In this document: positions 1-64,000 of the stretch, one piece after another
Numbering within the stretch: the stretch's first letter is position 1
Layout: each line of letters opens with the position of its first letter
Assembly (NCBI GenBank): GCA_017502525.1
Contig: JAFVUV010000032.1
Span: 1 to 64,000, forward strand
Length of the DNA: 64,000 nt
DNA from: Clostridia bacterium
GTDB lineage: Bacteria > Bacillota > Clostridia > Christensenellales > Borkfalkiaceae
Reading direction: 5' to 3'
The notes under the pieces: generated by a model
The model's database searches: none
Told to the model about the DNA's origin: nothing
What the model saw: the letters and a program-made list of their open reading frames with translations, nothing else
Program-made: the position numbers and the translations under genes

Positions 1-20
1 GAGAAATCCGATATATACCA

Positions 21-138
<118 letters not shown>

Positions 139-140
139 CC

Positions 141-180
141 AAACAAAAGAGAATCATCAAAAGATGGTTCTTTTTTGTTT
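141..180 (+). terminator. rRNA operon terminator
   Basis: An 18-base arm and its complement flank an AAAA loop, beginning three bases after the 5S 3' end, and the 3' arm is T-rich. This fits an intrinsic terminator for the rRNA operon. Confidence 0.85.
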
Positions 181-257
181 GCGGTGGAAAGAGACAAGCT
201 TTAAAGCACCCACAAAAATTATCGAAGAAATTTTTTTGTATAAAATTAACAATAAAG

Positions 258-284
258 AAAGCCACCAGAAATTTGGTGGCTTTA
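258..284. terminator. terminator of the XRE gene
   Basis: AAAGCCACC and GGTGGCTTT pair around an 8-base loop. The hairpin overlaps the stop codon of the minus-strand XRE gene and probably ends that transcript. It could also act on anything reading through the rRNA terminator. Confidence 0.6.
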
Positions 285-470
285 ATCTTCTAAATCTAAA
301 ATATAATCGGTTGAAACTTTATAAAGCTTTGCAAGTTTTGTTAAAACGTCAATCGGTAGTTGCCTTTTTTCATTTTCGTATTGAGAGTATGTGTTTTGTT
401 TTATATTTAAATATTCGGCAACGCTTTGTTGTGTTAAGTTGTTTTCTTCTCTTAATTCTTTAATTTTCAT
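282..470 (-). CDS. XRE-family HTH transcriptional regulator
   Basis: This 62-residue protein is essentially one Cro/C1-type helix-turn-helix domain (about residues 3-58, with the LTQQSVAEYL and NTYSQYE helices). Such proteins bind palindromic operators as dimers and usually repress themselves and a divergent neighbour. The start at 470 begins at the HTH domain; a longer reading to 518 would run into the operator. There is no Shine-Dalgarno, and a minus-strand TATAAT (482-477) lies seven bases before the ATG, so the mRNA is probably leaderless. The target is inferred to be the operator at 486-527 and the gene at 621. No metabolic role can be assigned. Confidence 0.9.
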   Translation of the reverse strand: MKIKELREENNLTQQSVAEYLNIKQNTYSQYENEKRQLPIDVLTKLAKLYKVSTDYILDLED

Positions 471-485
471 ATTAATATTATACGT

Positions 486-527
486 TATCACGCTTTGAGA
501 TATTGACAAGTATCTCAATTTGTGATA
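486..527. promoter_or_regulatory. double XRE operator, mirror symmetric
   Basis: Two 17-bp sites of the form TATC-N9-GATA (486-502 and 511-527) sit as mirror images around 506.5, with TTGAGATA (495-502) and TATCTCAA (511-518) flanking the -35 box. They cover the forward promoter and the upstream part of the minus-strand promoter, so one regulator could control both directions. Binding is inferred, not shown. Confidence 0.7.
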
Positions 528-531
528 TAAT
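503..531 (+). promoter_or_regulatory. promoter P1 inside the XRE operator
   Basis: TTGACA (503-508) and TATAAT (526-531) have a 17-bp spacer, a full sigma-A consensus. The second operator half-site overlaps the -10 box. Confidence 0.8.
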
Positions 532-569
532 TAAAAATAGATAATATATTATGGATTAAATATTTGGTA

Positions 570-598
570 TTGACAAATAGTTTAAAACATATTAAAAT
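570..598 (+). promoter_or_regulatory. promoter P2 for the membrane protein gene
   Basis: TTGACA (570-575) and TAAAAT (593-598) are 17 bp apart. The start point would fall near 605, just before the ribosome binding site of the gene at 621, so this promoter would give a short leader outside the operator. Confidence 0.65.
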
Positions 599-620
599 TA
601 AAAACAAAGGAGATAAAATT

Positions 621-1124
621 ATGGAAAAAGTGTTAAAACACAGCGTTTATGGTGAAATAATCTATCGTGAAAGTGCTTGGACGGGCAAAAAGGAATTAAT
701 TTTTGGTGAAACACCGTTGATAAAACAAAGCAAAAATACTTATCTTTGGAAAAATGACGGAAAGTATGAACTTGTTACGATAAAAGGAAATATTTTATCG
801 GGTGTTAAACTTTTTGTTCGTAACGAAGAAATTGTAGTAGAACCTGCTATTAAATGGTATGAAATTTTATTAACAGTATTAATGGCTGCAGTTATAATCG
901 CTTGGGGAAACAGTGTTGTTTTATGTAGTATTATTCCCGTTATTGGCGGTGCTATTGGTGGCGGAATTTGTGGCGCTTGTGCTGTTTTGAATCTTTATTT
1001 GATGAAAAAAGGCAAAACGGTGGGCAGAAAATTTTTAATTTGGCTTGCAATGTTTATTGCAACGTTTGGGCTTTGTGCGTTCTTTGGCTTTATAGCTGTT
1101 GTTGTGTTAATTTCTTTAACGTAA
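621..1124 (+). CDS. small membrane protein of unknown function
   Basis: The 167-residue product has a soluble N-terminal half of about 75 residues and a C-terminal half with two to three hydrophobic segments (about 80-100, 100-127 and 137-165), one rich in glycine (IGGAIGGGICGA). The start follows AAAGGAG at 607-613, so the longer reading from 564 is unlikely. I do not recognise a named domain. It lies behind an XRE operator and two promoters, which suggests regulated expression. Base composition is clearly more AT-rich than the core genes further right, consistent with an accessory gene. Confidence 0.8.
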   Translation: MEKVLKHSVYGEIIYRESAWTGKKELIFGETPLIKQSKNTYLWKNDGKYELVTIKGNILSGVKLFVRNEEIVVEPAIKWYEILLTVLMAAVIIAWGNSVVLCSIIPVIGGAIGGGICGACAVLNLYLMKKGKTVGRKFLIWLAMFIATFGLCAFFGFIAVVVLISLT

Positions 1125-1157
1125 AATCTAATAATAAATTTTAATTTTTTAAAAGTT

Positions 1158-1192
1158 ATAACCACAGTATGCGTTATTTATGCTGTGGTTAT
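1158..1192 (+). terminator. possible terminator
   Basis: ATAACCACAG (1158-1167) pairs with CTGTGGTTAT (1183-1192). There is only a weak T-run after it, so termination is uncertain. Confidence 0.5.
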
Positions 1193-1248
1193 TTACATAT
1201 AAATTCAATGTTTGTTAGTTTAAATAAAATTTTAGAAAGGAAATAATT

Positions 1249-1692
1249 ATGGATAAATTTGAATTGTTACCTATAACTTTAGAAGATATAAATTTGTTGG
1301 ATTATAGTGAATATAAAGGACTTGATAAAGAAAAAAGAACTGAATTAATCAATCATTCAAAACAAGAAATTCACGATGAAAAGTTTTTTAAATTTTATAA
1401 ATTTAAATTAAACGATAAAGTAGTTGGATTTTTTAACGTTTATGAACATTCAAAAAGCGTAATAAGTATTGCTCCAAATATAATTGAAGATTGTCGCCGA
1501 AAAGGTTTTGGTGCTTTTGGATTAGAGAAAGTAATAGAAAAAGTAAGAATATTAGGATATAAAATTGCAATGGCGACTATTAGAGAAGATAATATTGCTA
1601 GTATTAAATTGCACGAAAAGTTAAAATTTGAAAACGCATACAATTATGATAAACAAGGTATAAATTATAAGGTGTATCTAAAAAGTATTTAG
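1249..1692 (+). CDS. GNAT family N-acetyltransferase
   Basis: This 147-residue protein has the acetyl-CoA binding motif A of GNAT enzymes at about residues 82-97 (RRKGFGAFGLEKVI), followed by the strand-helix pattern ending in EDNIASIKLHEKLKF, which is typical of RimJ/RimL-like members. It should transfer an acetyl group from acetyl-CoA to an amine; the substrate cannot be read from the sequence. AAAGGA stands seven bases before the ATG. It stands alone between two non-coding gaps and is as AT-rich as the gene before it, suggesting both belong to a recently acquired patch. Confidence 0.85.
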   Translation: MDKFELLPITLEDINLLDYSEYKGLDKEKRTELINHSKQEIHDEKFFKFYKFKLNDKVVGFFNVYEHSKSVISIAPNIIEDCRRKGFGAFGLEKVIEKVRILGYKIAMATIREDNIASIKLHEKLKFENAYNYDKQGINYKVYLKSI

Positions 1693-1773
1693 TTGTTATA
1701 AATAAAAACCAAATTTTCGTTGATAAAATTTTTTGTTTGTATTAAAATAATAAAAAAAGAAAGTAGGCGAAAA

Positions 1774-2193
1774 ATGAAAAAGCATAACGGAAAAGAATAT
1801 ATTGAAAAAGAAAAACACGACGTAGCTGAACTTGTGGAAATAGTGGACGTTTTGCGTTCGCCCGACGGATGCGAGTGGGATAGAGCACAAGATTTTAACT
1901 CAATGAAAAAGTGCTTAAAAGATGAAACGGAAGAAGTTTTGTCGGCTATTGATAATAAAGATTATAAAAATTTGCAAGAGGAATTAGGGGACGTGTTGTT
2001 GCAGGTGGTTATGAACAGTCAAATTGCAAAAGAGCAAGGGTTGTTTGATTTTAACGACGTGGTGCAAACGCTTTGCGAAAAGTTAATACGCCGTCATCCA
2101 CACGTTTTTGGCGATATTGAAAAACCGACCACCCCTGAAGAAAGCCTAAAACTTTGGAAGATGGTAAAGGAAATAGAAAAACAAAGAAAATAA
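1774..2193 (+). CDS. mazG: MazG-type nucleotide pyrophosphohydrolase
   Basis: The 139-residue protein carries one MazG domain: CEWDRAQ near residue 33, the metal-binding EEVLSAI helix near 53 and EELGDVLLQV near 69-78, then RRHPHVFGD. MazG enzymes hydrolyse nucleoside triphosphates to monophosphate and pyrophosphate, a house-cleaning role. E. coli MazG has two such domains (about 260 residues); this is a single-domain form. The start at 1774 follows AGTAGG; the upstream in-frame start at 1720 lacks a binding site. It is not next to mazEF. Confidence 0.9.
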   Translation: MKKHNGKEYIEKEKHDVAELVEIVDVLRSPDGCEWDRAQDFNSMKKCLKDETEEVLSAIDNKDYKNLQEELGDVLLQVVMNSQIAKEQGLFDFNDVVQTLCEKLIRRHPHVFGDIEKPTTPEESLKLWKMVKEIEKQRK

Positions 2194-2264
2194 TTATAAA
2201 ACATACTAAAAAACTAATAAAACGAGCGTTTTTTTGAGCTTATTATAAAGTTTGTGTAAAATAT

Positions 2265-2293
2265 TTGACATTAAAAAAAATATTTGTTATACT
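2265..2293 (+). promoter_or_regulatory. promoter of the glycine riboswitch-agcS unit
   Basis: TTGACA (2265-2270) and TATACT (2288-2293) are separated by 17 bp. Transcription would begin near 2300, just before the riboswitch. Confidence 0.85.
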
Positions 2294-2324
2294 ACTTGAA
2301 GATTTACGATGATGCTTTCGGGAT

Positions 2325-2437
2325 TGAAAAAAACCGATAGCGGAGAAATTCCGGAGAATCTCTTTTTTAAGAGTGCCGAAGGTGCAAGAAGACGTGGTCT
2401 TTGAATCTCTCAGGCAAAAGGACGGAACACAAGTTAA
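2325..2437 (+). promoter_or_regulatory. glycine riboswitch (one aptamer seen)
   Basis: The glycine aptamer core is present: GGAGA in the 5' part, GTGCCGAAGGTGCAA near 2373-2387, and CTCTCAGGCAAAAGGAC near 2407-2423. Only one full aptamer is visible, so this is a singleton rather than the common tandem form. It precedes a terminator and an AgcS amino acid transporter gene. The 315-base gap 2194-2508 is otherwise promoter and terminator. Confidence 0.9.
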
Positions 2438-2459
2438 TTTTGTGCGCGCTTTATTCTTT

Positions 2460-2493
2460 GGAATTACTTAAACGTAAGTAATTCCATTTTTTT
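2460..2493 (+). terminator. riboswitch-controlled terminator
   Basis: GGAATTACTT pairs with AAGTAATTCC around a short loop and is followed by ATTTTTTT. It sits between the glycine aptamer and agcS, so it is the likely expression platform. Confidence 0.85.
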
Positions 2494-2508
2494 ATTAAAG
2501 GAGAATTT

Positions 2509-3960
2509 ATGCAAGAAGTTTTAGTATGGTTGCAAGGTGCGGTAGATACTGTAAACAAATACATGTCAGATTACGTTCTGCTTATATTGTTGGTTGGTGT
2601 TGGACTGTTTTTTACGATTAGAACTAAGTTTGTTCAAGTTCGTTGCTTTGGACAAGGGATGAAAAAAGTTTTTGGTGGTTTTAATCTCAATGGTGGAAAA
2701 CAAAAAAAGGGGATGAGTTCTTTTCAAGCGTTTACAACCGCGGTTGCCGCGCAAGTAGGTACGGGGAATATAGTAGGCGCGTGTAGCGCAATCATAGTGG
2801 GCGGACCAGGCGCAATTTTTTGGATGTGGATTATTGCGTTTTTTGGTATGGCAACCGTGTATGCCGAAGCCGTGCTTGCTCAAAAAACAAAAGTTGTTAA
2901 TGAAGATGGAACTGTTGATGGTGGCCCGGTTTATTATATACGCAAAGCGTTCAAAGGGGGCTTTGGTAAATTTTTATCAGGTTTCTTTGCCGTTGCGATA
3001 GTTATTGCTTTAGGATTTATAGGAACTATGGTTCAATCAAATTCAATAAGTTCTGCGATAATGGGGACAGTTGGCGTTAGCAATTATCAAGAATGGGGTT
3101 GGATAGTTGGAATAATCCTTGCGGTTATTGCAGGTATAATTTTTATTGGCGGGGCAAAAAGAATTGCATCCGTTACTGAAAAATTAGTTCCTATAATGGC
3201 GATTGTTTATTTGCTTGGTGGCTTGATAGTGTTATGTTTAAACATAACTGCACTTCCCACGGCGTTTTGGTATATAATAAAATATGCTTTTACTCCAAAC
3301 GCTGTAATAGGTGGTAGTTTAGGCTTTGCTATTAAAACGGCCATTAGCGAAGGTGCTAAAAGAGGGTTGTTCTCTAATGAAGCGGGCATGGGGTCAACGC
3401 CTCACGCTCACGCGCAAGCTAACGTTAAAACACCTCACGAACAAGGCACGGCGGCAATGATTGGCGTGTTTATTGACACTTTTGTAGTGTTGACAATGAC
3501 TGCGTTGATAGTAATAACGTGTTTATACGTTAAAGTTCCCGGAGGTTGGGAGTTAACTAATAAAAACGATATGGTGAGAGACGCAATATCCACGCTCTTT
3601 GCAAGTGCAGATATCGGCGTGTTAATAGGTGCAATATTCGTTGCCGTATGTTTAACGTTCTTTGCTTTTTCAACTATATTGAGCTGGAACTTGTTTGGTA
3701 AAATAAACTTTCAATATCTTTTCGGCAAAAAGGGAACGATTATTTATTCAATTCTTGCATTAATATTCATATTGTTAGGCTCGTTCTTAGAGTCGAATTT
3801 AGTTTGGGCTTTTTCGGATATGTTTAATAATTTTATGGTTATTCCTAACGTTATTGCATTATTTGCGCTGTCAAGCATTGTAGTAAAAGAAGTTAAAGAA
3901 AACGGAAAGAAAAAGAGCGCGGTGGAAACACCTAACAAACCTCTTGCCGACAAAATCTAA
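2509..3960 (+). CDS. agcS: alanine/glycine:cation symporter (AgcS family)
   Basis: The 483-residue integral membrane protein matches the alanine or glycine:cation symporter family, with about ten membrane segments, the GTGNIVGA motif near residues 84-91 and the conserved NEAGMGSTPHAHA stretch near 290-302. It should import alanine or glycine with sodium. The glycine riboswitch directly upstream favours glycine as the controlling ligand and probably as a substrate. The ATG follows AAAGGAG. It is a single-gene unit closed by a strong hairpin at 3989-4025. Confidence 0.93.
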   Translation: MQEVLVWLQGAVDTVNKYMSDYVLLILLVGVGLFFTIRTKFVQVRCFGQGMKKVFGGFNLNGGKQKKGMSSFQAFTTAVAAQVGTGNIVGACSAIIVGGPGAIFWMWIIAFFGMATVYAEAVLAQKTKVVNEDGTVDGGPVYYIRKAFKGGFGKFLSGFFAVAIVIALGFIGTMVQSNSISSAIMGTVGVSNYQEWGWIVGIILAVIAGIIFIGGAKRIASVTEKLVPIMAIVYLLGGLIVLCLNITALPTAFWYIIKYAFTPNAVIGGSLGFAIKTAISEGAKRGLFSNEAGMGSTPHAHAQANVKTPHEQGTAAMIGVFIDTFVVLTMTALIVITCLYVKVPGGWELTNKNDMVRDAISTLFASADIGVLIGAIFVAVCLTFFAFSTILSWNLFGKINFQYLFGKKGTIIYSILALIFILLGSFLESNLVWAFSDMFNNFMVIPNVIALFALSSIVVKEVKENGKKKSAVETPNKPLADKI

Positions 3961-3988
3961 TCCGAACAATTTTATAATTATAATAAAA

Positions 3989-4025
3989 AAGGATAACGAA
4001 AATCATTCGTTATCCTTAATTTTTT
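3989..4025. terminator. shared terminator between convergent agcS and MFS genes
   Basis: AAGGATAACGA (3989-3999) pairs with TCGTTATCCTT (4007-4017), with T-rich flanks on both strands, so it can end transcripts from both sides. Confidence 0.85.
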
Positions 4026-4036
4026 GTTTTTAGTGT

Positions 4037-5260
4037 TTACGGCTTGCGAATAAAAAAGTTTAGAATTAACGCCACAAACGTTAATGCCAACAACATAATA
4101 AAGGTAACGGTGTATCCACCGGTTGCTTCAAGAACTTTATTTGATGCGGTTGCTATTAACGAGCCTGCCATAACCGTAAATGTCATTAGCGCCATATTAT
4201 TAGAAAAATGCTTCATACCAAAATGTGATGAGGTAAATGCGGACGTAATAGTTGGGCAAGCGCCATAAGACATTCCAACAAGACACACGCCAACTATGAA
4301 TAGCGCTAAAGAGTTTATTGCCACGGCAAGCAGAGTAACGCCCGCTGCGAATATAGTAAGAATATTAGCGCAAAGCATTGTTTTGCGACAGCCTATTAAG
4401 TCGAACACTGCACCTGTGAGAATACGACCTACACCATTACATATAGAAAGAACACCGACTAACGAAACTGCTAAAGTTTCGGGGGCGTTTACGGATAACG
4501 CAAGGTCTTTAGCAAAACTAATTACTGAACTTCCCACGGCGGCTAAGAAAGATATACAAATGAAAGCTAGCCAAAATGACGCACGGCAAAGCATTTGTTT
4601 TGACGTGAAATCTTGTTTTTCGGTATATTTTTCTTGAACGTTTTTAGTATTTTCGGGTTTTGAGAATGCAATTTCACAAGCTGGTTTTCTTAAAATAATG
4701 CCTGCAAGTGATAATACTATAAAAATAGCAACGCCCAAAGTGACGTAAGTTAAGCGCCAGCCGATATTACTCTTAAACATAGCGTCGGCTAAATTTCCTA
4801 GAACGAGAGCTGATGCGCCAAAGCCCATCATCAAGCACCCTGAACAAAGTCCTTTTTTATCGGGGAACCACGAGCTTACGGTTGCGATTACTACGTTATA
4901 CGCTATTCCGATACCAACACCGGCAAGAACTCCGTAAGTAACGTATAGCATTACTACCGAAACGTTATTTAATATTGCCGTTAGTATAAAACCCATTGCG
5001 GATAGAAGGCCTGCAGTAATTAGGGCGATAAGATGCCCCATACGCTTAGAAATTTGCGCACCTAAAAGCCCACCGATACAAAAGAAGGTCATAGCTAAGG
5101 TAAAGTTTAGTGCAAGCTCGGACGCGCCCCAACCAAATTCGGTAGATAAAGGCGATTTCAATATTGACCAAGCGTATAACACCCCTGCAAACAGCATTGC
5201 GATTATACCCACGACTAAATAAGCCCAACGTATAGATAATTTTTGATTAGTAGTGTTCAT
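4037..5260 (-). CDS. MFS transporter, OFA (oxalate/formate antiporter-like) type
   Basis: The 407-residue protein has twelve predicted membrane segments in two halves with a central loop near residues 200-215. The N-terminal RWAYLVVGIIAMLFAGVLYAWSI pattern, FGWGASELALNFTLAM and SSWFPDKKGLCSG are typical of the OFA family, which exchanges small organic acids such as oxalate and formate. The substrate here is unknown. AGGAG precedes the ATG. It is divergent from a PucR-like regulator gene at 5552, which may sense the transported compound; that link is inferred from position only. Confidence 0.88.
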   Translation of the reverse strand: MNTTNQKLSIRWAYLVVGIIAMLFAGVLYAWSILKSPLSTEFGWGASELALNFTLAMTFFCIGGLLGAQISKRMGHLIALITAGLLSAMGFILTAILNNVSVVMLYVTYGVLAGVGIGIAYNVVIATVSSWFPDKKGLCSGCLMMGFGASALVLGNLADAMFKSNIGWRLTYVTLGVAIFIVLSLAGIILRKPACEIAFSKPENTKNVQEKYTEKQDFTSKQMLCRASFWLAFICISFLAAVGSSVISFAKDLALSVNAPETLAVSLVGVLSICNGVGRILTGAVFDLIGCRKTMLCANILTIFAAGVTLLAVAINSLALFIVGVCLVGMSYGACPTITSAFTSSHFGMKHFSNNMALMTFTVMAGSLIATASNKVLEATGGYTVTFIMLLALTFVALILNFFIRKP

Positions 5261-5308
5261 AACTTAACTCCTAAAAATACGATAGTGAGTGATTTATATA
5301 ACAAATTT

Positions 5309-5337
5309 ATTATATCAAAAAACTCGTTGCAATTCAA
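5309..5337 (-). promoter_or_regulatory. promoter of the OFA-type transporter gene
   Basis: On the minus strand TTGAAT (5337-5332) and TATAAT (5314-5309) are 17 bp apart, about 50 bp before the start codon. Confidence 0.75.
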
Positions 5338-5482
5338 GTCGTTTTACGTTTTGTTAAAAGTTAAATCATTATAAATTAAATAAAGTCAATAATACTTTTT
5401 TGTTATGTTTTTCAAATTTTTAATTTTTTGTGCAACTTGAACAAAATTTTTTAACGTTTATATTGATTTTGCGTTGTTTTTA

Positions 5483-5511
5483 TTGTAATTTTAGTAAAAA
5501 AAGGATATAAT
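5483..5511 (+). promoter_or_regulatory. promoter of the PucR-like regulator gene
   Basis: TTGTAA (5483-5488) and TATAAT (5506-5511) have a 17-bp spacer, about 40 bp before the ATG at 5552. Confidence 0.7.
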
Positions 5512-5551
5512 TAAATAAATATTACCCAAGATAAACGTTTTAAGGTGTATT

Positions 5552-6592
5552 ATGGACGCAGATATTAGAATATTCATAAACGGAATAAGAGAAAAAACGG
5601 GCATTGAATTTGCCGTATTTAATTCGGACGGCGATTTTGTTGCGGGCAAAGGGGAAGTCGGCGATACTGTTCCCGTTAATTTTGAAGGGATTTGTTGCGA
5701 CAAGAAATTGAACAAAACGCTTTTTTATATTAAGTATAAAAGCAAATGTTTTATCGGGTGCATTGATGGGATAGGTGAACACCAAAAAAATTATGCCTAT
5801 CTTGTAGGTGAACTTGCTGAAAACTCTTTCTTCAAGGAATCGGGTATGTCGCGCGCAGATTTTTGCAAGGCAATTTTGCTTGGCGAAACTAACCACTCCC
5901 AAATTTCTAGGTATATGCGTAAATACGGCATGAAAGATATGCCCGCTTTCGTTACGGTTGTTTGTGTGCAAGCGAATTATAGAGAAGACGTAAGTACCGT
6001 GCTTAATACATACGGCTCTGAAGGGCTTGACTTTGTTGTTACCGTTGACGAAAATCAACTTGCGTTTGTTAAATTCGTTGACGAAGAAAGCGACGAATAT
6101 CAATCTTCGACCGAGTACGCGGAATTTTTAAGACAGTCTATTTACGAAGAAACAGGTGCGTCGGTTAAAATTTTTATTGGGGGAACGGTAAAAACTATTG
6201 CCGATTTATCCACTTCGTTTTCGCAGGCAATGACTGCCGTTAGAATGTGTTCGGCGGTTGGTTCTCGCGGGGATATACATTCTTTCAAAGAGTATATGCT
6301 TATAAAAATGCTAGAAGACTTGCCCAAATACAAGTTAACCGAGTACGTTGAAACGCTTATGGATACAGGCGCGCGTGAAATTTTTAGCGACGAAGAAATG
6401 ACTAATACTGCCGAGGAATTTTTGGAAAACAGTCTTAACGTTAGCGAAACTGCAAGAAAACTTTATTTGCATAGAAACACGTTAACTTATAGATTAGACA
6501 AAATTGAAAAAGCAACCGGTCTTAATATTCGTAAATTTTCAGACGCGGTTACTTTTAGATTGATTACTATATTATCAAAACTTATAAGGTGA
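5552..6592 (+). CDS. PucR/CdaR-like transcriptional regulator
   Basis: The 346-residue protein ends in the PucR-type helix-turn-helix domain (about residues 290-345): NSLNVSETARKLYLHRNTLTYRL then KIEKATGLNIR. The middle (about 110-260) resembles the GGDEF-like sensing region of this family, and the N-terminal 100 residues may bind a ligand. Family members such as CdaR and PucR activate genes for uptake and use of organic acids or purines. Its divergent position to the OFA transporter suggests that gene as a target. AAGGTG precedes the start. The broken S41 gene follows after four bases, so they are probably co-transcribed. Confidence 0.85.
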   Translation: MDADIRIFINGIREKTGIEFAVFNSDGDFVAGKGEVGDTVPVNFEGICCDKKLNKTLFYIKYKSKCFIGCIDGIGEHQKNYAYLVGELAENSFFKESGMSRADFCKAILLGETNHSQISRYMRKYGMKDMPAFVTVVCVQANYREDVSTVLNTYGSEGLDFVVTVDENQLAFVKFVDEESDEYQSSTEYAEFLRQSIYEETGASVKIFIGGTVKTIADLSTSFSQAMTAVRMCSAVGSRGDIHSFKEYMLIKMLEDLPKYKLTEYVETLMDTGAREIFSDEEMTNTAEEFLENSLNVSETARKLYLHRNTLTYRLDKIEKATGLNIRKFSDAVTFRLITILSKLIR

Positions 6593-6596
6593 TTAT

Positions 6597-7883
6597 ATGA
6601 GCGTTGCAAATAAACCGACTAAAAATAGAGCGTTTACAATAATTGTTGCCGTAATTTTAGCACTAATAATTTCCGGGTTTTCCTTTCTTGGCGGTTTTTT
6701 CACAAGTTGCGTTATTAGGGGGCAAAAGGTAAACACACTTTCTCAAATAATGACGATTATGGAAAAGGTGGGATACGTTTACGACCCTGTCACAGGCGAG
6801 AAGAGAGAACTCACCGAAGACGATTACGCTAACGCCCTAGTTAACGCTTTTTTAGACGACTATTCTAGATATTATTCTCCCGAAGAATATTTGCAAGAAA
6901 TTTCACAATCAATGGGCAACTACACGGGAATTGGCATTGGGTTTTACGACGATGATTTGTTCGTTGATGTAGTTACGGGCAATTCGCCCGCGTATAAAGC
7001 TGGCTTGAGAGCGGGCGATAAACTAGTTTTGGGCAGTTGCGACGAGGGTAATTATAAAGTTTTATTTACTAGCGCGTACGACGTTTTAGATTTTATAAAC
7101 TATTGAGGTGAAGATGAACTAATAACTTTTCAGGTTGAGTCTAAAGGCGAATTAACGATGCAAAGGCAAGCTTACGTTGCTTCTTACGTTAGTTATTACG
7201 ACAGTGAAAAAATTTACGAGTTTAAGTCGGAAGGAACTGAGCCACTCGTTGCAACCGAGCGTGTTAATGACGAATATAGTGATATAACTGATGAAAAAAC
7301 TGCGTATATTAAGTTTGATTTGTTTGAATCTGACGCAGCTATTCAGTTGGGGTTAGCGTTAAATTATATGCAGTCGCGCGGTAGAACTAAACTCATATTT
7401 GATTTAAGGGATAACGGCGGTGGATATTTGCATATTTTAACCGAAGTTGCTTCGTATTTTATTAAAAATAACTATTCGAGAAATTCAGTAGTTGCATATT
7501 CGATAGACAAGAACGGAAACAAGCAAGCGTACGTTACTACTAATAATAATTATAAAGATTTTATAACTTCAATGTGCGTGCTTGCCAACAAGAACACGGC
7601 GTCAGCATCAGAGTGTTTGATAGGCGCGCTTATTCACTACGGCGACCTAATAACAAAAGAAAAAATCGTTTTAGAAAAAGATGCGGTTGGTGATAACGCA
7701 AGAACTTATGGCAAAGGAATAATGCAAACAACTTATTTGTTGACTAACGGTGGCGCGTTTAAGTTAACTACTGCAAAAATTTATTGGCCCGATGCTGAAA
7801 CTTGTATTAACGGCGTTGGGTTTAAGGAAGGAACGAAAGCCATAAAAGGCAACGCGATTTACCGCGCTCAACAATTACTTTAA
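6597..7883 (+). pseudogene. S41 (CtpA-like) peptidase gene with an in-frame TGA
   Basis: One reading frame runs from 6597 to 7883 and is broken only by TGA at 7104-7106 (codon 170); both sides are in the same frame. The first part has a membrane anchor (about residues 12-36) and the start of a PDZ domain (SPAYKAGLRAGDKLVLG). The second has LIFDLRDNGGG, the catalytic serine region NTASASE near 336, and a likely catalytic lysine in TYGKG near 372. S41 enzymes are periplasmic or surface serine proteases with a Ser-Lys dyad. Everything else is intact, so the stop is a recent nonsense change, a sequencing error or a recoding site. If the parts are separate, the downstream ORF begins at ATG 7158. 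Confidence 0.85.
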
Positions 7884-8167
7884 CACGAATAAAAATATTT
7901 ATTTAACGTAAAAACTATATTTTTATCCGCTATATCAGCAATAGCAGAAAGTCCGTAACCCTGCGCCGAATTGTTTTCGGCGCAGGGTTTTGTAGTTTTT
8001 CCGTTAAAAAGCATTTGAAAAATCGGTGCAATCATTTCTGGTGTCAAGCACGAAAGAGCCGATTTTAAGTTGAATCCGTTTTCTTTGAACGCGTTAATTA
8101 AAGGTTGCAATTGCTCGCCACCAAACTCTTTTAATAAGAAAGATAATAAAATACGTAATATTTCCAT
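7880..8167 (-). CDS. small protein of unknown function
   Basis: This 95-residue product starts with a hydrophobic helix (MEILRILLSFLLKEFGG), then a helical stretch ending in LSCLTPEMIAPIFQMLF and a polar tail. I do not recognise a family. GGAG lies six bases before the ATG, and a TATAAT box (8188-8183) is just upstream. It is divergent from the small gene at 8239 with 71 bp between them, and its stop overlaps the stop of the S41 gene by four bases. The pair may be functionally linked; nothing in the sequence says how. Confidence 0.7.
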   Translation of the reverse strand: MEILRILLSFLLKEFGGEQLQPLINAFKENGFNLKSALSCLTPEMIAPIFQMLFNGKTTKPCAENNSAQGYGLSAIADIADKNIVFTLNKYFYSC

Positions 8168-8238
8168 AATTACTCCACTAACATTATAGTATATGAATTT
8201 CATACAATGAAATTGAAAAATTTTTTATTGGGGGGATT

Positions 8239-8529
8239 ATGGATTTTAACGAATACGCAAAGAACAATACGTACTCCGACAAAAACGAAAACTATGGGCA
8301 AGTAGATAAAAATCTTTTTGATTTAGTTAATTCGCTAGCATCACGTTTCGACGGTAAAAACCAAAGTGAACTTTTAATGGCTATTTACGAAGAGGCGAAA
8401 AAGGGCAAACGGCAAGGCACTTTAACCAATGCTGAAATTGATAACTTTGCTATGATGTTATCTCCTATGCTTGATGATAAACAGCGCAAAGTTCTAAACA
8501 AAATAGTTAAAGAACTAAAAAAGATTTAA
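8239..8529 (+). CDS. small helical protein of unknown function
   Basis: The 96-residue protein is acidic at the N-terminus (MDFNEYAKNN) and helical with a basic C-terminus (QRKVLNKIVKELKKI). There is no signal peptide or membrane segment. A strong GGGGGGA binding site precedes the ATG. It is divergent from the gene at 7880 and converges on the cysteine desulfurase-like gene with overlapping stops (TTAA at 8526-8529). No family is recognised, so no function is proposed. Confidence 0.75.
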   Translation: MDFNEYAKNNTYSDKNENYGQVDKNLFDLVNSLASRFDGKNQSELLMAIYEEAKKGKRQGTLTNAEIDNFAMMLSPMLDDKQRKVLNKIVKELKKI

Positions 8530-9650
8530 CGTGCAGAAATTTCTTTAACAGCACGCAAAAAATACTCGACTTCTCGAGAACTGTTTTGAACCGCTACGCT
8601 TACCCGTACAAGGCCTTCGTTTTCCGTCGAAAGAAATTTATGGGTAAGCGGTGCACAATGAAGTCCGCCCCTAACCGCTATATCGTAATCGGCATTAAGA
8701 ATATCCGCTACTTCGCTACTTGGCATATTATTTAAGCGAAATGCAACTATCCCCGTCCTATTAGGTGCGGAAAAACACTCTGCGTTAGGGATGGTTTTTA
8801 GTCCGCTTAAAATGTTTTTGGTCGTTCCATAAAGGTGGGTAGAAAAGTTTTTTAAGTTTTTATTTATGTATCTAACCCCTTCGTTAAGGGACGCGATTGC
8901 CGGCAAGTTTAAAGTTCCCGCTTCTAAGCGTTCTGGGTAGCATTTGGGTTGAGAGAAATTAAAGGTTTCACTACCCGTTCCACCGTAAAGCATAGGTTCT
9001 AATTCAGTTTCGTCATCAATAATTAAAACACCGCTTCCCATAATACCGTAAAGCCCTTTGTGACCCGCTAGCGCAAGCATAGATATATTATTTTTTTTCA
9101 TATCTATCGGAATATGTCCACCGCCTTGTGCGCCGTCAACCAAAAAATGCAAGCCGTGTTTTTTTGCAATCATACCTATATCTTCTATCGGTAGTTCGTA
9201 GCCTGTAACGTTTGATACGGCGGTCGCTACTATTAAGTAAGTATTAGGCTTAACTTTTTCTTCAATCAACAGGTGTAAAGGCTTGTTCACTTGTGGCTCA
9301 ACCACGTCTAAATCAATAAGTCCCTTGTTTTTCAAGGTAAATAGTGGGCGCAAAACCGAATTATGTTCAAAAACCGTGGTTATAACGTGTCCACCGTCTT
9401 TAAGCGAACCGAAAATTGCCATATTTAACGCTTCCGTACAGTTTTTAGTGAAAATTACGCGCTCAGAGCGAGCGTTAAAAGTTTCACTAAGCGCGTCTCT
9501 AGCGTTATTAACTATGCCTGCACCCGTAAGCGAAAGTCTATGACCGCTTCTACCGGGGTTCGCGCAAAGATATTTAAGAACGGTTTGGGCGGCGTCGGTT
9601 ACCGCGCTTATCTTAAAACCGCCAGTTGCTGCATTATCAAAATAAACCAT
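8526..9650 (-). CDS. cysteine desulfurase-like class V aminotransferase
   Basis: The 374-residue PLP enzyme has DNAAT at residues 5-9, FEHNS near 95, VDGAQGGG near 171, the PLP lysine in AGHKGLYG near 196, and RGGLHCAPL with the candidate active cysteine near 329. This matches the cysteine desulfurase-like group often paired with DUF3343 proteins rather than housekeeping IscS/SufS. It should remove sulfur (or selenium) from cysteine (or selenocysteine) as a persulfide. The divergent DUF3343 gene at 9739, a putative Se/S carrier family, supports a shared sulfur or selenium transfer role. No selA, selB or selD is in the window. Confidence 0.88.
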   Translation of the reverse strand: MVYFDNAATGGFKISAVTDAAQTVLKYLCANPGRSGHRLSLTGAGIVNNARDALSETFNARSERVIFTKNCTEALNMAIFGSLKDGGHVITTVFEHNSVLRPLFTLKNKGLIDLDVVEPQVNKPLHLLIEEKVKPNTYLIVATAVSNVTGYELPIEDIGMIAKKHGLHFLVDGAQGGGHIPIDMKKNNISMLALAGHKGLYGIMGSGVLIIDDETELEPMLYGGTGSETFNFSQPKCYPERLEAGTLNLPAIASLNEGVRYINKNLKNFSTHLYGTTKNILSGLKTIPNAECFSAPNRTGIVAFRLNNMPSSEVADILNADYDIAVRGGLHCAPLTHKFLSTENEGLVRVSVAVQNSSREVEYFLRAVKEISAR

Positions 9651-9738
9651 AAAATCACCTCGTGTTTAACAATTTAAAAAATAGTTTAATATTATATTGT
9701 ATAGACAAAAAGGTTTATTTATGCAAAGGAGGAATTTT

Positions 9739-9996
9739 ATGGAATTCGTTGTGGTTGCTTTTCGCTCGCGCGCACACACGGTTAAGTTTGCGGAATTTAT
9801 GCGCGCTAACGGAGTGAGCGTTGAAATAATAAATACGCCAAAAGAAGCAGGCGTTGGTTGTGGGCTTTCGGTAAAAGTGAGTAAAAGTGTATTTACCGCA
9901 GTCAAAAGAGCGGTGCAAGTAGCGTCATTAAATTCTTTCGCAGGATTTTTCTTGGTTACGCAAGTGGGCGGGAAAAGACTTGTTAGAACTATTTAA
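9739..9996 (+). CDS. DUF3343 protein, putative Se/S carrier-like
   Basis: This 85-residue protein matches the DUF3343 pattern: a short ferredoxin-like unit starting MEFVVVAFRSRAHTVKFAEF, with INTPKE and a conserved cysteine in VGCGLSVKV. The family is described as putative Se/S carriers. AGGAGG at 9726-9731 fixes the start at 9739; two earlier in-frame ATGs would place the binding site inside the gene. It is divergent from the cysteine desulfurase-like gene, 88 bp away, which fits a donor-carrier pair. The carrier role is inferred from family and context. Confidence 0.8.
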   Translation: MEFVVVAFRSRAHTVKFAEFMRANGVSVEIINTPKEAGVGCGLSVKVSKSVFTAVKRAVQVASLNSFAGFFLVTQVGGKRLVRTI

Positions 9997-10064
9997 GAAT
10001 AAAACTACGATAAAATCGCTTGTAAAAACCCCGTCGCTTGTGGTAAACTATTTGTGGTAAAATT

Positions 10065-10691
10065 ATGAACAAAAAAACTGCAAAAGAAATAGTTGAAAAG
10101 TTGTCGGGGCTATTTACGGATAAGCCCGCCCTTAATTTTTCCACTCCGTTTGAGTTGCTTGTCGCGGTTGTACTATCTGCACAATGCACGGACGAGCGCG
10201 TAAATAAAGTTACGGCAGAGCTTTTCAAAGAATATAACACGGCGGAAAAATTGCTAACGCTGACCGAAGAAGAGCTTGGCAAAAAAATTTTTTCTTGCGG
10301 ACTGTATAAGTCTAAAGCCAAGCACCTTTTAAGTGCGTGCAAGGCTATAATAGAAAAGTTTAACGGACAAGTTCCTAACACTTTAGAGGGACTTCGCTCG
10401 CTTGACGGCGTGGGTAGAAAGACCGCAAACGTGGTTTATAGCGTGGCTTTTAACGGTAACGCTATTGCCGTTGATACGCACGTTTTTAGGGTGAGTAATA
10501 GAATTGGGCTTGCTAAAGCGGATAACGTTTTGCAAACCGAAAAGCAGTTGATGAAAATTTTAGATGAAAAGGACTGGTCAAGGTCGCATCATTATTTAAT
10601 TTATCTCGGCAGAAGTTATTGTAAGGCATCAAAACCCGATTGTAATAATTGCCCGATAAACGCACAATGTTTAAAAAGAATTAATAGGTGA
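10065..10691 (+). CDS. nth: endonuclease III
   Basis: The 208-residue DNA glycosylase/AP lyase removes oxidised pyrimidines in base excision repair. It shows the helix-hairpin-helix LRSLDGVGRKTANV with the catalytic lysine, the catalytic aspartate in AVDTHVFRV, and the [4Fe-4S] cysteines C186, C193, C196 and C202 (C-x6-C-x2-C-x5-C), spaced as in E. coli Nth. Length and motifs are complete. It leads a tight run with obgE three bases after its stop. I see no clear Shine-Dalgarno before the ATG. Confidence 0.95.
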   Translation: MNKKTAKEIVEKLSGLFTDKPALNFSTPFELLVAVVLSAQCTDERVNKVTAELFKEYNTAEKLLTLTEEELGKKIFSCGLYKSKAKHLLSACKAIIEKFNGQVPNTLEGLRSLDGVGRKTANVVYSVAFNGNAIAVDTHVFRVSNRIGLAKADNVLQTEKQLMKILDEKDWSRSHHYLIYLGRSYCKASKPDCNNCPINAQCLKRINR

Positions 10692-10694
10692 AGT

Positions 10695-11957
10695 ATGTTT
10701 ATAGACAGAGCGCAAATCACGATAAAAGCGGGTGACGGGGGTAATGGAATTACCTCTTTTATCCATTATAAAGGAAAGGTTAGCGGTGGCCCTGATGGTG
10801 GGGACGGCGGTAAGGGCGGAAATATTATTTTCGTTGCGGACAAGCATTTATCCAACCTTTCAGACTACTACTATAAAACCAAATACGTTGCTGAAAACGG
10901 GCAACCGGGCGAGCCGAAAGACTGTTTCGGCAGGTCGGGTAAGGACCTTGTTTTAAGAGTACCACTCGGCACGGTAATTAGGGATAAAGAAACAGGCAAT
11001 ATTATTGCCGATATGTTTACGGACGGTCAAAGCAAAGTCGTTTTAGAAGGTGGCGACGGTGGTAAGGGTAACGCTAAATTTGCAAACTCAAGGCGTCACA
11101 CCCCGCACTTTTCACAAACGGGCGAAAAAACCGAAACTAAAAAGGTTGTGCTTGAACTTAAAACCATTGCGGACGTTGGCTTGGTTGGTTTCCCCAACGT
11201 TGGCAAATCAACGATACTCAGTAAAATAACGCGCGCAAGACCAAAGATTGCCAACTACCACTTTACTACGCTTTCTCCCAACCTTGGCGTTTGCGATTAT
11301 TACGACAATCAGTTCGTGGTTGCCGATATTCCAGGTCTTATTGAAGGCGCAAGCGACGGTGCTGGGTTGGGTATAGAATTTTTACGCCATATAGAAAGAA
11401 CGCGTATGTTAGTACACGTTATTGACGTTTCGGGTGTGGAAGGAAGAGACCCTTACGACGATTATCTTAAGATAAATGCAGAACTAAAAAATTATAGTCC
11501 TAAACTTGCCAAATTAAAGCAAATTATAGTTGCGAACAAAACCGATATTTACGGTGCGGAAGAAAAATATAAAGAATTCAAAAAGCAAATCGGCAGAAAA
11601 CATAAAATCGTTGAAGTTTCGGCTATTACGGGAAAGGGACTTGACGACCTTAAAAAAGCGGTGTTTACAGTTCTTGAAAAGTTGCCACCAGTTAAACCGC
11701 TTGAGTTTGAAGAATATAACTACGTTAAACCCGATAGACTTTCTTACGAAATATTTAAAGAAGGCGAAACGTTCGTTATCGTGGGCACACTAGTTGACGT
11801 GCTTAAGAGAAACGTTGTTTTAGACGATATGAACTCGCTTGCGTATATGCACAAAGTACTTCGCGACCGCGGTATAATAAAGCAACTGCGTGAAATGGGC
11901 GCAACCGATAAATCGACCGTTATTATCGGCGACGAAGAATTTGAATTTGTTGATTAA
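10695..11957 (+). CDS. obgE: GTPase ObgE/CgtA
   Basis: The 420-residue protein has the glycine-rich Obg fold (about 1-158), a G domain with GFPNVGKST near 165 (G1), a DIPGLIEGA G3 region and NKTD (G4), and a C-terminal OCT domain (about 345-420). Obg is an essential GTPase that acts on 50S subunit maturation and, in Bacillus, stress and sporulation control. The OCT extension is typical of Firmicutes. AGGTGA precedes the start. It is followed by yhbY, another large-subunit factor, in the same operon. Confidence 0.96.
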   Translation: MFIDRAQITIKAGDGGNGITSFIHYKGKVSGGPDGGDGGKGGNIIFVADKHLSNLSDYYYKTKYVAENGQPGEPKDCFGRSGKDLVLRVPLGTVIRDKETGNIIADMFTDGQSKVVLEGGDGGKGNAKFANSRRHTPHFSQTGEKTETKKVVLELKTIADVGLVGFPNVGKSTILSKITRARPKIANYHFTTLSPNLGVCDYYDNQFVVADIPGLIEGASDGAGLGIEFLRHIERTRMLVHVIDVSGVEGRDPYDDYLKINAELKNYSPKLAKLKQIIVANKTDIYGAEEKYKEFKKQIGRKHKIVEVSAITGKGLDDLKKAVFTVLEKLPPVKPLEFEEYNYVKPDRLSYEIFKEGETFVIVGTLVDVLKRNVVLDDMNSLAYMHKVLRDRGIIKQLREMGATDKSTVIIGDEEFEFVD

Positions 11958-11971
11958 TTAAAGGAGAAAAT

Positions 11972-12265
11972 ATGTTAACTTCTAAAGAAAGAAGCGCGTT
12001 GCGTTCAATCGCAGCCAACATTGAACCTGTAACACAGGTCGGCAAACTTGGCGTGAACGATAGTTTAATAGAAAGCCTTGATAAAGCCATTGAGAAAAGA
12101 GAAATTATAAAAGTTACCGTTTTAGAAAATTCAATGCTTAATCCCAAAGAAACGGGTTTTGAGATTGCTGAAAAGTTGGGCGCGGAATACGTTTGCGCTA
12201 CGGGCAGAAAACTTGTTTTTTACCGTCGCAGTAAGAACCCCAAAGTAGAGCATATAATATTTTAA
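11972..12265 (+). CDS. yhbY: RNA-binding protein YhbY (CRM domain)
   Basis: The 97-residue protein is one CRM domain: LTSKERSALRSIA, the VGKLGVNDSLIESLDKAIEKRE region and the C-terminal ATGRKLVFYRR. YhbY binds pre-50S particles. AAAGGAG precedes the ATG, 14 bases after obgE, so both assembly factors are likely made together. The gene order obgE-yhbY is common in Firmicutes. Confidence 0.93.
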   Translation: MLTSKERSALRSIAANIEPVTQVGKLGVNDSLIESLDKAIEKREIIKVTVLENSMLNPKETGFEIAEKLGAEYVCATGRKLVFYRRSKNPKVEHIIF

Positions 12266-12270
12266 TTGCT

Positions 12271-12726
12271 ATGTATAAAATAATGTTCGTTTGTTACGGT
12301 AATATTTGCCGTTCGCCTATGGCTGAATTTATGATGAAAGACTACGTTCAAAAAATGGGCAAAGAAAAAGACTTTTTAATACGTTCCTCAGCCACTAGCG
12401 CAGAAGAATTAGGCAACCCCGTTCATCGTGGCACGCGTGCTATACTTGATAGATTAGGCATTGATTACAGTGCAAAAAGGGCGGTTAGATTAACCAAACA
12501 AGATTACGAAAATTACGATTATTTTATCGGTATGGATTACGATAATCTGCACACTATGAAGTATATGCTAGGTGGCGACCCGCAAAATAAATGCTCGCTG
12601 TTACTTGATTATACGAACAGGTCGGGCGAAGTTGCAGACCCTTGGTACACGCACAATTTCGAAGATACTTATCGTGACGTAAAAGACGGCGTGGAAGGGC
12701 TATATAAGTTTTTAATGAAAAAATAA
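12271..12726 (+). CDS. low molecular weight protein-tyrosine phosphatase
   Basis: The 151-residue enzyme has the phosphatase loop CYGNICRS at residues 8-15 (C-x5-R-S) and the general acid region VADPWYT near 130. It should remove phosphate from tyrosine (or arginine) on proteins through a cysteinyl intermediate. It starts five bases after yhbY, with no clear ribosome binding site, so translation may be coupled. A strong terminator follows. Targets are not evident; a kinase partner is not next to it. Confidence 0.93.
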   Translation: MYKIMFVCYGNICRSPMAEFMMKDYVQKMGKEKDFLIRSSATSAEELGNPVHRGTRAILDRLGIDYSAKRAVRLTKQDYENYDYFIGMDYDNLHTMKYMLGGDPQNKCSLLLDYTNRSGEVADPWYTHNFEDTYRDVKDGVEGLYKFLMKK

Positions 12727-12738
12727 AACACCAATATT

Positions 12739-12778
12739 AGCGCAAACTTTCTTTGTTTTGAAAGTTTGCGCTTTTTTT
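12739..12778 (+). terminator. terminator of the nth-obgE-yhbY-phosphatase unit
   Basis: A perfect 13-bp stem (12739-12751 with 12760-12772) is followed by a run of Ts, a strong intrinsic terminator. Confidence 0.93.
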
Positions 12779-12810
12779 ATAAAAAAATTTTGCGCGACAG
12801 GTTAATTTTG

Positions 12811-12839
12811 TTGACTTTATCACTTTATCGTGCTAAAAT
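12811..12839 (+). promoter_or_regulatory. promoter of the histidine operon
   Basis: TTGACT (12811-12816) and TAAAAT (12834-12839) are 17 bp apart. The spacer contains two adjacent copies of ACTTTATC (12814-12821 and 12822-12829), a candidate binding site for the HisR-like regulator encoded next. Confidence 0.8.
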
Positions 12840-12869
12840 GTTAAACAACTAAAACAAAGAGAGGGAATT

Positions 12870-13160
12870 ATGACGAATTTCCATATTGAAAATTTTGATG
12901 AACTTTTTAACGCGGTGTTAAAGTTGAAAGACGTTGAAGACTGCAGAAAATTTTTTGAAGACGTTTGCACTATCAAAGAGTTAGAAGATATTTCGCAACG
13001 ACTTGAAGTGGCTAAACTCTTAAAAAAGGGATTTAATTATCAAAGCATTTCTAAAGAAACGGGTGCGAGCACCGCAACCATCAGCCGTGTTAATAAATGT
13101 ATTAACTATGGCAGTGGCGGATATAAACTAGTTTTAGACGGCGAGCAAGGAGAAAAGTAA
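12870..13160 (+). CDS. hisR: TrpR-like regulator (YerC/HisR family)
   Basis: The 96-residue protein belongs to the YerC/YecD TrpR-related family: CTIKELEDISQRLEVAKLL then the helix-turn-helix NYQSISKETGASTATISRVNK near 55-80. Comparative work has linked this family to histidine biosynthesis genes in Firmicutes. Here it is the first gene of the full his operon, which supports that role and suggests autoregulation. GAGAGG stands before the ATG. hisZ begins two bases after its stop. The effector is probably histidine or a derivative, but that is inferred. Confidence 0.88.
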   Translation: MTNFHIENFDELFNAVLKLKDVEDCRKFFEDVCTIKELEDISQRLEVAKLLKKGFNYQSISKETGASTATISRVNKCINYGSGGYKLVLDGEQGEK

Positions 13161-13161
13161 A

Positions 13162-14259
13162 ATGAGTGCAAAGGCATTAGGGCAAAGCGGAGTGGAAAAA
13201 GCGGTTGGTTTGTTGCGTGAACTTTACGCAAGTTACGGCTTTACACACTATAAAATGAGCAAGTTTGAAGAATACGACCTTTACGTTAAAAATAAAGACT
13301 TTTTGGTGTCTGACAACGTTATTACTTTCACCGATACGGACGGAAAGTTGATGGCGTTAAAACCCGACGTTACGCTATCCATTATCAAAAACGGAAGTTA
13401 CGACGCGGGCGTGGAAAAACTTTTCTATAACGAAACGGTTTATAGAGTTTCGAAAGGCACCAAATCTTTTAAAGAGTTTATGCAGGTTGGTTTAGAGTGC
13501 TTGGGCGATATTGACGAATACCAAATTACTGAAGTGCTTTATCTTGCAGTTAAAAGTCTTTCTACGGTATCTAAAGAATATCTTTTAGATATTTCGCACT
13601 TAGGCGTGGTAAAGGGTGTTTTAGAAGATTTCAATTTAAGTATCGACGCGCAAAAGAAAATTATTTCTTATCTTGGCGACAAAAACGCGCAAGGTGTGGA
13701 AAACGTTTGCGAGAGCGAAAATTTATCTGATGAGCAAAAGAAAATTTTGCTTGCAATAGTTAACGTTTACGGCGCACCTGATTTTGCTATTGATAGTCTT
13801 AAAAAGGCGGGGCTTGACGGACAGGCGTTATCCGCGCTTAACCAACTTGAAAGCATCGTAAACGGCTTAAAAGCGTTCGGCGTATGCGATAAAGTGCGCG
13901 TGGATTTTTCGGTAGTAAACGATATGGGCTATTATAACGGAATAGTATTTAAAGGATTTATTAGTGGAATACCTACGGGTATTTTGTCGGGTGGTGGCTA
14001 CGATAAACTTATGCAAAAAATGGGCAAGAAAGCACGCGCTATCGGGTTTGCAGTTTACCTTGACGAACTTGAAAAATACCTGCTTGAAGAAAACGAGTTT
14101 GACGTGGACGTTGCTATCGAGTACGGCGACGAAGATGCTAAAACGGTTGGTGCGCTAGTTAAAGAAATTGCTAGTAGCGGTCAAACGGTGGGCGCGTTTA
14201 AGGTGGTTCCCAAAAAATTGCGCTATAAAAAACTTATCGACTTAAAGGAGGGCTGTTAG
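13162..14259 (+). CDS. hisZ: ATP phosphoribosyltransferase regulatory subunit
   Basis: The 365-residue protein is a histidyl-tRNA synthetase paralogue: it keeps the class II synthetase core (LKPDVTLSI, FMQVGLECLG, the GGGYDKL motif 3-like region) but is not a full synthetase. HisZ binds short-form HisG and makes it active and histidine-sensitive. The short HisG that follows one base later fits this. AAGGAG precedes the start. Confidence 0.93.
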   Translation: MSAKALGQSGVEKAVGLLRELYASYGFTHYKMSKFEEYDLYVKNKDFLVSDNVITFTDTDGKLMALKPDVTLSIIKNGSYDAGVEKLFYNETVYRVSKGTKSFKEFMQVGLECLGDIDEYQITEVLYLAVKSLSTVSKEYLLDISHLGVVKGVLEDFNLSIDAQKKIISYLGDKNAQGVENVCESENLSDEQKKILLAIVNVYGAPDFAIDSLKKAGLDGQALSALNQLESIVNGLKAFGVCDKVRVDFSVVNDMGYYNGIVFKGFISGIPTGILSGGGYDKLMQKMGKKARAIGFAVYLDELEKYLLEENEFDVDVAIEYGDEDAKTVGALVKEIASSGQTVGAFKVVPKKLRYKKLIDLKEGC

Positions 14260-14260
14260 T

Positions 14261-14890
14261 ATGAAGATGCTTAACGTGGCTTTGCCCAAAGGCAGACTTG
14301 GCGAAAAGGTTTACGATATGTTTGAAAAAGCAGGGTTTCCTTGCCCGTCGATAAAAGAAAATAACCGTAAACTTATTTTTGAAAATCAAGAAGTGGGCGT
14401 AAGATATTTTTGGGTAAAGCCGTCAGACGTTGCCATTTACGTTGAGCGTGGGGCGGCGGATATCGGCGTTGCCGGTAAAGATATTCTCGTTGAATACCGT
14501 CCCGACGTTTACGAACTTTTGGACTTAAAGATGGGCAAGTGCGATATGGCTGTCGCCGCTAAAGCTGATTTTGAAGACGATAGAACTAAAACGCTAGTGG
14601 TGGCGACTAAATTTACTAACGTTGCTAAAGACTATTACGGAAGTCTTGGTAGGGATATAGATATTATTCATCTTAACGGCTCAATTGAAATCGCGCCTAT
14701 TTTGGGACTTTCGGACGTTATAGTTGATATCGTGGAAACGGGCACAACGCTAAAAGAGAACAATCTTGTCGTGGTTGAAAAGTTTATGCCTATTTCCGCA
14801 AGGCTTATCGCCAACAAAGCAAACTTTAAGTTTAAGTCAGAGTTAATTGAAAAAATCAAACAATCACTCGCTAAACAGACGGAGAACTGA
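14261..14890 (+). CDS. hisG: ATP phosphoribosyltransferase, short form
   Basis: The 209-residue enzyme catalyses the first step of histidine synthesis, joining ATP and PRPP. It is the short form lacking the C-terminal regulatory domain, with ALPKGRLGEK at the start, ERGAADIGVAGKD near 67, and the PRPP-binding region VDIVETGTTLKEN near 160. It needs HisZ, encoded just before it. AAAGGAGG precedes the ATG. Confidence 0.95.
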   Translation: MKMLNVALPKGRLGEKVYDMFEKAGFPCPSIKENNRKLIFENQEVGVRYFWVKPSDVAIYVERGAADIGVAGKDILVEYRPDVYELLDLKMGKCDMAVAAKADFEDDRTKTLVVATKFTNVAKDYYGSLGRDIDIIHLNGSIEIAPILGLSDVIVDIVETGTTLKENNLVVVEKFMPISARLIANKANFKFKSELIEKIKQSLAKQTEN

Positions 14891-14891
14891 T

Positions 14892-16163
14892 ATGATTAAA
14901 ATTATAGACAAAAAGGTGGACGCAAACAGCGTTTTTGCTAGAGTTACGCCAAAGGTTGACGTTTCGGCTATCGTCAAAGACATAATCGATAACGTTGTTA
15001 ACAACGGCGACAAAGCACTTTTTGAATACACCAAAAAATTCGACAAAGCGGAGTTAACCGACCTTGCCGTTAGCAAAGAAGAGATTGACCAAGCGGTAAA
15101 AGAAGTTGACAAAGAGTTTTTAAGAATACTTAACCGCGCTGCTGAAAATATTAGAGCCTTTCACTCTAAACAAAAACGCCAAGGCTTTGAAATCACTAAC
15201 GCCGACGGTGCAATAGTGGGACAAAAAATTATTCCCGTTGAAAAAGCAGGGCTTTACGTTCCCGGCGGTACGGCTGCATATCCTTCAACCGTTTTGATGG
15301 ATGCAATCCCCGCAAAAATCGCGGGGGTGGAACAAGTAGTTATGGTTACACCGCCCGATAAGAACGGTAAAATCAACCCCGTTATTTTGGCGGCGGCTAG
15401 CGTTGCGGGCGTGGATAAAATTTTCAAAGTAGGTGGCGCGCAAGCCATTGCAGGTCTTGCTTACGGCACGGAAAGTATTCCTAAGGTTGATAAAATCGTC
15501 GGGCCAGGCAACGCTTTCGTTGCAGAAGCCAAAAAGCAAGTTTTCGGCACGGTTTCAATCGATATGATTGCTGGACCTAGTGAAATTTTAATCGTTGCAG
15601 ACGATAAAAATAATCCCGCGCATATTGCTTCGGACCTATTATCTCAAGCTGAACACGATAAAATGGCAAGCGCGGTGCTCATAACCGATAGCAAAGAGTT
15701 TGCTAAAAAAGTTTCCGCGCAACTAGAAGAACAAATTCCCTTGCTTGAAAGGGCGGATATTGCAAGAGCCTCGATTGACGATAACGGCAAGATTATTATC
15801 GCCGAAGATTTAGACGACGCTATAGATATTGCAAATCTTCTTGCGCCCGAACACTTGGAACTTTGTTTAGATAATCCGTTTGAATATTTAACAAAAATTA
15901 AACACGCAGGTTCAGTATTTTTGGGCAGAAACTGTCCCGAAGCAATGGGCGATTATATTGCGGGGGCAAACCACACGTTGCCAACGAGCGGAACGGCAAG
16001 ATTTTCAAGCGCGCTGTCCGTTGATGATTTTATAAAGAAAACGCAGTACGTTTACTACTCTAAAGAAGCGTTAGAAAATACTGCGAAAGACGTAGATTAT
16101 TTTGCAAAAAAAGAAGGGCTTACCGCACACGCTAAATCGGCGGTAATTAGAATTAAGGATTAG
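14892..16163 (+). CDS. hisD: histidinol dehydrogenase
   Basis: The 423-residue enzyme oxidises histidinol to histidine in two NAD-dependent steps. Visible signatures are VGPGNAFVAEAKKQVFG near 205, DMIAGPSEILI, the zinc-site region SQAEHD, and NCPEAMGDYIAGANHTLPT near the C-terminus. The start at 14892 follows CGGAGAA and lies one base after the hisG stop; an earlier in-frame ATG at 14847 is inside hisG and is not needed. Length is normal for the family. Confidence 0.95.
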   Translation: MIKIIDKKVDANSVFARVTPKVDVSAIVKDIIDNVVNNGDKALFEYTKKFDKAELTDLAVSKEEIDQAVKEVDKEFLRILNRAAENIRAFHSKQKRQGFEITNADGAIVGQKIIPVEKAGLYVPGGTAAYPSTVLMDAIPAKIAGVEQVVMVTPPDKNGKINPVILAAASVAGVDKIFKVGGAQAIAGLAYGTESIPKVDKIVGPGNAFVAEAKKQVFGTVSIDMIAGPSEILIVADDKNNPAHIASDLLSQAEHDKMASAVLITDSKEFAKKVSAQLEEQIPLLERADIARASIDDNGKIIIAEDLDDAIDIANLLAPEHLELCLDNPFEYLTKIKHAGSVFLGRNCPEAMGDYIAGANHTLPTSGTARFSSALSVDDFIKKTQYVYYSKEALENTAKDVDYFAKKEGLTAHAKSAVIRIKD

Positions 16164-16164
16164 T

Positions 16165-17229
16165 ATGAGTAAATTTTTCAGTAACAAATATAAAAATTTA
16201 ACGCCTTACGTTCCCGGCGAACAGCCAAAGGAAAGAGAGTATATCAAACTCAACACTAACGAAAGTCCCTTTCCGCCGTCGGATAGCGCGATACGTATTG
16301 CAAGCGAGTGTGCAAAAAAATTGTATCTTTATCCCGACCCCGACGTTAAAGAGTTGACCGAATTAACGGCTAAAACTTTAGGCGTGAAAAAAGAAAACGT
16401 CATTATGACAAACGGCTCTGACGAGGCGTTGAACTTTGCGTTTATGGCGTATTGCGATAAAGATACGCCCGCTGTTTTTCCCGACATTTCTTACGGGTTT
16501 TATAAGGTTTTTGCAGAAATAAATTCCGTTCCATACGTTGAAATTCCGTTAAAAGACGATTTTTCTATCGACGTTGACGATTATATTAAAGAGAACGGCA
16601 CGGTGTTTATTGCAAACCCCAATGCGCCGACGGGAATTTACCTTTCACTTTGCGAGATTGAAAGGTTGGTTAGTTCAAACCCGAATAGAATAGTCGTCGT
16701 TGACGAAGCGTATATAGATTTCGGTGGCGAAAGCGCGGTTAAACTTGTAGATAAATACGATAATTTAATCGTTACGCAAACCTTTTCTAAATCGCGTTCA
16801 ATGGCAGGCGCAAGGTTAGGCTTTGCGGTGGCGAAAGAGCAAATTATAAACGACTTAATGGGCATTAAATATTCCACCAACCCATATAACGTAAACAGTA
16901 TGACGGCTGGTGCGGGCGTTGGTGCGCTTAAAGATAAAGAGTATTTTGAACAAAACTGCAAAAAAATTATTCAAAACAGAGAGTGGACGGAGACCGAATT
17001 AAAAAAATTAGGGTTTAGCGTTGTCCCCTCAAGCACTAATTTCATTTTTGCAAAAAGCCCCGATATAGACGGCAAAACGCTGTATTTAAAACTTAAAGAA
17101 AAAGGAATACTCGTCAGACACTTTGACAAAGAAAAAATAAAAGAGTATAATCGTATAACGGTGGGCAGTTTTGAACAAATGCAAACTTTTATTCAAACGG
17201 TAAAATCCATTTTGGAGGAAATAAAATGA
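16165..17229 (+). CDS. hisC: histidinol-phosphate aminotransferase
   Basis: The 354-residue PLP aminotransferase converts imidazole acetol phosphate to histidinol phosphate. It shows LNTNESPFPPS, TNGSDEALNF, NPNAPTG, DEAYIDFGG, and the PLP lysine in QTFSKSRSMAGARLGFA near 210. It starts one base after hisD and overlaps hisB by ATGA, so translation is coupled. Confidence 0.95.
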   Translation: MSKFFSNKYKNLTPYVPGEQPKEREYIKLNTNESPFPPSDSAIRIASECAKKLYLYPDPDVKELTELTAKTLGVKKENVIMTNGSDEALNFAFMAYCDKDTPAVFPDISYGFYKVFAEINSVPYVEIPLKDDFSIDVDDYIKENGTVFIANPNAPTGIYLSLCEIERLVSSNPNRIVVVDEAYIDFGGESAVKLVDKYDNLIVTQTFSKSRSMAGARLGFAVAKEQIINDLMGIKYSTNPYNVNSMTAGAGVGALKDKEYFEQNCKKIIQNREWTETELKKLGFSVVPSSTNFIFAKSPDIDGKTLYLKLKEKGILVRHFDKEKIKEYNRITVGSFEQMQTFIQTVKSILEEIK

Positions 17230-17813
17230 GAAAGGCTGAAATAAAAAGAAAGACGGCTGAAACTAATATTACATTAAAACTTAACCTTGACGGCACGGGT
17301 GAAAATAAAATTGATAGCGGATGTGGTTTTTTAGACCATATGCTCACGCTCTTTGCTAAACACGGTAGATTTGATTTGACGGTTAAATGTAACGGCGATA
17401 CTTTCGTTGATTATCACCACACGGTTGAAGATATAGGTATTTGCTTAGGACAAGCGTTCAATAAAGCGCTTGGCGATAAAAAAGGCATTACGAGATACGG
17501 TAGCACCATTTTACCTATGGACGAAGCGTTAATTTTAACTGCGGTTGATATTTCAGGCAGAAGTTTTCTCGTAAAAGAGTTAGATATCAAAGCAAGTAAA
17601 GTGGGCGATTTCGATACTGAACTAGTTGAGGAATTTTTAGTTGCTTTTTCAAGAAGTGCGGAAATCACTTTGCACGTTCGTCAACTTGCAGGCTCTAACG
17701 CGCACCATGTGATTGAAGGCGTGTTTAAATCGCTTGCAAGAACTATGCGCACGGCAGTTGCTATTGACGGTAATGCTAAAGATGAGATTCCGTCGACTAA
17801 AGGGGTGCTTTAA
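17226..17813 (+). CDS. hisB: imidazoleglycerol-phosphate dehydratase
   Basis: The 195-residue enzyme is the single-function dehydratase, without the phosphatase domain found in enteric HisB. Metal-binding histidine motifs are present: FLDHMLTLFAKH near 36, DYHHTVEDIGI near 61 and GSNAHHVIEGVFK near 156. The missing phosphatase is supplied by the PHP enzyme at the operon end. It overlaps hisC and hisH by four and one bases. Confidence 0.95.
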   Translation: MRKAEIKRKTAETNITLKLNLDGTGENKIDSGCGFLDHMLTLFAKHGRFDLTVKCNGDTFVDYHHTVEDIGICLGQAFNKALGDKKGITRYGSTILPMDEALILTAVDISGRSFLVKELDIKASKVGDFDTELVEEFLVAFSRSAEITLHVRQLAGSNAHHVIEGVFKSLARTMRTAVAIDGNAKDEIPSTKGVL

Positions 17814-18421
17814 TGGTCGCTATAGTTGACTACGGCGTGGGCAATCTATTTTCGCTCGTAAGTTCGTTTAAAGCAATCGGTGTGGATGCCGTTGCGACGG
17901 GTGATAAAGAAGTAATTGAAAGCGCCGATAAAATTATATTACCAGGCGTAGGTGCATTTGGCGACGCTGCGGAAAAACTCTTTTCGTCGGGACTTGCGGA
18001 CGTTGTGATATCGCAAGCCAAAAGTGGCAAACCGCTTTTGGGCATTTGTCTTGGTATGCAACTTTTGTTTGATAAAAGTTTTGAGTACGGCGCACATAAA
18101 GGGCTTTCGCTAATTAAAGGAGAAATTCGTCCTATTGCGGAAGTTATTCCTAAAGATTATAAAATACCACACATAGGCTGGAACGCGCTAAAGTTTACAA
18201 AGCAAAACGAACTGTTTAAATATTTAAAAGACGGTGATTTCGTTTATTTCGTACACTCTTTTTACGGTGCGAATTGTAACGATAGCGTTATTGCAACTGC
18301 AGAATACGGCGCAGATTTAACGGCGGCGGTTGCAGATAAAAACGTTTACGGCTGTCAGTTCCACCCCGAAAAGAGCGGTGAAATAGGACTTAAAATATTA
18401 AAGGCTTTTTGCGAGTTGTAA
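17813..18421 (+). CDS. hisH: imidazole glycerol phosphate synthase, glutaminase subunit
   Basis: The 202-residue class I glutamine amidotransferase feeds ammonia to HisF. The catalytic cysteine is in GICLGMQLLF near 79, and the histidine-glutamate pair is in CQFHPEKSG near 181. DYGVGNLFSL at the N-terminus is typical. Its start shares a base with the hisB stop (TAATG). Confidence 0.95.
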   Translation: MVAIVDYGVGNLFSLVSSFKAIGVDAVATGDKEVIESADKIILPGVGAFGDAAEKLFSSGLADVVISQAKSGKPLLGICLGMQLLFDKSFEYGAHKGLSLIKGEIRPIAEVIPKDYKIPHIGWNALKFTKQNELFKYLKDGDFVYFVHSFYGANCNDSVIATAEYGADLTAAVADKNVYGCQFHPEKSGEIGLKILKAFCEL

Positions 18422-18455
18422 GATACGATTGATTATATATTAAAAGGATTGATGT

Positions 18456-19169
18456 ATGAAAATTTTTCCTGCAATAGATTTGTTCGACGGTAAGGCGGTT
18501 AGGCTTTTTAAGGGCGATTATAACCAAATGACCGTGTATAACGACAACCCTGTTGAAGTTGCGTTGGATTTTAAAAACAAAGGTGCAAACTTTTTGCACT
18601 TGGTTGATTTAGAAGGCGCGAAAACGGGCGATACACCTAACTTAAAAACCGTTCAAGATATAGTTTCCTCAACCGACGCGTTCGTCGAAGTGGGTGGGGG
18701 TATCAGAAGTTTAGAAGTTATTGAAAGATACTTAAGCGTTGGTGTTAAGCGCGTTATATTAGGCACGGCGGCGGTTAACGACCCCGAGTTTTTACAAACG
18801 GCAGTTAAACTTTACGGCGAAAAAATCGCCGTTGGCGTTGACCTTAAAGACGGGTTCGTTGCAATTAAAGGTTGGACGGAAAAGTCCGAGTGCGAAGGGT
18901 TTGCTTTTTGCAAAAATATGCAAGACTTGGGCGTTAAAACAATAATTTGTACGGATATAAGTAAAGACGGCGCTATGCAGGGTGCGAACCACGCGCTTTA
19001 TAAAAGACTTAAAAATGATTTGGATATTGACGTTATTGCGTCAGGTGGCGTTTCTAGTATTGACGACGTGATTAAACTTAAAAGCATAGACCTTTACGGC
19101 GCGATAATAGGAAAGGCTTATTACACGGGCGCGATTGATTTAACTGAAGCAATTAAGGTGGCAAGATGA
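18456..19169 (+). CDS. hisA: ProFAR isomerase
   Basis: The 237-residue TIM-barrel enzyme performs the Amadori rearrangement of ProFAR to PRFAR. The catalytic aspartates lie in [13 protein letters not shown] (D8) and [11 protein letters not shown] near 170; VEVGGGIRS and ASGGVSS are the phosphate-binding loops. AAAAGGA precedes the start. It ends in ATGA overlap with hisF. The 34-base gap from hisH is the largest inside the his operon. Confidence 0.95.
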
Positions 19170-19924
19170 TTACTAAAAGAATTATTCCCTGTCTAGACGT
19201 TAAAGACGGCAGGGTTGTAAAAGGCGTAAATTTCAAAGGACTTGCGGACGTGTCTTCGCCCGTGGAACTCGGTAAATTTTACAGCGATAACGGTGCGGAT
19301 GAGTTGGTTTTTTACGATATAACCGCGTCTGCGGAAGGTCGTGCGCTTTTTACTGATATATTAAAAGAAGTTGCAAGAACAATCTTTATACCCTTAACCG
19401 TAGGCGGTGGTATAAACACCTTAAATGACTTTGACAGAGTTCTAAAGTGCGGTGCGGATAAGGTTAGCGTTAATTCTGGTGCGATTAGAAATCCAGACCT
19501 TATTTATCAAGCGGCAAAGCGTTACGGCGACCAATGCGTGGTGTTATCTGCAGACGTTAAAAGAGTAGACGGCGTGTTCAGGGTTTTTGCTAAAGGTGGT
19601 AGAGAGAATACCGGAATGGAAGCGATTGAGTGGATAAAACGCGGTGTGGACAACGGTGCGGGCGAAATTGTGCTTAACTCAATCGATACCGACGGCGTTA
19701 AAAACGGCTTTGATTTAGAGATGCTTTCTGCCGTGTGCGACGTGGTTAGCGTGCCCGTTATAGCGTCGGGGGGCGCTGGTAACAAGCAACACTTTATTGA
19801 ATTGTTTAATACTTTGCCTAAAGTTGACGCGGGTCTTGCCGCATCGATTTTCCACTTTGGTGAAGTTGATATTTACGATTTGAAAAAAACACTTAAAAAC
19901 AGCGGTGTTCCCGTTAGACTGTAA
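19166..19924 (+). CDS. hisF: imidazole glycerol phosphate synthase, cyclase subunit
   Basis: The 252-residue TIM-barrel subunit closes the imidazole ring using ammonia from HisH, giving imidazole glycerol phosphate and [20 protein letters not shown] holds the catalytic D11, and LSADVKR the second aspartate near 130; VGGGINT and ASGGAGN bind phosphate. It overlaps hisA by four bases. Confidence 0.95.
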
Positions 19925-19933
19925 GGAGTTATT

Positions 19934-20584
19934 ATGTTAGAAATTGAAAAACTTAAATTTGATGAAAAAGGACTTATTCCCGCAATAGTGGTTGACGCTA
20001 TCTCTAAAAAGGTGTTGACGCTTGCGTATATGAATAAAGAAAGTCTAAAAATCACTATGGAAAAAAATCTCACTTGTTTTTATTCAAGGTCAAGAAACGA
20101 ACTATGGCTAAAAGGCGAAACGAGTGGTAATTATCAACACGTCGTGTCCATTACAGCCGATTGTGATTATGACGCTTTAGTGGTGGAAGTTGAAAAGGAC
20201 GGGCCTGCTTGTCACTTGGGTAAAGATAGTTGTTTCCACAACCCCGTGCACGCTAATCCCGAACTTAAAGATTTTTCGTTAGAAGGGCTTATGGATTTAT
20301 TAAAGGGCAGAAAAGAAACGTTGCCCGAAGGTTCTTACACTACCTATCTTTTCCAAAAGGGTATTGATAAAATTTTAAAGAAAGTTGGCGAAGAAAACAC
20401 GGAAGTAATTATTGCGGCTAAAGCTGATGATAAAAAAGAAACCGTTTATGAAATTGCCGACCTTTGCTATCACGTTATGGTGCTTATGACCGAAATGGGT
20501 ATAAGTTTAGAAGATATACATCGTGAACTTGCTTCGCGCCACGTTATTGACCATAAGGTAAAACAGGAGAAAATGACAAAATGA
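19934..20584 (+). CDS. hisI: bifunctional HisIE
   Basis: The 216-residue protein fuses PRAMP cyclohydrolase (HisI, about 1-115) with PRATP pyrophosphatase (HisE, about 120-216). HisI shows [22 protein letters not shown] and the zinc cysteine in [12 protein letters not shown]. HisE shows [22 protein letters not shown] and the metal-binding [13 protein letters not shown]. The order within the protein follows the usual HisIE fusion. AAGGAG precedes the start. Confidence 0.95.
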
Positions 20585-21348
20585 TAGACGTCAAAAGTTT
20601 AGGCAAGTGTGATTTGCATATGCACACCGTTTATTGCGACGGTAAAAGCACGCCTGAAGAAATGGTTTTGTCTGCAATAGAGAAGGGGCTTGATACGGTT
20701 GGCGTTGCAGCTCACTCATATTTAGCAAAAGATTCCGAATGCTATATACAACAAGAAGACGTGCCACGCTTTCAGGCGGAAGTCAACGCGCTTAAAATTA
20801 AATACGCTGATAAAATCCGCGTGCTTTGCGGGATAGAACAAGAATATTTTTCTGAAACTTCAACAAACGGCTTTGATTACGTTATTGGTTCGTTGCATTA
20901 CTTTAACGTTGACGGAGAGATATATAGCGTCGATTTGGATGAAGAAACTTTTTTAGACCGTATAAACACGCAATTTAAGGGTGATTTTTATTCGGCGGCG
21001 GAAAATTATTATCAAACGCTTGCCGACGTTGTAGAAAAAACTGGGGCGGATATTATAGGACATTTTGATTTAGTAACAAAATATAACGATGGCGATAAAT
21101 ATTTTGACACTAAACATCCGCGCTACGTTAACGCTTATAAAAAAGCGCTTGCTAAACTCATTAAAACGGGCAAACCTTTTGAAATAAACACGGGCGTGAT
21201 TTCACGTGGCTATAGAAAACAGCCTTACCCAAGTTCAGATATAATTAAAGAGATAAAAGCAATGGGTGGAACGCTAATTTTATCTAGCGATTCACACCAC
21301 GAAAAAAACGTTGCATATCAATTTGATATTTGGCAAAAACTTTTATAG
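20581..21348 (+). CDS. hisK: histidinol-phosphatase, PHP type
   Basis: The 255-residue enzyme has PHP-domain metal ligands: [12 protein letters not shown] near 10, HSYLAKD near 42, GIEQEYF near 81, IGSLHYF near 98, GHFDLV, and SSDSHHEKN near the end. It should hydrolyse histidinol phosphate, the step missing from the short HisB. It overlaps hisIE by four bases and completes the pathway. Confidence 0.92.
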
Positions 21349-21357
21349 AGGAATTTA

Positions 21358-21999
21358 ATGGCAGAGTTTCTAAATCATACGTTTTTCGGGTTTGATAATG
21401 CGATATTTATATTTATGAACAACTTATCGCAAACTTCGGGTAGGTTTTTAACGCCCTTTTTTAAGTTTGTTACGACGTTTGGCGACAAAGGTTTGTTTTT
21501 TATAATTTTATCGCTAATATTCGCGTTGTTTTCTAAAACTAGAAAGACGGGTGTAACCATGCTATTAGCAATCGGAATAGGCGCGCTTTTAACTAACGTG
21601 ATTATCAAAAACGCGGTTGCTCGTCCGCGTCCGTACCTAAACCCCATTTACCAACAATATCACGCGTCGGTTGGGGGAATAATTGAGAGCGAGTTTTCCT
21701 TTCCATCGGGACACGCAACGGTCGCCACGTCTTCTATGGTCGCGCTGTTTTTGGGCTTTAATAAAAAGTGGAGTTGGATAGGCTTGGTTTTTGCGTTTAC
21801 GATAGGGCTTTCAAGAATTTATTTGTTCGTGCATTATTCAACCGACGTTATCGTAGGTTTTATCGTGGGCACGATTGCAGGCGCTAGTGCACATTTTATA
21901 TTAAGCGCTCTATATAGAGTTATGCAAAACAAATCAGAAAACAAATTCTGTTATCACTTTGTGAATTTTGATTTAATAAAGCTTTTGAGAAAAAAGTAA
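21358..21999 (+). CDS. PAP2-family membrane phosphatase
   Basis: The 213-residue integral membrane protein has the three PAP2 motifs: KNAVARPRP near 82, SFPSGHATVA near 118, and SRIYLFVHYSTDVIVG near 145. Such enzymes remove phosphate from lipid phosphates, for example undecaprenyl pyrophosphate or phosphatidate. It follows hisK by nine bases behind AGAGGAA and appears to ride on the his operon, with no obvious role in histidine synthesis. A terminator closes the unit. Confidence 0.9.
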   Translation: MAEFLNHTFFGFDNAIFIFMNNLSQTSGRFLTPFFKFVTTFGDKGLFFIILSLIFALFSKTRKTGVTMLLAIGIGALLTNVIIKNAVARPRPYLNPIYQQYHASVGGIIESEFSFPSGHATVATSSMVALFLGFNKKWSWIGLVFAFTIGLSRIYLFVHYSTDVIVGFIVGTIAGASAHFILSALYRVMQNKSENKFCYHFVNFDLIKLLRKK

Positions 22000-22009
22000 T
22001 CAAAAAGAA

Positions 22010-22047
22010 AAAAGCACTTAAAAATTTATAGGTGCTTTTATTTTTTT
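22010..22047 (+). terminator. terminator of the his operon
   Basis: AAAAGCAC (22010-22017) pairs with GTGCTTTT (22032-22039), followed by ATTTTTTT. Confidence 0.88.
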
Positions 22048-22109
22048 GTAATAATTTGTCGAAAAATATCATAAAGATAACTACTTTGATTTTTAGGGGG
22101 AGTTATCTT

Positions 22110-22361
22110 TTGAGAGAAGATATTTTAGATAGAATTATTAAAGAAGCCGAATATATCGCAAGCACGGGTGCAACGGTTAGGCAGACCGCTAAAGTTTTTC
22201 ATTTTTCAAAATCAACCGTGCATAAGGACGTTACCGAAAGATTACGCCCTATTGATAAAAGTTTATACAAAAAAGTTAAGAAAGTTCTTAATAAAAATCT
22301 TTCCGAACGCCACATACGTGGCGGAGAAGCGACCAAAAGAAAATACGTTAAAACTTTCTGA
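22110..22361 (+). CDS. spoIIID: sporulation transcription factor SpoIIID
   Basis: The 83-residue DNA-binding protein matches SpoIIID, the mother-cell regulator that tunes sigma-E genes and switches on sigK. Visible features are AEYIASTGATVRQTAKVFHFSKSTVHKDVTERL (helix-turn-helix) and the basic RHIRGGEATKRKYVK tail, both hallmarks of the family. The best start is TTG at 22110 with GGGGGAG seven to eight bases before it; the earlier GTG at 22032 lies inside the his terminator. It stands alone, as in many Clostridia. Confidence 0.92.
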   Translation: MREDILDRIIKEAEYIASTGATVRQTAKVFHFSKSTVHKDVTERLRPIDKSLYKKVKKVLNKNLSERHIRGGEATKRKYVKTF

Positions 22362-22374
22362 CCGCAAAAAATAA

Positions 22375-22403
22375 TTGACAAAAACCCTTTGATGAATTAT
22401 AAT
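22375..22403 (+). promoter_or_regulatory. strong promoter for an unassigned RNA
   Basis: TTGACA (22375-22380) and TATAAT (22398-22403) have exactly 17 bp between them. Transcription should begin near 22410. Confidence 0.88.
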
Positions 22404-22409
22404 AAAAGC

Positions 22410-22539
22410 GTAAATACCTAAACTAAAAGGTGCGCCTGACAGCAAAGGGATTAATTGATTTAAGGAATTAGCAAGGCTAACGCCTTGATAAATCACGTCC
22501 CGCCTTGGCGCTTAATTTCGCCAGGGCGTTTCTTTTTTT
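22410..22539 (+). ncRNA. unclassified structured RNA or attenuated leader
   Basis: A stretch of about 130 bases between a consensus promoter and a perfect terminator has no reading frame but nested pairing: GGGA/TCCC (22447-22450 with 22498-22501), TGATTTA/TAAATCA (22456-22462 with 22489-22495) and CAAGGC-TAAC-GCCTTG (22472-22487). GCGCC at 22432-22436 can pair with GGCGC at 22507-22511 inside the terminator, which would open it. It could be a riboswitch-type leader for the ABC genes at 22859 or a free small RNA. I could not match it to TPP, SAM, cobalamin, THF, ZTP, guanidine or cyclic-di-GMP riboswitches. Confidence 0.6.
22501..22539 (+). terminator. terminator of the unassigned RNA
   Basis: CGCCTTGGCG (22501-22510) and CGCCAGGGCG (22519-22528) form a 10-bp stem with one G-U pair, followed by TTTCTTTTTTT. 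Confidence 0.92.
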
Positions 22540-22556
22540 AAGGCTTTATATACGGC

Positions 22557-22644
22557 GCAAGACTGCGTTTCTGCTTAGTATTTTGACTTCGATAACCAGA
22601 CGGTTAATCTCACCCAAAACACTTCGCGAGCCTTGTCTTGCTTG
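22557..22644. repeat. 88-bp direct repeat, copy 1
   Basis: The sequence from GCAAGACTGCG to CTTGCTTG recurs without a change at 22672-22759. The ends are inverted (GCAAGAC 22557-22563, GTCTTGC 22635-22641). Inside, AACC/GGTT (22594-22597, 22602-22605) and GTATTTTG/CAAAACAC (22578-22585, 22615-22622) can pair. The inner arm pairs better in minus-strand RNA. The 497-base gap 22362-22858 holds this, its twin and the RNA above. Confidence 0.95.
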
Positions 22645-22671
22645 TATCTAAACCCTTAAAATCAAATATTT

Positions 22672-22759
22672 GCAAGACTGCGTTTCTGCTTAGTATTTTG
22701 ACTTCGATAACCAGACGGTTAATCTCACCCAAAACACTTCGCGAGCCTTGTCTTGCTTG
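22672..22759. repeat. 88-bp direct repeat, copy 2
   Basis: An exact second copy starts 115 bases after the first, with the same terminal inverted heptamers (22672-22678, 22750-22756). Both copies are followed by a similar stretch containing AACCCTTAAA, so the duplicated unit is about 115 bases with a diverged tail. Confidence 0.95.
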
Positions 22760-22858
22760 AGTTTAACCCTTAAATTTAAGCACTAACATTACGCTCTATC
22801 TCGCGCGCTATTAGTTTAAAATATTGCGTATTAAATATTACGTACAAAAGGAGTTTTT

Positions 22859-23878
22859 ATGAAAAAGTTATTAACGCTATTGCTTTCGGTTGTTTGTTGC
22901 TTTTCAGGGATTAGTTTTTCTGCTTGCAACAATACGCAAAAAGATAAAGTCGGCATAAAATATTACGCCGAAGGGTCGAGTATAGTTAGTGCTATGCTTT
23001 CAGACGTAGAAACTATCGGTTTAGTTCCAGAGCCTGCTGCATCTAATTTGACAAACAAAATGGCTTTGCGCGGTAAAACGGTTTATAAACTTGATTTGCA
23101 AGAGCTTTATGATGCTCAAGATAAAGCGTATCCGCAAGCGGTAATGATGGTTAAAAGTAGCGTGCTTGCAACGTTTCCGAATATAATCGACGTTTTGAGC
23201 GGTATAGATAATAACGTAACGTGGCTAAAACAAGATGGCAACGCAACGCAAGCAGTTGACGCAATTAAAACGAAATTTGAAGCGTCCACGTTGGTTGCTG
23301 GCACGTTATCCGCTTCGGCTATAGATGGGTGTAAAATTTATTGGCAAGGCGTAAATCAGGCAAAAGAACAAGTCAAAAGTTATATAAACGATATAATGGC
23401 AATTGAAAGTGGTTCGGCAAAAACAGTAAATGACGATTTCTTTTATAGTGGTACGGCAAGTGGAAACTGCGAAAAGCAAACTTTGACCGTTTATGCTCCC
23501 GATGGTGCGCCAGCGCTTGCGATAGCAAAGTTTATTAAAGATAATACTAAACTTGTCGACACCCTTGACGTGTCTTACAACGTTATAAAGGCAAATACTA
23601 TACCAGCGTTATATAAAGGCGGGACGGCAGACGTATTCATTATGCCCGTTAACCTTGCTACAAAATTTTACAATACTGATAATAACGTGGGCGACCCTTA
23701 CGTTATGGTTTCAGTTGTAACGCACGGTAATTTTTATATTATGAGTACGGAGCCTTTAACTATAAACGATTTGAAAAATAAAAAGATAGCCGTTCCAAAC
23801 CCTAATGCTGTTCCCGATTGGACTTTTCGTGCAGTTTTAGAAAAACACGGATTAAAATACTACAATATAGAAGGATGA
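22859..23878 (+). CDS. ABC transporter substrate-binding lipoprotein (SsuA/NMT1-like)
   Basis: The 339-residue protein has a lipoprotein signal with lipobox FSAC (C23), so it should be tethered outside the membrane. The body resembles binding proteins of the nitrate/sulfonate/taurine and NMT1-like group: KGGTADVFIMPVNLATKFY and LTINDLKNKKIAVPNPNAVPDWTFRAVLEKHGL. The ligand cannot be read; relatives bind sulfonates, pyrimidine precursors or other small molecules. AAAGGAG precedes the start. It is translated with the permease at 23880, one base on. Confidence 0.85.
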   Translation: MKKLLTLLLSVVCCFSGISFSACNNTQKDKVGIKYYAEGSSIVSAMLSDVETIGLVPEPAASNLTNKMALRGKTVYKLDLQELYDAQDKAYPQAVMMVKSSVLATFPNIIDVLSGIDNNVTWLKQDGNATQAVDAIKTKFEASTLVAGTLSASAIDGCKIYWQGVNQAKEQVKSYINDIMAIESGSAKTVNDDFFYSGTASGNCEKQTLTVYAPDGAPALAIAKFIKDNTKLVDTLDVSYNVIKANTIPALYKGGTADVFIMPVNLATKFYNTDNNVGDPYVMVSVVTHGNFYIMSTEPLTINDLKNKKIAVPNPNAVPDWTFRAVLEKHGLKYYNIEG

Positions 23879-23879
23879 A

Positions 23880-24641
23880 ATGAAATATAAAAATTCCCGA
23901 ACTTTAAATTTCTTCTTGCCCGTATTAAGCGTGGCGGGTATAATTGCGATTTGGGCGATTACCGCTTGGGCGTTGGGTAAAGAATATTTGTTGCCGTCCA
24001 TACGAACGACCGTCTATAGTATGGTGGAACTTTTTGCGCAAGCGAAGTTTTATTACGCGCTGGTTGGAACTGTTTGGCGCACGCTTGTTGCTTTTATAAG
24101 TTCTTTTGGTTTTGCCTTTTTATTAGCGGTAATTTCTATCAAGAATAATACTTTCAATCGTCTGCTTGCGCCTATTATAGGGGTGCTACGCGCGTTGCCG
24201 ACTATTGCGGTGATTTTATTGTTGATAGTGTGGACGAAGTCCGAAAGCCTTTCGGCGATATTGGTTACGGTTTTAGTTATATTGCCAACGACTTATTCTC
24301 ATTTAAAAAGCGCGTTTGAGGCTTTGGACAAATCGGTTGTTGAGGCAAGCCGAGTTGACGGTGCAGATGAATTAAGAGTGTTAAGGCATATAGAATTGCC
24401 GTTAATTGCACCGACCGCATTGGTTGAAGCAGGAAGTGGATTTTCTCTAAATTTCAAATTGATGGTTGCGGCGGAAGTGTTGAGCGCAACTTCGCGTTCG
24501 CTAGGCAATTTAATGAACTTAGCAAATAATATAGGAGAGACGGCGCAACTTCTTGCACTTGTGATAGTTTCTATAGTTTTAGGTTTGGTTATAGAAAGTT
24601 TGTTTAACGCGATTGCAAAGAAGATTTGTGATTGGAAGTAA
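23880..24641 (+). CDS. ABC transporter permease (SsuC/ThiX-like)
   Basis: The 253-residue membrane protein has five to six hydrophobic segments and the permease EAA loop VEASRVDGADELRVLRHIELP near 160-180, which docks the ATPase. The type matches the nitrate/sulfonate/taurine importer permeases. It begins one base after the binding-protein gene. A terminator follows directly and no ATPase gene lies on either side, so the transporter must borrow an ATPase encoded elsewhere. Confidence 0.88.
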   Translation: MKYKNSRTLNFFLPVLSVAGIIAIWAITAWALGKEYLLPSIRTTVYSMVELFAQAKFYYALVGTVWRTLVAFISSFGFAFLLAVISIKNNTFNRLLAPIIGVLRALPTIAVILLLIVWTKSESLSAILVTVLVILPTTYSHLKSAFEALDKSVVEASRVDGADELRVLRHIELPLIAPTALVEAGSGFSLNFKLMVAAEVLSATSRSLGNLMNLANNIGETAQLLALVIVSIVLGLVIESLFNAIAKKICDWK

Positions 24642-24645
24642 ATAA

Positions 24646-24680
24646 AAAGCCACGGGCTAACCGTGGCTTTAATTTTTTTA
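24646..24680. terminator. shared terminator, ABC genes and apbE
   Basis: AAAGCCACGG (24646-24655) pairs with CCGTGGCTTT (24661-24670), with AATTTTTTT after it and an A-rich stretch before it, so it can serve both converging units. Confidence 0.88.
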
Positions 24681-24683
24681 CAA

Positions 24684-25748
24684 CTAAATTTTTAATAACG
24701 CAAACTCGGTGTCGTGCAAAGTAAAATCTTGATTTTGAATTTTGTTTGTTATAAGTTGTTTAATATTGCCTTTTTCATATATCACGTAAAAACTTGATTG
24801 CGGATATTCTTGGATGATTTTATTCAAAAACTGCGTTAGTTGAGAATTTATAGTGCCGTCGTGCTCCATCAAGCAAATTGCCGTAGTCAGCGCGTCGCCG
24901 TAAACTCCATTTATACCCAAAATAGTTGCCGAGCGCACGCCCGTTTGGGCGGGATAACCCGAATCGGGGTCTATTATATGACAATATTTCGTACCGTTAC
25001 CGTCAACGTAAAACTTTTCGTAATCTCCGCTAGTTGAAACGCATAGATTAATCGCGTTTGTCGTGTTGCAAGTTATTATAGTGCCCGATTTAGTAGGGTG
25101 GGTAACGCCTAGCGTGGGGTAACTTAAAAGGGCTATACTGCTACTGCCAATCGAAACGTATCCTTTAGTATGTCCACTAGCAGTCAATATTTGCAAGGCT
25201 TTATCCGTGGCGTATCCTTTCACTATTCCACCAAGGTCAAGGGTTAGATGAGTTTCGGTCTTTTTTAGAATATTATTTTCCAAATTCAGCGCGTTAAAAT
25301 CACATTGTGCTTTTGCGTTAGCAATATCTTGGGCGGTGGGGACGGTGTAATTAGGGGTATAACTAAAAGGCGCGAAGCCCCAAAGTTTTGTAAGTGGGTA
25401 TATGCAAGGATTAAATTTGCCGTTTGAAAAAGCATAACACTCTTTTGCAACGCTTAAAACCGTTTGAGCGTCTTTTGTCAGTTCAATTTCGCCGAATTTA
25501 TCCATTTGGTTAAAACGTGCGGTAATAGAGCCGTTAACTTTTGAGTCAAACTCGTTTTCTAGTTCAAAAAATAATGCGTTAAGTTCCGCCTTAGTTGTGG
25601 CGGAAATAACTGTGCCGTGTGTTTCAACGTGTATAACCGTATTGAAATAATAAAAATTTTCCGCGCTACCTTTAGGGGTGCAAGCAGTTATGGAAAATGC
25701 TAAACAGATTGCAAAAGTTACCGCTATAATTTTGTTAAAAAGTTTCAT
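24684..25748 (-). CDS. apbE: FAD:protein FMN transferase (ApbE-like) lipoprotein
   Basis: The 354-residue protein has a lipoprotein signal (lipobox SITAC, C23) and the ApbE fold: LDLGGIVKGYATDKA near 170, the CHIIDPDSGYPAQTG region near 260 and GDALTTAICLM near 285 with the metal-binding aspartate and threonine. ApbE enzymes attach FMN to threonine in target proteins such as RnfG/NqrC on the outer face of the membrane. No rnf genes are in the window. It runs alone on the minus strand. Confidence 0.9.
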   Translation of the reverse strand: MKLFNKIIAVTFAICLAFSITACTPKGSAENFYYFNTVIHVETHGTVISATTKAELNALFFELENEFDSKVNGSITARFNQMDKFGEIELTKDAQTVLSVAKECYAFSNGKFNPCIYPLTKLWGFAPFSYTPNYTVPTAQDIANAKAQCDFNALNLENNILKKTETHLTLDLGGIVKGYATDKALQILTASGHTKGYVSIGSSSIALLSYPTLGVTHPTKSGTIITCNTTNAINLCVSTSGDYEKFYVDGNGTKYCHIIDPDSGYPAQTGVRSATILGINGVYGDALTTAICLMEHDGTINSQLTQFLNKIIQEYPQSSFYVIYEKGNIKQLITNKIQNQDFTLHDTEFALLKI

Positions 25749-25834
25749 CGTATACCTTTTTGATGAGGAAATCTCTTTTAGAGTTAGTCATATATTTTAT
25801 TATACATAAAAACCCTTTAAAAATCAAATTTATA

Positions 25835-25863
25835 TTGACAAAGTTCGGTGGCTTTGGTAAAAT
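25835..25863 (+). promoter_or_regulatory. promoter of the HPrK-like/PqqD unit
   Basis: TTGACA (25835-25840) and TAAAAT (25858-25863) are 17 bp apart, about 55 bp before the first ATG. Confidence 0.8.
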
Positions 25864-25919
25864 AGTAATCGAATTTTAATTTTAGATAATGGGTGGAAAT
25901 TTTCGCCCGAAGGGAGCGT

Positions 25920-26642
25920 ATGCCAAAGTATAAAATAGCCGACGTGGTTTTCGAGGCAAAACTTATATACGGTTATACTGAAAGATTGTGTAAAAATTAC
26001 GAGTACGACGGCGAACAACCGTGTGATTTTTCGGTTGTTATAACGAATGATGACGTTGCTAAAGAAAAAGCGTTAGCGCCGGAATTTGTAGAGCCGTATT
26101 TGGAAAGCCTTGCGCTGTTTAGAAAACTTTGCGATTATTGTTTAGAACACGCAAACGGTATTATTTTCCATAGTAGCGCCATTATGGTTGACGGCAAGGC
26201 GTATTTGTTTACTGCGCCTAGTGGAACGGGAAAATCCACGCACACGCGGTTATGGAGAGAACTTTTGGGCGATAGAGCCATTATGGTTAACGACGATAAA
26301 CCTATAATAAGATATATTGACGGGAAGTTTTACGTTTATGGCACGCCGTGGAACGGCAAGCATCATTTAGATACTAACTGTCGTGCGGAAATCAAGGCTA
26401 TTTGTAAAATAGAACAAGCAAAAGAAAATTCTATCAGTAAAGCATCAACGGCAGAGATGTTATTGACTATATTTAATCAAACTATTAGGCCCGAGGACCC
26501 TGCGCAAATGGATAGATTACTGAATTTAACGGACAAGTTATTGACACAAGTTGAACTTTATAAGTTGGGTTGCAATATTTCTAAAGAAGCGGCTGAACTT
26601 TCGTATACTACTATGAGCAAGGAGAAAAATGATGAAAATTAA
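25920..26642 (+). CDS. HPr kinase-like P-loop protein
   Basis: The 240-residue protein has a Walker A loop APSGTGKSTHTRLW near 99-112 and a MVNDDKP acidic motif near 122-128, the arrangement of HPr kinase/phosphorylase C-domains. It lacks the HprK N-domain and is not the sugar-control enzyme. Relatives sit beside PqqD proteins in peptide-modification loci. The start at 25920 follows AAGGGAG; an earlier ATG at 25893 has no site. It overlaps the PqqD gene by 14 bases. Role and target are unknown. Confidence 0.82.
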   Translation: MPKYKIADVVFEAKLIYGYTERLCKNYEYDGEQPCDFSVVITNDDVAKEKALAPEFVEPYLESLALFRKLCDYCLEHANGIIFHSSAIMVDGKAYLFTAPSGTGKSTHTRLWRELLGDRAIMVNDDKPIIRYIDGKFYVYGTPWNGKHHLDTNCRAEIKAICKIEQAKENSISKASTAEMLLTIFNQTIRPEDPAQMDRLLNLTDKLLTQVELYKLGCNISKEAAELSYTTMSKEKNDEN

Positions 26643-26895
26643 AGAAGGATTTATTATTCGCGAAGTTGCAGGTAATTTTATAGTCGTGGCGGTGGGGAGC
26701 GCGGTTAAACAGTTTAACGGCGTTATTACGCTTAACGAAACGGGCTCTTTCTTATGGAAAAAACTTCAAGACGGTTGTGAAAAAGAAGATTTAATCGACG
26801 CGCTTTTAAATGAATACGAAGTTGGCAAAGACGTGGCGGAAGCAGACGTAACCGCGTTTATTGAGAAACTAAACGGCGCAGGTCTTTTAAAATAA
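26629..26895 (+). CDS. PqqD-family protein (RiPP recognition element)
   Basis: The 88-residue protein fits the PqqD fold: REVAGNFIVVAVG, LNETGSFLWKKLQDG and a C-terminal helix TAFIEKLNGAGLLK. PqqD domains bind leader peptides and hand them to a modifying enzyme, often a radical SAM protein. Here the neighbours are an HPrK-like protein and a DUF1846 protein, with no radical SAM gene or clear precursor peptide. GGAGAA precedes the ATG inside the upstream gene. Confidence 0.82.
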   Translation: MMKIKEGFIIREVAGNFIVVAVGSAVKQFNGVITLNETGSFLWKKLQDGCEKEDLIDALLNEYEVGKDVAEADVTAFIEKLNGAGLLK

Positions 26896-26912
26896 TGGAG
26901 CGTAATTTTACA

Positions 26913-28394
26913 ATGGACAAAAAAGGATTTGACAATAATAAATATCTTGAAATGCAATCGGCGAAAATCCTTGAGAGAATTTCGACTTTTGGCGATAAAC
27001 TTTACTTGGAGTTTGGAGGCAAACTGTTTGACGACTATCACGCGTCAAGGGTTTTGCCGGGGTTTGAGCCGGATAGCAAAATTAAAATGCTCTCTCAACT
27101 TAAAGAACAAGCGGAAATTTTAATCGTAATCAACGCTAACGATATTGAAAAAAACAAGCAACGTAGCGACCTTGGTATTACTTACGACGTAGAAGTTTTA
27201 AGGTTGATAGATATTTTTGTTGATAAGGGTTTTTACGTTGGCAGTGTTGTTTTAACGCGTTTTGCAGAACAATCTTCAGCCATTGCTTTTCAAAAACGCC
27301 TTGAAATGCGCGGTATAAGGGTTTACCGTCATTTTCCTATAGTTGGATACCCTTCGGAAGTGGAAAAAATCGTGAGCGAAGAAGGATACGGAAAGAACGA
27401 ATACGTCGTTACAACCCGTCCGTTAGTGGTAGTTACCGCCCCCGGTCCTGGTAGCGGAAAGATGGCAACGTGCTTATCTCAACTTTATCACGAAAACAAA
27501 CGCGGTGTTAAGGCTGGTTATGCTAAATACGAAACTTTCCCCGTGTGGAATTTACCGCTTAATCACCCCGTTAACGTGGCTTACGAAGCGGCAACCGCAG
27601 ACCTTAACGATATGAATATGATTGACCCGTTTCACTTGGAAGCGTACGGTGAACGCGCGGTCAATTACAATAGAGACGTTGAAATATTCCCCGTGCTTTC
27701 GGCAATGTTAGAAAAAGTGTTAGGCAAGTGCCCTTATAAATCCCCAACAGATATGGGCGTTAATATGGCGGGGTATTGCATAGTGGATAACGACGTTGTA
27801 TTAAAAGCCTCAAAGCAAGAAATTATCCGCCGTTATTATTCTGCGCTTTTAGAAGTTAGAAAAGGAAAAATCGGTAAAGAAGTAATTTCTAAGTTAGAAA
27901 TTCTAATGCAACGTATGCAAATTAGCATAACCGATAGGGACGTTGTTAAACCCGCATTAGAGAAAGAAAACTTGACGGGGCAACCCGCAGTTGCAATGCA
28001 ACTTAACGATGGGACGTTAGTTACCGGTAAAACGGGAAACCTTTTGGGTGCGAGCGCGGCTGCGCTTCTTAACGCGCTTAAGGTTCTTGCAAATATAGAC
28101 GATAGCGTTGACATTATATCATCAAAGGTAATAGAGCCTATTCAAAAGTTAAAAGTAAATCATATGGGTAGTGTAAACCCGAGATTGCATACTGATGAAG
28201 TTTTGATATCCTTAGCGGTGAGCGCCGCTACCGATAAAACGGCAATGAAAGCGCTTGAACAGTTAAACAAGTTAAAAGGTGCGCAACTTCACTCTTCGGT
28301 AATTTTGTCGTCTGTTGACGATAAAACGCTTAAAAAGTTGGGTATTGACGTAACTTGTGAGCCCAAGCGAAAAACTGAAAGAAATTTTAATTAA
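26913..28394 (+). CDS. DUF1846 domain protein
   Basis: The 493-residue protein matches the DUF1846 family throughout, with GFDNNKYLEMQSAKI at the N-terminus and VVVTAPGPGSGKMATCLSQLYH near 180, a P-loop-like stretch. The function of the family is not established. The start at 26913 follows GGAG and begins where family members usually do; ATG at 26895 overlaps the PqqD stop and is an alternative that adds six residues. It is probably in the same transcript as the HPrK-like and PqqD genes. Confidence 0.88.
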   Translation: MDKKGFDNNKYLEMQSAKILERISTFGDKLYLEFGGKLFDDYHASRVLPGFEPDSKIKMLSQLKEQAEILIVINANDIEKNKQRSDLGITYDVEVLRLIDIFVDKGFYVGSVVLTRFAEQSSAIAFQKRLEMRGIRVYRHFPIVGYPSEVEKIVSEEGYGKNEYVVTTRPLVVVTAPGPGSGKMATCLSQLYHENKRGVKAGYAKYETFPVWNLPLNHPVNVAYEAATADLNDMNMIDPFHLEAYGERAVNYNRDVEIFPVLSAMLEKVLGKCPYKSPTDMGVNMAGYCIVDNDVVLKASKQEIIRRYYSALLEVRKGKIGKEVISKLEILMQRMQISITDRDVVKPALEKENLTGQPAVAMQLNDGTLVTGKTGNLLGASAAALLNALKVLANIDDSVDIISSKVIEPIQKLKVNHMGSVNPRLHTDEVLISLAVSAATDKTAMKALEQLNKLKGAQLHSSVILSSVDDKTLKKLGIDVTCEPKRKTERNFN

Positions 28395-28420
28395 TACGTA
28401 AGTTTTATAAAACTTTAATA

Positions 28421-28449
28421 TTGACAAACGGCAAGTGCCGTGTTATAAT
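28421..28449 (+). promoter_or_regulatory. promoter with a dyad in its spacer
   Basis: TTGACA (28421-28426) and TATAAT (28444-28449) are 17 bp apart. ACGGCA-AG-TGCCGT (28428-28441) fills most of the spacer, a perfect dyad that may be an operator. Confidence 0.8.
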
Positions 28450-28481
28450 CACAACAGTAGTAAACTAATAGGAGAAAAATT

Positions 28482-29153
28482 ATGAAAGAAATGTTATATG
28501 CTGCAGCAGTTCTTAGCGCACTTACTTTTTTAGTTCTCGTTATTTATATGATAGCAAATTGTGCGCGTACGAAAAAACTTAAAAAACAAGTAGCTTTGCT
28601 TCAAGACGAAGTTAAAGCGTTGAAGGAAAAGCCTGCAGAAGTAGTAATTCGTGAAGTTATAAAGGAAGTGGCTCCCGCTAAAGACCAAGCTAGCCAAGTT
28701 GAAGATAATGAAGACGATAGAGAAAGCGCACGCCGTATTCCTTTTGCAGAAAAGATGCTCAATATAGATAATAAAACGCAAGAATATTACGAAGAAATTT
28801 ACAACGCGTTCATTGCTTGCCGTCGTATTAATCCGCGCGTATCAAGTAAAGGCGTTTCTTTCAGACTTGGTAGAGAATTAGTTGCAAAACTTACTATTCG
28901 TGGAAAAACCATGAAAATGCACCTTGCGCTTGACGTAAAAGATTTTGAAGAAAAGATTTTCTTCCAAAAAGATTTGTCCGACGTTAAGGCGTATGAAGAA
29001 GTTCCGTTTACCGTAAAGGTTAAGAGCGATAGGGGACTTAAAAACGCACTTAAGCTTGTCGAAGCATTAGTAGAGAAAAAGAATATCGAAAAGAAAACGC
29101 GTTTCAATAGAGTTGACGCGCTTGAAGAACTTAAAGACGTTTTAAGCAAATAA
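28482..29153 (+). CDS. membrane-anchored protein of unknown function
   Basis: The 223-residue protein has one N-terminal membrane segment (about 5-27), a charged linker that may form a short coiled coil, and a C-terminal domain from about 105 with RLGRELVAKLTIRGKTMKMHLAL and VPFTVKVKSDRGLKNALKLVEAL. I have seen this domain pattern in many uncharacterised Clostridial proteins but know no function. GGAG precedes the start. It is a single-gene unit with its own promoter and terminator. Confidence 0.8.
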   Translation: MKEMLYAAAVLSALTFLVLVIYMIANCARTKKLKKQVALLQDEVKALKEKPAEVVIREVIKEVAPAKDQASQVEDNEDDRESARRIPFAEKMLNIDNKTQEYYEEIYNAFIACRRINPRVSSKGVSFRLGRELVAKLTIRGKTMKMHLALDVKDFEEKIFFQKDLSDVKAYEEVPFTVKVKSDRGLKNALKLVEALVEKKNIEKKTRFNRVDALEELKDVLSK

Positions 29154-29167
29154 TAATTTTGATAACG

Positions 29168-29206
29168 AACACGGCGTTTCCATTTGGGAACGCCGTGTTT
29201 ATTTTT
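29168..29206. terminator. shared terminator with the GDPD gene
   Basis: AACACGGCGTT (29168-29178) pairs with AACGCCGTGTT (29189-29199), followed by TATTTTT. Confidence 0.85.
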
Positions 29207-29210
29207 AATC

Positions 29211-29927
29211 TTAAGGATTGAATTTTTCAAAAATTATGTTTTTTGCGTAAGGTTTAATACTATTTGCCGTATGTTTATCGGTAACTGTCCAAGTGATAAC
29301 GGGAATATTTTTGGTTTTACTCTTTTTTAAGGGCAAGTCCTCAAAAGAGTAACTGATAAAATCGGGTTTAATCAAAAAGTTAAGGCTCATATTTTTAACG
29401 ATTGCTCTTGTTAAAGGTTTTAATTCTTTGCCGTGTGTTTTGGTTGCTAAAATACCGCGTATAAATTGAGGCGCAAGTTTTTTAACGCGATTTATATAAA
29501 AGGGATTAAAAGACTGAATTGCAAATTCGCCTTTATATTCTTTTAAGCGTTCAATCACTTTATTAACGACGTTTTTATTAGGTTGGTCTTTTATTTCAAT
29601 AAGCAAAGGAACTTTGCCGTCTACTAGCGACAGCACTTGGTCGAAAGTGGGAATTTTATATTCACTATCTAAAAGAGTTAGTTCGTTAAGTTGGTCAAGC
29701 GTTTTTTCGTAAATAAAACCGACTTCACCCGTCATACGAAAAAGCGTTTTGTCGTGGAAAGACACTAAAACGTCGTCGGTGGTTAGATATAAATCGATTT
29801 CAATCGCAAAGCCGTTATCTATGGCGTTTTGGTATGCGGGCAGTGAATTTTCTATAATTTCGCCACCCCAAAGTCCGCGATGTGCTATTGGAAGGTTAAA
29901 AAGCCAAAAATCTTTATCAATCCTCAT
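29211..29927 (-). CDS. glycerophosphodiester phosphodiesterase family protein
   Basis: The 238-residue protein has the GDPD active-site set: AHRG at residues 15-18, EIDLYLT near 43 and the HDKTL motif near 58, then EIKD near 112. The family cleaves glycerophosphodiesters to glycerol 3-phosphate and an alcohol. There is no signal peptide or membrane segment, so it should be cytoplasmic. It stands alone. Confidence 0.9.
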   Translation of the reverse strand: MRIDKDFWLFNLPIAHRGLWGGEIIENSLPAYQNAIDNGFAIEIDLYLTTDDVLVSFHDKTLFRMTGEVGFIYEKTLDQLNELTLLDSEYKIPTFDQVLSLVDGKVPLLIEIKDQPNKNVVNKVIERLKEYKGEFAIQSFNPFYINRVKKLAPQFIRGILATKTHGKELKPLTRAIVKNMSLNFLIKPDFISYSFEDLPLKKSKTKNIPVITWTVTDKHTANSIKPYAKNIIFEKFNP

Positions 29928-30014
29928 AAAACTCCGTTTTTAATTTACTTGCAAAATTTTTTATAATATTATATACTATTTATTATAAAAATTCAACGCA
30001 AAATAAGGATTTAT

Positions 30015-31826
30015 ATGTCAATCAACAAAGAAAACGTTAGAAATTTTTGTATAGTAGCGCATATCGACCACGGCAAATCGACGCTTGCAGATAGGCTTAT
30101 GGAAAAAACGGGACAAGTTAGCGAGCGCGATATGGAAGAACAACTTCTTGACAGTATGGATTTGGAACGTGAGCGCGGTATCACCATTAAACTTACGCCC
30201 GTTAGGATGTTCTATAAAGCGAAGGACGGTAAGGAGTATATTTTCAATCTTATAGATACGCCTGGTCACGTAGACTTTACTTACGAAGTTTCTCGTTCGT
30301 TAAAAGCTTGCGAAGGCGCAATTTTAATCGTTGATTCAACTCAAGGCGTGCAAGCCCAAACGCTTGCTAACGCTTATCTTGCAATTGATAACGATTTAGA
30401 GATTATGCCCGTTATAAACAAGGTGGACTTAGCGTCTGCAAGACCTGATGAAGTTGCCACCGAAGTAGAAGATATTTTAGGCGTTCCTGCCATGGATGCA
30501 CCTAGAATTTCGGCTAAAACAGGGCTTAATATTGAAGAAGTTTTAGAACAAGTAATAGAAAAAATACCCGCGCCCAAAGGCGATGAAAACGCGCCACTTA
30601 AAGCACTTATTTTCGATAGTTATTATGATAACTTTAAAGGGGTAATATGTTTCGTGCGCATTATGGACGGGCAAGTCAAAGTCGGCACTAAAATTAGAAC
30701 TTTTATGTCGGACAAAACCTTTGACGTGACCGAAGTGGGCGTGTTCTCACCGAAAATGCAACCTAAAGATAGCCTTTCAGCTGGTGAGGTAGGATATATT
30801 GCCGCGTCGATTAAAAGTATTGAAGATACTGCGGTTGGCGACACTATTACCACGGTTGAAAATCCTGCAAAAGAACCCCTTTCGGGTTACAAAAAAGCAC
30901 TTCCTATGGTGTTTTCGGGCGTGTTCCCACTTGACGGTAGTAAATTTAACGACTTAAAAGACGCGCTATTAAAATTAAAACTTAACGACGCGGCGTTATC
31001 TATAGAACCCGACAACTCAGCCGCTCTCGGTTTTGGGTTCCGTTGCGGATTTTTGGGACTTTTGCATATGGACGTTATTCAAGAGCGAATAGAAAGAGAG
31101 TTCGACCTTGAAATCATTACGACTGCGCCGTCGGTTTCTTATAAGGTTTATAAGACGGACGGGACGCAAATGGTTATCGAAAACCCAACGCATTTACCGC
31201 CCGTAACTGAAATTGATTATATGGAAGAGCCGATAATTAACGCGAGCATATTTACACCGCCCGATTACGTCGGTCCGATTATGGAACTTTGTCAATATAA
31301 GCGCGGTGTGTATAAAGATATGGTTTATCTTGACAAAACGAGAGTTCAATTAAAATATACGCTTCCGCTTAACGAAATTATTTACGACTTTTTCGACAGT
31401 CTTAAATCAAGGACTAAAGGTTACGCTTCTTTCGACTACGAAGTTTCTGGTTATCAAAGAAGTGATTTGGTTAAACTTGATATGTTATTAAACGGCGACG
31501 TTTGCGATGCACTTTCCATTATCGTGCATAAAGATAAGGCTTATGAACGCGGTAGACAAATTGCCGAAAAATTAAAAGACGTTATTCCAAGACAAATGTT
31601 TGAAATTCCTATTCAAGCGGCTGTCGGCGGAAAGATTATCGCGCGTGAAACGGTTAAGGCGTTTAGAAAGGACGTTCTTGCCAAATGTTACGGCGGTGAC
31701 GTTACTAGAAAGAAAAAACTTCTTGAAAAGCAAAAAGAAGGTAAGAAAAAGATGCGCTCAATCGGTACGGTTGAAATACCTAGCGAAGCGTTCATTTCTA
31801 TTCTTAAAACTGATAACGATAGGTAG
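30015..31826 (+). CDS. lepA: elongation factor 4
   Basis: The 603-residue translational GTPase can back-translocate ribosomes and assists initiation and 30S maturation. G1 is AHIDHGKST near 17, G3 DTPGHVDF near 83 and G4 NKVD near 137. The LepA-specific C-terminal domain is present ([25 protein letters not shown]). AAGGAT precedes the start. The lepA-hemW order seen here is common in Firmicutes. Confidence 0.97.
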
Positions 31827-31830
31827 GATT

Positions 31831-32937
31831 ATGAGCGGGATTTATATACACGTTCCATTTTGCAAACAAAAATGCACTTATTGTGATTTTGCGTCTTATC
31901 CGCGTGAACTTTGCAAGGCAGAAAGTTATTTTGCTTGTCTTTACCGTGAAATAGACGGGCGCAGTAAACAGTTCCCCGGTAGAGTTATCGATACCATCTA
32001 TATAGGTGGTGGCACTCCGTCGGTTGTTGACGCTAAATTTATTGCGGGTGCGATAAGACAGGTTAAAAAGTGTTTCCACGTTCGTGAAACGGCAGAAATC
32101 ACTATTGAAATTAACCCGGGCACTGTTGACGAACAAAAAATTAAAGAATATAAATCGGTTGGGATAAACCGCTTTTCAATCGGGCTTCAAACAGGGTTTG
32201 ACGACCAACTCAAAAAACTTAACAGAATACATACCGCAAAAGATTTTTTAACGTGTTGCAATTTGCTTAAGGGCGAAAATATTAGTGCGGACGTTTTAAT
32301 CGGCTTGCACGACCAAACTTTAGAGCAAGTCAAAAAGACGGTTGACCTTGCAATTGCAGGTGGCGTTAGTCATATTTCCGTTTACGCGTTGACGCCCGAA
32401 GTGGGAACGCCCATTTACACCGATTATCTCAATGGCGAACTACTGTCTGACGACGAAACGGCAGATATTTACGACGGCGTTAGAGAATACCTAAAGGCAA
32501 AAGGTTTTGACCGTTATGAAGTTTCTAACTTTTGTAAACAAGGCTTCCGTTCTCGCCACAATATGAATTATTGGAAACGCGGAGAATATATAGGCGTTGG
32601 CGTTTCGGCAAGTTCGTTTATGAACGATAAAAGATTTACCAACACGTTTAGTATTGATGAATATATGAATGCGGTAATCTATAACAAATCGCCGGAAATT
32701 TCAAACGACCTTATAGAAGAAAAAGATGCGCGTTTTGAAGTTATTATGCTTGCGCTAAGAACTACCGACGGCTTAAACGTTAAAGAGTTCAATAAAAAAT
32801 TTGGTATAGATTTCGATACGGAATACAAAACGCAATTATTAAAGAAAGGCAAGTACTTGCTTCGCGACGGCGACAACTTAAAAATAAAGGACGAATACTT
32901 GTACGTTCAAAACGATATTTTGTTGGAGTTTATGTAA
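31831..32937 (+). CDS. hemW: HemW-like radical SAM protein
   Basis: The 368-residue protein has the radical SAM cluster motif C11-x3-C15-x2-C18 (FCKQKCTYCDF), YIGGGTPSVV and the HemW-type second half. HemW is a heme chaperone and not an active coproporphyrinogen oxidase; many such proteins are labelled HemN. The start at 31831 with AGGTAGGA before it follows lepA by four bases. The long earlier reading from 31600 runs inside lepA and is not real. Confidence 0.92.
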   Translation: MSGIYIHVPFCKQKCTYCDFASYPRELCKAESYFACLYREIDGRSKQFPGRVIDTIYIGGGTPSVVDAKFIAGAIRQVKKCFHVRETAEITIEINPGTVDEQKIKEYKSVGINRFSIGLQTGFDDQLKKLNRIHTAKDFLTCCNLLKGENISADVLIGLHDQTLEQVKKTVDLAIAGGVSHISVYALTPEVGTPIYTDYLNGELLSDDETADIYDGVREYLKAKGFDRYEVSNFCKQGFRSRHNMNYWKRGEYIGVGVSASSFMNDKRFTNTFSIDEYMNAVIYNKSPEISNDLIEEKDARFEVIMLALRTTDGLNVKEFNKKFGIDFDTEYKTQLLKKGKYLLRDGDNLKIKDEYLYVQNDILLEFM

Positions 32938-33012
32938 TTTAAGTTTGCATACCTCCTAATGCGCGCAAGAATGAGCATTTGTTTAGACGTTTATAAGCGT
33001 ATGCGCTAAAAA

Positions 33013-33058
33013 TTAACCCCACGCTTTTATAACAAAAAGCGTGGGGGTTAATATTCTT
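33013..33058 (+). terminator. terminator of lepA-hemW
   Basis: TTAACCCC-A-CGCTTTT pairs with AAAAGCGTGGGGGTTAA (33013-33028 with 33034-33051), then a T-rich stretch. Confidence 0.85.
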
Positions 33059-33169
33059 TTCTTCCTAATAATTAGTTGTGAATCTATTCTACACAAACAG
33101 TTATAATATTGTAAAAACCGACTTAAATTTTGTTAGCCCTTGTGCTATTATCGTTGCACGGGGGCGAAA

Positions 33170-33994
33170 ATGACGGTATATATCGAATACGTAATTATTG
33201 ATAATTTTGTAATCGACTATTTGCTACTTAAAGCCACTTTCGCTATTACAGGCACGCCCGTAAGGCGAGAGAGGCTTTTTGTTTGCTCTTTTATGGGGGC
33301 GATAATAGCGTTGCTGTTTCCTATGATAAAGGCACACCAAATAATTACCGTTTTGCTTAAACTATGTACGGGGTTACTGTTGACGCTTCTTTCGGTAAAT
33401 TATAAAACGCTTAAAAGTTATATAACGAACAGCGCGGTGTTTTTTGGTTTCACTTTTTTAACGGGCGGAGCAATAATCGGCGTTTTCAATATTTTATCGC
33501 TTAACTACTCGTCGGAAATTTCTATCGCGTTAATAATAATTCCCGTTTACGCGCTATTACGCGCTCTTTCTGCCATAGTTAAGTACGTTTATAAGCGCAA
33601 AGATATTGCTAAGCTAACTTATCCGGTAAAATTAGGTTTGTTTGGGAAAGAGATAGTTGCAACGGGATTTATGGATACGGGTAACGGCTTGTACGACGGA
33701 GATAGCCCGGTGATTGTGTGCGATAAGAAGTTTTTTACAGCGCTCATTGACGTGCAGTTTTTGAAAACTTCAATAAAGAAAATAACCGTGCGTACGGTAA
33801 CGGGGCAAACCGATTATCCCGCGATAAAATTAGATTATTTAAAGATATATCTTAGGGACGAGCCGAATATATATAATAACGTAACGCTGTGCATTTCAAA
33901 GGGGAGCGTGGGGGACGGTTACGATTTAATTTTACACCCTGCGCTTTTGGAGGAGAAAGATGAAAATGTTTTCAATATTAAAAAAGTTTCTTGA
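33170..33994 (+). CDS. spoIIGA: sigma-E processing peptidase SpoIIGA
   Basis: The 274-residue protein has five membrane segments in the first 145 residues and a C-terminal aspartic protease half with the catalytic GFMDTGNGL (D169). It cleaves pro-sigma-E at the septal membrane in the mother cell after a signal from the forespore. The start at 33170 follows GGGGG. It overlaps sigE by 35 bases, the usual coupled order. Confidence 0.92.
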
Positions 33995-34664
33995 AAAGTT
34001 CAACCTGAACGAAAATTTACTTAGGTTTATCGGCAGTGGCGAAGTTTTGCCACAGCCTTATTCCACCACTGAAGAAGCCGAACTAGTTGCAAAACTTACC
34101 GACGGCGAACGTGGTGTGCGTGATAAACTTATAGAGCATAATTTAAGGCTGGTCGTATATATTGCGCGCAGATTTGAAAACACGGGCGTTGACCTTGACG
34201 ATTTGGTTTCGGTTGGAACTATAGGGCTTATAAAGGCTGTAAACTCGTTTAATAGTGATAAAAACATTAAACTTGCAACGTATGCGTCCCGTTGTATTGA
34301 AAACGAAATTTTAATGCACTTGCGGAAAACTGTAAGGTTAAAGAGCGAAGTGTCTTTTGACGAACCGCTTAACACCGATTGGGAAGGTAACGAACTTATG
34401 TTATCGGACGTTATGGGCACTGACGGCGACGTTGTTTATAAGCGAATTGAAAACGGTGTGGATGCTGAACTTTTAGGCGTTGCCTTGACAAAACTTAACG
34501 ACAGGGAGCGCGAGATAATGGAATTGCGCTACGGACTATCTGGAGGGGAAGAAAAAACTCAAAGGGAAGTTGCCGATACTTTAGGCATATCTCAAAGTTA
34601 CATATCTAGGCTAGAAAAAAAGATTATCGTGAGATTAAAGAAAGAATTTTCAAAAATGGTGTGA
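33960..34664 (+). CDS. sigE: sporulation sigma factor E
   Basis: The 234-residue sigma factor drives early mother-cell genes. It keeps a pro-sequence of about 25-30 residues (with [11 protein letters not shown] at the likely cleavage region), region 2 ([34 protein letters not shown]) and a region 4 HTH ([20 protein letters not shown]). GGAGGAG before the ATG lies inside spoIIGA. The pair fits the sporulation cascade. Confidence 0.94.
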
Positions 34665-34682
34665 AATAAATTATAAACAATA

Positions 34683-34718
34683 AAAACAGTTCAAAAATTC
34701 TGAACTGTTTTGTTTTTT
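34683..34718 (+). terminator. terminator between sigE and sigG
   Basis: AAAACAGTTCA (34683-34693) pairs with TGAACTGTTTT (34701-34711), then GTTTTTTG. It should separate the two genes and leave sigG under its own promoter. Confidence 0.85.
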
Positions 34719-34799
34719 GTATAAAAACTTTTTGATTGCCCATACTTTATTAACAAGTAAATCCAAGCCGATATTTTCAGTACATAAAGGAGGGGATTT

Positions 34800-35573
34800 A
34801 TGAACAGTAAAGTAGTTATTTGTGGTGTTAACACCGCCACGCTACCGCACCTAACGGAAAAAGAAACCGAGCAACTTCTTGTAAAGTTAAAAGCAGGCGA
34901 CGAGCGTGCGCGCGAAGATTTTATAGTCGGAAATATGCGATTAGTATTATCGGTTATCAAACGCTTTAGGTTAAAAAACGCTAACTCTGACGATGTCTTT
35001 CAAGCAGGGTGCATAGGGCTAATTAAAGCAATTGATAATTTCGACCTAGGTTTCGGCGTAAAGTTTTCCACCTACGCCGTGCCTATGATAATAGGCGAAA
35101 TTAAAAGGCTTATTAGGGATAATAACAGTATGCGTATTTCACGTAGTATTCGCGATACGGCATATCTTGCGTTAAAGACCCGTGGAGAGATTGAAGCGCG
35201 CGATGAAGAAGCGTCGTTAGAAAAAATTGCACAAGAAATGAATGTTGCGCTATCTGAAGTCGTTTATGCTTTAGATGCAATATCTGATACGGTTTCGCTT
35301 TACGACCCCGTTTATAACAAGGCAGGAGACACGCTACTTTTAATGGACCAACTTGGCGACGAAAAGAACACCGATGAAAGATGGACGGAAAACGTTGCAC
35401 TAACCACCGCTCTAGGAACCTTAGAAGAGCGAGAAAAAAAGATTATATATTTAAGATACTTTGAAGGTAAAACACAAACTGAAATTTCTAAAGAAGTAGG
35501 GATTAGTCAAGCACAAGTGTCGCGCTTAGAGAAAAACGCCCTAAAAGAAATTCGACACGGAATAAGAATATAG
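34800..35573 (+). CDS. sigG: sporulation sigma factor G
   Basis: The 257-residue forespore sigma factor begins with the diagnostic KVVICGVNTATLP, followed by region 2 (DDVFQAGCIGLIKAIDNFD, FSTYAVPMIIGEIKRLIRD) and a region 4 HTH (TQTEISKEVGISQAQVSRLE). AAAGGAGG lies before the ATG. The immediate upstream sequence has no consensus sigma-A promoter, in keeping with forespore control; I did not find a convincing sigma-F/G site by eye. Confidence 0.95.
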   Translation: MNSKVVICGVNTATLPHLTEKETEQLLVKLKAGDERAREDFIVGNMRLVLSVIKRFRLKNANSDDVFQAGCIGLIKAIDNFDLGFGVKFSTYAVPMIIGEIKRLIRDNNSMRISRSIRDTAYLALKTRGEIEARDEEASLEKIAQEMNVALSEVVYALDAISDTVSLYDPVYNKAGDTLLLMDQLGDEKNTDERWTENVALTTALGTLEEREKKIIYLRYFEGKTQTEISKEVGISQAQVSRLEKNALKEIRHGIRI

Positions 35574-35574
35574 T

Positions 35575-35604
35575 AAAAGGCACGACGATATCGCCGTGCT
35601 TTTT
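35575..35604. terminator. terminator of sigG and the XRE gene
   Basis: AAAAGGCACG and CGTGCTTTTT flank the inner pair CGATATCG. It lies between converging genes. Confidence 0.7.
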
Positions 35605-35611
35605 ATACGTT

Positions 35612-35854
35612 TTATTCAAAGTCAAGATTTTCAAAGTTAAATAATTCGTCGTTGAAAAATTCACTAAGTGCAATATTAAAAAAATTACAAACTTTAACTA
35701 TAGTTGAAAATTTAACGTCTTTATTAATTTCGTTAAATATATATCTTAAAGCAGAGTGGGTTAGCCCTGTTTCTTTTTCGAGTTTGTATTTGCTTATATT
35801 ATTCTCTCTTAATAGTTTACTAACTTTTAGTGCAAAAGCCTTGTTTAAATTCAT
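35612..35854 (-). CDS. XRE-family HTH regulator
   Basis: The 80-residue protein is a single Cro/C1-type domain (SKYKLEKETGLTHSALRYIFNE near 20-41) with a short acidic tail. It is divergent from a SLOG-domain gene with repeated TTCACT half-sites between them, so it probably represses both. AAAGGGGAAAAGG lies before the ATG. Ligand or signal is unknown. Confidence 0.88.
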   Translation of the reverse strand: MNLNKAFALKVSKLLRENNISKYKLEKETGLTHSALRYIFNEINKDVKFSTIVKVCNFFNIALSEFFNDELFNFENLDFE

Positions 35855-35892
35855 ATTTAACCTTTTCCCCTTTGTTAAATGAAATGCAATTA

Positions 35893-35966
35893 AGTGAAAT
35901 ACACTTCACTATTACTTGACATTATAAAATCAAGTGGCGTAAAATACAGGTGCAGTAAACTTCACT
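35893..35966. promoter_or_regulatory. divergent control region, XRE and SLOG genes
   Basis: AGTGAA (35893-35898) and TTCACT (35905-35910) form a dyad; another TTCACT is at 35961-35966 after AGTAAAC. A forward promoter TTGACA (35916-35921) and TAAAAT (35940-35945) lies between them. Confidence 0.65.
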
Positions 35967-35979
35967 TAAGGGGCGTTTT

Positions 35980-36435
35980 ATGAAAGCTTGCTCATTTTTT
36001 GGTCATAGAAACATAACGGTAACTCAACCACTCATAGACGAATTGAAAAGGTTGATAGAAGACTTGATTAAGAATAATGATTTCGGTGTTTTTTATTTTG
36101 GTGAGTTTGGACAGTTTGATGATATATGTTATCAAGTGGTAACTGAACTAAAAAACATTTATCCACATATTCAACGAGTATATATTTCACCAGATGAGAA
36201 GTCGTTGTCCAAACATAAAATCAAATGCGATAAAGAATATGAGTTTCAAACAATATTTGCATTAAAATTTAATTGGTGGTATCAACGAATTTATTATCGC
36301 AACGTTTCAATAATCGATAATAGTGATTACGTCATTTTCTTCGTGGCAAAGAATATAGAAAGTGGCGCGTATAAAGCCATGCAATATGCAACAAAAAACA
36401 AAAAGGAATATTTGAATATTATTGAGTATATTTAG
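35980..36435 (+). CDS. SLOG/DUF1273-like protein
   Basis: The 151-residue protein begins KACSFFGHRN, the typical start of YpsA/DUF1273 members of the SLOG superfamily, and has the strand-helix order GVFYFGEFGQFDDICYQVV then the late GAYKAMQYATK motif. SLOG domains bind nucleotides or nucleotide-derived signals and occur in conflict systems. AGGGGC precedes the start. Codon use is AT-rich like the first XRE patch. Its exact role is not known. Confidence 0.8.
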   Translation: MKACSFFGHRNITVTQPLIDELKRLIEDLIKNNDFGVFYFGEFGQFDDICYQVVTELKNIYPHIQRVYISPDEKSLSKHKIKCDKEYEFQTIFALKFNWWYQRIYYRNVSIIDNSDYVIFFVAKNIESGAYKAMQYATKNKKEYLNIIEYI

Positions 36436-36457
36436 AAAAACGGTATTGTCGGTATAT

Positions 36458-37237
36458 TTATGCGTTTTTCGGGGTGGACGTGCCGTAGAGTCTACAAATT
36501 AGCGATAAGAAAAGGAATATTCCGCCAAAGATAATATAGTATGCTTTTATCGGCACGAAATAACTAGTTAAAAGTAGCGTAAGTCCGAAAAACGCCAGGC
36601 GTTTAGACTGTTCTTTTCTAAAAACGTTTTTAAATGAACAAAAGGTTAATTTTTTGCCTTCGGGGAAAGCGAATTTTTCTTTGGGCATACAATCGGTTTG
36701 GGTTAAAAACCTAAACACTTTATCTGAACCGACTAAAATAATTCGCCCGTCGAATCTATCGGCAAAAGTTTTTATTTCGGGAGAAAACGCGTCGCAAAAT
36801 ATATAAATTAAATCTTCGCGCCCGGCGTTGTTAAACGCCTTTACTATATCCGTTTTACTAATTTCGTCAAACGAAAACTTAGAAAAGATTACAATATTTT
36901 GTTCTTTTATAAAAACACCACCTTTTTTGCGTTCGGTTTTGCACCCTTTACTATTTATAGCGCGTTCAATAAGGTTAGTTTGTTGCGTTTGCGAATATAA
37001 ATTAAGTTGGTTTGTCATATTGGTTTTAGCCGTTTTTTCTGCTTTACTAAGTTTTTCTTTCGTGCGGTTAGTTAACAAACATTTAAATATTGAAAGGCTA
37101 ATAATTAGTGAAAACGTTATTGAAAGCACTATAGCAGGTGCACCTTTTATAAAATAGTTTAACGTAATTAGTGTTAAAACAAAACTGATAAAGGCTGTAA
37201 ATAAAGTATCAATAATTATTGCGGGTGTGATTTTCAT
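36458..37237 (-). CDS. four-TM protein with a possible nuclease-like domain
   Basis: The 259-residue protein has two membrane segments at each end (about 8-55 and 215-250) around a soluble middle (about 60-205). The middle has ERKKGGVFIKEQNIVIFSKFSF and TFADRFDGRIILVGSDKVFRFL, a pattern that recalls the Mrr-type restriction endonuclease fold; I cannot see a full catalytic set, so this is weak. AGAGG precedes the ATG. It stands alone. Confidence 0.75.
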   Translation of the reverse strand: MKITPAIIIDTLFTAFISFVLTLITLNYFIKGAPAIVLSITFSLIISLSIFKCLLTNRTKEKLSKAEKTAKTNMTNQLNLYSQTQQTNLIERAINSKGCKTERKKGGVFIKEQNIVIFSKFSFDEISKTDIVKAFNNAGREDLIYIFCDAFSPEIKTFADRFDGRIILVGSDKVFRFLTQTDCMPKEKFAFPEGKKLTFCSFKNVFRKEQSKRLAFFGLTLLLTSYFVPIKAYYIIFGGIFLFLSLICRLYGTSTPKNA

Positions 37238-37380
37238 AAAAACCTCTGTTTCCGTTAGTTAACTTGTTTATACCCGTTTTATAAAAATTTATTCAAAATA
37301 CTAATATTTAATGGCCGTGCGCTTTATGTTTTCGACAAAAAAGTATTGATTTTATTTGAAAAATATGTAATAATATCCAT

Positions 37381-38514
37381 ATGGAAAAAATCGGTATTTT
37401 AGGCGGAACTTTCAACCCCGTTCACGTTGAACACGTTCGCCTTGCTAAATGCGCGGTAGAAGAACTTGGGCTTGATAAACTTCTCGTAATGCCAACTTTT
37501 ATCCCGCCACATAAACAAGTCGTTCCCGCGCCTGCTCACGATAGAATTAAAATGTTGGAGCTTGCGTTCATTGACGATGAAAAAATAGAAGTCAGCGATT
37601 TTGAAATTGAACAAGGCGGTAAAAGTTACACTTATTTAACCGTAGAACATTTTCAAAAGGTGGGCGCGCAAATTTATTTTATCGTTGGTGGGGATATGCT
37701 CGTCAACTTTAAGACTTGGCGATTCCCCGAACGCATTTTAAAGTCCGCGCGTCTTGCAGTGTTTGAACGCGAAGATTTTTATGCCGATTTTGAAAAGGAA
37801 AGAGAGTATTTTAGAGAGCATTTTAATGCTGATTTTATAAAACTTAATTACGTTGGTAAAAATATTTCTTCAACCAAAATTAGGGTGTACTCGGCTTTTT
37901 CGTTAAGCCTAGAAGGGTTAGTGCCTAAAAAAGTGGAAGAATACGTTAATCAGTCGGGATTGTACGGTGGAGATTTATACGTTGATTTTGTTAAAACGCG
38001 TATGCCCGAAAAGCGTGTTAAGCACACGGCAAACGTCGTTATTAGCGCGCTTAAAAAGGCGAAAGAGTTGGGGCTTGATGAAAAAAAGGTAATGATAGCC
38101 GCAACTTTGCACGATTGCGCAAAATATTTCGACCACACGAAAATAGATGGGTTTACCATTGATAAAGACGTGCCACCCCCTGTAATTCATCAGTTTTTGG
38201 GCGCGTTCGTTGCCGAAAAGTTTTTAGGTGTTTTCGATAAGGAAATTTTAGACGCTATCAGATACCACACGTCAGGCAAAGCGGATATGAGTTTATTAGG
38301 GAAACTTATCTTTGTTGCCGATATGGTTGAAGAAGGTAGAGATTACGACGGCGTTGAATACTTAAGGGCGCTTTACGAAAAGGATGACTTTGAGTTTTGT
38401 TTTAGAGAGTGCTTAAGAGAAGAAATGTTGCACTTAATAAATAAAGGACAAAAAATATACGCGGAAACGATTTCCGCATACGATTATTACGTCGAACAAA
38501 AAGGAGAAAAATAA
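37381..38514 (+). CDS. nadD: NadD-YqeK fusion protein
   Basis: The 377-residue protein joins nicotinate mononucleotide adenylyltransferase (about 1-195: GGTFNPVHVEHV, SSTKIR) with an HD hydrolase of the YqeK type (about 205-370: RVKHTANVV, LHDCAKYFDHTK, YHTSGKADMS). NadD makes deamido-NAD; YqeK cleaves diadenosine tetraphosphate. In many Firmicutes these are separate neighbouring genes. No Shine-Dalgarno is visible and a TAATAA -10 candidate ends seven bases before the ATG, so the mRNA may be leaderless. Confidence 0.9.
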   Translation: MEKIGILGGTFNPVHVEHVRLAKCAVEELGLDKLLVMPTFIPPHKQVVPAPAHDRIKMLELAFIDDEKIEVSDFEIEQGGKSYTYLTVEHFQKVGAQIYFIVGGDMLVNFKTWRFPERILKSARLAVFEREDFYADFEKEREYFREHFNADFIKLNYVGKNISSTKIRVYSAFSLSLEGLVPKKVEEYVNQSGLYGGDLYVDFVKTRMPEKRVKHTANVVISALKKAKELGLDEKKVMIAATLHDCAKYFDHTKIDGFTIDKDVPPPVIHQFLGAFVAEKFLGVFDKEILDAIRYHTSGKADMSLLGKLIFVADMVEEGRDYDGVEYLRALYEKDDFEFCFRECLREEMLHLINKGQKIYAETISAYDYYVEQKGEK

Positions 38515-38516
38515 TA

Positions 38517-38858
38517 ATGGATTCTAAAAATTTTGCTGAAAAAATTTGTCAAGTATTATCAGACCGCAAGGCACAGGATATAGTTTGCATTGACGTGCGT
38601 GGCAAGACTGAAGTTGCTGATTTTTACGTTGTGGCTAGCGGAAGGTCTATGACGCAAACGCGCGCATTAATTGAACACGTTGAAGAAGAAATGGATAAGC
38701 TTGAAGTTTTCCCCGTACGTCGTGAAGGCGTTAGGGAAGGTCGTTGGGCAGTGCTTGATTACGGCGACGTTTTAGTGCATATTTTTAACGACGAGACGCG
38801 CTTGTTCTATCATTTAGAAAGTCTTTGGGGCGACGATAAAAACACCGTTAAATTTTAA
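38517..38858 (+). CDS. rsfS: ribosomal silencing factor RsfS
   Basis: The 113-residue protein binds L14 and blocks subunit joining when nutrients are low. Features are DIVCIDVRGKTEVADFYVVASGRS and EGRWAVLDYGDVLVHIF. It follows nadD-yqeK by two bases with AAAGGAG, the usual gene order. Its stop overlaps that of the converging small gene. Confidence 0.94.
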   Translation: MDSKNFAEKICQVLSDRKAQDIVCIDVRGKTEVADFYVVASGRSMTQTRALIEHVEEEMDKLEVFPVRREGVREGRWAVLDYGDVLVHIFNDETRLFYHLESLWGDDKNTVKF

Positions 38859-39115
38859 GAAGATTTTTTGACGTAAATTCTGTCTATTTCAAATGGGTCG
38901 ATTTCTATACTTCTAATCGGCTTAGGTTCGGGTTTTATTGTTTTAGGTTTTTTTGGCTTTCGTTGGGGATCGACTTTTGTCGGTTGTTCAACGGCAAGAT
39001 AGCGTTTAACGGTAAGGAAAACCACTTTTCCACCTAAAACGATTAAAAAGCACACGGCAAATAGCGTTAAAGTGCATAAAAAACCTACCGTGATTGATAC
39101 AAAAAATTCGTTCAT
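38855..39115 (-). CDS. small single-pass membrane protein
   Basis: This 86-residue protein has one membrane segment (about 8-35) and a basic, proline-rich tail (KPKKPKTIKPEPKP) ending in IDPFEIDRIYVKKSS. GAGGTG precedes the ATG. I do not know its function. The stop overlaps rsfS by four bases (TTAA). Confidence 0.7.
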   Translation of the reverse strand: MNEFFVSITVGFLCTLTLFAVCFLIVLGGKVVFLTVKRYLAVEQPTKVDPQRKPKKPKTIKPEPKPIRSIEIDPFEIDRIYVKKSS

Positions 39116-39261
39116 ATTTCACCTCTATATCAACTTAGCATAAGAAAAAGTTGTTAAAGTGAAAGTATTTGTTGATTAATGAACTTTTTTATCGCAATCG
39201 CAAGCAGTTTTTACCGAAAGGGGCGAAACAGAAGTTTAATTTTAATTTGTAGTAAAATCGC

Positions 39262-39290
39262 TTTACATTAGGCGCGTTTTTATATAAAAT
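39262..39290 (+). promoter_or_regulatory. promoter of the FMN riboswitch-ribU unit
   Basis: TTTACA (39262-39267) and TAAAAT (39285-39290) are 17 bp apart; transcription would start near 39297. Confidence 0.8.
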
Positions 39291-39299
39291 ATATTTGTT

Positions 39300-39410
39300 C
39301 TTTGGGGCAGGGTGAAATTCCCTATCGGCAGTAAAGTCTGCGAGCCTATTTTGGCAGAAACGGTTAGTTTCCGTTACCGACGGTTATAGTCCGGATGAGA
39401 AAAGAGCGTT
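39300..39410 (+). promoter_or_regulatory. FMN riboswitch (RFN element)
   Basis: RFN signatures are in order: GGGGCAGGGTGAAATTCCC, TATCGGCAGTAAAGTC, GCGAGCC, TTACCGACGGTTATAGTCCGGATGAGA. It precedes a ribU gene and is followed by a hairpin covering the ribosome binding site. Confidence 0.96.
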
Positions 39411-39447
39411 TTGGGGTGTTTTTTGCCCTGTCGACTTTTGTTTCTTG

Positions 39448-39471
39448 CGCCCCGAAAAATTTTCAGGGGCG
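39448..39471 (+). promoter_or_regulatory. hairpin hiding the ribU ribosome binding site
   Basis: CGCCCC (39448-39453) pairs with GGGGCG (39466-39471) and GAAAA with TTTTC, leaving one bulged A. The ribU site AGGGG lies inside the 3' arm, eight bases before the ATG. The T-stretch after it is short, so control of translation is more likely than termination. Confidence 0.75.
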
Positions 39472-39478
39472 TATTTTT

Positions 39479-40069
39479 ATGAAAGAAAAAACACAACAAA
39501 CAAGTAAAAAACAAACTAAACTAAAAAGGCCGTTGTTTTCAACGCGTATGCTTGCGGGGACGGCTATATTTACGGCGTTATCATACGGTGTTTCATTTTT
39601 TGAATTCGCGCTGTTCCCAGCGTCTATCGTGCCGTTTTTAAAACTTGATTTCTCTAACGTGTTTATTATGCTTGCAGGGTTTATGTATGGACCTATTGCC
39701 GCGTTAATGGCTGGCATTATTAAAGAATTGCTGTCTTTAATAGGCACGTCTACTTTTGGAGTTGGACAAGTTGCAAATTTGTTAGTTATATTGGTTTACG
39801 TTATACCACCGTCGATTATTTACCTTTGGAAAAAGGGCATAAAATGCGTTATAATTTCCTTATTACTCGCGTGCGTTTTGCAAGTAGTAACGGCGATTTT
39901 GGTAAATAAATTTATAACCTTTCCGCTTTACGGTATGGCGCAAATTTTTAACGACGCGTTTTGGCTTTTGGTTGCTTTTAACGTTATAAAAGCCGTTTCG
40001 GTAAGCGTAATTACCGTGCTACTTTATAAGCGTATAGGATACGTTTTTGAAAAAATTAAAATCAAATAA
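39479..40069 (+). CDS. ribU: riboflavin ECF transporter S component
   Basis: The 196-residue membrane protein has about six segments and matches RibU: MLAGTAIFTALSYGVSFFEF, LKLDFSNVFIMLAGFMYGP and AGIIKELLSLIGT. It binds riboflavin and works with a shared EcfA/EcfT module encoded elsewhere. The FMN riboswitch in front confirms the substrate class. The start at 39479 follows the AGGGG in the hairpin; the earlier in-frame start at 39395 lies in the riboswitch. Confidence 0.95.
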   Translation: MKEKTQQTSKKQTKLKRPLFSTRMLAGTAIFTALSYGVSFFEFALFPASIVPFLKLDFSNVFIMLAGFMYGPIAALMAGIIKELLSLIGTSTFGVGQVANLLVILVYVIPPSIIYLWKKGIKCVIISLLLACVLQVVTAILVNKFITFPLYGMAQIFNDAFWLLVAFNVIKAVSVSVITVLLYKRIGYVFEKIKIK

Positions 40070-40112
40070 TTATCGCTTGAATTTATTTTAAGTGTGAACG
40101 GTAGGCGTTTAA

Positions 40113-40508
40113 ATGGAATACTTATCTAAGAGTGCGAAACAAACTGAAGAAATTGCGTTTGAATACGCTAAAACCCTTAAAGATGGCGACGTGGTTATTC
40201 TTTCGGGGGATTTAGGCGCGGGCAAAACCGCGTTCACTAAAGGCGTTGCTAAATTTTTTGGGCTTGACGGAGTTACAAGTCCCACTTACGCATATCTTAA
40301 CGTTTACGGCGATAAAATTTATCATTACGACTGTTACCGTTTGTCGTGTGGCGAAGATGCTGAAAGGCTAGGGCTTACCGATTACTTTGGTGGGGAGAAT
40401 ATTTGTTTAATCGAGTGGGCGGAAAACATTGAAGACGTACTTCCCGATAACGTAAAGAAAGTTGAAATTAAAAAAGTTAGCGAAAACGAGAGAAAAATAA
40501 TTTTATGA
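40113..40508 (+). CDS. tsaE: tRNA threonylcarbamoyladenosine ATPase TsaE
   Basis: The 131-residue P-loop protein (SGDLGAGKTAFTKG near 31-44; YHYDCYRL; IEWAENI) works with TsaB, TsaC and TsaD to make t6A at position 37 of ANN-reading tRNAs. It overlaps tsaB by four bases. The usual tsaE-tsaB-rimI order is present; tsaD is not in the window. Confidence 0.94.
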   Translation: MEYLSKSAKQTEEIAFEYAKTLKDGDVVILSGDLGAGKTAFTKGVAKFFGLDGVTSPTYAYLNVYGDKIYHYDCYRLSCGEDAERLGLTDYFGGENICLIEWAENIEDVLPDNVKKVEIKKVSENERKIIL

Positions 40509-41116
40509 ATTACTTAGCAATAGATACTAGCGGTAAAAATCTTACCGTAATAATAAAAAAAGGCGAACAAGTTTATAAATATAGCGACCCCGATTGTGGG
40601 GTACAGCACTCGGTTGAACTTATGCCAAGAGTGGAAGAGTTACTGCATAAAGCGGACTTTGACTTAAAAAACGCGGATTTTTTTGCGTGCGTTGTGGGGG
40701 CGGGTTCGTTCACGGGCATAAGGATAGGCGTTGCTACGGTAAAAGCAATGTGTTTTGCTTATTCAAAACCTTGCCTTGCTATAACTTCTTTCGATACGCT
40801 TGCATATAATAAGAAAGGCGGTAAAGTGCTTGCGCTTATCGATGCTAAACACAACGGCTTTTACGCGTGTGGGTATGATAACGGCAAGGTTACGTTAGAG
40901 CCGTCTTATCTTATGCGCGAACAAGTTGAAAAAATCGTTTTAGATTACGATAAGGCTGTTGCAATCGCGGATATTAATGGGTTTAATATTGAAATCGTTT
41001 CGGTCGTAGACGGTTTTGAAAAGGCGATAGAAAGTAAACTTGATGAAATTTCTTTGGATATAGAAAAACTGAAGCCCTTGTACGTTAGGAAAAGCCAAGC
41101 GGAGGAGGGTAGATGA
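40505..41116 (+). CDS. tsaB: tRNA threonylcarbamoyladenosine protein TsaB
   Basis: The 203-residue protein is a catalytically inactive ASKHA-fold paralogue that dimerises with TsaD. AIDTSGKNLTV at the start, VGAGSFTGIRIGVATVKA near 65 and SYLMREQVEK are typical. It overlaps tsaE and rimI by four bases each. Confidence 0.93.
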   Translation: MNYLAIDTSGKNLTVIIKKGEQVYKYSDPDCGVQHSVELMPRVEELLHKADFDLKNADFFACVVGAGSFTGIRIGVATVKAMCFAYSKPCLAITSFDTLAYNKKGGKVLALIDAKHNGFYACGYDNGKVTLEPSYLMREQVEKIVLDYDKAVAIADINGFNIEIVSVVDGFEKAIESKLDEISLDIEKLKPLYVRKSQAEEGR

Positions 41117-41550
41117 TTTATCAAAGATTAGATAAATCGCACGCACCGTTAATCGCAAAACTTTTTAGTACCGATTTGCCTGACGGCTGGAGTCAAAACT
41201 TGATTGAGGACGCTTTTATTGCGGGAAGATTTTATGCGCTTGGCGCTTTTAGTGAGAACGAGTTGGTTGGCGTTATAACCTTTGATAAAAGTTTTGAAAC
41301 GGCTGACCTTGAAGACATAGTGGTAAAAAAGCAGTTTAGGAATAAGGGCGTTGCAACAAACCTATTAGAACGTGCCGAAACAGACTTGAAAAGCCAAAAA
41401 ACAGAAAAGGTTTTTTTAGAAGTTAGAGAAAGTAATTTTACGGCGATATCGTTTTATAGCAAAAACGGATTTAAAAAAATTTCAGTTAGAAAAAATTATT
41501 ACGCCGATGGCGAAAACGCTTTAGTTATGTTAAAGGAGTTAGCATTATAA
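41113..41550 (+). CDS. rimI: ribosomal protein acetyltransferase RimI-like
   Basis: The 145-residue GNAT enzyme has VVKKQFRNKGVATNLLERAE (motif A, near 74-93) and FLEVRESNFTAISFYSKNGFKKI. RimI acetylates the N-terminus of S18; in this gene order it is the usual partner of tsaB. GAGGAGGG precedes the start. Its end overlaps the next gene by seven bases. Confidence 0.9.
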   Translation: MIYQRLDKSHAPLIAKLFSTDLPDGWSQNLIEDAFIAGRFYALGAFSENELVGVITFDKSFETADLEDIVVKKQFRNKGVATNLLERAETDLKSQKTEKVFLEVRESNFTAISFYSKNGFKKISVRKNYYADGENALVMLKELAL

Positions 41551-42257
41551 AAAACGGAAACTTTACGGTTTCTACTAAAGATAAAAAACAAATTTTATTT
41601 TTGCACGGGTATTTATCTAGTGGGGACAGTTTTGCGCGTCAAGCGCATTATTTCCGTCGGAATTACGAAGTTTTTACGCCAGACCTAAAAGGGTTTGGGA
41701 AAAACAAGAATATGGAATTTCCATATTCGCTAGACGATTATATTAAGGATATCGAAGAATATAAATATAAACACGGCATCAAAAACCCACACGTTATAGC
41801 ACACTCTTTTGGGGCGAGAATAGCGATTAAGGCTTGTGCAGAGAATCCCAAATTTTGCGATAAATTAGTATTGACGGGTGCGGCGGGATTAAAACCTAAA
41901 AACACCCTAATAAAGTTGGGCAAGCGCGCGCTGTTTAAAACGCTCAAAAAATTCGTGCCCAAAGAAAAACTTAAGATGTTCTATTCTAAAGACTATCTTG
42001 CCGTTGACGACGTTATGAAAAAAAGTTTTAGTTTGATAGTCAACGAGCATCTAGATGATAAAATTCAAAGCATAAAAAATTCAACGCTGATAATTTTCGG
42101 CGAAAACGATAAAGAAACGCCCGTATATATGGCAAAGCGTCTGTTCAACGGAATACCCGATAGCAGACTAATTATCTTAAAAGGGGCAGGGCATTTTTGT
42201 TTTATAGATAAGCCCGCAAAATTCAACACGGAGGTAGGGGAGTTTTTACTCTCGTAA
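41544..42257 (+). CDS. alpha/beta hydrolase, probable AUU start
   Basis: The frame is open with no ATG, GTG or TTG at the proper place: the only early TTG (41601) falls inside the first core strand FLHGYLSSG. AAAGGAG (41532-41538) points to ATT at 41544 (or ATA at 41547), giving 237 residues starting with IKNGNFTV. The catalytic set is present: S88 in AHSFGAR, the FGENDKETP aspartate and the GAGHF histidine. Substrate unknown. It is coupled to rimI with seven overlapping bases. Confidence 0.8.
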   Translation: MIKNGNFTVSTKDKKQILFLHGYLSSGDSFARQAHYFRRNYEVFTPDLKGFGKNKNMEFPYSLDDYIKDIEEYKYKHGIKNPHVIAHSFGARIAIKACAENPKFCDKLVLTGAAGLKPKNTLIKLGKRALFKTLKKFVPKEKLKMFYSKDYLAVDDVMKKSFSLIVNEHLDDKIQSIKNSTLIIFGENDKETPVYMAKRLFNGIPDSRLIILKGAGHFCFIDKPAKFNTEVGEFLLS

Positions 42258-42263
42258 AAGGCA

Positions 42264-43940
42264 ATGTTACCAACACAAGCAACATCTTTTAGTCAACTGT
42301 TTACGGGCGACCAACTCGCAGTATATCTATCTTTAAGCGCTCTTAACGCCGTGCTGTTGTTTTTTGCGTCGATGAAGTTTATTTTGGTATTGCAACAATG
42401 CGGGTACCGTGGCAAAAGGTATTTTAAATGGTTGGGCAATAAAGACACGCCATACCTATCTAGATTAATGCTATTATGCTTGATGGGTTTTTTGTTTTTC
42501 TGTGTGCTTAATACTTGTTTTTCGCCACTAGCGGGCGGAACGGTTGCAACGTACATTGGGTTTGCGTCCTATTTGTTGTTTACTTTGTTATATATCAACA
42601 CGGAAAGTAGCGTCAACGCTAAAGTTCCACTTAAAAAGACCAAGCGAATAGTAAGACTTTCAATAACCTATTGCTTAGTATTATTTGGGATTTCTTTTGG
42701 GCTGATAACCCTTTTGAATTACCTTGCCTTTTTGATAAAAGACGTAACTTTTGCGATACTTAGGTTTTCACTTATATGCGGTATGCCGATATTAACGCCA
42801 TATCTATTATTCGTGGCGTATGCTTTAAACGAACCCATTGAATATCTTATAGCAAGACGCTGTAAGCGTATGGCTGTAACAAAATTAGACCATTACGATA
42901 TTATAAAGATAGGTATAACGGGTAGTTACGGAAAGACTAGCGTTAAAGAAATTCTTAAAACGATTCTTTCGCAAAAATATAGAGTTCTTGCAACGCCGGC
43001 AAGTTATAACACACCGTTAGGCATCGCGCTTTCGGTAAAACAACTTGATAGCACGCACGATATTTTCATTGCGGAAATGGGCGCGCGTAGTAAGGGTGAT
43101 ATTAAAGAACTTGCGCAAATGGTTAAACCCAAATACGGCGTGTTGACGGGAGTGAACAATCAGCATTTAGAAACTTTCGGTTCGATTGAAGTTACAAAAG
43201 ACACGAAATTTGAATTGTTTGAAAACTTGGCTAAAGACGGCGTGGGATTTTTCTCTTCTGACAACCAAAACGCGCTTGAACTTATGGATAGGTTTGATGG
43301 TGAAAAATATTCTGCGGGCATAAAAGGTGAAAACAATCTAGTAACGGCAAGCGAAATCACGACTGACGTTCGCGGTATGGAATTTACGCTTAACTTTGCT
43401 AACGGTGAATCGGTTAGATGTTCAACCGTGCTTTTAGGAAAACATAGCGTAAGAAATATTTGTCTTGCGGCGGCGGTTGCTTATGATATAGGCGTTACAC
43501 CCGAAGAAATCGCTATGGGCATTAATAGACTTAAATCCGTTGGGCATAGACTTGAACTTGTGCCAAACAATAAAAATATCGTTATCATTGACGACAGTTA
43601 CAACTCGAACGTAGACGGCGCTAATGCGGCGATGGAAGTTTTAGATACGTTTAATGGAAGAAAAATCGTGCTGACACCGGGGCTTGTTGAACTTGGTAAA
43701 ATGGAAAACGTTGCTAACCGTGAGTTCGGTAAAACGCTTTCAGAGCACGCCGACGTAGTCATAATAATAGGCAGGCACAACGCGGAAATGCTTATCAACG
43801 GTTTAATTGAAGGCGGGTTCGATAGGGAAAATATCAAATTTGCAAAATCACTAAACAAGGGCAATAAAATGCTTAACGAGATAGTTAAAGAAGGCGACGT
43901 TGTGTTGTTTGAAAACGATTTGCCCGACAACTACAATTAA
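42264..43940 (+). CDS. membrane-anchored Mur ligase (MurF-like)
   Basis: The 558-residue protein has about five membrane segments in the first 195 residues, then a Mur ligase: GITGSYGKTSVKEIL near 216, AEMGARSKGDIKELA near 268, TGVNNQHLETFGS, and the C-terminal IDDSYNSNVDGANAAMEVL. The ligase half is MurF-like, which adds D-Ala-D-Ala to the muropeptide. The ddl gene next to it supplies that dipeptide. Standard MurF is soluble, about 450 residues, so the membrane part is unusual. AAAAGG precedes the ATG. Confidence 0.85.
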   Translation: MLPTQATSFSQLFTGDQLAVYLSLSALNAVLLFFASMKFILVLQQCGYRGKRYFKWLGNKDTPYLSRLMLLCLMGFLFFCVLNTCFSPLAGGTVATYIGFASYLLFTLLYINTESSVNAKVPLKKTKRIVRLSITYCLVLFGISFGLITLLNYLAFLIKDVTFAILRFSLICGMPILTPYLLFVAYALNEPIEYLIARRCKRMAVTKLDHYDIIKIGITGSYGKTSVKEILKTILSQKYRVLATPASYNTPLGIALSVKQLDSTHDIFIAEMGARSKGDIKELAQMVKPKYGVLTGVNNQHLETFGSIEVTKDTKFELFENLAKDGVGFFSSDNQNALELMDRFDGEKYSAGIKGENNLVTASEITTDVRGMEFTLNFANGESVRCSTVLLGKHSVRNICLAAAVAYDIGVTPEEIAMGINRLKSVGHRLELVPNNKNIVIIDDSYNSNVDGANAAMEVLDTFNGRKIVLTPGLVELGKMENVANREFGKTLSEHADVVIIIGRHNAEMLINGLIEGGFDRENIKFAKSLNKGNKMLNEIVKEGDVVLFENDLPDNYN

Positions 43941-43969
43941 ACTAAACAAAACCAACTTAAGAAAGACTT

Positions 43970-44010
43970 AAAAGCACCAAAGCAAAAAAATTTTGCGGAG
44001 GTGTTTTTTT
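43970..44010 (+). promoter_or_regulatory. hairpin over the ddl ribosome binding site
   Basis: AAAAGCACC (43970-43978) can pair with GGTGTTTTT (44000-44008) with one G-U, and GCAAAA (43982-43987) with TTTTGC (43991-43996). The ddl site GGAGGTG lies in the 3' arm and a T7 run ends right at the ATG. It looks like a terminator and a site-hiding hairpin at once. Confidence 0.55.
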
Positions 44011-45111
44011 ATGAAAAATATTGCAGTTTTTTTTGGCGGTGAAAGCGTAGAACACGACGTTTCGGTAATTACGGGAGTTATGACGACAAATTCTTTGAAT
44101 AAAGAAAAGTTTTTACCCGTGCCTATATTGATTTCAAGCGACGGGGAGTGGTTTACGGGAGATGCACTGCTTGACCTGGATGCGTATAAGACGCTAGACT
44201 ATAAGACGCTGAAAAAGGTTACGTTAATATGCGGTGAAAACGCGTTGTATGAAATTAAAGGCAAAAAACATAAAAAACTTTTTGAAATTGCCTGCGCGGT
44301 AAATTGTTTGCACGGCGAACGTGGTGAAGACGGAAGTTTAAGCGGACTTTTGTCAATGTGTAAAATACCACTTGCTTCGCCCCCTGTTATGCCGTCAGCA
44401 ATAAGCATAGATAAAAATTTCACTAAAAAAGTTTTACGCGCGCTAAAAGTTAAAACGGTGGATGGCGTGATGATAAAAGGCGGATTGAATAAAAGCGCGC
44501 TAGAAAAAATACAATATCCCGTAATAGTTAAACCTAATCGCTTAGGCTCAAGCATAGGGGTGTCTAAAGTCGAAAATTTAACACAGTTACGCTCTGCGAT
44601 AAATCTTGCGTTAAGGTTTGGCGACGAAGTGCTATTAGAAAAGTGCTTAGCCGATTTTATCGAAATAAACTGTGCAGTTTACAAAAAGGCTAACGGGGAG
44701 ATAGTGGTATCCGAGTGTGAACAACCTATCGGCGCGGATAAGGTGCTGTCTTTTAACGATAAATACGAAAACGGGCAAAGAGTTTTTCCAGCAAATATTG
44801 ATAAGAAGATAACGGATAAAATTAAGCGCACGGCAAAAAAGGTGTATATAGAAATGTGCTTTAGCGGAGTTATTCGCATAGACTTTTTCGTTGTGGGCGG
44901 TGAAGTTTACATAAATGAGTTGAATACCGTTCCAGGGTCTTTAGCATATTATTTGTTTTGCAAAACGCTAAAAGAATTTTCAAAGATGCTAGAAGATTTG
45001 ATAGAAGTAGCATTATGCGAATATGCAAAATCAATGACAGTTATAAAAAAATTTGATACGGGTATTTTATTGTTTAGCGGTTGTAAAAGTTGCAAACGCA
45101 TAGGAAAATGA
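44011..45111 (+). CDS. ddl: D-alanine--D-alanine ligase
   Basis: The 366-residue ATP-grasp enzyme makes the D-Ala-D-Ala dipeptide of peptidoglycan. It shows FFGGESVEHDVSVITG near 6, VKPNRLGSSIGVSKV, LEKCLADFIEINCAV and YINELNTVPGSLAYY. GGAGGTG at 43997-44003 fixes the start. The neighbouring MurF-like ligase uses its product. The C-terminal end is about 20 residues longer than the core and ends in cysteines (GCKSCKRIGK). Confidence 0.93.
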   Translation: MKNIAVFFGGESVEHDVSVITGVMTTNSLNKEKFLPVPILISSDGEWFTGDALLDLDAYKTLDYKTLKKVTLICGENALYEIKGKKHKKLFEIACAVNCLHGERGEDGSLSGLLSMCKIPLASPPVMPSAISIDKNFTKKVLRALKVKTVDGVMIKGGLNKSALEKIQYPVIVKPNRLGSSIGVSKVENLTQLRSAINLALRFGDEVLLEKCLADFIEINCAVYKKANGEIVVSECEQPIGADKVLSFNDKYENGQRVFPANIDKKITDKIKRTAKKVYIEMCFSGVIRIDFFVVGGEVYINELNTVPGSLAYYLFCKTLKEFSKMLEDLIEVALCEYAKSMTVIKKFDTGILLFSGCKSCKRIGK

Positions 45112-45153
45112 TTATAATGTGATAAAACGACTTAAAAATCGTGGAGGTACGTT

Positions 45154-46353
45154 ATGGAAAAAATTAAGATGGTTACGCCGTTAGTTGAAATGGACGGCGA
45201 CGAAATGACTAGGGTTTTGTGGCAATGGATAAAAGAAATTTTAATTGAACCGTTTGTAGACCTTAAAACCGAGTATTACGATTTAGGATTAGTAAACCGT
45301 GATAAAACGGAAGATAAAGTAACGTCTGAAAGTGCATTAGCAACAAAAAAATATGGAGTTGCAGTAAAGTGTGCAACCATAACCCCCAACGCGCAAAGGA
45401 TGACTGAATATAACCTAAAGAGCATGTGGAAAAGTCCTAACGGAACTATCAGGGCAATGCTTGACGGAACGGTATTTCGCGCACCTATCTTGGTGGACGG
45501 CATTACGCCGTATATTCCCACGTGGAAAAAGCCAATCGTAATCGCGCGTCACGCTTACGGCGATATTTATAAAGCGGTTGACGGGCTTGCTGGCGAAGGT
45601 AAGGCAGAACTCGTTTTCACCGATAGAAACGGGCAAAAAACTGTTAAAACAATTCACGAATTTAATTCGGAAGGCGCTGTGCTTGCTATGCACAACACCG
45701 ATAAATCGATAAAGAGTTTTGCGCGCGCTTGCTTTAATTACGCACTTGATATGAAACTTCCACTTTGGTTTTCTTCTAAAGATACCATAAGCAAGGTGTA
45801 CGACGGCAACTTTAAGCAAATTTTTGCAGACGTATACGAGAACGAATATAAAGAAAAGTTCGAAAAGGCGGGCATAGAATATATGTATACGCTTATTGAC
45901 GACGTTGTTGCTCGTATCGTAAGAAGTGAAGGCGGTATCGTTTGGGCGTGCAAAAATTACGACGGTGACGTTATGAGCGATATGGTCGCAACCGCTTACG
46001 GCAGTTTAGCTATGATGACCAGCGTTTTAGTGTCGCCCGACGGCGTTTACGAATACGAAGCCGCACACGGCACGGTAACTCGTCATTATTATAAATATAT
46101 TAAAGGCGAAGAAACTTCAACTAACCCCGTTGCAACCATTTTTGCTTGGAGCGGTGCGCTTAGAAAACGTGGTGAGCTTGATAATACGCCTGAATTAATC
46201 GACTTTGCAAATAGGCTTGAAAAGGCAACCGTAGAAACCATTGAAAAAGGTGAAATGACGGGCGATTTAGTTGGCTTGTTCAAAAAGGATGGCGTTCAAG
46301 CGAAAAAACTCAATTCAAAAGATTTCTTAAAAGCAATCGCAACAAGAATTTAA
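45154..46353 (+). CDS. icd: NADP-dependent isocitrate dehydrogenase
   Basis: The 399-residue enzyme converts isocitrate to 2-oxoglutarate and CO2. It matches the eukaryote-like homodimer type: [19 protein letters not shown], the substrate loop [17 protein letters not shown], and [30 protein letters not shown] before the ATG. It is a single-gene unit with a hairpin after it. Confidence 0.95.
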
Positions 46354-46376
46354 CAAATTTAAAACCTAAACAAAAA

Positions 46377-46403
46377 ATATCCACCAGCGTTGCTGGTGGA
46401 TAT
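46377..46403. terminator. shared terminator, icd and mntP
   Basis: ATATCCACCAGC and GCTGGTGGATAT form a 12-bp stem around GTT. The minus-strand side has the better T-run (TTTTTTG), the plus side a weaker one. Confidence 0.75.
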
Positions 46404-46420
46404 TCGTTTAATTTTATTCT

Positions 46421-46996
46421 TTAACAAAGGGCTTCGGCAAGCGATTTTATTGCAAGCACGAAAAGAATTCCTGCGCCAACCCATTCTGCATATTTGCTTA
46501 ACAGTTTGCCTAAAGTCTTTCCGAATTGTAAGGCAAGTGATACCAACAAGAAAGTTACGCCAACGATTAATAGAACGGCATATACTATATGCATATTTAA
46601 ATCGATTGCAAAAGTCGCGCCGATTACTAACGCGTCAATGCTGGTTGCAATCGCTTGCAAAACGATTATCCAAAGGGTAAATTTCTTTTTGTCTTCTATT
46701 TTACACTCACCGTCTTTATCGCCTTTAAATATATCGAAAATAATTTTCACTGAAAGAAACAAGAAAATACCTGCCGTTAAAAACTTTCCAATCGACGAAA
46801 TATAAGCCGAAAAAATTGAGCCGATAAAATAGCCGATAAGTGGCATAAGCCCTTGAAAAAACGCAAATAAAATAGGCATTGACCACTCTTTTGCGCGTGT
46901 TAGCGAGCATTTATGCGTGGTGCAGTTTGCAATAGTAATGGCGCACGCGTCCATGGACAGCGCAACGCCTATAAATATAATATCTAATACTCCCAT
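46421..46996 (-). CDS. mntP: manganese efflux pump MntP
   Basis: The 191-residue membrane protein has six segments in two halves and the paired aspartate motifs SMDACAI (D16) and ATSIDALVIG near 118. It exports Mn(II). AAAGG lies before the ATG. No yybP-ykoY manganese riboswitch is seen upstream. It is divergent from ung, 102 bp apart. Confidence 0.92.
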   Translation of the reverse strand: MGVLDIIFIGVALSMDACAITIANCTTHKCSLTRAKEWSMPILFAFFQGLMPLIGYFIGSIFSAYISSIGKFLTAGIFLFLSVKIIFDIFKGDKDGECKIEDKKKFTLWIIVLQAIATSIDALVIGATFAIDLNMHIVYAVLLIVGVTFLLVSLALQFGKTLGKLLSKYAEWVGAGILFVLAIKSLAEALC

Positions 46997-47098
46997 ACAA
47001 AACCTTTCGCTTGTAGTTTCAAATTATTATATATAATTATATTGATTTTGTCAAAAGAAATATGATATTATATATAAAACAAAAGTTAAGGAAAGTCT

Positions 47099-47767
47099 AT
47101 GTATAAGATTACTAAGGAGTGGGATGAACTGCTTTTTGATGAGTTCAGTTCGGAAAACTATAAAGCCTTGCGTGAATTTTTGAAAAAAGAATATTCTACT
47201 TGTACTGTATATCCGTCTATGTACGATATATTTAACAGTATGAAATATACTTCTTTTTCGGATTTAAAGGTCGTTCTTTTGGGGCAAGACCCATATCATA
47301 ACGAAGGGCAGGCTATGGGGTTATCTTTTTCCGTGCCGGACGGCGTGCAAATTCCACCGTCGCTAACGAATATGTATAAAGAACTGCATAATGAAACGGG
47401 CTTTATTCCGCCCAAAAGCGGTAATCTTATAGGTTGGGCAAAACAAGGGGTATTACTTCTCAATACAGTTTTGACCGTGCGTGCCCACCAAGCGAATTCG
47501 CACAAAGGTCAGGGGTGGGAAAAGTTTACCGATAGTATAATCAAAAAAATTTCCGATAAAAAACAAGGCGTGGTGTTTTTGCTTTGGGGCGGTAACGCTC
47601 GCAGTAAAAAACCACTTATAGACAAAACAAAGCATTTGGTTTTAGAGTGCGCTCACCCAAGTCCACTATCCGCTTATAACGGATTTTTTGGATGCGGACA
47701 TTTTGTTAAAACTAACGAATATTTAACTAGCGTCGGCAAAACGCCGATTGATTGGAGTGATTTATGA
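47099..47767 (+). CDS. ung: uracil-DNA glycosylase
   Basis: The 222-residue repair enzyme removes uracil from DNA. Motif A is VVLLGQDPYHNEGQAMGLSFSV near 60, with catalytic aspartate; motif B is HPSPLSAY near 187. AAGGAAAG precedes the start. It overlaps the next gene by four bases. Confidence 0.95.
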   Translation: MYKITKEWDELLFDEFSSENYKALREFLKKEYSTCTVYPSMYDIFNSMKYTSFSDLKVVLLGQDPYHNEGQAMGLSFSVPDGVQIPPSLTNMYKELHNETGFIPPKSGNLIGWAKQGVLLLNTVLTVRAHQANSHKGQGWEKFTDSIIKKISDKKQGVVFLLWGGNARSKKPLIDKTKHLVLECAHPSPLSAYNGFFGCGHFVKTNEYLTSVGKTPIDWSDL

Positions 47768-48975
47768 AATACGTTATTATATTAGGGGACGGTATGGCTG
47801 ATTACCGTCAACCGTCGCTCGGCGGGAAAACACCGCTTATGCTTGCTAAAAAGCCTTATATCGACGCGCTTGCAAAGGTCAGCGAAGTTGGACTTTGCAA
47901 AACCGTGCCTTGCGGTATGAAACCGGGCAGCGACGTTGCTAACCTTTCGGTTTTAGGATATAATCCGCACGACTGTTACACGGGGCGCTCTCCGTTAGAA
48001 GCCGCGTCTATCGGTATTAACTTAAAAGATACCGACGTTACTGCGCGCGCTAATCTAGTTACCGTGTCGGATGAGAAGGTTTACAGCGATAAAACTATGA
48101 TTGATTATAGCGCGGGCGAAATTTCTACTGAAGAAGCAAAAGAACTTATCGAATTTTTGGCTAAGGAAATTAACGACGACGTTTATAAACTTTACGCTGG
48201 TATTAGTTATCGTCATTGTTTAGTCGTTGATAACGGCGTGGTTGCGGGCGACTTTACGCCACCGCACGATATTACGGGCAAACCCGTGAAAGAATATTTG
48301 CCCGAAAGCGAACAAGGCAAAAAACTTTTATTGTTAATGGAAAAGTCTTACGAACTTCTCAAAGACCACCCCGTGAACAAAAGAAGAATTGCAAACGGCA
48401 AACGCCCTGCAAATTCGCTATGGTTTTGGGGGGAAGGCACGAAACCTGCCCTTGAAAAGTTTGAAGATAAATTCTCTCTTAAAGGCGGTATAATTTCGGC
48501 GGTGGATTTACTCAAAGGTATTGGCAAACTTGCGGATATGCGCGTTATTGAAGTTGACGGTGCGACGGGTAATTACGACACTAATTTTTCGGGTAAGGCG
48601 CAAGCGTGTTTGGATGCGATTGACGACGGACTAGATTTGGTTTATTTGCATATGGAAGCGCCAGACGAATGTGGTCATCACGGCGACGCTGAGCATAAAA
48701 TCTATTCTATTGAACAGATTGACGAAAAGGTGGTTAAACCCGTGATTGAAGGCTTGAAGGTTCGCGGAGAAGATTTTGCCGTGCTTATTTGTCCCGACCA
48801 CCCCACGCCTATATCTATTATGACGCATTGTTCCGACCCCGTTCCTTATTTAATTTATAGAAGTAATACCGTGATTAATAGCGGTGCAACTTGCTACGAC
48901 GAAGAGCAAGCCGAAAAAACGGGCATCTTCATTGAACGCGGATATGAACTGATGCAAAAACTTATTAAAGGTTAA
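47764..48975 (+). CDS. cofactor-independent phosphoglycerate mutase (ApgM family)
   Basis: The 403-residue enzyme belongs to the archaeal-type 2,3-BPG-independent mutase group in the alkaline phosphatase superfamily: YVIILGDGMADYR at the start and GSDVANLSVLGYNP with the likely serine nucleophile near 56. The C-terminal LHMEAPDECGHHGDAEHKI and ICPDHPTPISIMTH carry the metal ligands. The family also includes homoserine kinase-like members, so the substrate is uncertain. It is coupled to ung by ATGA. Confidence 0.88.
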   Translation: MKYVIILGDGMADYRQPSLGGKTPLMLAKKPYIDALAKVSEVGLCKTVPCGMKPGSDVANLSVLGYNPHDCYTGRSPLEAASIGINLKDTDVTARANLVTVSDEKVYSDKTMIDYSAGEISTEEAKELIEFLAKEINDDVYKLYAGISYRHCLVVDNGVVAGDFTPPHDITGKPVKEYLPESEQGKKLLLLMEKSYELLKDHPVNKRRIANGKRPANSLWFWGEGTKPALEKFEDKFSLKGGIISAVDLLKGIGKLADMRVIEVDGATGNYDTNFSGKAQACLDAIDDGLDLVYLHMEAPDECGHHGDAEHKIYSIEQIDEKVVKPVIEGLKVRGEDFAVLICPDHPTPISIMTHCSDPVPYLIYRSNTVINSGATCYDEEQAEKTGIFIERGYELMQKLIKG

Positions 48976-48990
48976 TTTAATATATTCGAC

Positions 48991-49027
48991 AAAACACGCC
49001 ACCGATTTTTATCGGGGCGTGTTTTTT
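48991..49027 (+). terminator. terminator after apgM
   Basis: AAAACACGCC (48991-49000) pairs with GGCGTGTTTT (49016-49025); CCGAT/ATCGG pair inside. A run of Ts follows. Confidence 0.9.
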
Positions 49028-49090
49028 TGTGTCATATCTAAAGCGCTACCTTCATAAATTTTACTGATAGGCAATAAAAGGAGTAAAATT

Positions 49091-49927
49091 ATGAACGAAA
49101 AACTTCAATATGCAACGATGCTTGAAATTCCCGTCAGCACTTGCAACGTTACTTTTAGACAAAAGAAAAAATCTAAAGGCAAAAAAAATCGCAGAGTCGA
49201 TTCCGAAGTGGTTAAACAAGAACTTTTAGATAAAATCAATTCTGATGAAATTCAAAGCCAAGCTACAGGACAATGCGAGTACGCGGAGCAGGACGGCGTT
49301 CAAATTCAAGAACGAACGCAAGAGATTGACGGCGAACTCACGCAAACTGCCGACAGTGGCCTTGTAGAAACTACCGCAGTAGTTCATATCGGCAAAGTCA
49401 AACGTAAAAAAGAGCCTTCTAAACTTAAAGTGTCTATAATTGGCGTTCAACTTGCGATAATAGGCGTGCTTGTGGCAACTATTTTCTTAACAAACGCTCT
49501 TTACGCGGATAGCGGTATAAACGTATTTTTGCGCGGTGTTTTCGGCGTTGAGCAATCTAAGGTGGACGATAGAATTTTTAACGACTTCTCGCCCGTGTTG
49601 TCCGTGGGGGACGGCGAAGTGGTGTTGGAAGAAGGCGTTATGACTTTCAGCGGGGAAGGCAGTGTTTATTCGCCTTGCAACGGCAAGATTACTTCGGTCG
49701 TTCAAGACGTGGACGGTAAATTTACTATTGAAATTACCCATAGTTCAAACTTTAAGTCGGTACTATCGGGCGTTGACTATGCTTACGTCGGGCTAGAAGA
49801 TATGGTTTACAACACGATTCCCGTCGGCTACGTTACCGCCGGAGCGACTATGTGCTTTAAAAGTGGGGACGGAAGCGTTATTTCAAATTATCAAATAGTC
49901 GATTACGCCGTTATATGGGCGGTATAA
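49091..49927 (+). CDS. spoIVFA: SpoIVFA-like stage IV sporulation protein
   Basis: The 278-residue protein has a polar N-terminal half, one membrane segment near 117-137 and a C-terminal domain from about 180 (GSVYSPCNGKITSVVQDVDGK) that looks like a degenerate LytM/M23 fold without the metal-binding residues. This matches SpoIVFA, which holds and inhibits the protease SpoIVFB in the outer forespore membrane. The identification rests mainly on the overlap with the SpoIVFB-like gene. AAAGGAG precedes the ATG. Confidence 0.7.
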   Translation: MNEKLQYATMLEIPVSTCNVTFRQKKKSKGKKNRRVDSEVVKQELLDKINSDEIQSQATGQCEYAEQDGVQIQERTQEIDGELTQTADSGLVETTAVVHIGKVKRKKEPSKLKVSIIGVQLAIIGVLVATIFLTNALYADSGINVFLRGVFGVEQSKVDDRIFNDFSPVLSVGDGEVVLEEGVMTFSGEGSVYSPCNGKITSVVQDVDGKFTIEITHSSNFKSVLSGVDYAYVGLEDMVYNTIPVGYVTAGATMCFKSGDGSVISNYQIVDYAVIWAV

Positions 49928-50763
49928 AACTTTCTGTTCATCCGCTGTTTTTTATCTTCGGGCTTTTCTATGCGCTGACGGGCAGAATATTCGTATTTCT
50001 AATTTATACGATTTGTGCCGTCGCACACGAGATAGGACACTCGCTAGTTGCAAATTCTATCGGCTATAAATTAAATAAAATTAAGCTAATGCCGTTCGGC
50101 GCGGTGGTTTCGGGTAATATTGACGGGCTGAAGTTAAAGGATGAAATCAAAATTGCACTAGCAGGACCGTTAGTAAATTTAGCAATAGGGATACTGTTCA
50201 TTGCTGTGTGGTGGATTTTTCCAGAAAGTTACGCGTTTACTGATATTGCCGTAGAAGCGTGTTTGACTATGGCGCTCGTGAATTTTTTGCCCATATTTCC
50301 GCTTGACGGTGGAAGAATTACTTTGGCGACCTTATCAATCTTTTACGGCAAAAACAAAGCTTTGATTATTTCAAGGATTATAGGCGTGGTGTTTTCTGTT
50401 GCGTTGATAGTTGGTTTTATAGTAACTTGCTTTAAAACGCCTAATTTTTCGCTACTGTTTTTTTCGTTATTCGTTGTATTCGGGGCGCTCGATAAGGGTA
50501 AAGAAAATACGTACGTTAGGATTTATTCGGCGATAAATACCGAAAGTTTAAAACGGGGTATGCCTTACAATAAATGCGCGTTGCACTCTTCTGCAAGCGT
50601 TAAAAAACTAATGAGCGTTTTAGACTTTAACGCCGTAAACGAAGTCGTGGTTTATAAAGACGATAAACCATTAACCGTGCTGTCGCAAGAAAAAATCGTT
50701 AAGATTATCGAAAGTGGCGATTTGTACGCGCCTATTGATAGATATTTAGCGGTAAAACCTTGA
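49915..50763 (+). CDS. spoIVFB: SpoIVFB-like site-2 protease
   Basis: The 282-residue M50 protease has HEIGH at residues 38-42 and FPLDGGRI near 130 (third zinc ligand), with about six membrane segments and a C-terminal CBS-like tail. In Bacillus, SpoIVFB cleaves pro-sigma-K during engulfment completion. Length and gene pairing fit; sigK itself is not in the window. It overlaps spoIVFA by 13 bases. Confidence 0.85.
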   Translation: MGGIKLSVHPLFFIFGLFYALTGRIFVFLIYTICAVAHEIGHSLVANSIGYKLNKIKLMPFGAVVSGNIDGLKLKDEIKIALAGPLVNLAIGILFIAVWWIFPESYAFTDIAVEACLTMALVNFLPIFPLDGGRITLATLSIFYGKNKALIISRIIGVVFSVALIVGFIVTCFKTPNFSLLFFSLFVVFGALDKGKENTYVRIYSAINTESLKRGMPYNKCALHSSASVKKLMSVLDFNAVNEVVVYKDDKPLTVLSQEKIVKIIESGDLYAPIDRYLAVKP

Positions 50764-50802
50764 AAAACGCCGTAAAAACCATATAATATATTAAAAAATA
50801 TT

Positions 50803-50844
50803 AAGTTCGACTTTCAATATATTGTGGTCGAACTTTTAATTTTT
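50803..50844 (+). terminator. terminator after spoIVFB
   Basis: AAGTTCGAC (50803-50811) pairs with GTCGAACTT (50827-50835), then TTAATTTTT. Confidence 0.8.
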
Positions 50845-50925
50845 GCAAGATATTGTCAAGTCGCGTAAAAGTCGCTAAAAAAACTGATTTTATTATTAAA
50901 ATATTTAAAATAAGGCGTAAAAAAC

Positions 50926-50954
50926 TTGACATTGTTTTTCGTATTTGTTAAAAT
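50926..50954 (+). promoter_or_regulatory. promoter of rpmG-secE-nusG
   Basis: TTGACA (50926-50931) and TAAAAT (50949-50954) are 17 bp apart. Confidence 0.85.
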
Positions 50955-51008
50955 TGATAGGCATCTCGGAATCCGAGGTGTAATTTTTTCATGTTCGGAA
51001 GGTGCATT

Positions 51009-51173
51009 ATGGCAGCAAAAGGCGCAAGAGCAAAGATTACTTTAGCATGTACGGAATGCAAGCAAAGAAATTACGATACTTTTAAAAACAAGAAAAACGA
51101 TACTGAAAGACTTGAAATGCAAAAGTATTGCAAATTCTGCAAAAAGCATACCACTCACAAGGAAGCGAAATAA
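51009..51173 (+). CDS. rpmG: ribosomal protein L33
   Basis: The 54-residue large-subunit protein keeps two CxxC zinc pairs (CTECKQ near 14 and CKFCKK near 41), the zinc-bearing form. The start at 51009 follows GGAAGGTG. It leads the secE-nusG run, the common Firmicute order. Confidence 0.95.
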
Positions 51174-51231
51174 TTTTATTTCGTTCCTATTCGCCTACTC
51201 GCTAGGCTAAAAAATTAAGGGGCAAACGTAA

Positions 51232-51537
51232 ATGAAAGAAAAAAAGAGCGTTGCCGGTGATTTCGTTCAAAACGATACCACCACGAAGCAAAAAGACGTT
51301 AAAAAAGCAAAGAAAAACGGCAAAAAACCCAGATTTTTTAAGAGAATCGGCAGATGGTTTAAAGAAACTTTCGCTGAACTTAAAAAAGTTAGTTGGCCTA
51401 CCTTCGGTAAGGTAGTTAAACAAACGGGTGTTGTTTTAGTTGTCGTTTTGATTTTCCTTGTAGTTATTACGGCGTTCGACGTTGGTTTGTATAGTCTTTT
51501 AGGGTTGGTTAAACCTTCTCTACCTGGACTTTTTTAG
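51232..51537 (+). CDS. secE: preprotein translocase subunit SecE
   Basis: The 101-residue subunit of the SecYEG channel has a long basic N-terminus, the conserved amphipathic helix WFKETFAELKKVSWPTFGK near 42-60 and one membrane segment near 65-88. The single-segment form is typical of Gram-positive bacteria. AAGGGG precedes the start. Confidence 0.95.
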   Translation: MKEKKSVAGDFVQNDTTTKQKDVKKAKKNGKKPRFFKRIGRWFKETFAELKKVSWPTFGKVVKQTGVVLVVVLIFLVVITAFDVGLYSLLGLVKPSLPGLF

Positions 51538-51547
51538 GAGTTAGACA

Positions 51548-52099
51548 ATGGCAGTAGAACAAGCAAGATGGTACGTTATTCACACTTACTCCGGTTACGA
51601 AGCAATGGTGAAGGACAGCCTTGAAAAACTCATTGAAAACAATAACTTACAAGAAAATATCTTTGAAATTAAGATTCCCACCGAAGAAACTTTAGAAGAG
51701 AAAGCTAACGGCAAGAAGAAATTAGTTGAAAGAAAGAAATTCCCTTGTTACGTTTTCTTGAAAATGATTTATTCTAACGATATTTGGTACTTAGTTACTA
51801 ATACCCGTGGAGTTACTGGATTCGTAGGTCCGCAAGGTAGACCCTTGCCCTTAACCGAAACCGAAGTGGCTAGAATGGGTTTAGAAGCGGTTGCGCTTTC
51901 AATAGATTTCGCTGTTGGCGACACCGTTACCGTAGTATCTGGTCCTATCGAATCGTTTAGCGGTGTGGTAGTTGAACTCAACGAGGCTACTCAAAAGGTT
52001 AAAGTCAACGTTGAAATGTTCGGAAGAAAAACCGACGTGGAACTTGATTTCGTTCAAGTTAAAAAAGTCAGCGTGCAAACTGAAGAAGGCGCTGAATAA
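51548..52099 (+). CDS. nusG: transcription antitermination factor NusG
   Basis: The 183-residue factor has an NGN domain (RWYVIHTYSGYEAMVKDSL) and a KOW domain (VTVVSGPIESFSGVVVELN near 125). NusG couples RNA polymerase to Rho or to the ribosome. TAGGAG precedes the start, ten bases after secE. Confidence 0.97.
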   Translation: MAVEQARWYVIHTYSGYEAMVKDSLEKLIENNNLQENIFEIKIPTEETLEEKANGKKKLVERKKFPCYVFLKMIYSNDIWYLVTNTRGVTGFVGPQGRPLPLTETEVARMGLEAVALSIDFAVGDTVTVVSGPIESFSGVVVELNEATQKVKVNVEMFGRKTDVELDFVQVKKVSVQTEEGAE

Positions 52100-52151
52100 A
52101 CATTATTATATAATATACGCGTAAATACGGCTTATGCCGTCGTTTATAAAA

Positions 52152-52201
52152 GTGGGAGTCGCGGTTAAATTTTTTTCGCACTGGCGCGACGATATTACCA
52201 C
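52152..52201 (+). promoter_or_regulatory. L1-type binding hairpin before rplK
   Basis: GTGG (52152-52155) pairs with CCAC (52198-52201) and GTCGCG (52158-52163) with CGCGAC (52185-52190), leaving the asymmetric loop GA / GATATTA. This layout mimics the L1 site on 23S rRNA and fits autogenous control by L1. Confidence 0.7.
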
Positions 52202-52219
52202 TATTTGGAGGAAACAATT

Positions 52220-52645
52220 ATGGCAAAGAAAGTTACGGCAATCGTTAAACTGCAACTGCCCGCAGGCAAGGCAACACCCGGTCCGCCCGTAGGTTCAACT
52301 TTAGGTCCTCACGGTATTAACATTCCTGGGTTCACCAAAGAATTCAACGCTAAAACGCAGGATCAAGTAGGTCTTATTATTCCGGTTGTAATGACCATTT
52401 ATCAAGACCGTTCCTTTACGTTTATCTTGAAGACACCACCGGCACCTGTTCTTATTAAAAAAGCGTGCGGTATCGAAAGCGCAAGTGATAAACCTAACAA
52501 AAACAAGGTTGCAAAAATCACTAAAGCACAAATTGAGGAAATCGCAAAACTTAAAATGCCCGACCTCAATGCAAACTCTTTGGAAAGCGCAATGAGTATG
52601 ATTGCAGGCACCGCTAGAAGTATGGGTGTAGAAGTCGTAGATTAA
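52220..52645 (+). CDS. rplK: ribosomal protein L11
   Basis: The 141-residue protein of the GTPase-associated centre has [24 protein letters not shown] and the C-terminal TARSMGVEV. The start at 52220 follows TTTGGAGGAA; the in-frame ATG at 52205 overlaps that site. It shares a transcript with rplA. Confidence 0.96.
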
Positions 52646-52652
52646 AGGATAT

Positions 52653-52682
52653 GTGGGAGAGTTTTATACTCGAAAGTACCAC
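52653..52682 (+). promoter_or_regulatory. second L1-type hairpin, before rplA
   Basis: GTGG (52653-52656) pairs with CCAC (52679-52682), GAGT (52659-52662) with ACTC (52668-52671), again leaving GA / GAAAGTA, the same loop sizes as at 52152. The rplA site GGGAGG starts one base later. Confidence 0.65.
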
Positions 52683-52697
52683 GGGAGGTAAATTTAA

Positions 52698-53384
52698 ATG
52701 AAACACGGAAAAAAATATATTGACAGCGCAAAAGCTATCGAATCAACCAAACTTTACGAAGTAGATGAAGCTATCGGTTTGGTTCTTGATACCGCAAAAG
52801 CAAAATTCGACGAAACAGTCGAACTTCACGTTCGTTTGGGCGTTGACCCCAAGCAAGCTGACCAACAAGTTAGAGGCGTTTTAGTTCTTCCTAACGGAAC
52901 TGGTAAAGACGTTAAAGTTTTAGTTCTCGCTAAAGGCGATAAGGCTGACCAAGCTAAAGAAGCTGGTGCAGATTTCGTCGGTGCAGAAGAAATGATTCAA
53001 AAAATTCAATCGGAAAACTGGTTTGATTACGACGTAATCATCACCACTCCCGACATGATGGGTCTCGTTGGTCGTATCGGTAAAGTTTTAGGTCCTAAAG
53101 GCTTGATGCCTAACCCTAAGTCTGGTACCGTTACTATGGACGTTGCTAAGGCTATCAAAGATACCAAAGCTGGTAAGGTTGAATACAGACTTGACAAAAA
53201 CGCTATTATCCACTGTGCAATTGGTAAAAAATCTTTCGGTAAAGAAAAGATTAAAGAAAACTACGAAGCACTTATGGAAGCAATCGTTAAAGCTAAACCT
53301 GCAGCTGCTAAAGGCCAATACGTTAAGAGCGTTTCACTCGCTAGCACGATGGGCCCCGGCGTTAAAATTAACGCTAAAATTTAG
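52698..53384 (+). CDS. rplA: ribosomal protein L1
   Basis: The 228-residue L1-stalk protein has [21 protein letters not shown] near 36 and [24 protein letters not shown] near 117. It binds 23S rRNA and, in many bacteria, represses its own mRNA. GGGAGG precedes the start. Confidence 0.97.
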
Positions 53385-53413
53385 TTGACAAGACTAAATT
53401 AAAGTGATATACT
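53385..53413 (+). promoter_or_regulatory. promoter of rplJ-rplL
   Basis: TTGACA (53385-53390) starts right after the rplA stop; TATACT (53408-53413) follows after 17 bp. Confidence 0.85.
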
Positions 53414-53419
53414 AAACAA

Positions 53420-53545
53420 GTAAATTAAATAGCCCAAGACAGTAGGTGTTTAACTTGTGAATATTCACAGACCAACCGAGGCAGATACTTTTTAAGGTGT
53501 ATTTTATGCGCCCTCGTATTCTGCTTTGGATGCGAGGGCTTTTTC
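53420..53545 (+). promoter_or_regulatory. L10 leader
   Basis: The leader holds CCCAAGACAGTAGGTG and ACCAACCGAGGCAGATAC, the typical pieces of Firmicute L10 leaders that bind L10-(L12)4, and ends in a terminator. It lies between the rplA stop and rplJ. Confidence 0.85.
53510..53545 (+). terminator. attenuator in the L10 leader
   Basis: GCCCTCG (53510-53516) pairs with CGAGGGC (53533-53539), followed by TTTTTT. Confidence 0.88.
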
Positions 53546-53568
53546 ATTAAATTAAGGAGGTAATACAA

Positions 53569-54093
53569 ATGTCAGCAAATTTTGAAGCAAAAAAACTAGT
53601 TGTTGAAGAAATCAAAGAAAAAATTCAAAATGCAAAATCTGTAGTTTTCGTTAAGTTTGAAGGTTTATCAGTTGCTGAAGACACCGAACTTCGTCGTGAA
53701 TTCAGAAAAAACAACGTTGAATACAAAGTTTTGAAAAACACTTTAATTAAACGTGCGTTTAACGACCTCGGAATTACTGATTTTGATGAAGACCTTAACG
53801 GTCCTACGTCAGTTGCTTTCGGACCTGATGAAACGGGTGCGTCAAAAGTTATTATCGACGCCGTTAAGAAGTACGATAAAAAAGTATCGGTTAAGAGCGC
53901 TTTCGTTGACGGTGGCAAGGTAGACGTTGAAGGTGTTAAAGCACTTGCAGCTATGCCCAGCAAAGAAGAACTTATTGCAAAAATGCTCGGTTCTATGCAA
54001 GCACCCCTTACCAATTTCGTTGGCGTACTTTCTGCTATGCCGAGAAGTTTGGTTATCGCTCTCAATGCGATTGCAGAACAAAAAGCTCAATAA
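53569..54093 (+). CDS. rplJ: ribosomal protein L10
   Basis: The 174-residue protein anchors the L7/L12 stalk: VVEEIKEKIQNAKSVVFVKF, SVAEDTELRREFRKN and the C-terminal helix that holds L12 dimers. AAGGAGG before the ATG. It is regulated by the leader in front. Confidence 0.96.
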   Translation: MSANFEAKKLVVEEIKEKIQNAKSVVFVKFEGLSVAEDTELRREFRKNNVEYKVLKNTLIKRAFNDLGITDFDEDLNGPTSVAFGPDETGASKVIIDAVKKYDKKVSVKSAFVDGGKVDVEGVKALAAMPSKEELIAKMLGSMQAPLTNFVGVLSAMPRSLVIALNAIAEQKAQ

Positions 54094-54182
54094 TTTTGAG
54101 TATTAAGACAGTCGGATAGACGACGAAAAACATTAAAAAATAAAAAAATTAAATTTAAAAGTTATCAATGGAGGATAGAAAA

Positions 54183-54554
54183 ATGGCAGACATTCAAAAA
54201 ATGATTGAAGAAGTAAAAGGTATGACGGTTTTAGAACTTAACGAACTCGTTAAGGCTTTGGAAGAAGAATTCGGCGTTAGCGCTGCAGCTCCCGTAGCTG
54301 TTGCTGCTGCTCCCGCTGCAGCAGCTGCTGCTCCCGTTGAAGAAAAAACGGAATTCAAGGTTTCTATTAAAGAAATTGGCGACAAGAAAATCGACGTTAT
54401 CAAAGCAGTTCGTGAATTCACCTCTTTGGGTCTTGGCGAAGCTAAAGCTCTCGTTGAAGCTAAGGGCGTTATCAAAGAAAGCGCAACCAAAGAAGAAGCT
54501 GACAAAATCATCGCTCGTTTCAAAGAAGTTGGCGCTACCGTTGTTGCTGAATAA
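54183..54554 (+). CDS. rplL: ribosomal protein L7/L12
   Basis: The 123-residue stalk protein has an N-terminal dimer domain, an alanine-rich hinge near 38-55 and the C-terminal factor-binding domain ([24 protein letters not shown]). The start at 54183 follows GGAGGA. It is in the rplJ transcript. Confidence 0.97.
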
Positions 54555-54583
54555 TTTCTTTTATCAAACAGCTTAAAATCAAT

Positions 54584-54618
54584 AGCGACTTTGCATTTTG
54601 CAAGGTCGCTTTTGTTTT
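54584..54618 (+). terminator. terminator of rplJ-rplL
   Basis: AGCGACTTTGCA (54584-54595) pairs with TGCAAGGTCGCT (54599-54610), then TTTGTTTT. Confidence 0.88.
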
Positions 54619-54826
54619 ATCGCTACTAATTTACAACCTAAGGCGGTATATCTTAAAATTAAATTACACAAATTGCTTACAAAATTAATAAAGTGCGTTA
54701 CGAGTTTTAAGGGGTTACCGTAGAGGTAGCCCTTAGTTATTTAACTAGAATATTGTTTCTTTTTGTCAAAAAATTTTTCGCGCTAAAAAATACTTTTAAA
54801 AAAATGGATATTTTAGCCATAAACTA
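54619..54826. other. non-coding stretch with two small hairpins
   Basis: The gap between rplL and groES is 366 bases. Apart from the rplL terminator and the groE promoter and operator it holds one imperfect hairpin (54709-54734, AAGGGG...CCCTT) and a small TAGTTA/TAACTA one just after it, neither with a T-run. I see no gene. Confidence 0.6.
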
Positions 54827-54854
54827 TTGACAAAATCATTTGCCTGTGTATAAT
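54827..54854 (+). promoter_or_regulatory. promoter of groESL
   Basis: TTGACA (54827-54832) and TATAAT (54849-54854) are 16 bp apart and lie directly before the CIRCE element. Confidence 0.88.
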
Positions 54855-54859
54855 TATTG

Positions 54860-54886
54860 TTAGCACTTAAACGATGAGAGTGCTAA
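54860..54886. promoter_or_regulatory. CIRCE operator (HrcA site)
   Basis: TTAGCACTT-N9-GAGTGCTAA matches the CIRCE inverted repeat with one mismatch in the inner arm base. HrcA should repress groESL here until heat shock. hrcA itself is not in the window. Confidence 0.95.
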
Positions 54887-54920
54887 CTGATTAAAGATTT
54901 ATATTTTGGAGGAATATATA

Positions 54921-56845
<1,925 letters not shown>

Positions 56846-56869
56846 TACCAAAAAAATAAATTTAATCGT

Positions 56870-56897
56870 AAAAGCCGTTCGAACGAACGGCTTTTTA
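56870..56897 (+). terminator. terminator of groESL
   Basis: AAAAGCCGTTCG and CGAACGGCTTTT form a 12-bp stem around AA. Confidence 0.93.
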
Positions 56898-56979
56898 TGT
56901 TGTTTATTCTAAAAGAATAAAGAAAAGGTGAAAAACAAGTGAAAATTATGTAAATTTAAGTAAAAGTGGGTTAAAATCC

Positions 56980-57008
56980 TTGCTATAAAAAGGGAATTAT
57001 GCTAAAAT
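56980..57008 (+). promoter_or_regulatory. promoter of rpsB-tsf
   Basis: TTGCTA (56980-56985) and TAAAAT (57003-57008) are 17 bp apart, leaving a leader of about 120 bases with alternative hairpins. Confidence 0.65.
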
Positions 57009-57134
57009 ATACAAGCAAAAATTCGCACCCGTGCGTACGGACAGGTTTTCGTGTTTCCGAAAATAAACTTTTCTGTCGGAAATGTAACCGTCTAAAAACA
57101 CTTACCGCGGGGAGGCAGAACGGAGGTATTTATT

Positions 57135-57878
57135 ATGGCAGTTATCACTATGAAACAACTCCTGGAAACAGGCGTGCACTTTGGTCACCAAACCAAACGT
57201 TGGAACCCCAAGATGAAAAAGTACATCTACGGTGAAAGAAACGGTATTCATATCATCAACCTTGAACAAACCGTTGAACTTATCGAAAACGACGTATATC
57301 CTTTCGTTGTTGAAACCGTAAAGAAAGGCAAGAGCGTACTTTTCGTTGGTACCAAAAAACAAGCGCAAGACGCTATCAAAGAAGAAGCTGAAAGATGCGG
57401 TCAATACTACATCAATTCTAGATGGCTCGGCGGTACTCTTACCAACTTCAAAACTATCAGGTCAAGAGTAGAAAGACTTAACAAACTCAACAACATGGAA
57501 AAAATGGGTGAATTTGATTTACTTCCCAAAAAAGAAGTAAGCCAACTCAAAGCCGAAATGGATAAACTTGAAACCAACCTCGGTGGTATCCGTGAAATGA
57601 GAACTCTTCCTGGTCTTATGTTTATCGTAGACCCCGCTCAAGAAGATATCGCGGTTATGGAAGCTAGAAAACTTAATATTCCTATCGTTGCAATTACCGA
57701 TACTAACTGCGACCCTGACCTTATCGACCACGTTATCCCTGGTAACGACGATGCTATTAGAGCAGTTAAACTTATCGCTAGCGTAGTTGCTGACGCTGTT
57801 ATCGAAGCTAACCAAGGCGAACAACTCGCTGCTGAAGAAGTTGCTGAAGTTGCTGTAGAAGCTGAAAAAGCTGAATAA
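57135..57878 (+). CDS. rpsB: ribosomal protein S2
   Basis: The 247-residue protein shows [19 protein letters not shown] near 13, [16 protein letters not shown] near 70, [11 protein letters not shown] and the [24 protein letters not shown] core. CGGAGG precedes the start. The tail is rich in alanine and glutamate. tsf follows after 38 bases, the universal order. Confidence 0.97.
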
Positions 57879-57916
57879 TTAAAAATAATCTAAAAGTTTA
57901 AGGGAGATATAAAGAT

Positions 57917-58798
57917 ATGTTTACTTCTAAAGACGTAATGGAACTCCGTAAAAAGACGGGGGCAGGCGTTGCAGATTGCCAAAAGGCACTTAAAGAAACT
58001 GAAGGCAATATGGAAAAAGCCGTTGACTTTTTAAGAGAAAAAGGTATTGCTACCGCAGCTAAAAAGGCTTCAAGAATCGCTGCTGAAGGCGTTGTTGCTG
58101 CTAAAGTTGCTGGTAATGCAGGTGTTTTAGTTGAAGTTAACTGTGAAACAGACTTCGTTGCCAAGGGCGACCAATATAAAGAATTCGTTGACGGCGTTGC
58201 TGAATACGTATTAAACAACGAAGTTGCTGATATCGATGCACTCGTTGCTGCTAAAAACGAAGAAACGATTGCTGCTACCGCTAAAATTGGTGAAAAAATC
58301 GCTATCCGTCGTTTTGCTAAATACGTAAGCGAAAACGGTATCGTTGAAAGCTATATCCACATGGGTGGTAAAGTTGGTGTTTTAGTTGAAGTTGAAGGTT
58401 GCACTTGTGATTCTGCAAAAGAACTCGCACACGACGTTGCTCTTCAAATCGCAGCAGCTAAACCCTTATATTTGAATGCATCAGAAGTTCCCCAAGAAGT
58501 TATCGAACACGAAAAGGAAATTTTGAAAGCTCAAGCTCTTAATGAAGGCAAACCCGCTGCTATCGTTGATAGAATGGTTGAAGGTAGAGTTAAAAAGTAT
58601 TACGAAGAATTCTGTCTTTTGAACCAAGCGTTCGTTAAAGACCCCAGCTTGACCATTGAAAAACTCGTTAAGAGTTATGCTGACAAGATGGGTAAAGCTC
58701 TTTCTATCAAACGTTTCACTCGCTTTGAAATGGGCGAAGGGTTGGAAAAGAGAAGCGACGACTTCGCTGCTGAAGTAGAAGCTCAAATGAAGAAATAA
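57917..58798 (+). CDS. tsf: elongation factor Ts
   Basis: The 293-residue exchange factor reloads EF-Tu with GTP. It has the N-terminal UBA-like domain and the [13 protein letters not shown] region near 75-87. AAGGGAGA precedes the start. A strong terminator ends the unit. Confidence 0.96.
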
Positions 58799-58811
58799 TT
58801 ACGATAAAGAT

Positions 58812-58844
58812 AAAAGCACTTTGCATTTGCAAGGTGCTTTTTTT
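58812..58844 (+). terminator. terminator of rpsB-tsf
   Basis: AAAAGCACTTTGC (58812-58824) pairs with GCAAGGTGCTTTT (58829-58841), with Ts after it. Confidence 0.92.
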
Positions 58845-58915
58845 GTACGGAGATAAAAAAATATTAAAAATCTGAGTATTCGCAATTATTTTTTTGCCGT
58901 TTATCCTTTTTGGTA

Positions 58916-58944
58916 TTTACAAAAGGCAAAAAAAAGTATATAAT
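58916..58944 (+). promoter_or_regulatory. promoter of the pyrH-rseP operon
   Basis: TTTACA (58916-58921) and TATAAT (58939-58944) are 17 bp apart. Confidence 0.82.
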
Positions 58945-58994
58945 AATTAGGAATAGTTTGGGAGTTTTCCTAAACGCATAAGGAGAGTTTTATT

Positions 58995-59702
58995 ATGCAA
59001 AAAGCAGTTTACAAAAGGGTAATCATTAAGTTATCTGGCGAAGCACTTGCAGGCGAACAAGGTAACGGCATTAACGAACAAATTTTAGACGATATTACTA
59101 ATCAAATTATCGCGGTTAAAGAATTAGGCGTTGAAATTGGTATTATCGTTGGTGGTGGTAACTTTTGGCGTGGCAGACAAGGCAAAGAAATGGATAGAAC
59201 TACCGCAGACCATATGGGTATGCTCGCAACGGTTATTAACGCGCTTGCAGTTCAGGACGCATTAGAAAGAAAGGGCGTTCCCACACGCGTTCAAACGGCA
59301 CTAACTATGACTAGAGTTGCCGAACCGTATATTTTAAGAAAGGCAATGTCGCACCTAAATAAAGGTAGAGTAGTTATTTTTGCTTGTGGTACGGGTAACC
59401 CGTATTTTACGACTGACACGGGCGCAGCGTTACGTGCTGCTGAAATCGGCGCAGAAGTATTGCTTCTTGCTAAAAACGTTGACGGTATTTATGATTCCGA
59501 CCCCAAGGTAAACCCTAACGCTAAAAAACTTGATACTATTTCGTATAAAGAATTTATTGCTCAAGGCTTAAAGGCTATGGATACAACTGCAATCACTATT
59601 TGTATGGAAAACAATATTCACGTTTTAGCGTTTGGATTGTTTGAAGAAAACGCACTTATGCGTGCAGTAACAGGCGATACAATCGGTACGCTTATAAAAT
59701 AG
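58995..59702 (+). CDS. pyrH: UMP kinase
   Basis: The 235-residue enzyme phosphorylates UMP to UDP. It has the bacterial hexamer-type motifs [15 protein letters not shown] near 10, GGGNFWRGR near 53, [17 protein letters not shown] near 135. AAGGAGA precedes the start. The next gene begins 23 bases on. Confidence 0.96.
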
Positions 59703-59725
59703 TAATCATAAAGGAGAATATAATT

Positions 59726-60301
59726 ATGGCAATTCAAAACGAACAATTTGAAATGATAATGATGGAAATAATGGAAAAAACCGAAAAGACCGTTTCGGTT
59801 TTAAACGGCGAATATATTACTATTCGTGCAGGTAGAGCAAATCCGCATATTCTAGATAAAGTTTTAGTAGACTATTATGGAACGCCTACGCCCATCAATC
59901 AAGTTGGCAATCTTTCGGTAACCGAAGGCAGATGCCTTGTTATCGCACCGTGGGATGCTAATATGCTCAAAGTTATTGAAAAACAACTTTTAGCTGAAAA
60001 TATCGGTATTACTCCCGTTAACGACGGTAAGGTTATTAGATTAGTTTTCCCTGCACTTACGGAAGAAAGAAGAAAAGAATTAGTTAAACAAATCAAAAAG
60101 ATGGCTGAAGATTCTAAGGTGGCAGCAAGAAATATTCGTAGAGACGGTATGGATGCGTTAAAGAAGATGAAAAACAATAAAGAACTTTCTGAAGACGAAC
60201 ACGCTGTTTGCGAAAAGGAAGTTGACAAGGTTATTGCTGAAACCGTTGAAAAAATCGATAAACTTTGCGCAGAAAAAGAAAAGGATATTCTTTCAGTATA
60301 A
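59726..60301 (+). CDS. frr: ribosome recycling factor
   Basis: The 191-residue factor splits post-termination ribosomes with EF-G. It has RAGRANPHILDKVLVDYYGTPTPI near 32 and the C-terminal helix. The N-terminus is a few residues longer than usual; AAAGGAGA supports this start. Its stop shares a base with uppS (TAATG). Confidence 0.95.
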   Translation: MAIQNEQFEMIMMEIMEKTEKTVSVLNGEYITIRAGRANPHILDKVLVDYYGTPTPINQVGNLSVTEGRCLVIAPWDANMLKVIEKQLLAENIGITPVNDGKVIRLVFPALTEERRKELVKQIKKMAEDSKVAARNIRRDGMDALKKMKNNKELSEDEHAVCEKEVDKVIAETVEKIDKLCAEKEKDILSV

Positions 60302-60981
60302 TGGTTAAAATTCCTAACCACGTTGGCATTATTATGGACGGCAACGGAAGATGGGCGACTTTACAAGGTAAAAAGCGTTCATTTGGACACCGTGCAGGCT
60401 CTAAAAACGTCGATATGATAGTTTCCCACGCATTTAAGTCGGGGGTTAAATCACTCACGCTTTACGCGTTCTCTTCTGAAAATTGGGCTAGACCTAAAGA
60501 AGAAGTCGACGAATTGATGAAACTGCTTAAAGCCTATATAATAAAGTTTACTAAAAAACTGCTCAAAAATAACGTGCGCTTAAAAGTTATAGGGGAGAGG
60601 GATAAACTATCTGATGAACTTGTTTCGGCAATAGACGATTGCGAAAAGAAGAGTAGTGATTGTACGGGCTTTAACTTGATAATTGCAATCAACTACGGTG
60701 GAAGGCAAGAAATTTGTTCTGCTGTAAAAAGAATTATTGACGAAGGGAAAGAGATTACCGTGGATGAGATTTCCGCACATCTTTATACTGCGCCTTTCGG
60801 AGAACCCGATTTGATTATAAGAACGGGTGGCGAGCTTAGACTTTCTAATTTCTTATTATATCAAGGCGCGTATAGCGAACTCTATTTTACCGACGTGTTG
60901 TGGCCAGATTTTAACGAAACTGAATTTGATAAAGCAATGGCGGAGTTTTCCACAAGAAAACGCCGTTTTGGAAAGATTTAA
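60301..60981 (+). CDS. uppS: undecaprenyl diphosphate synthase
   Basis: The 226-residue cis-prenyltransferase makes the C55 carrier for peptidoglycan. It shows HVGIIMDGNGRWA near 7, FGHRAGSKNVD, LTLYAFSSENWARP and the late RTGGELRLSNFLLYQGAYSE. The start at 60301 coincides with the frr stop; the earlier ATG at 60265 lies inside frr. Confidence 0.96.
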   Translation: MVKIPNHVGIIMDGNGRWATLQGKKRSFGHRAGSKNVDMIVSHAFKSGVKSLTLYAFSSENWARPKEEVDELMKLLKAYIIKFTKKLLKNNVRLKVIGERDKLSDELVSAIDDCEKKSSDCTGFNLIIAINYGGRQEICSAVKRIIDEGKEITVDEISAHLYTAPFGEPDLIIRTGGELRLSNFLLYQGAYSELYFTDVLWPDFNETEFDKAMAEFSTRKRRFGKI

Positions 60982-60982
60982 T

Positions 60983-61807
60983 ATGCTTAAAAGAACTATT
61001 ACCGGCACGGGATACGTACTTGTAATGGCGGGTTTCTTTTTGTTAAGGCAACTCGTTGACCCACGCCTATTTAATATTTTAATATGGTTTTTATCAGCCG
61101 TTGGAACTTTTGAAGTGGCAAGGGCTGTTAAATCTTTCTCTGTTAAAAATACGATTTATTATGCGGTAACGTTAGGAATAGTATGCGTTCCGCTATATTG
61201 CGTAGGGCAGTATTTGCTAAACGGTATCGGTTGGATTTTTGGATTAAGTTTATTAGCGTTAGGAATTATTATAGCCGTTATAACTTGCTTAGTGGCTAAA
61301 GAAAAAAGCATAAAAACTTATTCGTTCACGTTATTGCCTTATTTGTATCCGTACGTGTTTATATTTACAACGTTACTTGCAAACGATAGCGCGCGTGGAT
61401 TTATAATTTTGTTATTATCTTTCGTGATATCGCCTTTTTCGGATACGTTTGCTTATTTTGTAGGTAGTTTATTTAAAGGTCCTAAACTTTGCCCGAAACT
61501 TAGCCCTAAAAAAACTTGGTCAGGCGCTATCGGTGGAACTATTGGAGGAATACTCGGTGCGCTAATAGTTTGTTGGATATTCTTGCCAAATACTTATTAT
61601 TTATCGCCTATCGTAGTTTTTATAATAGCGGGTGTGCTTGGCAGTATTGTCAATATTTTGGGTGACTTGTTCGAGAGTTTTATTAAACGAAAAGTCGGAA
61701 TAAAAGATATGGGCAATATTTTACCGGGGCACGGTGGCGTTATGGATAGAATTGACGGCACGGCTTTCGTGGTAGTTTTGATATATTTGTTATTTTTAAT
61801 ATTTTAA
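60983..61807 (+). CDS. cdsA: phosphatidate cytidylyltransferase
   Basis: The 274-residue membrane enzyme makes CDP-diacylglycerol. It has about eight segments and the signature of the family near the C-terminus: SPKKTWSGAIGG then DLFESFIKRKVGIKDMGNILPGHGGVMDRID. It begins one base after uppS; an upstream in-frame ATG at 60827 is inside uppS. Confidence 0.95.
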   Translation: MLKRTITGTGYVLVMAGFFLLRQLVDPRLFNILIWFLSAVGTFEVARAVKSFSVKNTIYYAVTLGIVCVPLYCVGQYLLNGIGWIFGLSLLALGIIIAVITCLVAKEKSIKTYSFTLLPYLYPYVFIFTTLLANDSARGFIILLLSFVISPFSDTFAYFVGSLFKGPKLCPKLSPKKTWSGAIGGTIGGILGALIVCWIFLPNTYYLSPIVVFIIAGVLGSIVNILGDLFESFIKRKVGIKDMGNILPGHGGVMDRIDGTAFVVVLIYLLFLIF

Positions 61808-61815
61808 GGTAAATT

Positions 61816-62958
61816 ATGAAAAAAATCGCTCTAATTGGTAGTACGGGGTCTATCGGCAAACAAACGCTTTCGGTAGTGCGCCGTCACAGTGATAAATTTA
61901 AAATTGTTTCGCTCGCCGCCGGTAGTAACGTCGGCGAGTTTTATAATCAAGTAAACGAATTTAAGCCTAAAGTTGCAACGCTTTCTTACGAGCCTAAAGA
62001 CTTGAAAGATAATTTGTCGTCTGGCATTGAATTCTACAGCGGAGAAAATGCTTTTACTAACGCTATAATTGACGACGCGGATATCGTTGTGGTTGCATTA
62101 GTTGGGTTTAAGGGTATTATAGCCGTGTTAGACGCAATAGAAAAGGGCAAAGATATCGCGCTTGCAAACAAAGAAAGTTTGGTTGTCGGCGGTGAGTTGG
62201 TTATGGAAAAAGCCAAAGAAAAAGGCGTGAAAATTATGCCCGTTGACAGTGAGCACTCTGCAATTTGGCAATGCTTAAATTTTGATTTTAACGCGACTTT
62301 TAATAAGATTATTTTAACGGCAAGTGGTGGCGCGTTTAGAGATTTTGATATGGAAAAACTCAAAACCGTTACCGCGAAAGACGCGCTTATGCACCCCAAC
62401 TGGAATATGGGTGCAAAAATTACGGTTGACTGTGCAACGCTCGTTAACAAGGCTTTTGAAGTTATTGAGGCTAAATGGCTATATAATACTTCTTTCGACA
62501 AAATAGACGTTATTATTCATAGGGAAAGTATAGTACACTCTATGGTAGAACTTAACGACGGTGCGGTTATGGCACAACTAGGGTTTCCGTCAATGGAATT
62601 ACCTATTCAACTTGCTTTAACTTATCCAGAAAGAATTAATTCGGGGGTTAAATCGCTTGATTTTAGCGCAATAAAGAACCTATCTTTCGCTAGCGTTGAT
62701 TATCAGCGTTTTCCGTGTTTTAATCTTGTGCTGACAGCCGCCAAAGAAGGCGGGCAATATCCTGCGGTGGCAAATGGTGCTAACGAGCAGGCAGTAAAAT
62801 TGTTTTTAGAAAATAAAATCGGTTATTTTGATATTTATAAAGCCATATTCGGCGCTTTGCAATCTTATTATGGTGGACACCACGTTCATTTTGAAGATTT
62901 GGAAAGTGCAGACGAATTTGCAAGAAATTACGTTAAGGCTTTGTTTGGGGTGAAATGA
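61816..62958 (+). CDS. dxr: 1-deoxy-D-xylulose 5-phosphate reductoisomerase
   Basis: The 380-residue enzyme of the MEP isoprenoid pathway has the NADPH-binding LIGSTGSIGKQTL at the start, ALANKESLVVGGE near 115, PVDSEHSAIWQCL near 143, and HPNWNMGAKITVDCATLVNKAFEVIEA. AAGGTAA precedes the ATG. It supplies the precursor chain used by UppS in the same operon. It overlaps the next gene by ATGA. Confidence 0.96.
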   Translation: MKKIALIGSTGSIGKQTLSVVRRHSDKFKIVSLAAGSNVGEFYNQVNEFKPKVATLSYEPKDLKDNLSSGIEFYSGENAFTNAIIDDADIVVVALVGFKGIIAVLDAIEKGKDIALANKESLVVGGELVMEKAKEKGVKIMPVDSEHSAIWQCLNFDFNATFNKIILTASGGAFRDFDMEKLKTVTAKDALMHPNWNMGAKITVDCATLVNKAFEVIEAKWLYNTSFDKIDVIIHRESIVHSMVELNDGAVMAQLGFPSMELPIQLALTYPERINSGVKSLDFSAIKNLSFASVDYQRFPCFNLVLTAAKEGGQYPAVANGANEQAVKLFLENKIGYFDIYKAIFGALQSYYGGHHVHFEDLESADEFARNYVKALFGVK

Positions 62959-64000
62959 GTAGTTTAATTTTAGCATCATTTTCAGAAGTTGCAGGTTATA
63001 TCGGATATATTTTACTTGCGGTTTTAGTTTTGCTTGTTATGATAACCGTGCACGAATTAGGGCATTATATAGCAGGCAAAATATTCGGGTTTGGTATAGA
63101 AGAATTTGCAATTGGATTCGGGCCAAAACTATTTAAGCGTAAAAACAAAAAGACGGGCGAGATTTTTTCCGTTCGCCTTTTTCCTATAGGTGGGTTTTGC
63201 GCGTTTAAGGGCGAAGACAAGGATGACGACGACCCGACTGCTTTTAACAACCGAAAACCTTGGCAAAGAATAATAGTGTTGATATCCGGCGCGTTTATGA
63301 ATTATCTTTTGGCGCTTCTTATTATCGCGACGATGTTTTTTAGTTACGGGCAAACTATGCTTATAGCTTATAATACCGAGCATAGTGCCGACCCGATTTA
63401 TACGGTAGAAAACAGTTTTCAAGATAGAGATATAATTTTTACTGCTAATGGCAAAAACGTTTATTTAATTACCGACCTTATGAACTCGACTGCCGATAAA
63501 AAAGCAGGCGACACCGTGAGGTTTACGGTTATGCGCAACGGACAAATGAAAACTATCGACCTTCTTCTTCGTGCAGATACTGATTATAAAAACGTTGAAG
63601 ATTTGTCGCCGTTATATACCGCGCTGGGTATTCAAATGAAAACGGATAGTCAAACAGGCAAAATTACCGAATCGGGACTTTATCAAACGGGCGTTAAATT
63701 TGGGTTTTTACAAACGCTAGGCAAAAGCGTCGTGTATTCGTTTAAAGTTGCGGGCAGTATATTTACCGTTTTAGGTCAACTTATAAACGGCTCTTTAGGG
63801 ATAGGCTCGCTCGGGGGAACGGTTACTACTATATCGGTTACCGCTACGGCAATAAAAGTAGGCGGGTTTAGAAATCTTTTAAATATCGCGTCCTTTATAG
63901 GCGTAAACCTTGCCGTGTTTAACCTATTGCCTATACCCGCGTTGGATGGGTCAAGGGTTGTGTTTACCGCTATCGAGTGGATAAGGCGAAAACCGCTCAA
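62955..64000 (+). CDS. rseP: RseP/RasP-like site-2 protease, cut by window end
   Basis: The open frame from ATG 62955 runs past the window end, 348 codons so far. It shows the M50 zinc motif HELGH near residue 35, a PDZ-like middle (DRDIIFTANGKNVYL, KAGDTVRFTVMRNGQ) and the late NLLPIPALDGSR with the third zinc ligand. RseP/RasP cleave anti-sigma factors and signal peptides within the membrane. The dxr-rseP order is common. The end is not seen. Confidence 0.93.
   Translation, partial: MSSLILASFSEVAGYIGYILLAVLVLLVMITVHELGHYIAGKIFGFGIEEFAIGFGPKLFKRKNKKTGEIFSVRLFPIGGFCAFKGEDKDDDDPTAFNNRKPWQRIIVLISGAFMNYLLALLIIATMFFSYGQTMLIAYNTEHSADPIYTVENSFQDRDIIFTANGKNVYLITDLMNSTADKKAGDTVRFTVMRNGQMKTIDLLLRADTDYKNVEDLSPLYTALGIQMKTDSQTGKITESGLYQTGVKFGFLQTLGKSVVYSFKVAGSIFTVLGQLINGSLGIGSLGGTVTTISVTATAIKVGGFRNLLNIASFIGVNLAVFNLLPIPALDGSRVVFTAIEWIRRKPL

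Follow-up and report, generated by a model that had tools for sequence, protein, structure and literature searches.

Dispersed hairpin repeats at gene ends in Clostridia and other Bacillota, a probably mobile family

The window analysed here, a 64,000-nucleotide stretch of a Clostridia bacterium genome, contains two copies of an imperfect palindrome of about 122–130 bp, and the two 88-bp copies described in an earlier note on this DNA are its conserved middle. That observation was right but too narrow. On balance, we read the window repeat as two copies of a non-autonomous, ERIC-like or MITE-like mobile hairpin, moved in trans and inserted and retained at gene ends, a reading that we consider probable and hold with some reserve.

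Extent and structure of the hairpin

Comparison within the window bears out two fully identical 88-bp cores, at 22557–22644 and 22672–22759. The reported distance of 115 bases is correct as start-to-start spacing but not as a gap, which is 27 nt. The reported terminal GCAAGAC/GTCTTGC is likewise present, with GCAAGAC at positions 1–7 of the core, but the right arm lies at positions 79–85 and is followed by TTG, and stem pairing runs about 20 nt further outward on each side. The full hairpin of copy 1 occupies 22538–22659 on the minus strand (the model strand), within a covariance-model match at 22538–22667 (136.6 bits) whose final 8 nt are unpaired in the model. Its outer left arm (TTAAGGCTTTATATACGGC, 22538–22556) is complementary to its outer right arm (..GTATCTAAACCCTTAA, 22641–22659), and its core holds the GCAAGAC/GTCTTGC arms and the conserved internal loops; arms and cores are given here with no strand assigned. 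Copy 2, matched on the minus strand at 22656–22780 (104 bits), shares the core of copy 1 and has different, poorly paired outer arms. Local duplication or recombination may be the reason for the identical cores, and the combination of identical core and different arms fits recombination between copies.

The docking (left) end of copy 1, at 22538, lies within the T-tract of a terminator-like hairpin recognised in the sequence directly to its left (22500–22539, plus strand), and the same order of leader terminator and element follows the orthologous leader in two relatives (G016 and G023). In at least seven species the leader and its hairpin together (22414–22539, with conserved AATACCTAAACTAAAAGGTGCGCCTGAYAGCAAAGGG) precede a gene for an ABC substrate-binding protein. 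This leader looks like an attenuator or riboswitch; a search of its orthologues against Rfam returned only two PyrR-site matches, both sub-threshold (31 bits, cut-off 54). Orthologues of the ABC gene have elements upstream in several species, and in one of them (L040:3072–3502, on G023:C30) these form an array of alternating full units and right-half remnants, the latter about 41 nt long. As a separate observation, the substrate-binding protein encoded at 22859–23878 has its halves in swapped order compared with genus relatives (query 203–335 before 26–197), as if circularly permuted.

Alignment of 65 distinct copies with their flanks was used to define the extent of the element, and shows outward pairing of the form TTAAGGG-TTATAAAC ... 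GTTTCTAA-CCCTTAA. Arm complementarity mostly stays at 0.6–1.0 as far as the last modelled pair, then falls to about 0.55 at the next position and to 0.18–0.30 one beyond; all three data sets show this sharp drop, so the length of the hairpin is defined, at about 122–130 bp, with fixed internal loops and a closing arm of about 12 bp that ends sharply. The hairpin is real, and the covariation that the earlier note had proposed to look for is present: across 46 diverse copies, pairing holds for 95.3% of cells (74% when shuffled), 32 of 37 pairs have changed on both sides, double-change cells number 323 versus 84 shuffled, and the covariation score reaches 0.548, compared with 0.157 after shuffling and no more than 0.138 after sliding. 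The internal loops are strongly conserved, reading AAGGCTCG ... CAGNAACG and GGGTGAGAT ... ATCGAAGTC on the minus strand; class II elements, which prevail in other genera, have GGGAGYKTAC ... GTAMRTGACC at the tip.

The minus strand of the window core folds at -32.2 kcal/mol (z -4.97) and the plus strand at -24.2 kcal/mol (z -3.77), with none of 200 shuffles as good in either case, and since the minus strand folds better the asymmetry is real. The class II consensus behaves in the same way (-36.7 minus, -21.8 plus). Counts of G-U against A-C, taken over pairs picked by Watson-Crick content only so that neither strand is favoured, are 96:52 and 22:11 in favour of G-U. Outright mismatches, 316 in class I, exceed the G-U count, which is fewer G-U than would be expected of an ordinary structured RNA, and a single-stranded DNA form is therefore possible. 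The element encodes no protein; nothing supports a coding role for the open frame that had been pointed out on the minus strand, and the sequence covaries as a hairpin.

Distribution and docking at stop codons and in operons

The family is spread across Clostridia and other Bacillota, thinner at class and phylum level. The covariance model finds it in 29 of 44 genomes of the genus, at up to 47 copies each, with no match in 15. Matches at order level occur in 69 of 297 genomes with the class I model and in 77 of 200 genomes (34 of 102 genera) with the class II model, followed by 33 of 291 genomes in the class and 31 of 398 in the phylum. These ranks are the kinship labels of the search tool, and the counts are lower bounds, searches over 40 genomes having had strict filters; E-values are rough (short calibrations), gene calls are simple ORFs, and metagenome-assembled genomes (MAGs) may be chimeric or incomplete. 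Named matches comprise Clostridia MAGs, ruminant guts being the source of many, as well as Candidatus Coproplasma. In the window genome, sequence search located further core copies at C14:7301 and C36:30853, and the covariance model finds seven family copies in total; with up to 47 in a genus genome, the dispersed copies here and in relatives exclude the alternative raised earlier, that neither other copies nor conservation exist.

No covariance model of Rfam release 15 matches over the element (matches fall only on neighbouring RNAs), so that a known Rfam family was rejected, as was carriage on phage, viral contigs or plasmids, none of which gave a match over the element. A survey of stem-loop families discarded those in rRNA precursors (PMC2267715). 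A limited search of the openly licensed literature, by name and sequence, returned no description of the family, which is apparently undescribed so far.

Gene context was available for 161 copies. Of these, 147 have a codirectional upstream gene and 126 a codirectional downstream gene, and in 98 the upstream stop codon falls within -16 to +15 of the left boundary of the element, with a single case of the mirror arrangement. In a second, overlapping set of copies the upstream proteins fall into 70 clusters, many of which we take, from reading the sequences, to be housekeeping proteins (QueA, MnmE, EF-G, ribosomal proteins, GroEL, phosphotransacetylase, triosephosphate isomerase). TAA is somewhat enriched at docked stops (87 of 98 versus 404 of 543, Fisher p 0.0017), in part because the end of the element itself supplies TAA. 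Docked and mirror cases number 18 and 1 in the order set, 13 and 0 in the class set (four of the 13 being spurious ORFs antisense within 23S) and, more weakly, 8 and 3 in the phylum set; the copies are related and the events not independent, which weakens formal statistics. Window copy 1 is preceded by no stop codon and adjoins the leader T-tract instead. Replication direction was considered as the cause of orientation and is a poor fit, given the 126 downstream against 147 upstream codirectional genes and the opposite orientation in rRNA operons.

All 17 copies within rRNA and tRNA operons (several of them from copies of one operon) have the model strand as sense strand, the reverse of the orientation at protein genes, and in about half of the 17 the 3′ end of the element lies 0–10 nt before the mature 5′ end of 23S, 5S or tRNA. 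At one locus (L403, G486:C15) three 5S rRNA genes follow one another; two of them have an element immediately in front, and a further element precedes 23S. A candidate autonomous element of about 3.2 kb with a copy at each end (G468, G530) proved to be the 23S rRNA gene, the two copies being those that precede 23S and 5S. The earlier suggestion that any RNA acts from the minus strand gains from these operon copies, as from the better fold and the excess of G-U over A-C. The mRNAs of protein genes carry the opposite, worse-folding strand. This opposition between mRNAs and stable RNAs argues against one simple RNA function, and would be accounted for if orientation were set by the target sequence.

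An RNA module with a host function, kept at gene ends and ahead of 23S, 5S and tRNAs to signal processing, protection or termination, and spread by duplication and recombination, not transposition, would agree with internal loops conserved from genus to phylum, with placement in transcribed spacers and with transcription of the better-folding strand in rRNA and tRNA operons. We judge it unlikely, though worth keeping in view: a single RNA role cannot explain both orientations, and copy number ranges from 0 to 47 within a genus in which 15 of 44 genomes have no match. The related proposal of a duplicated RNA gene is not supported in that form, as the flanks have no shared conserved promoter-like sequence and copies lie at unrelated gene ends.

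Mobility and the closing arms

Units identical throughout, including both arms, are found at unrelated genes (L190 and L161; two within L133; L207 and L201). The QueA-tgt junction exists within one genus in occupied, clean-empty and truncated-remnant versions, and in the closest pairs of species one site is filled and the other is not (G064 empty and G067 occupied; G004 empty and G024 occupied) at 84–85% QueA identity. Because identical units sit at unrelated genes and an orthologous site is occupied, empty or remnant across species, we conclude that the element moves. The pairs of identical units show no consistent target-site duplication, and the species compared are too diverged for exact empty sites. 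MITE-like features are otherwise evident: the element is short, non-coding, multi-copy and dispersed, with inverted terminal repeats, a long stem-loop, and empty and occupied sites. Presence at the same locus can also be wide and vertical, as at QueA in several genera, which could point to a function kept for the host and not to a selfish element. Some copies have shared cores with differing arms, and two others (L202:335–469 and L290:237–367) combine identical cores with stem halves that belong to different types and have lost their pairing; their sequences suggest recombination between copies.

The closing arms of about 12 bp vary between sites yet pair with each other. At protein genes the left arm can be coding, taking in the final codons of the host gene, in which case the right arm matches codons of that same gene; at QueA the arms vary by species, tracking the codons of each. 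Empty QueA orthologues keep a left-arm-like coding end, and the right-arm sequence is absent downstream. Recently moved units at other loci bring both arms along. Element subtypes at QueA have QueA-like 3′ ends of their own, with older ends displaced in head-to-tail arrays. Three such arrays (L375:1440–2010, L257:2440–2830, L259:80–330) show a separate QueA-like 3′ end (FGD..L* in frame) ahead of every unit, as though incoming units had replaced the gene end time and again and pushed the old end aside. Beyond the 12-bp arm, complementarity to the gene end is at background level for most copies and was rejected as a feature.

The arms may have been copied at insertion, used as a guide, or later adjusted by compensatory change. 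In the boldest version, the family would represent a new class of mobile DNA that locates gene ends through base pairing: an arm of about 12 nt copies or guides to the last codons, insertion restores the gene end, and the same machinery docks before rRNAs and tRNAs. We regard this as quite unlikely.

For the mobile-hairpin reading that we prefer, the following course of events is conceivable. An enzyme acting in trans would recognise the folded single strand (the window minus strand, as ssDNA or RNA) and insert the unit at gene ends, with purifying selection removing insertions elsewhere. Arms would be matched to each flank by copying or by later compensatory change, and tandem insertion with recombination between copies could yield identical cores with local arms, as in the window. 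Retained copies would sit in transcribed spacers and end up within mRNA 3′ regions and pre-rRNA, with possible effects on processing or stability. The family is a widespread structured repeat of Bacillota missing from Rfam, whose copies shape the build of mRNA 3′ regions and rRNA spacers in many gut Clostridia. It raises the question of what puts a hairpin on the stop codons of dozens of unrelated genes in one fixed orientation, and in the reverse one ahead of rRNAs and tRNAs; whatever enzyme does so would represent a new system for targeting gene ends.

Comparison with known systems

The attC sites of integrons are oriented imperfect palindromes at gene 3′ ends that fold in one strand, have variable arms and form tandem arrays, and the new family shares this geometry. 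A site of that type, a bottom-strand hairpin after the stop codon used by a tyrosine recombinase for gene-end insertion, is nevertheless improbable here. Upstream gene and element do not move together, the sequence common to copies starting at the stop codon; copies are scattered over both genome strands; the ends TTATAAAC/GTTTCTAA do not fit the R-box consensus RYYYAAC/GTTRRRY; and no integron integrase exceeds the cut-off in any of the 44 genus genomes.

REP and BIME repeats with their RAYT transposases are dispersed palindromes that fold in single strand and occur in clustered copies, with a GT(A/G)G head and alternating orientation in BIMEs (PMC2817692). The new units resemble them in dispersal to gene ends, single-strand folding and clustering, but are about 125 bp long and head-to-tail, with neither GT(A/G)G head nor inverted pairs. 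Of the earlier suggestion of a mobile or REP-like repeat, the dispersed, mobile, palindromic kind survives and the REP/RAYT system does not. Movement by a Y1 (RAYT) transposase, or of a retroelement by reverse transcriptase, is very improbable: with Pfam models, Y1_Tnp was found in 6 of 44 genus genomes and RVT_1 in 5, both absent from the high-copy genomes G061, G023, G010 and G007 and RVT_1 also from G003. For the genus this reading is largely refuted, and could be saved only by a diverged member that the Pfam models overlooked. As partners in this genus, RAYT, reverse transcriptase and integron integrase were rejected, none tracking the element, and searches with the Y1_Tnp, RVT_1 and IntI models found no related autonomous transposon. 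Chance local duplication, for which two identical copies side by side might speak, is rejected as practically negligible by the many dispersed relatives with compensatory changes.

The bcr1-type repeats of Bacillus cereus are likewise dispersed structured repeats of a Firmicute, to judge by description, and we know of no stop-codon docking rule for them. By description, too, the likeness to the ERIC (IRU, RU-1) elements of enterobacteria extends to size, shape and context: these are intergenic, non-autonomous imperfect palindromes of 127 bp with 7-bp terminal inverted repeats, co-transcribed with their neighbours, whose orientation matters for mRNA stability and for which TA ends and target duplication are listed (PMC2229807). 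Stop-codon docking, site-specific closing arms and pre-rRNA placement, as seen in the new family, are not in that review (PMC2229807). Because ERIC comes closest in kind, and REP/RAYT and attC fail on defining features, we place the family in a known kind of mobile repeat with an unusual docking rule.
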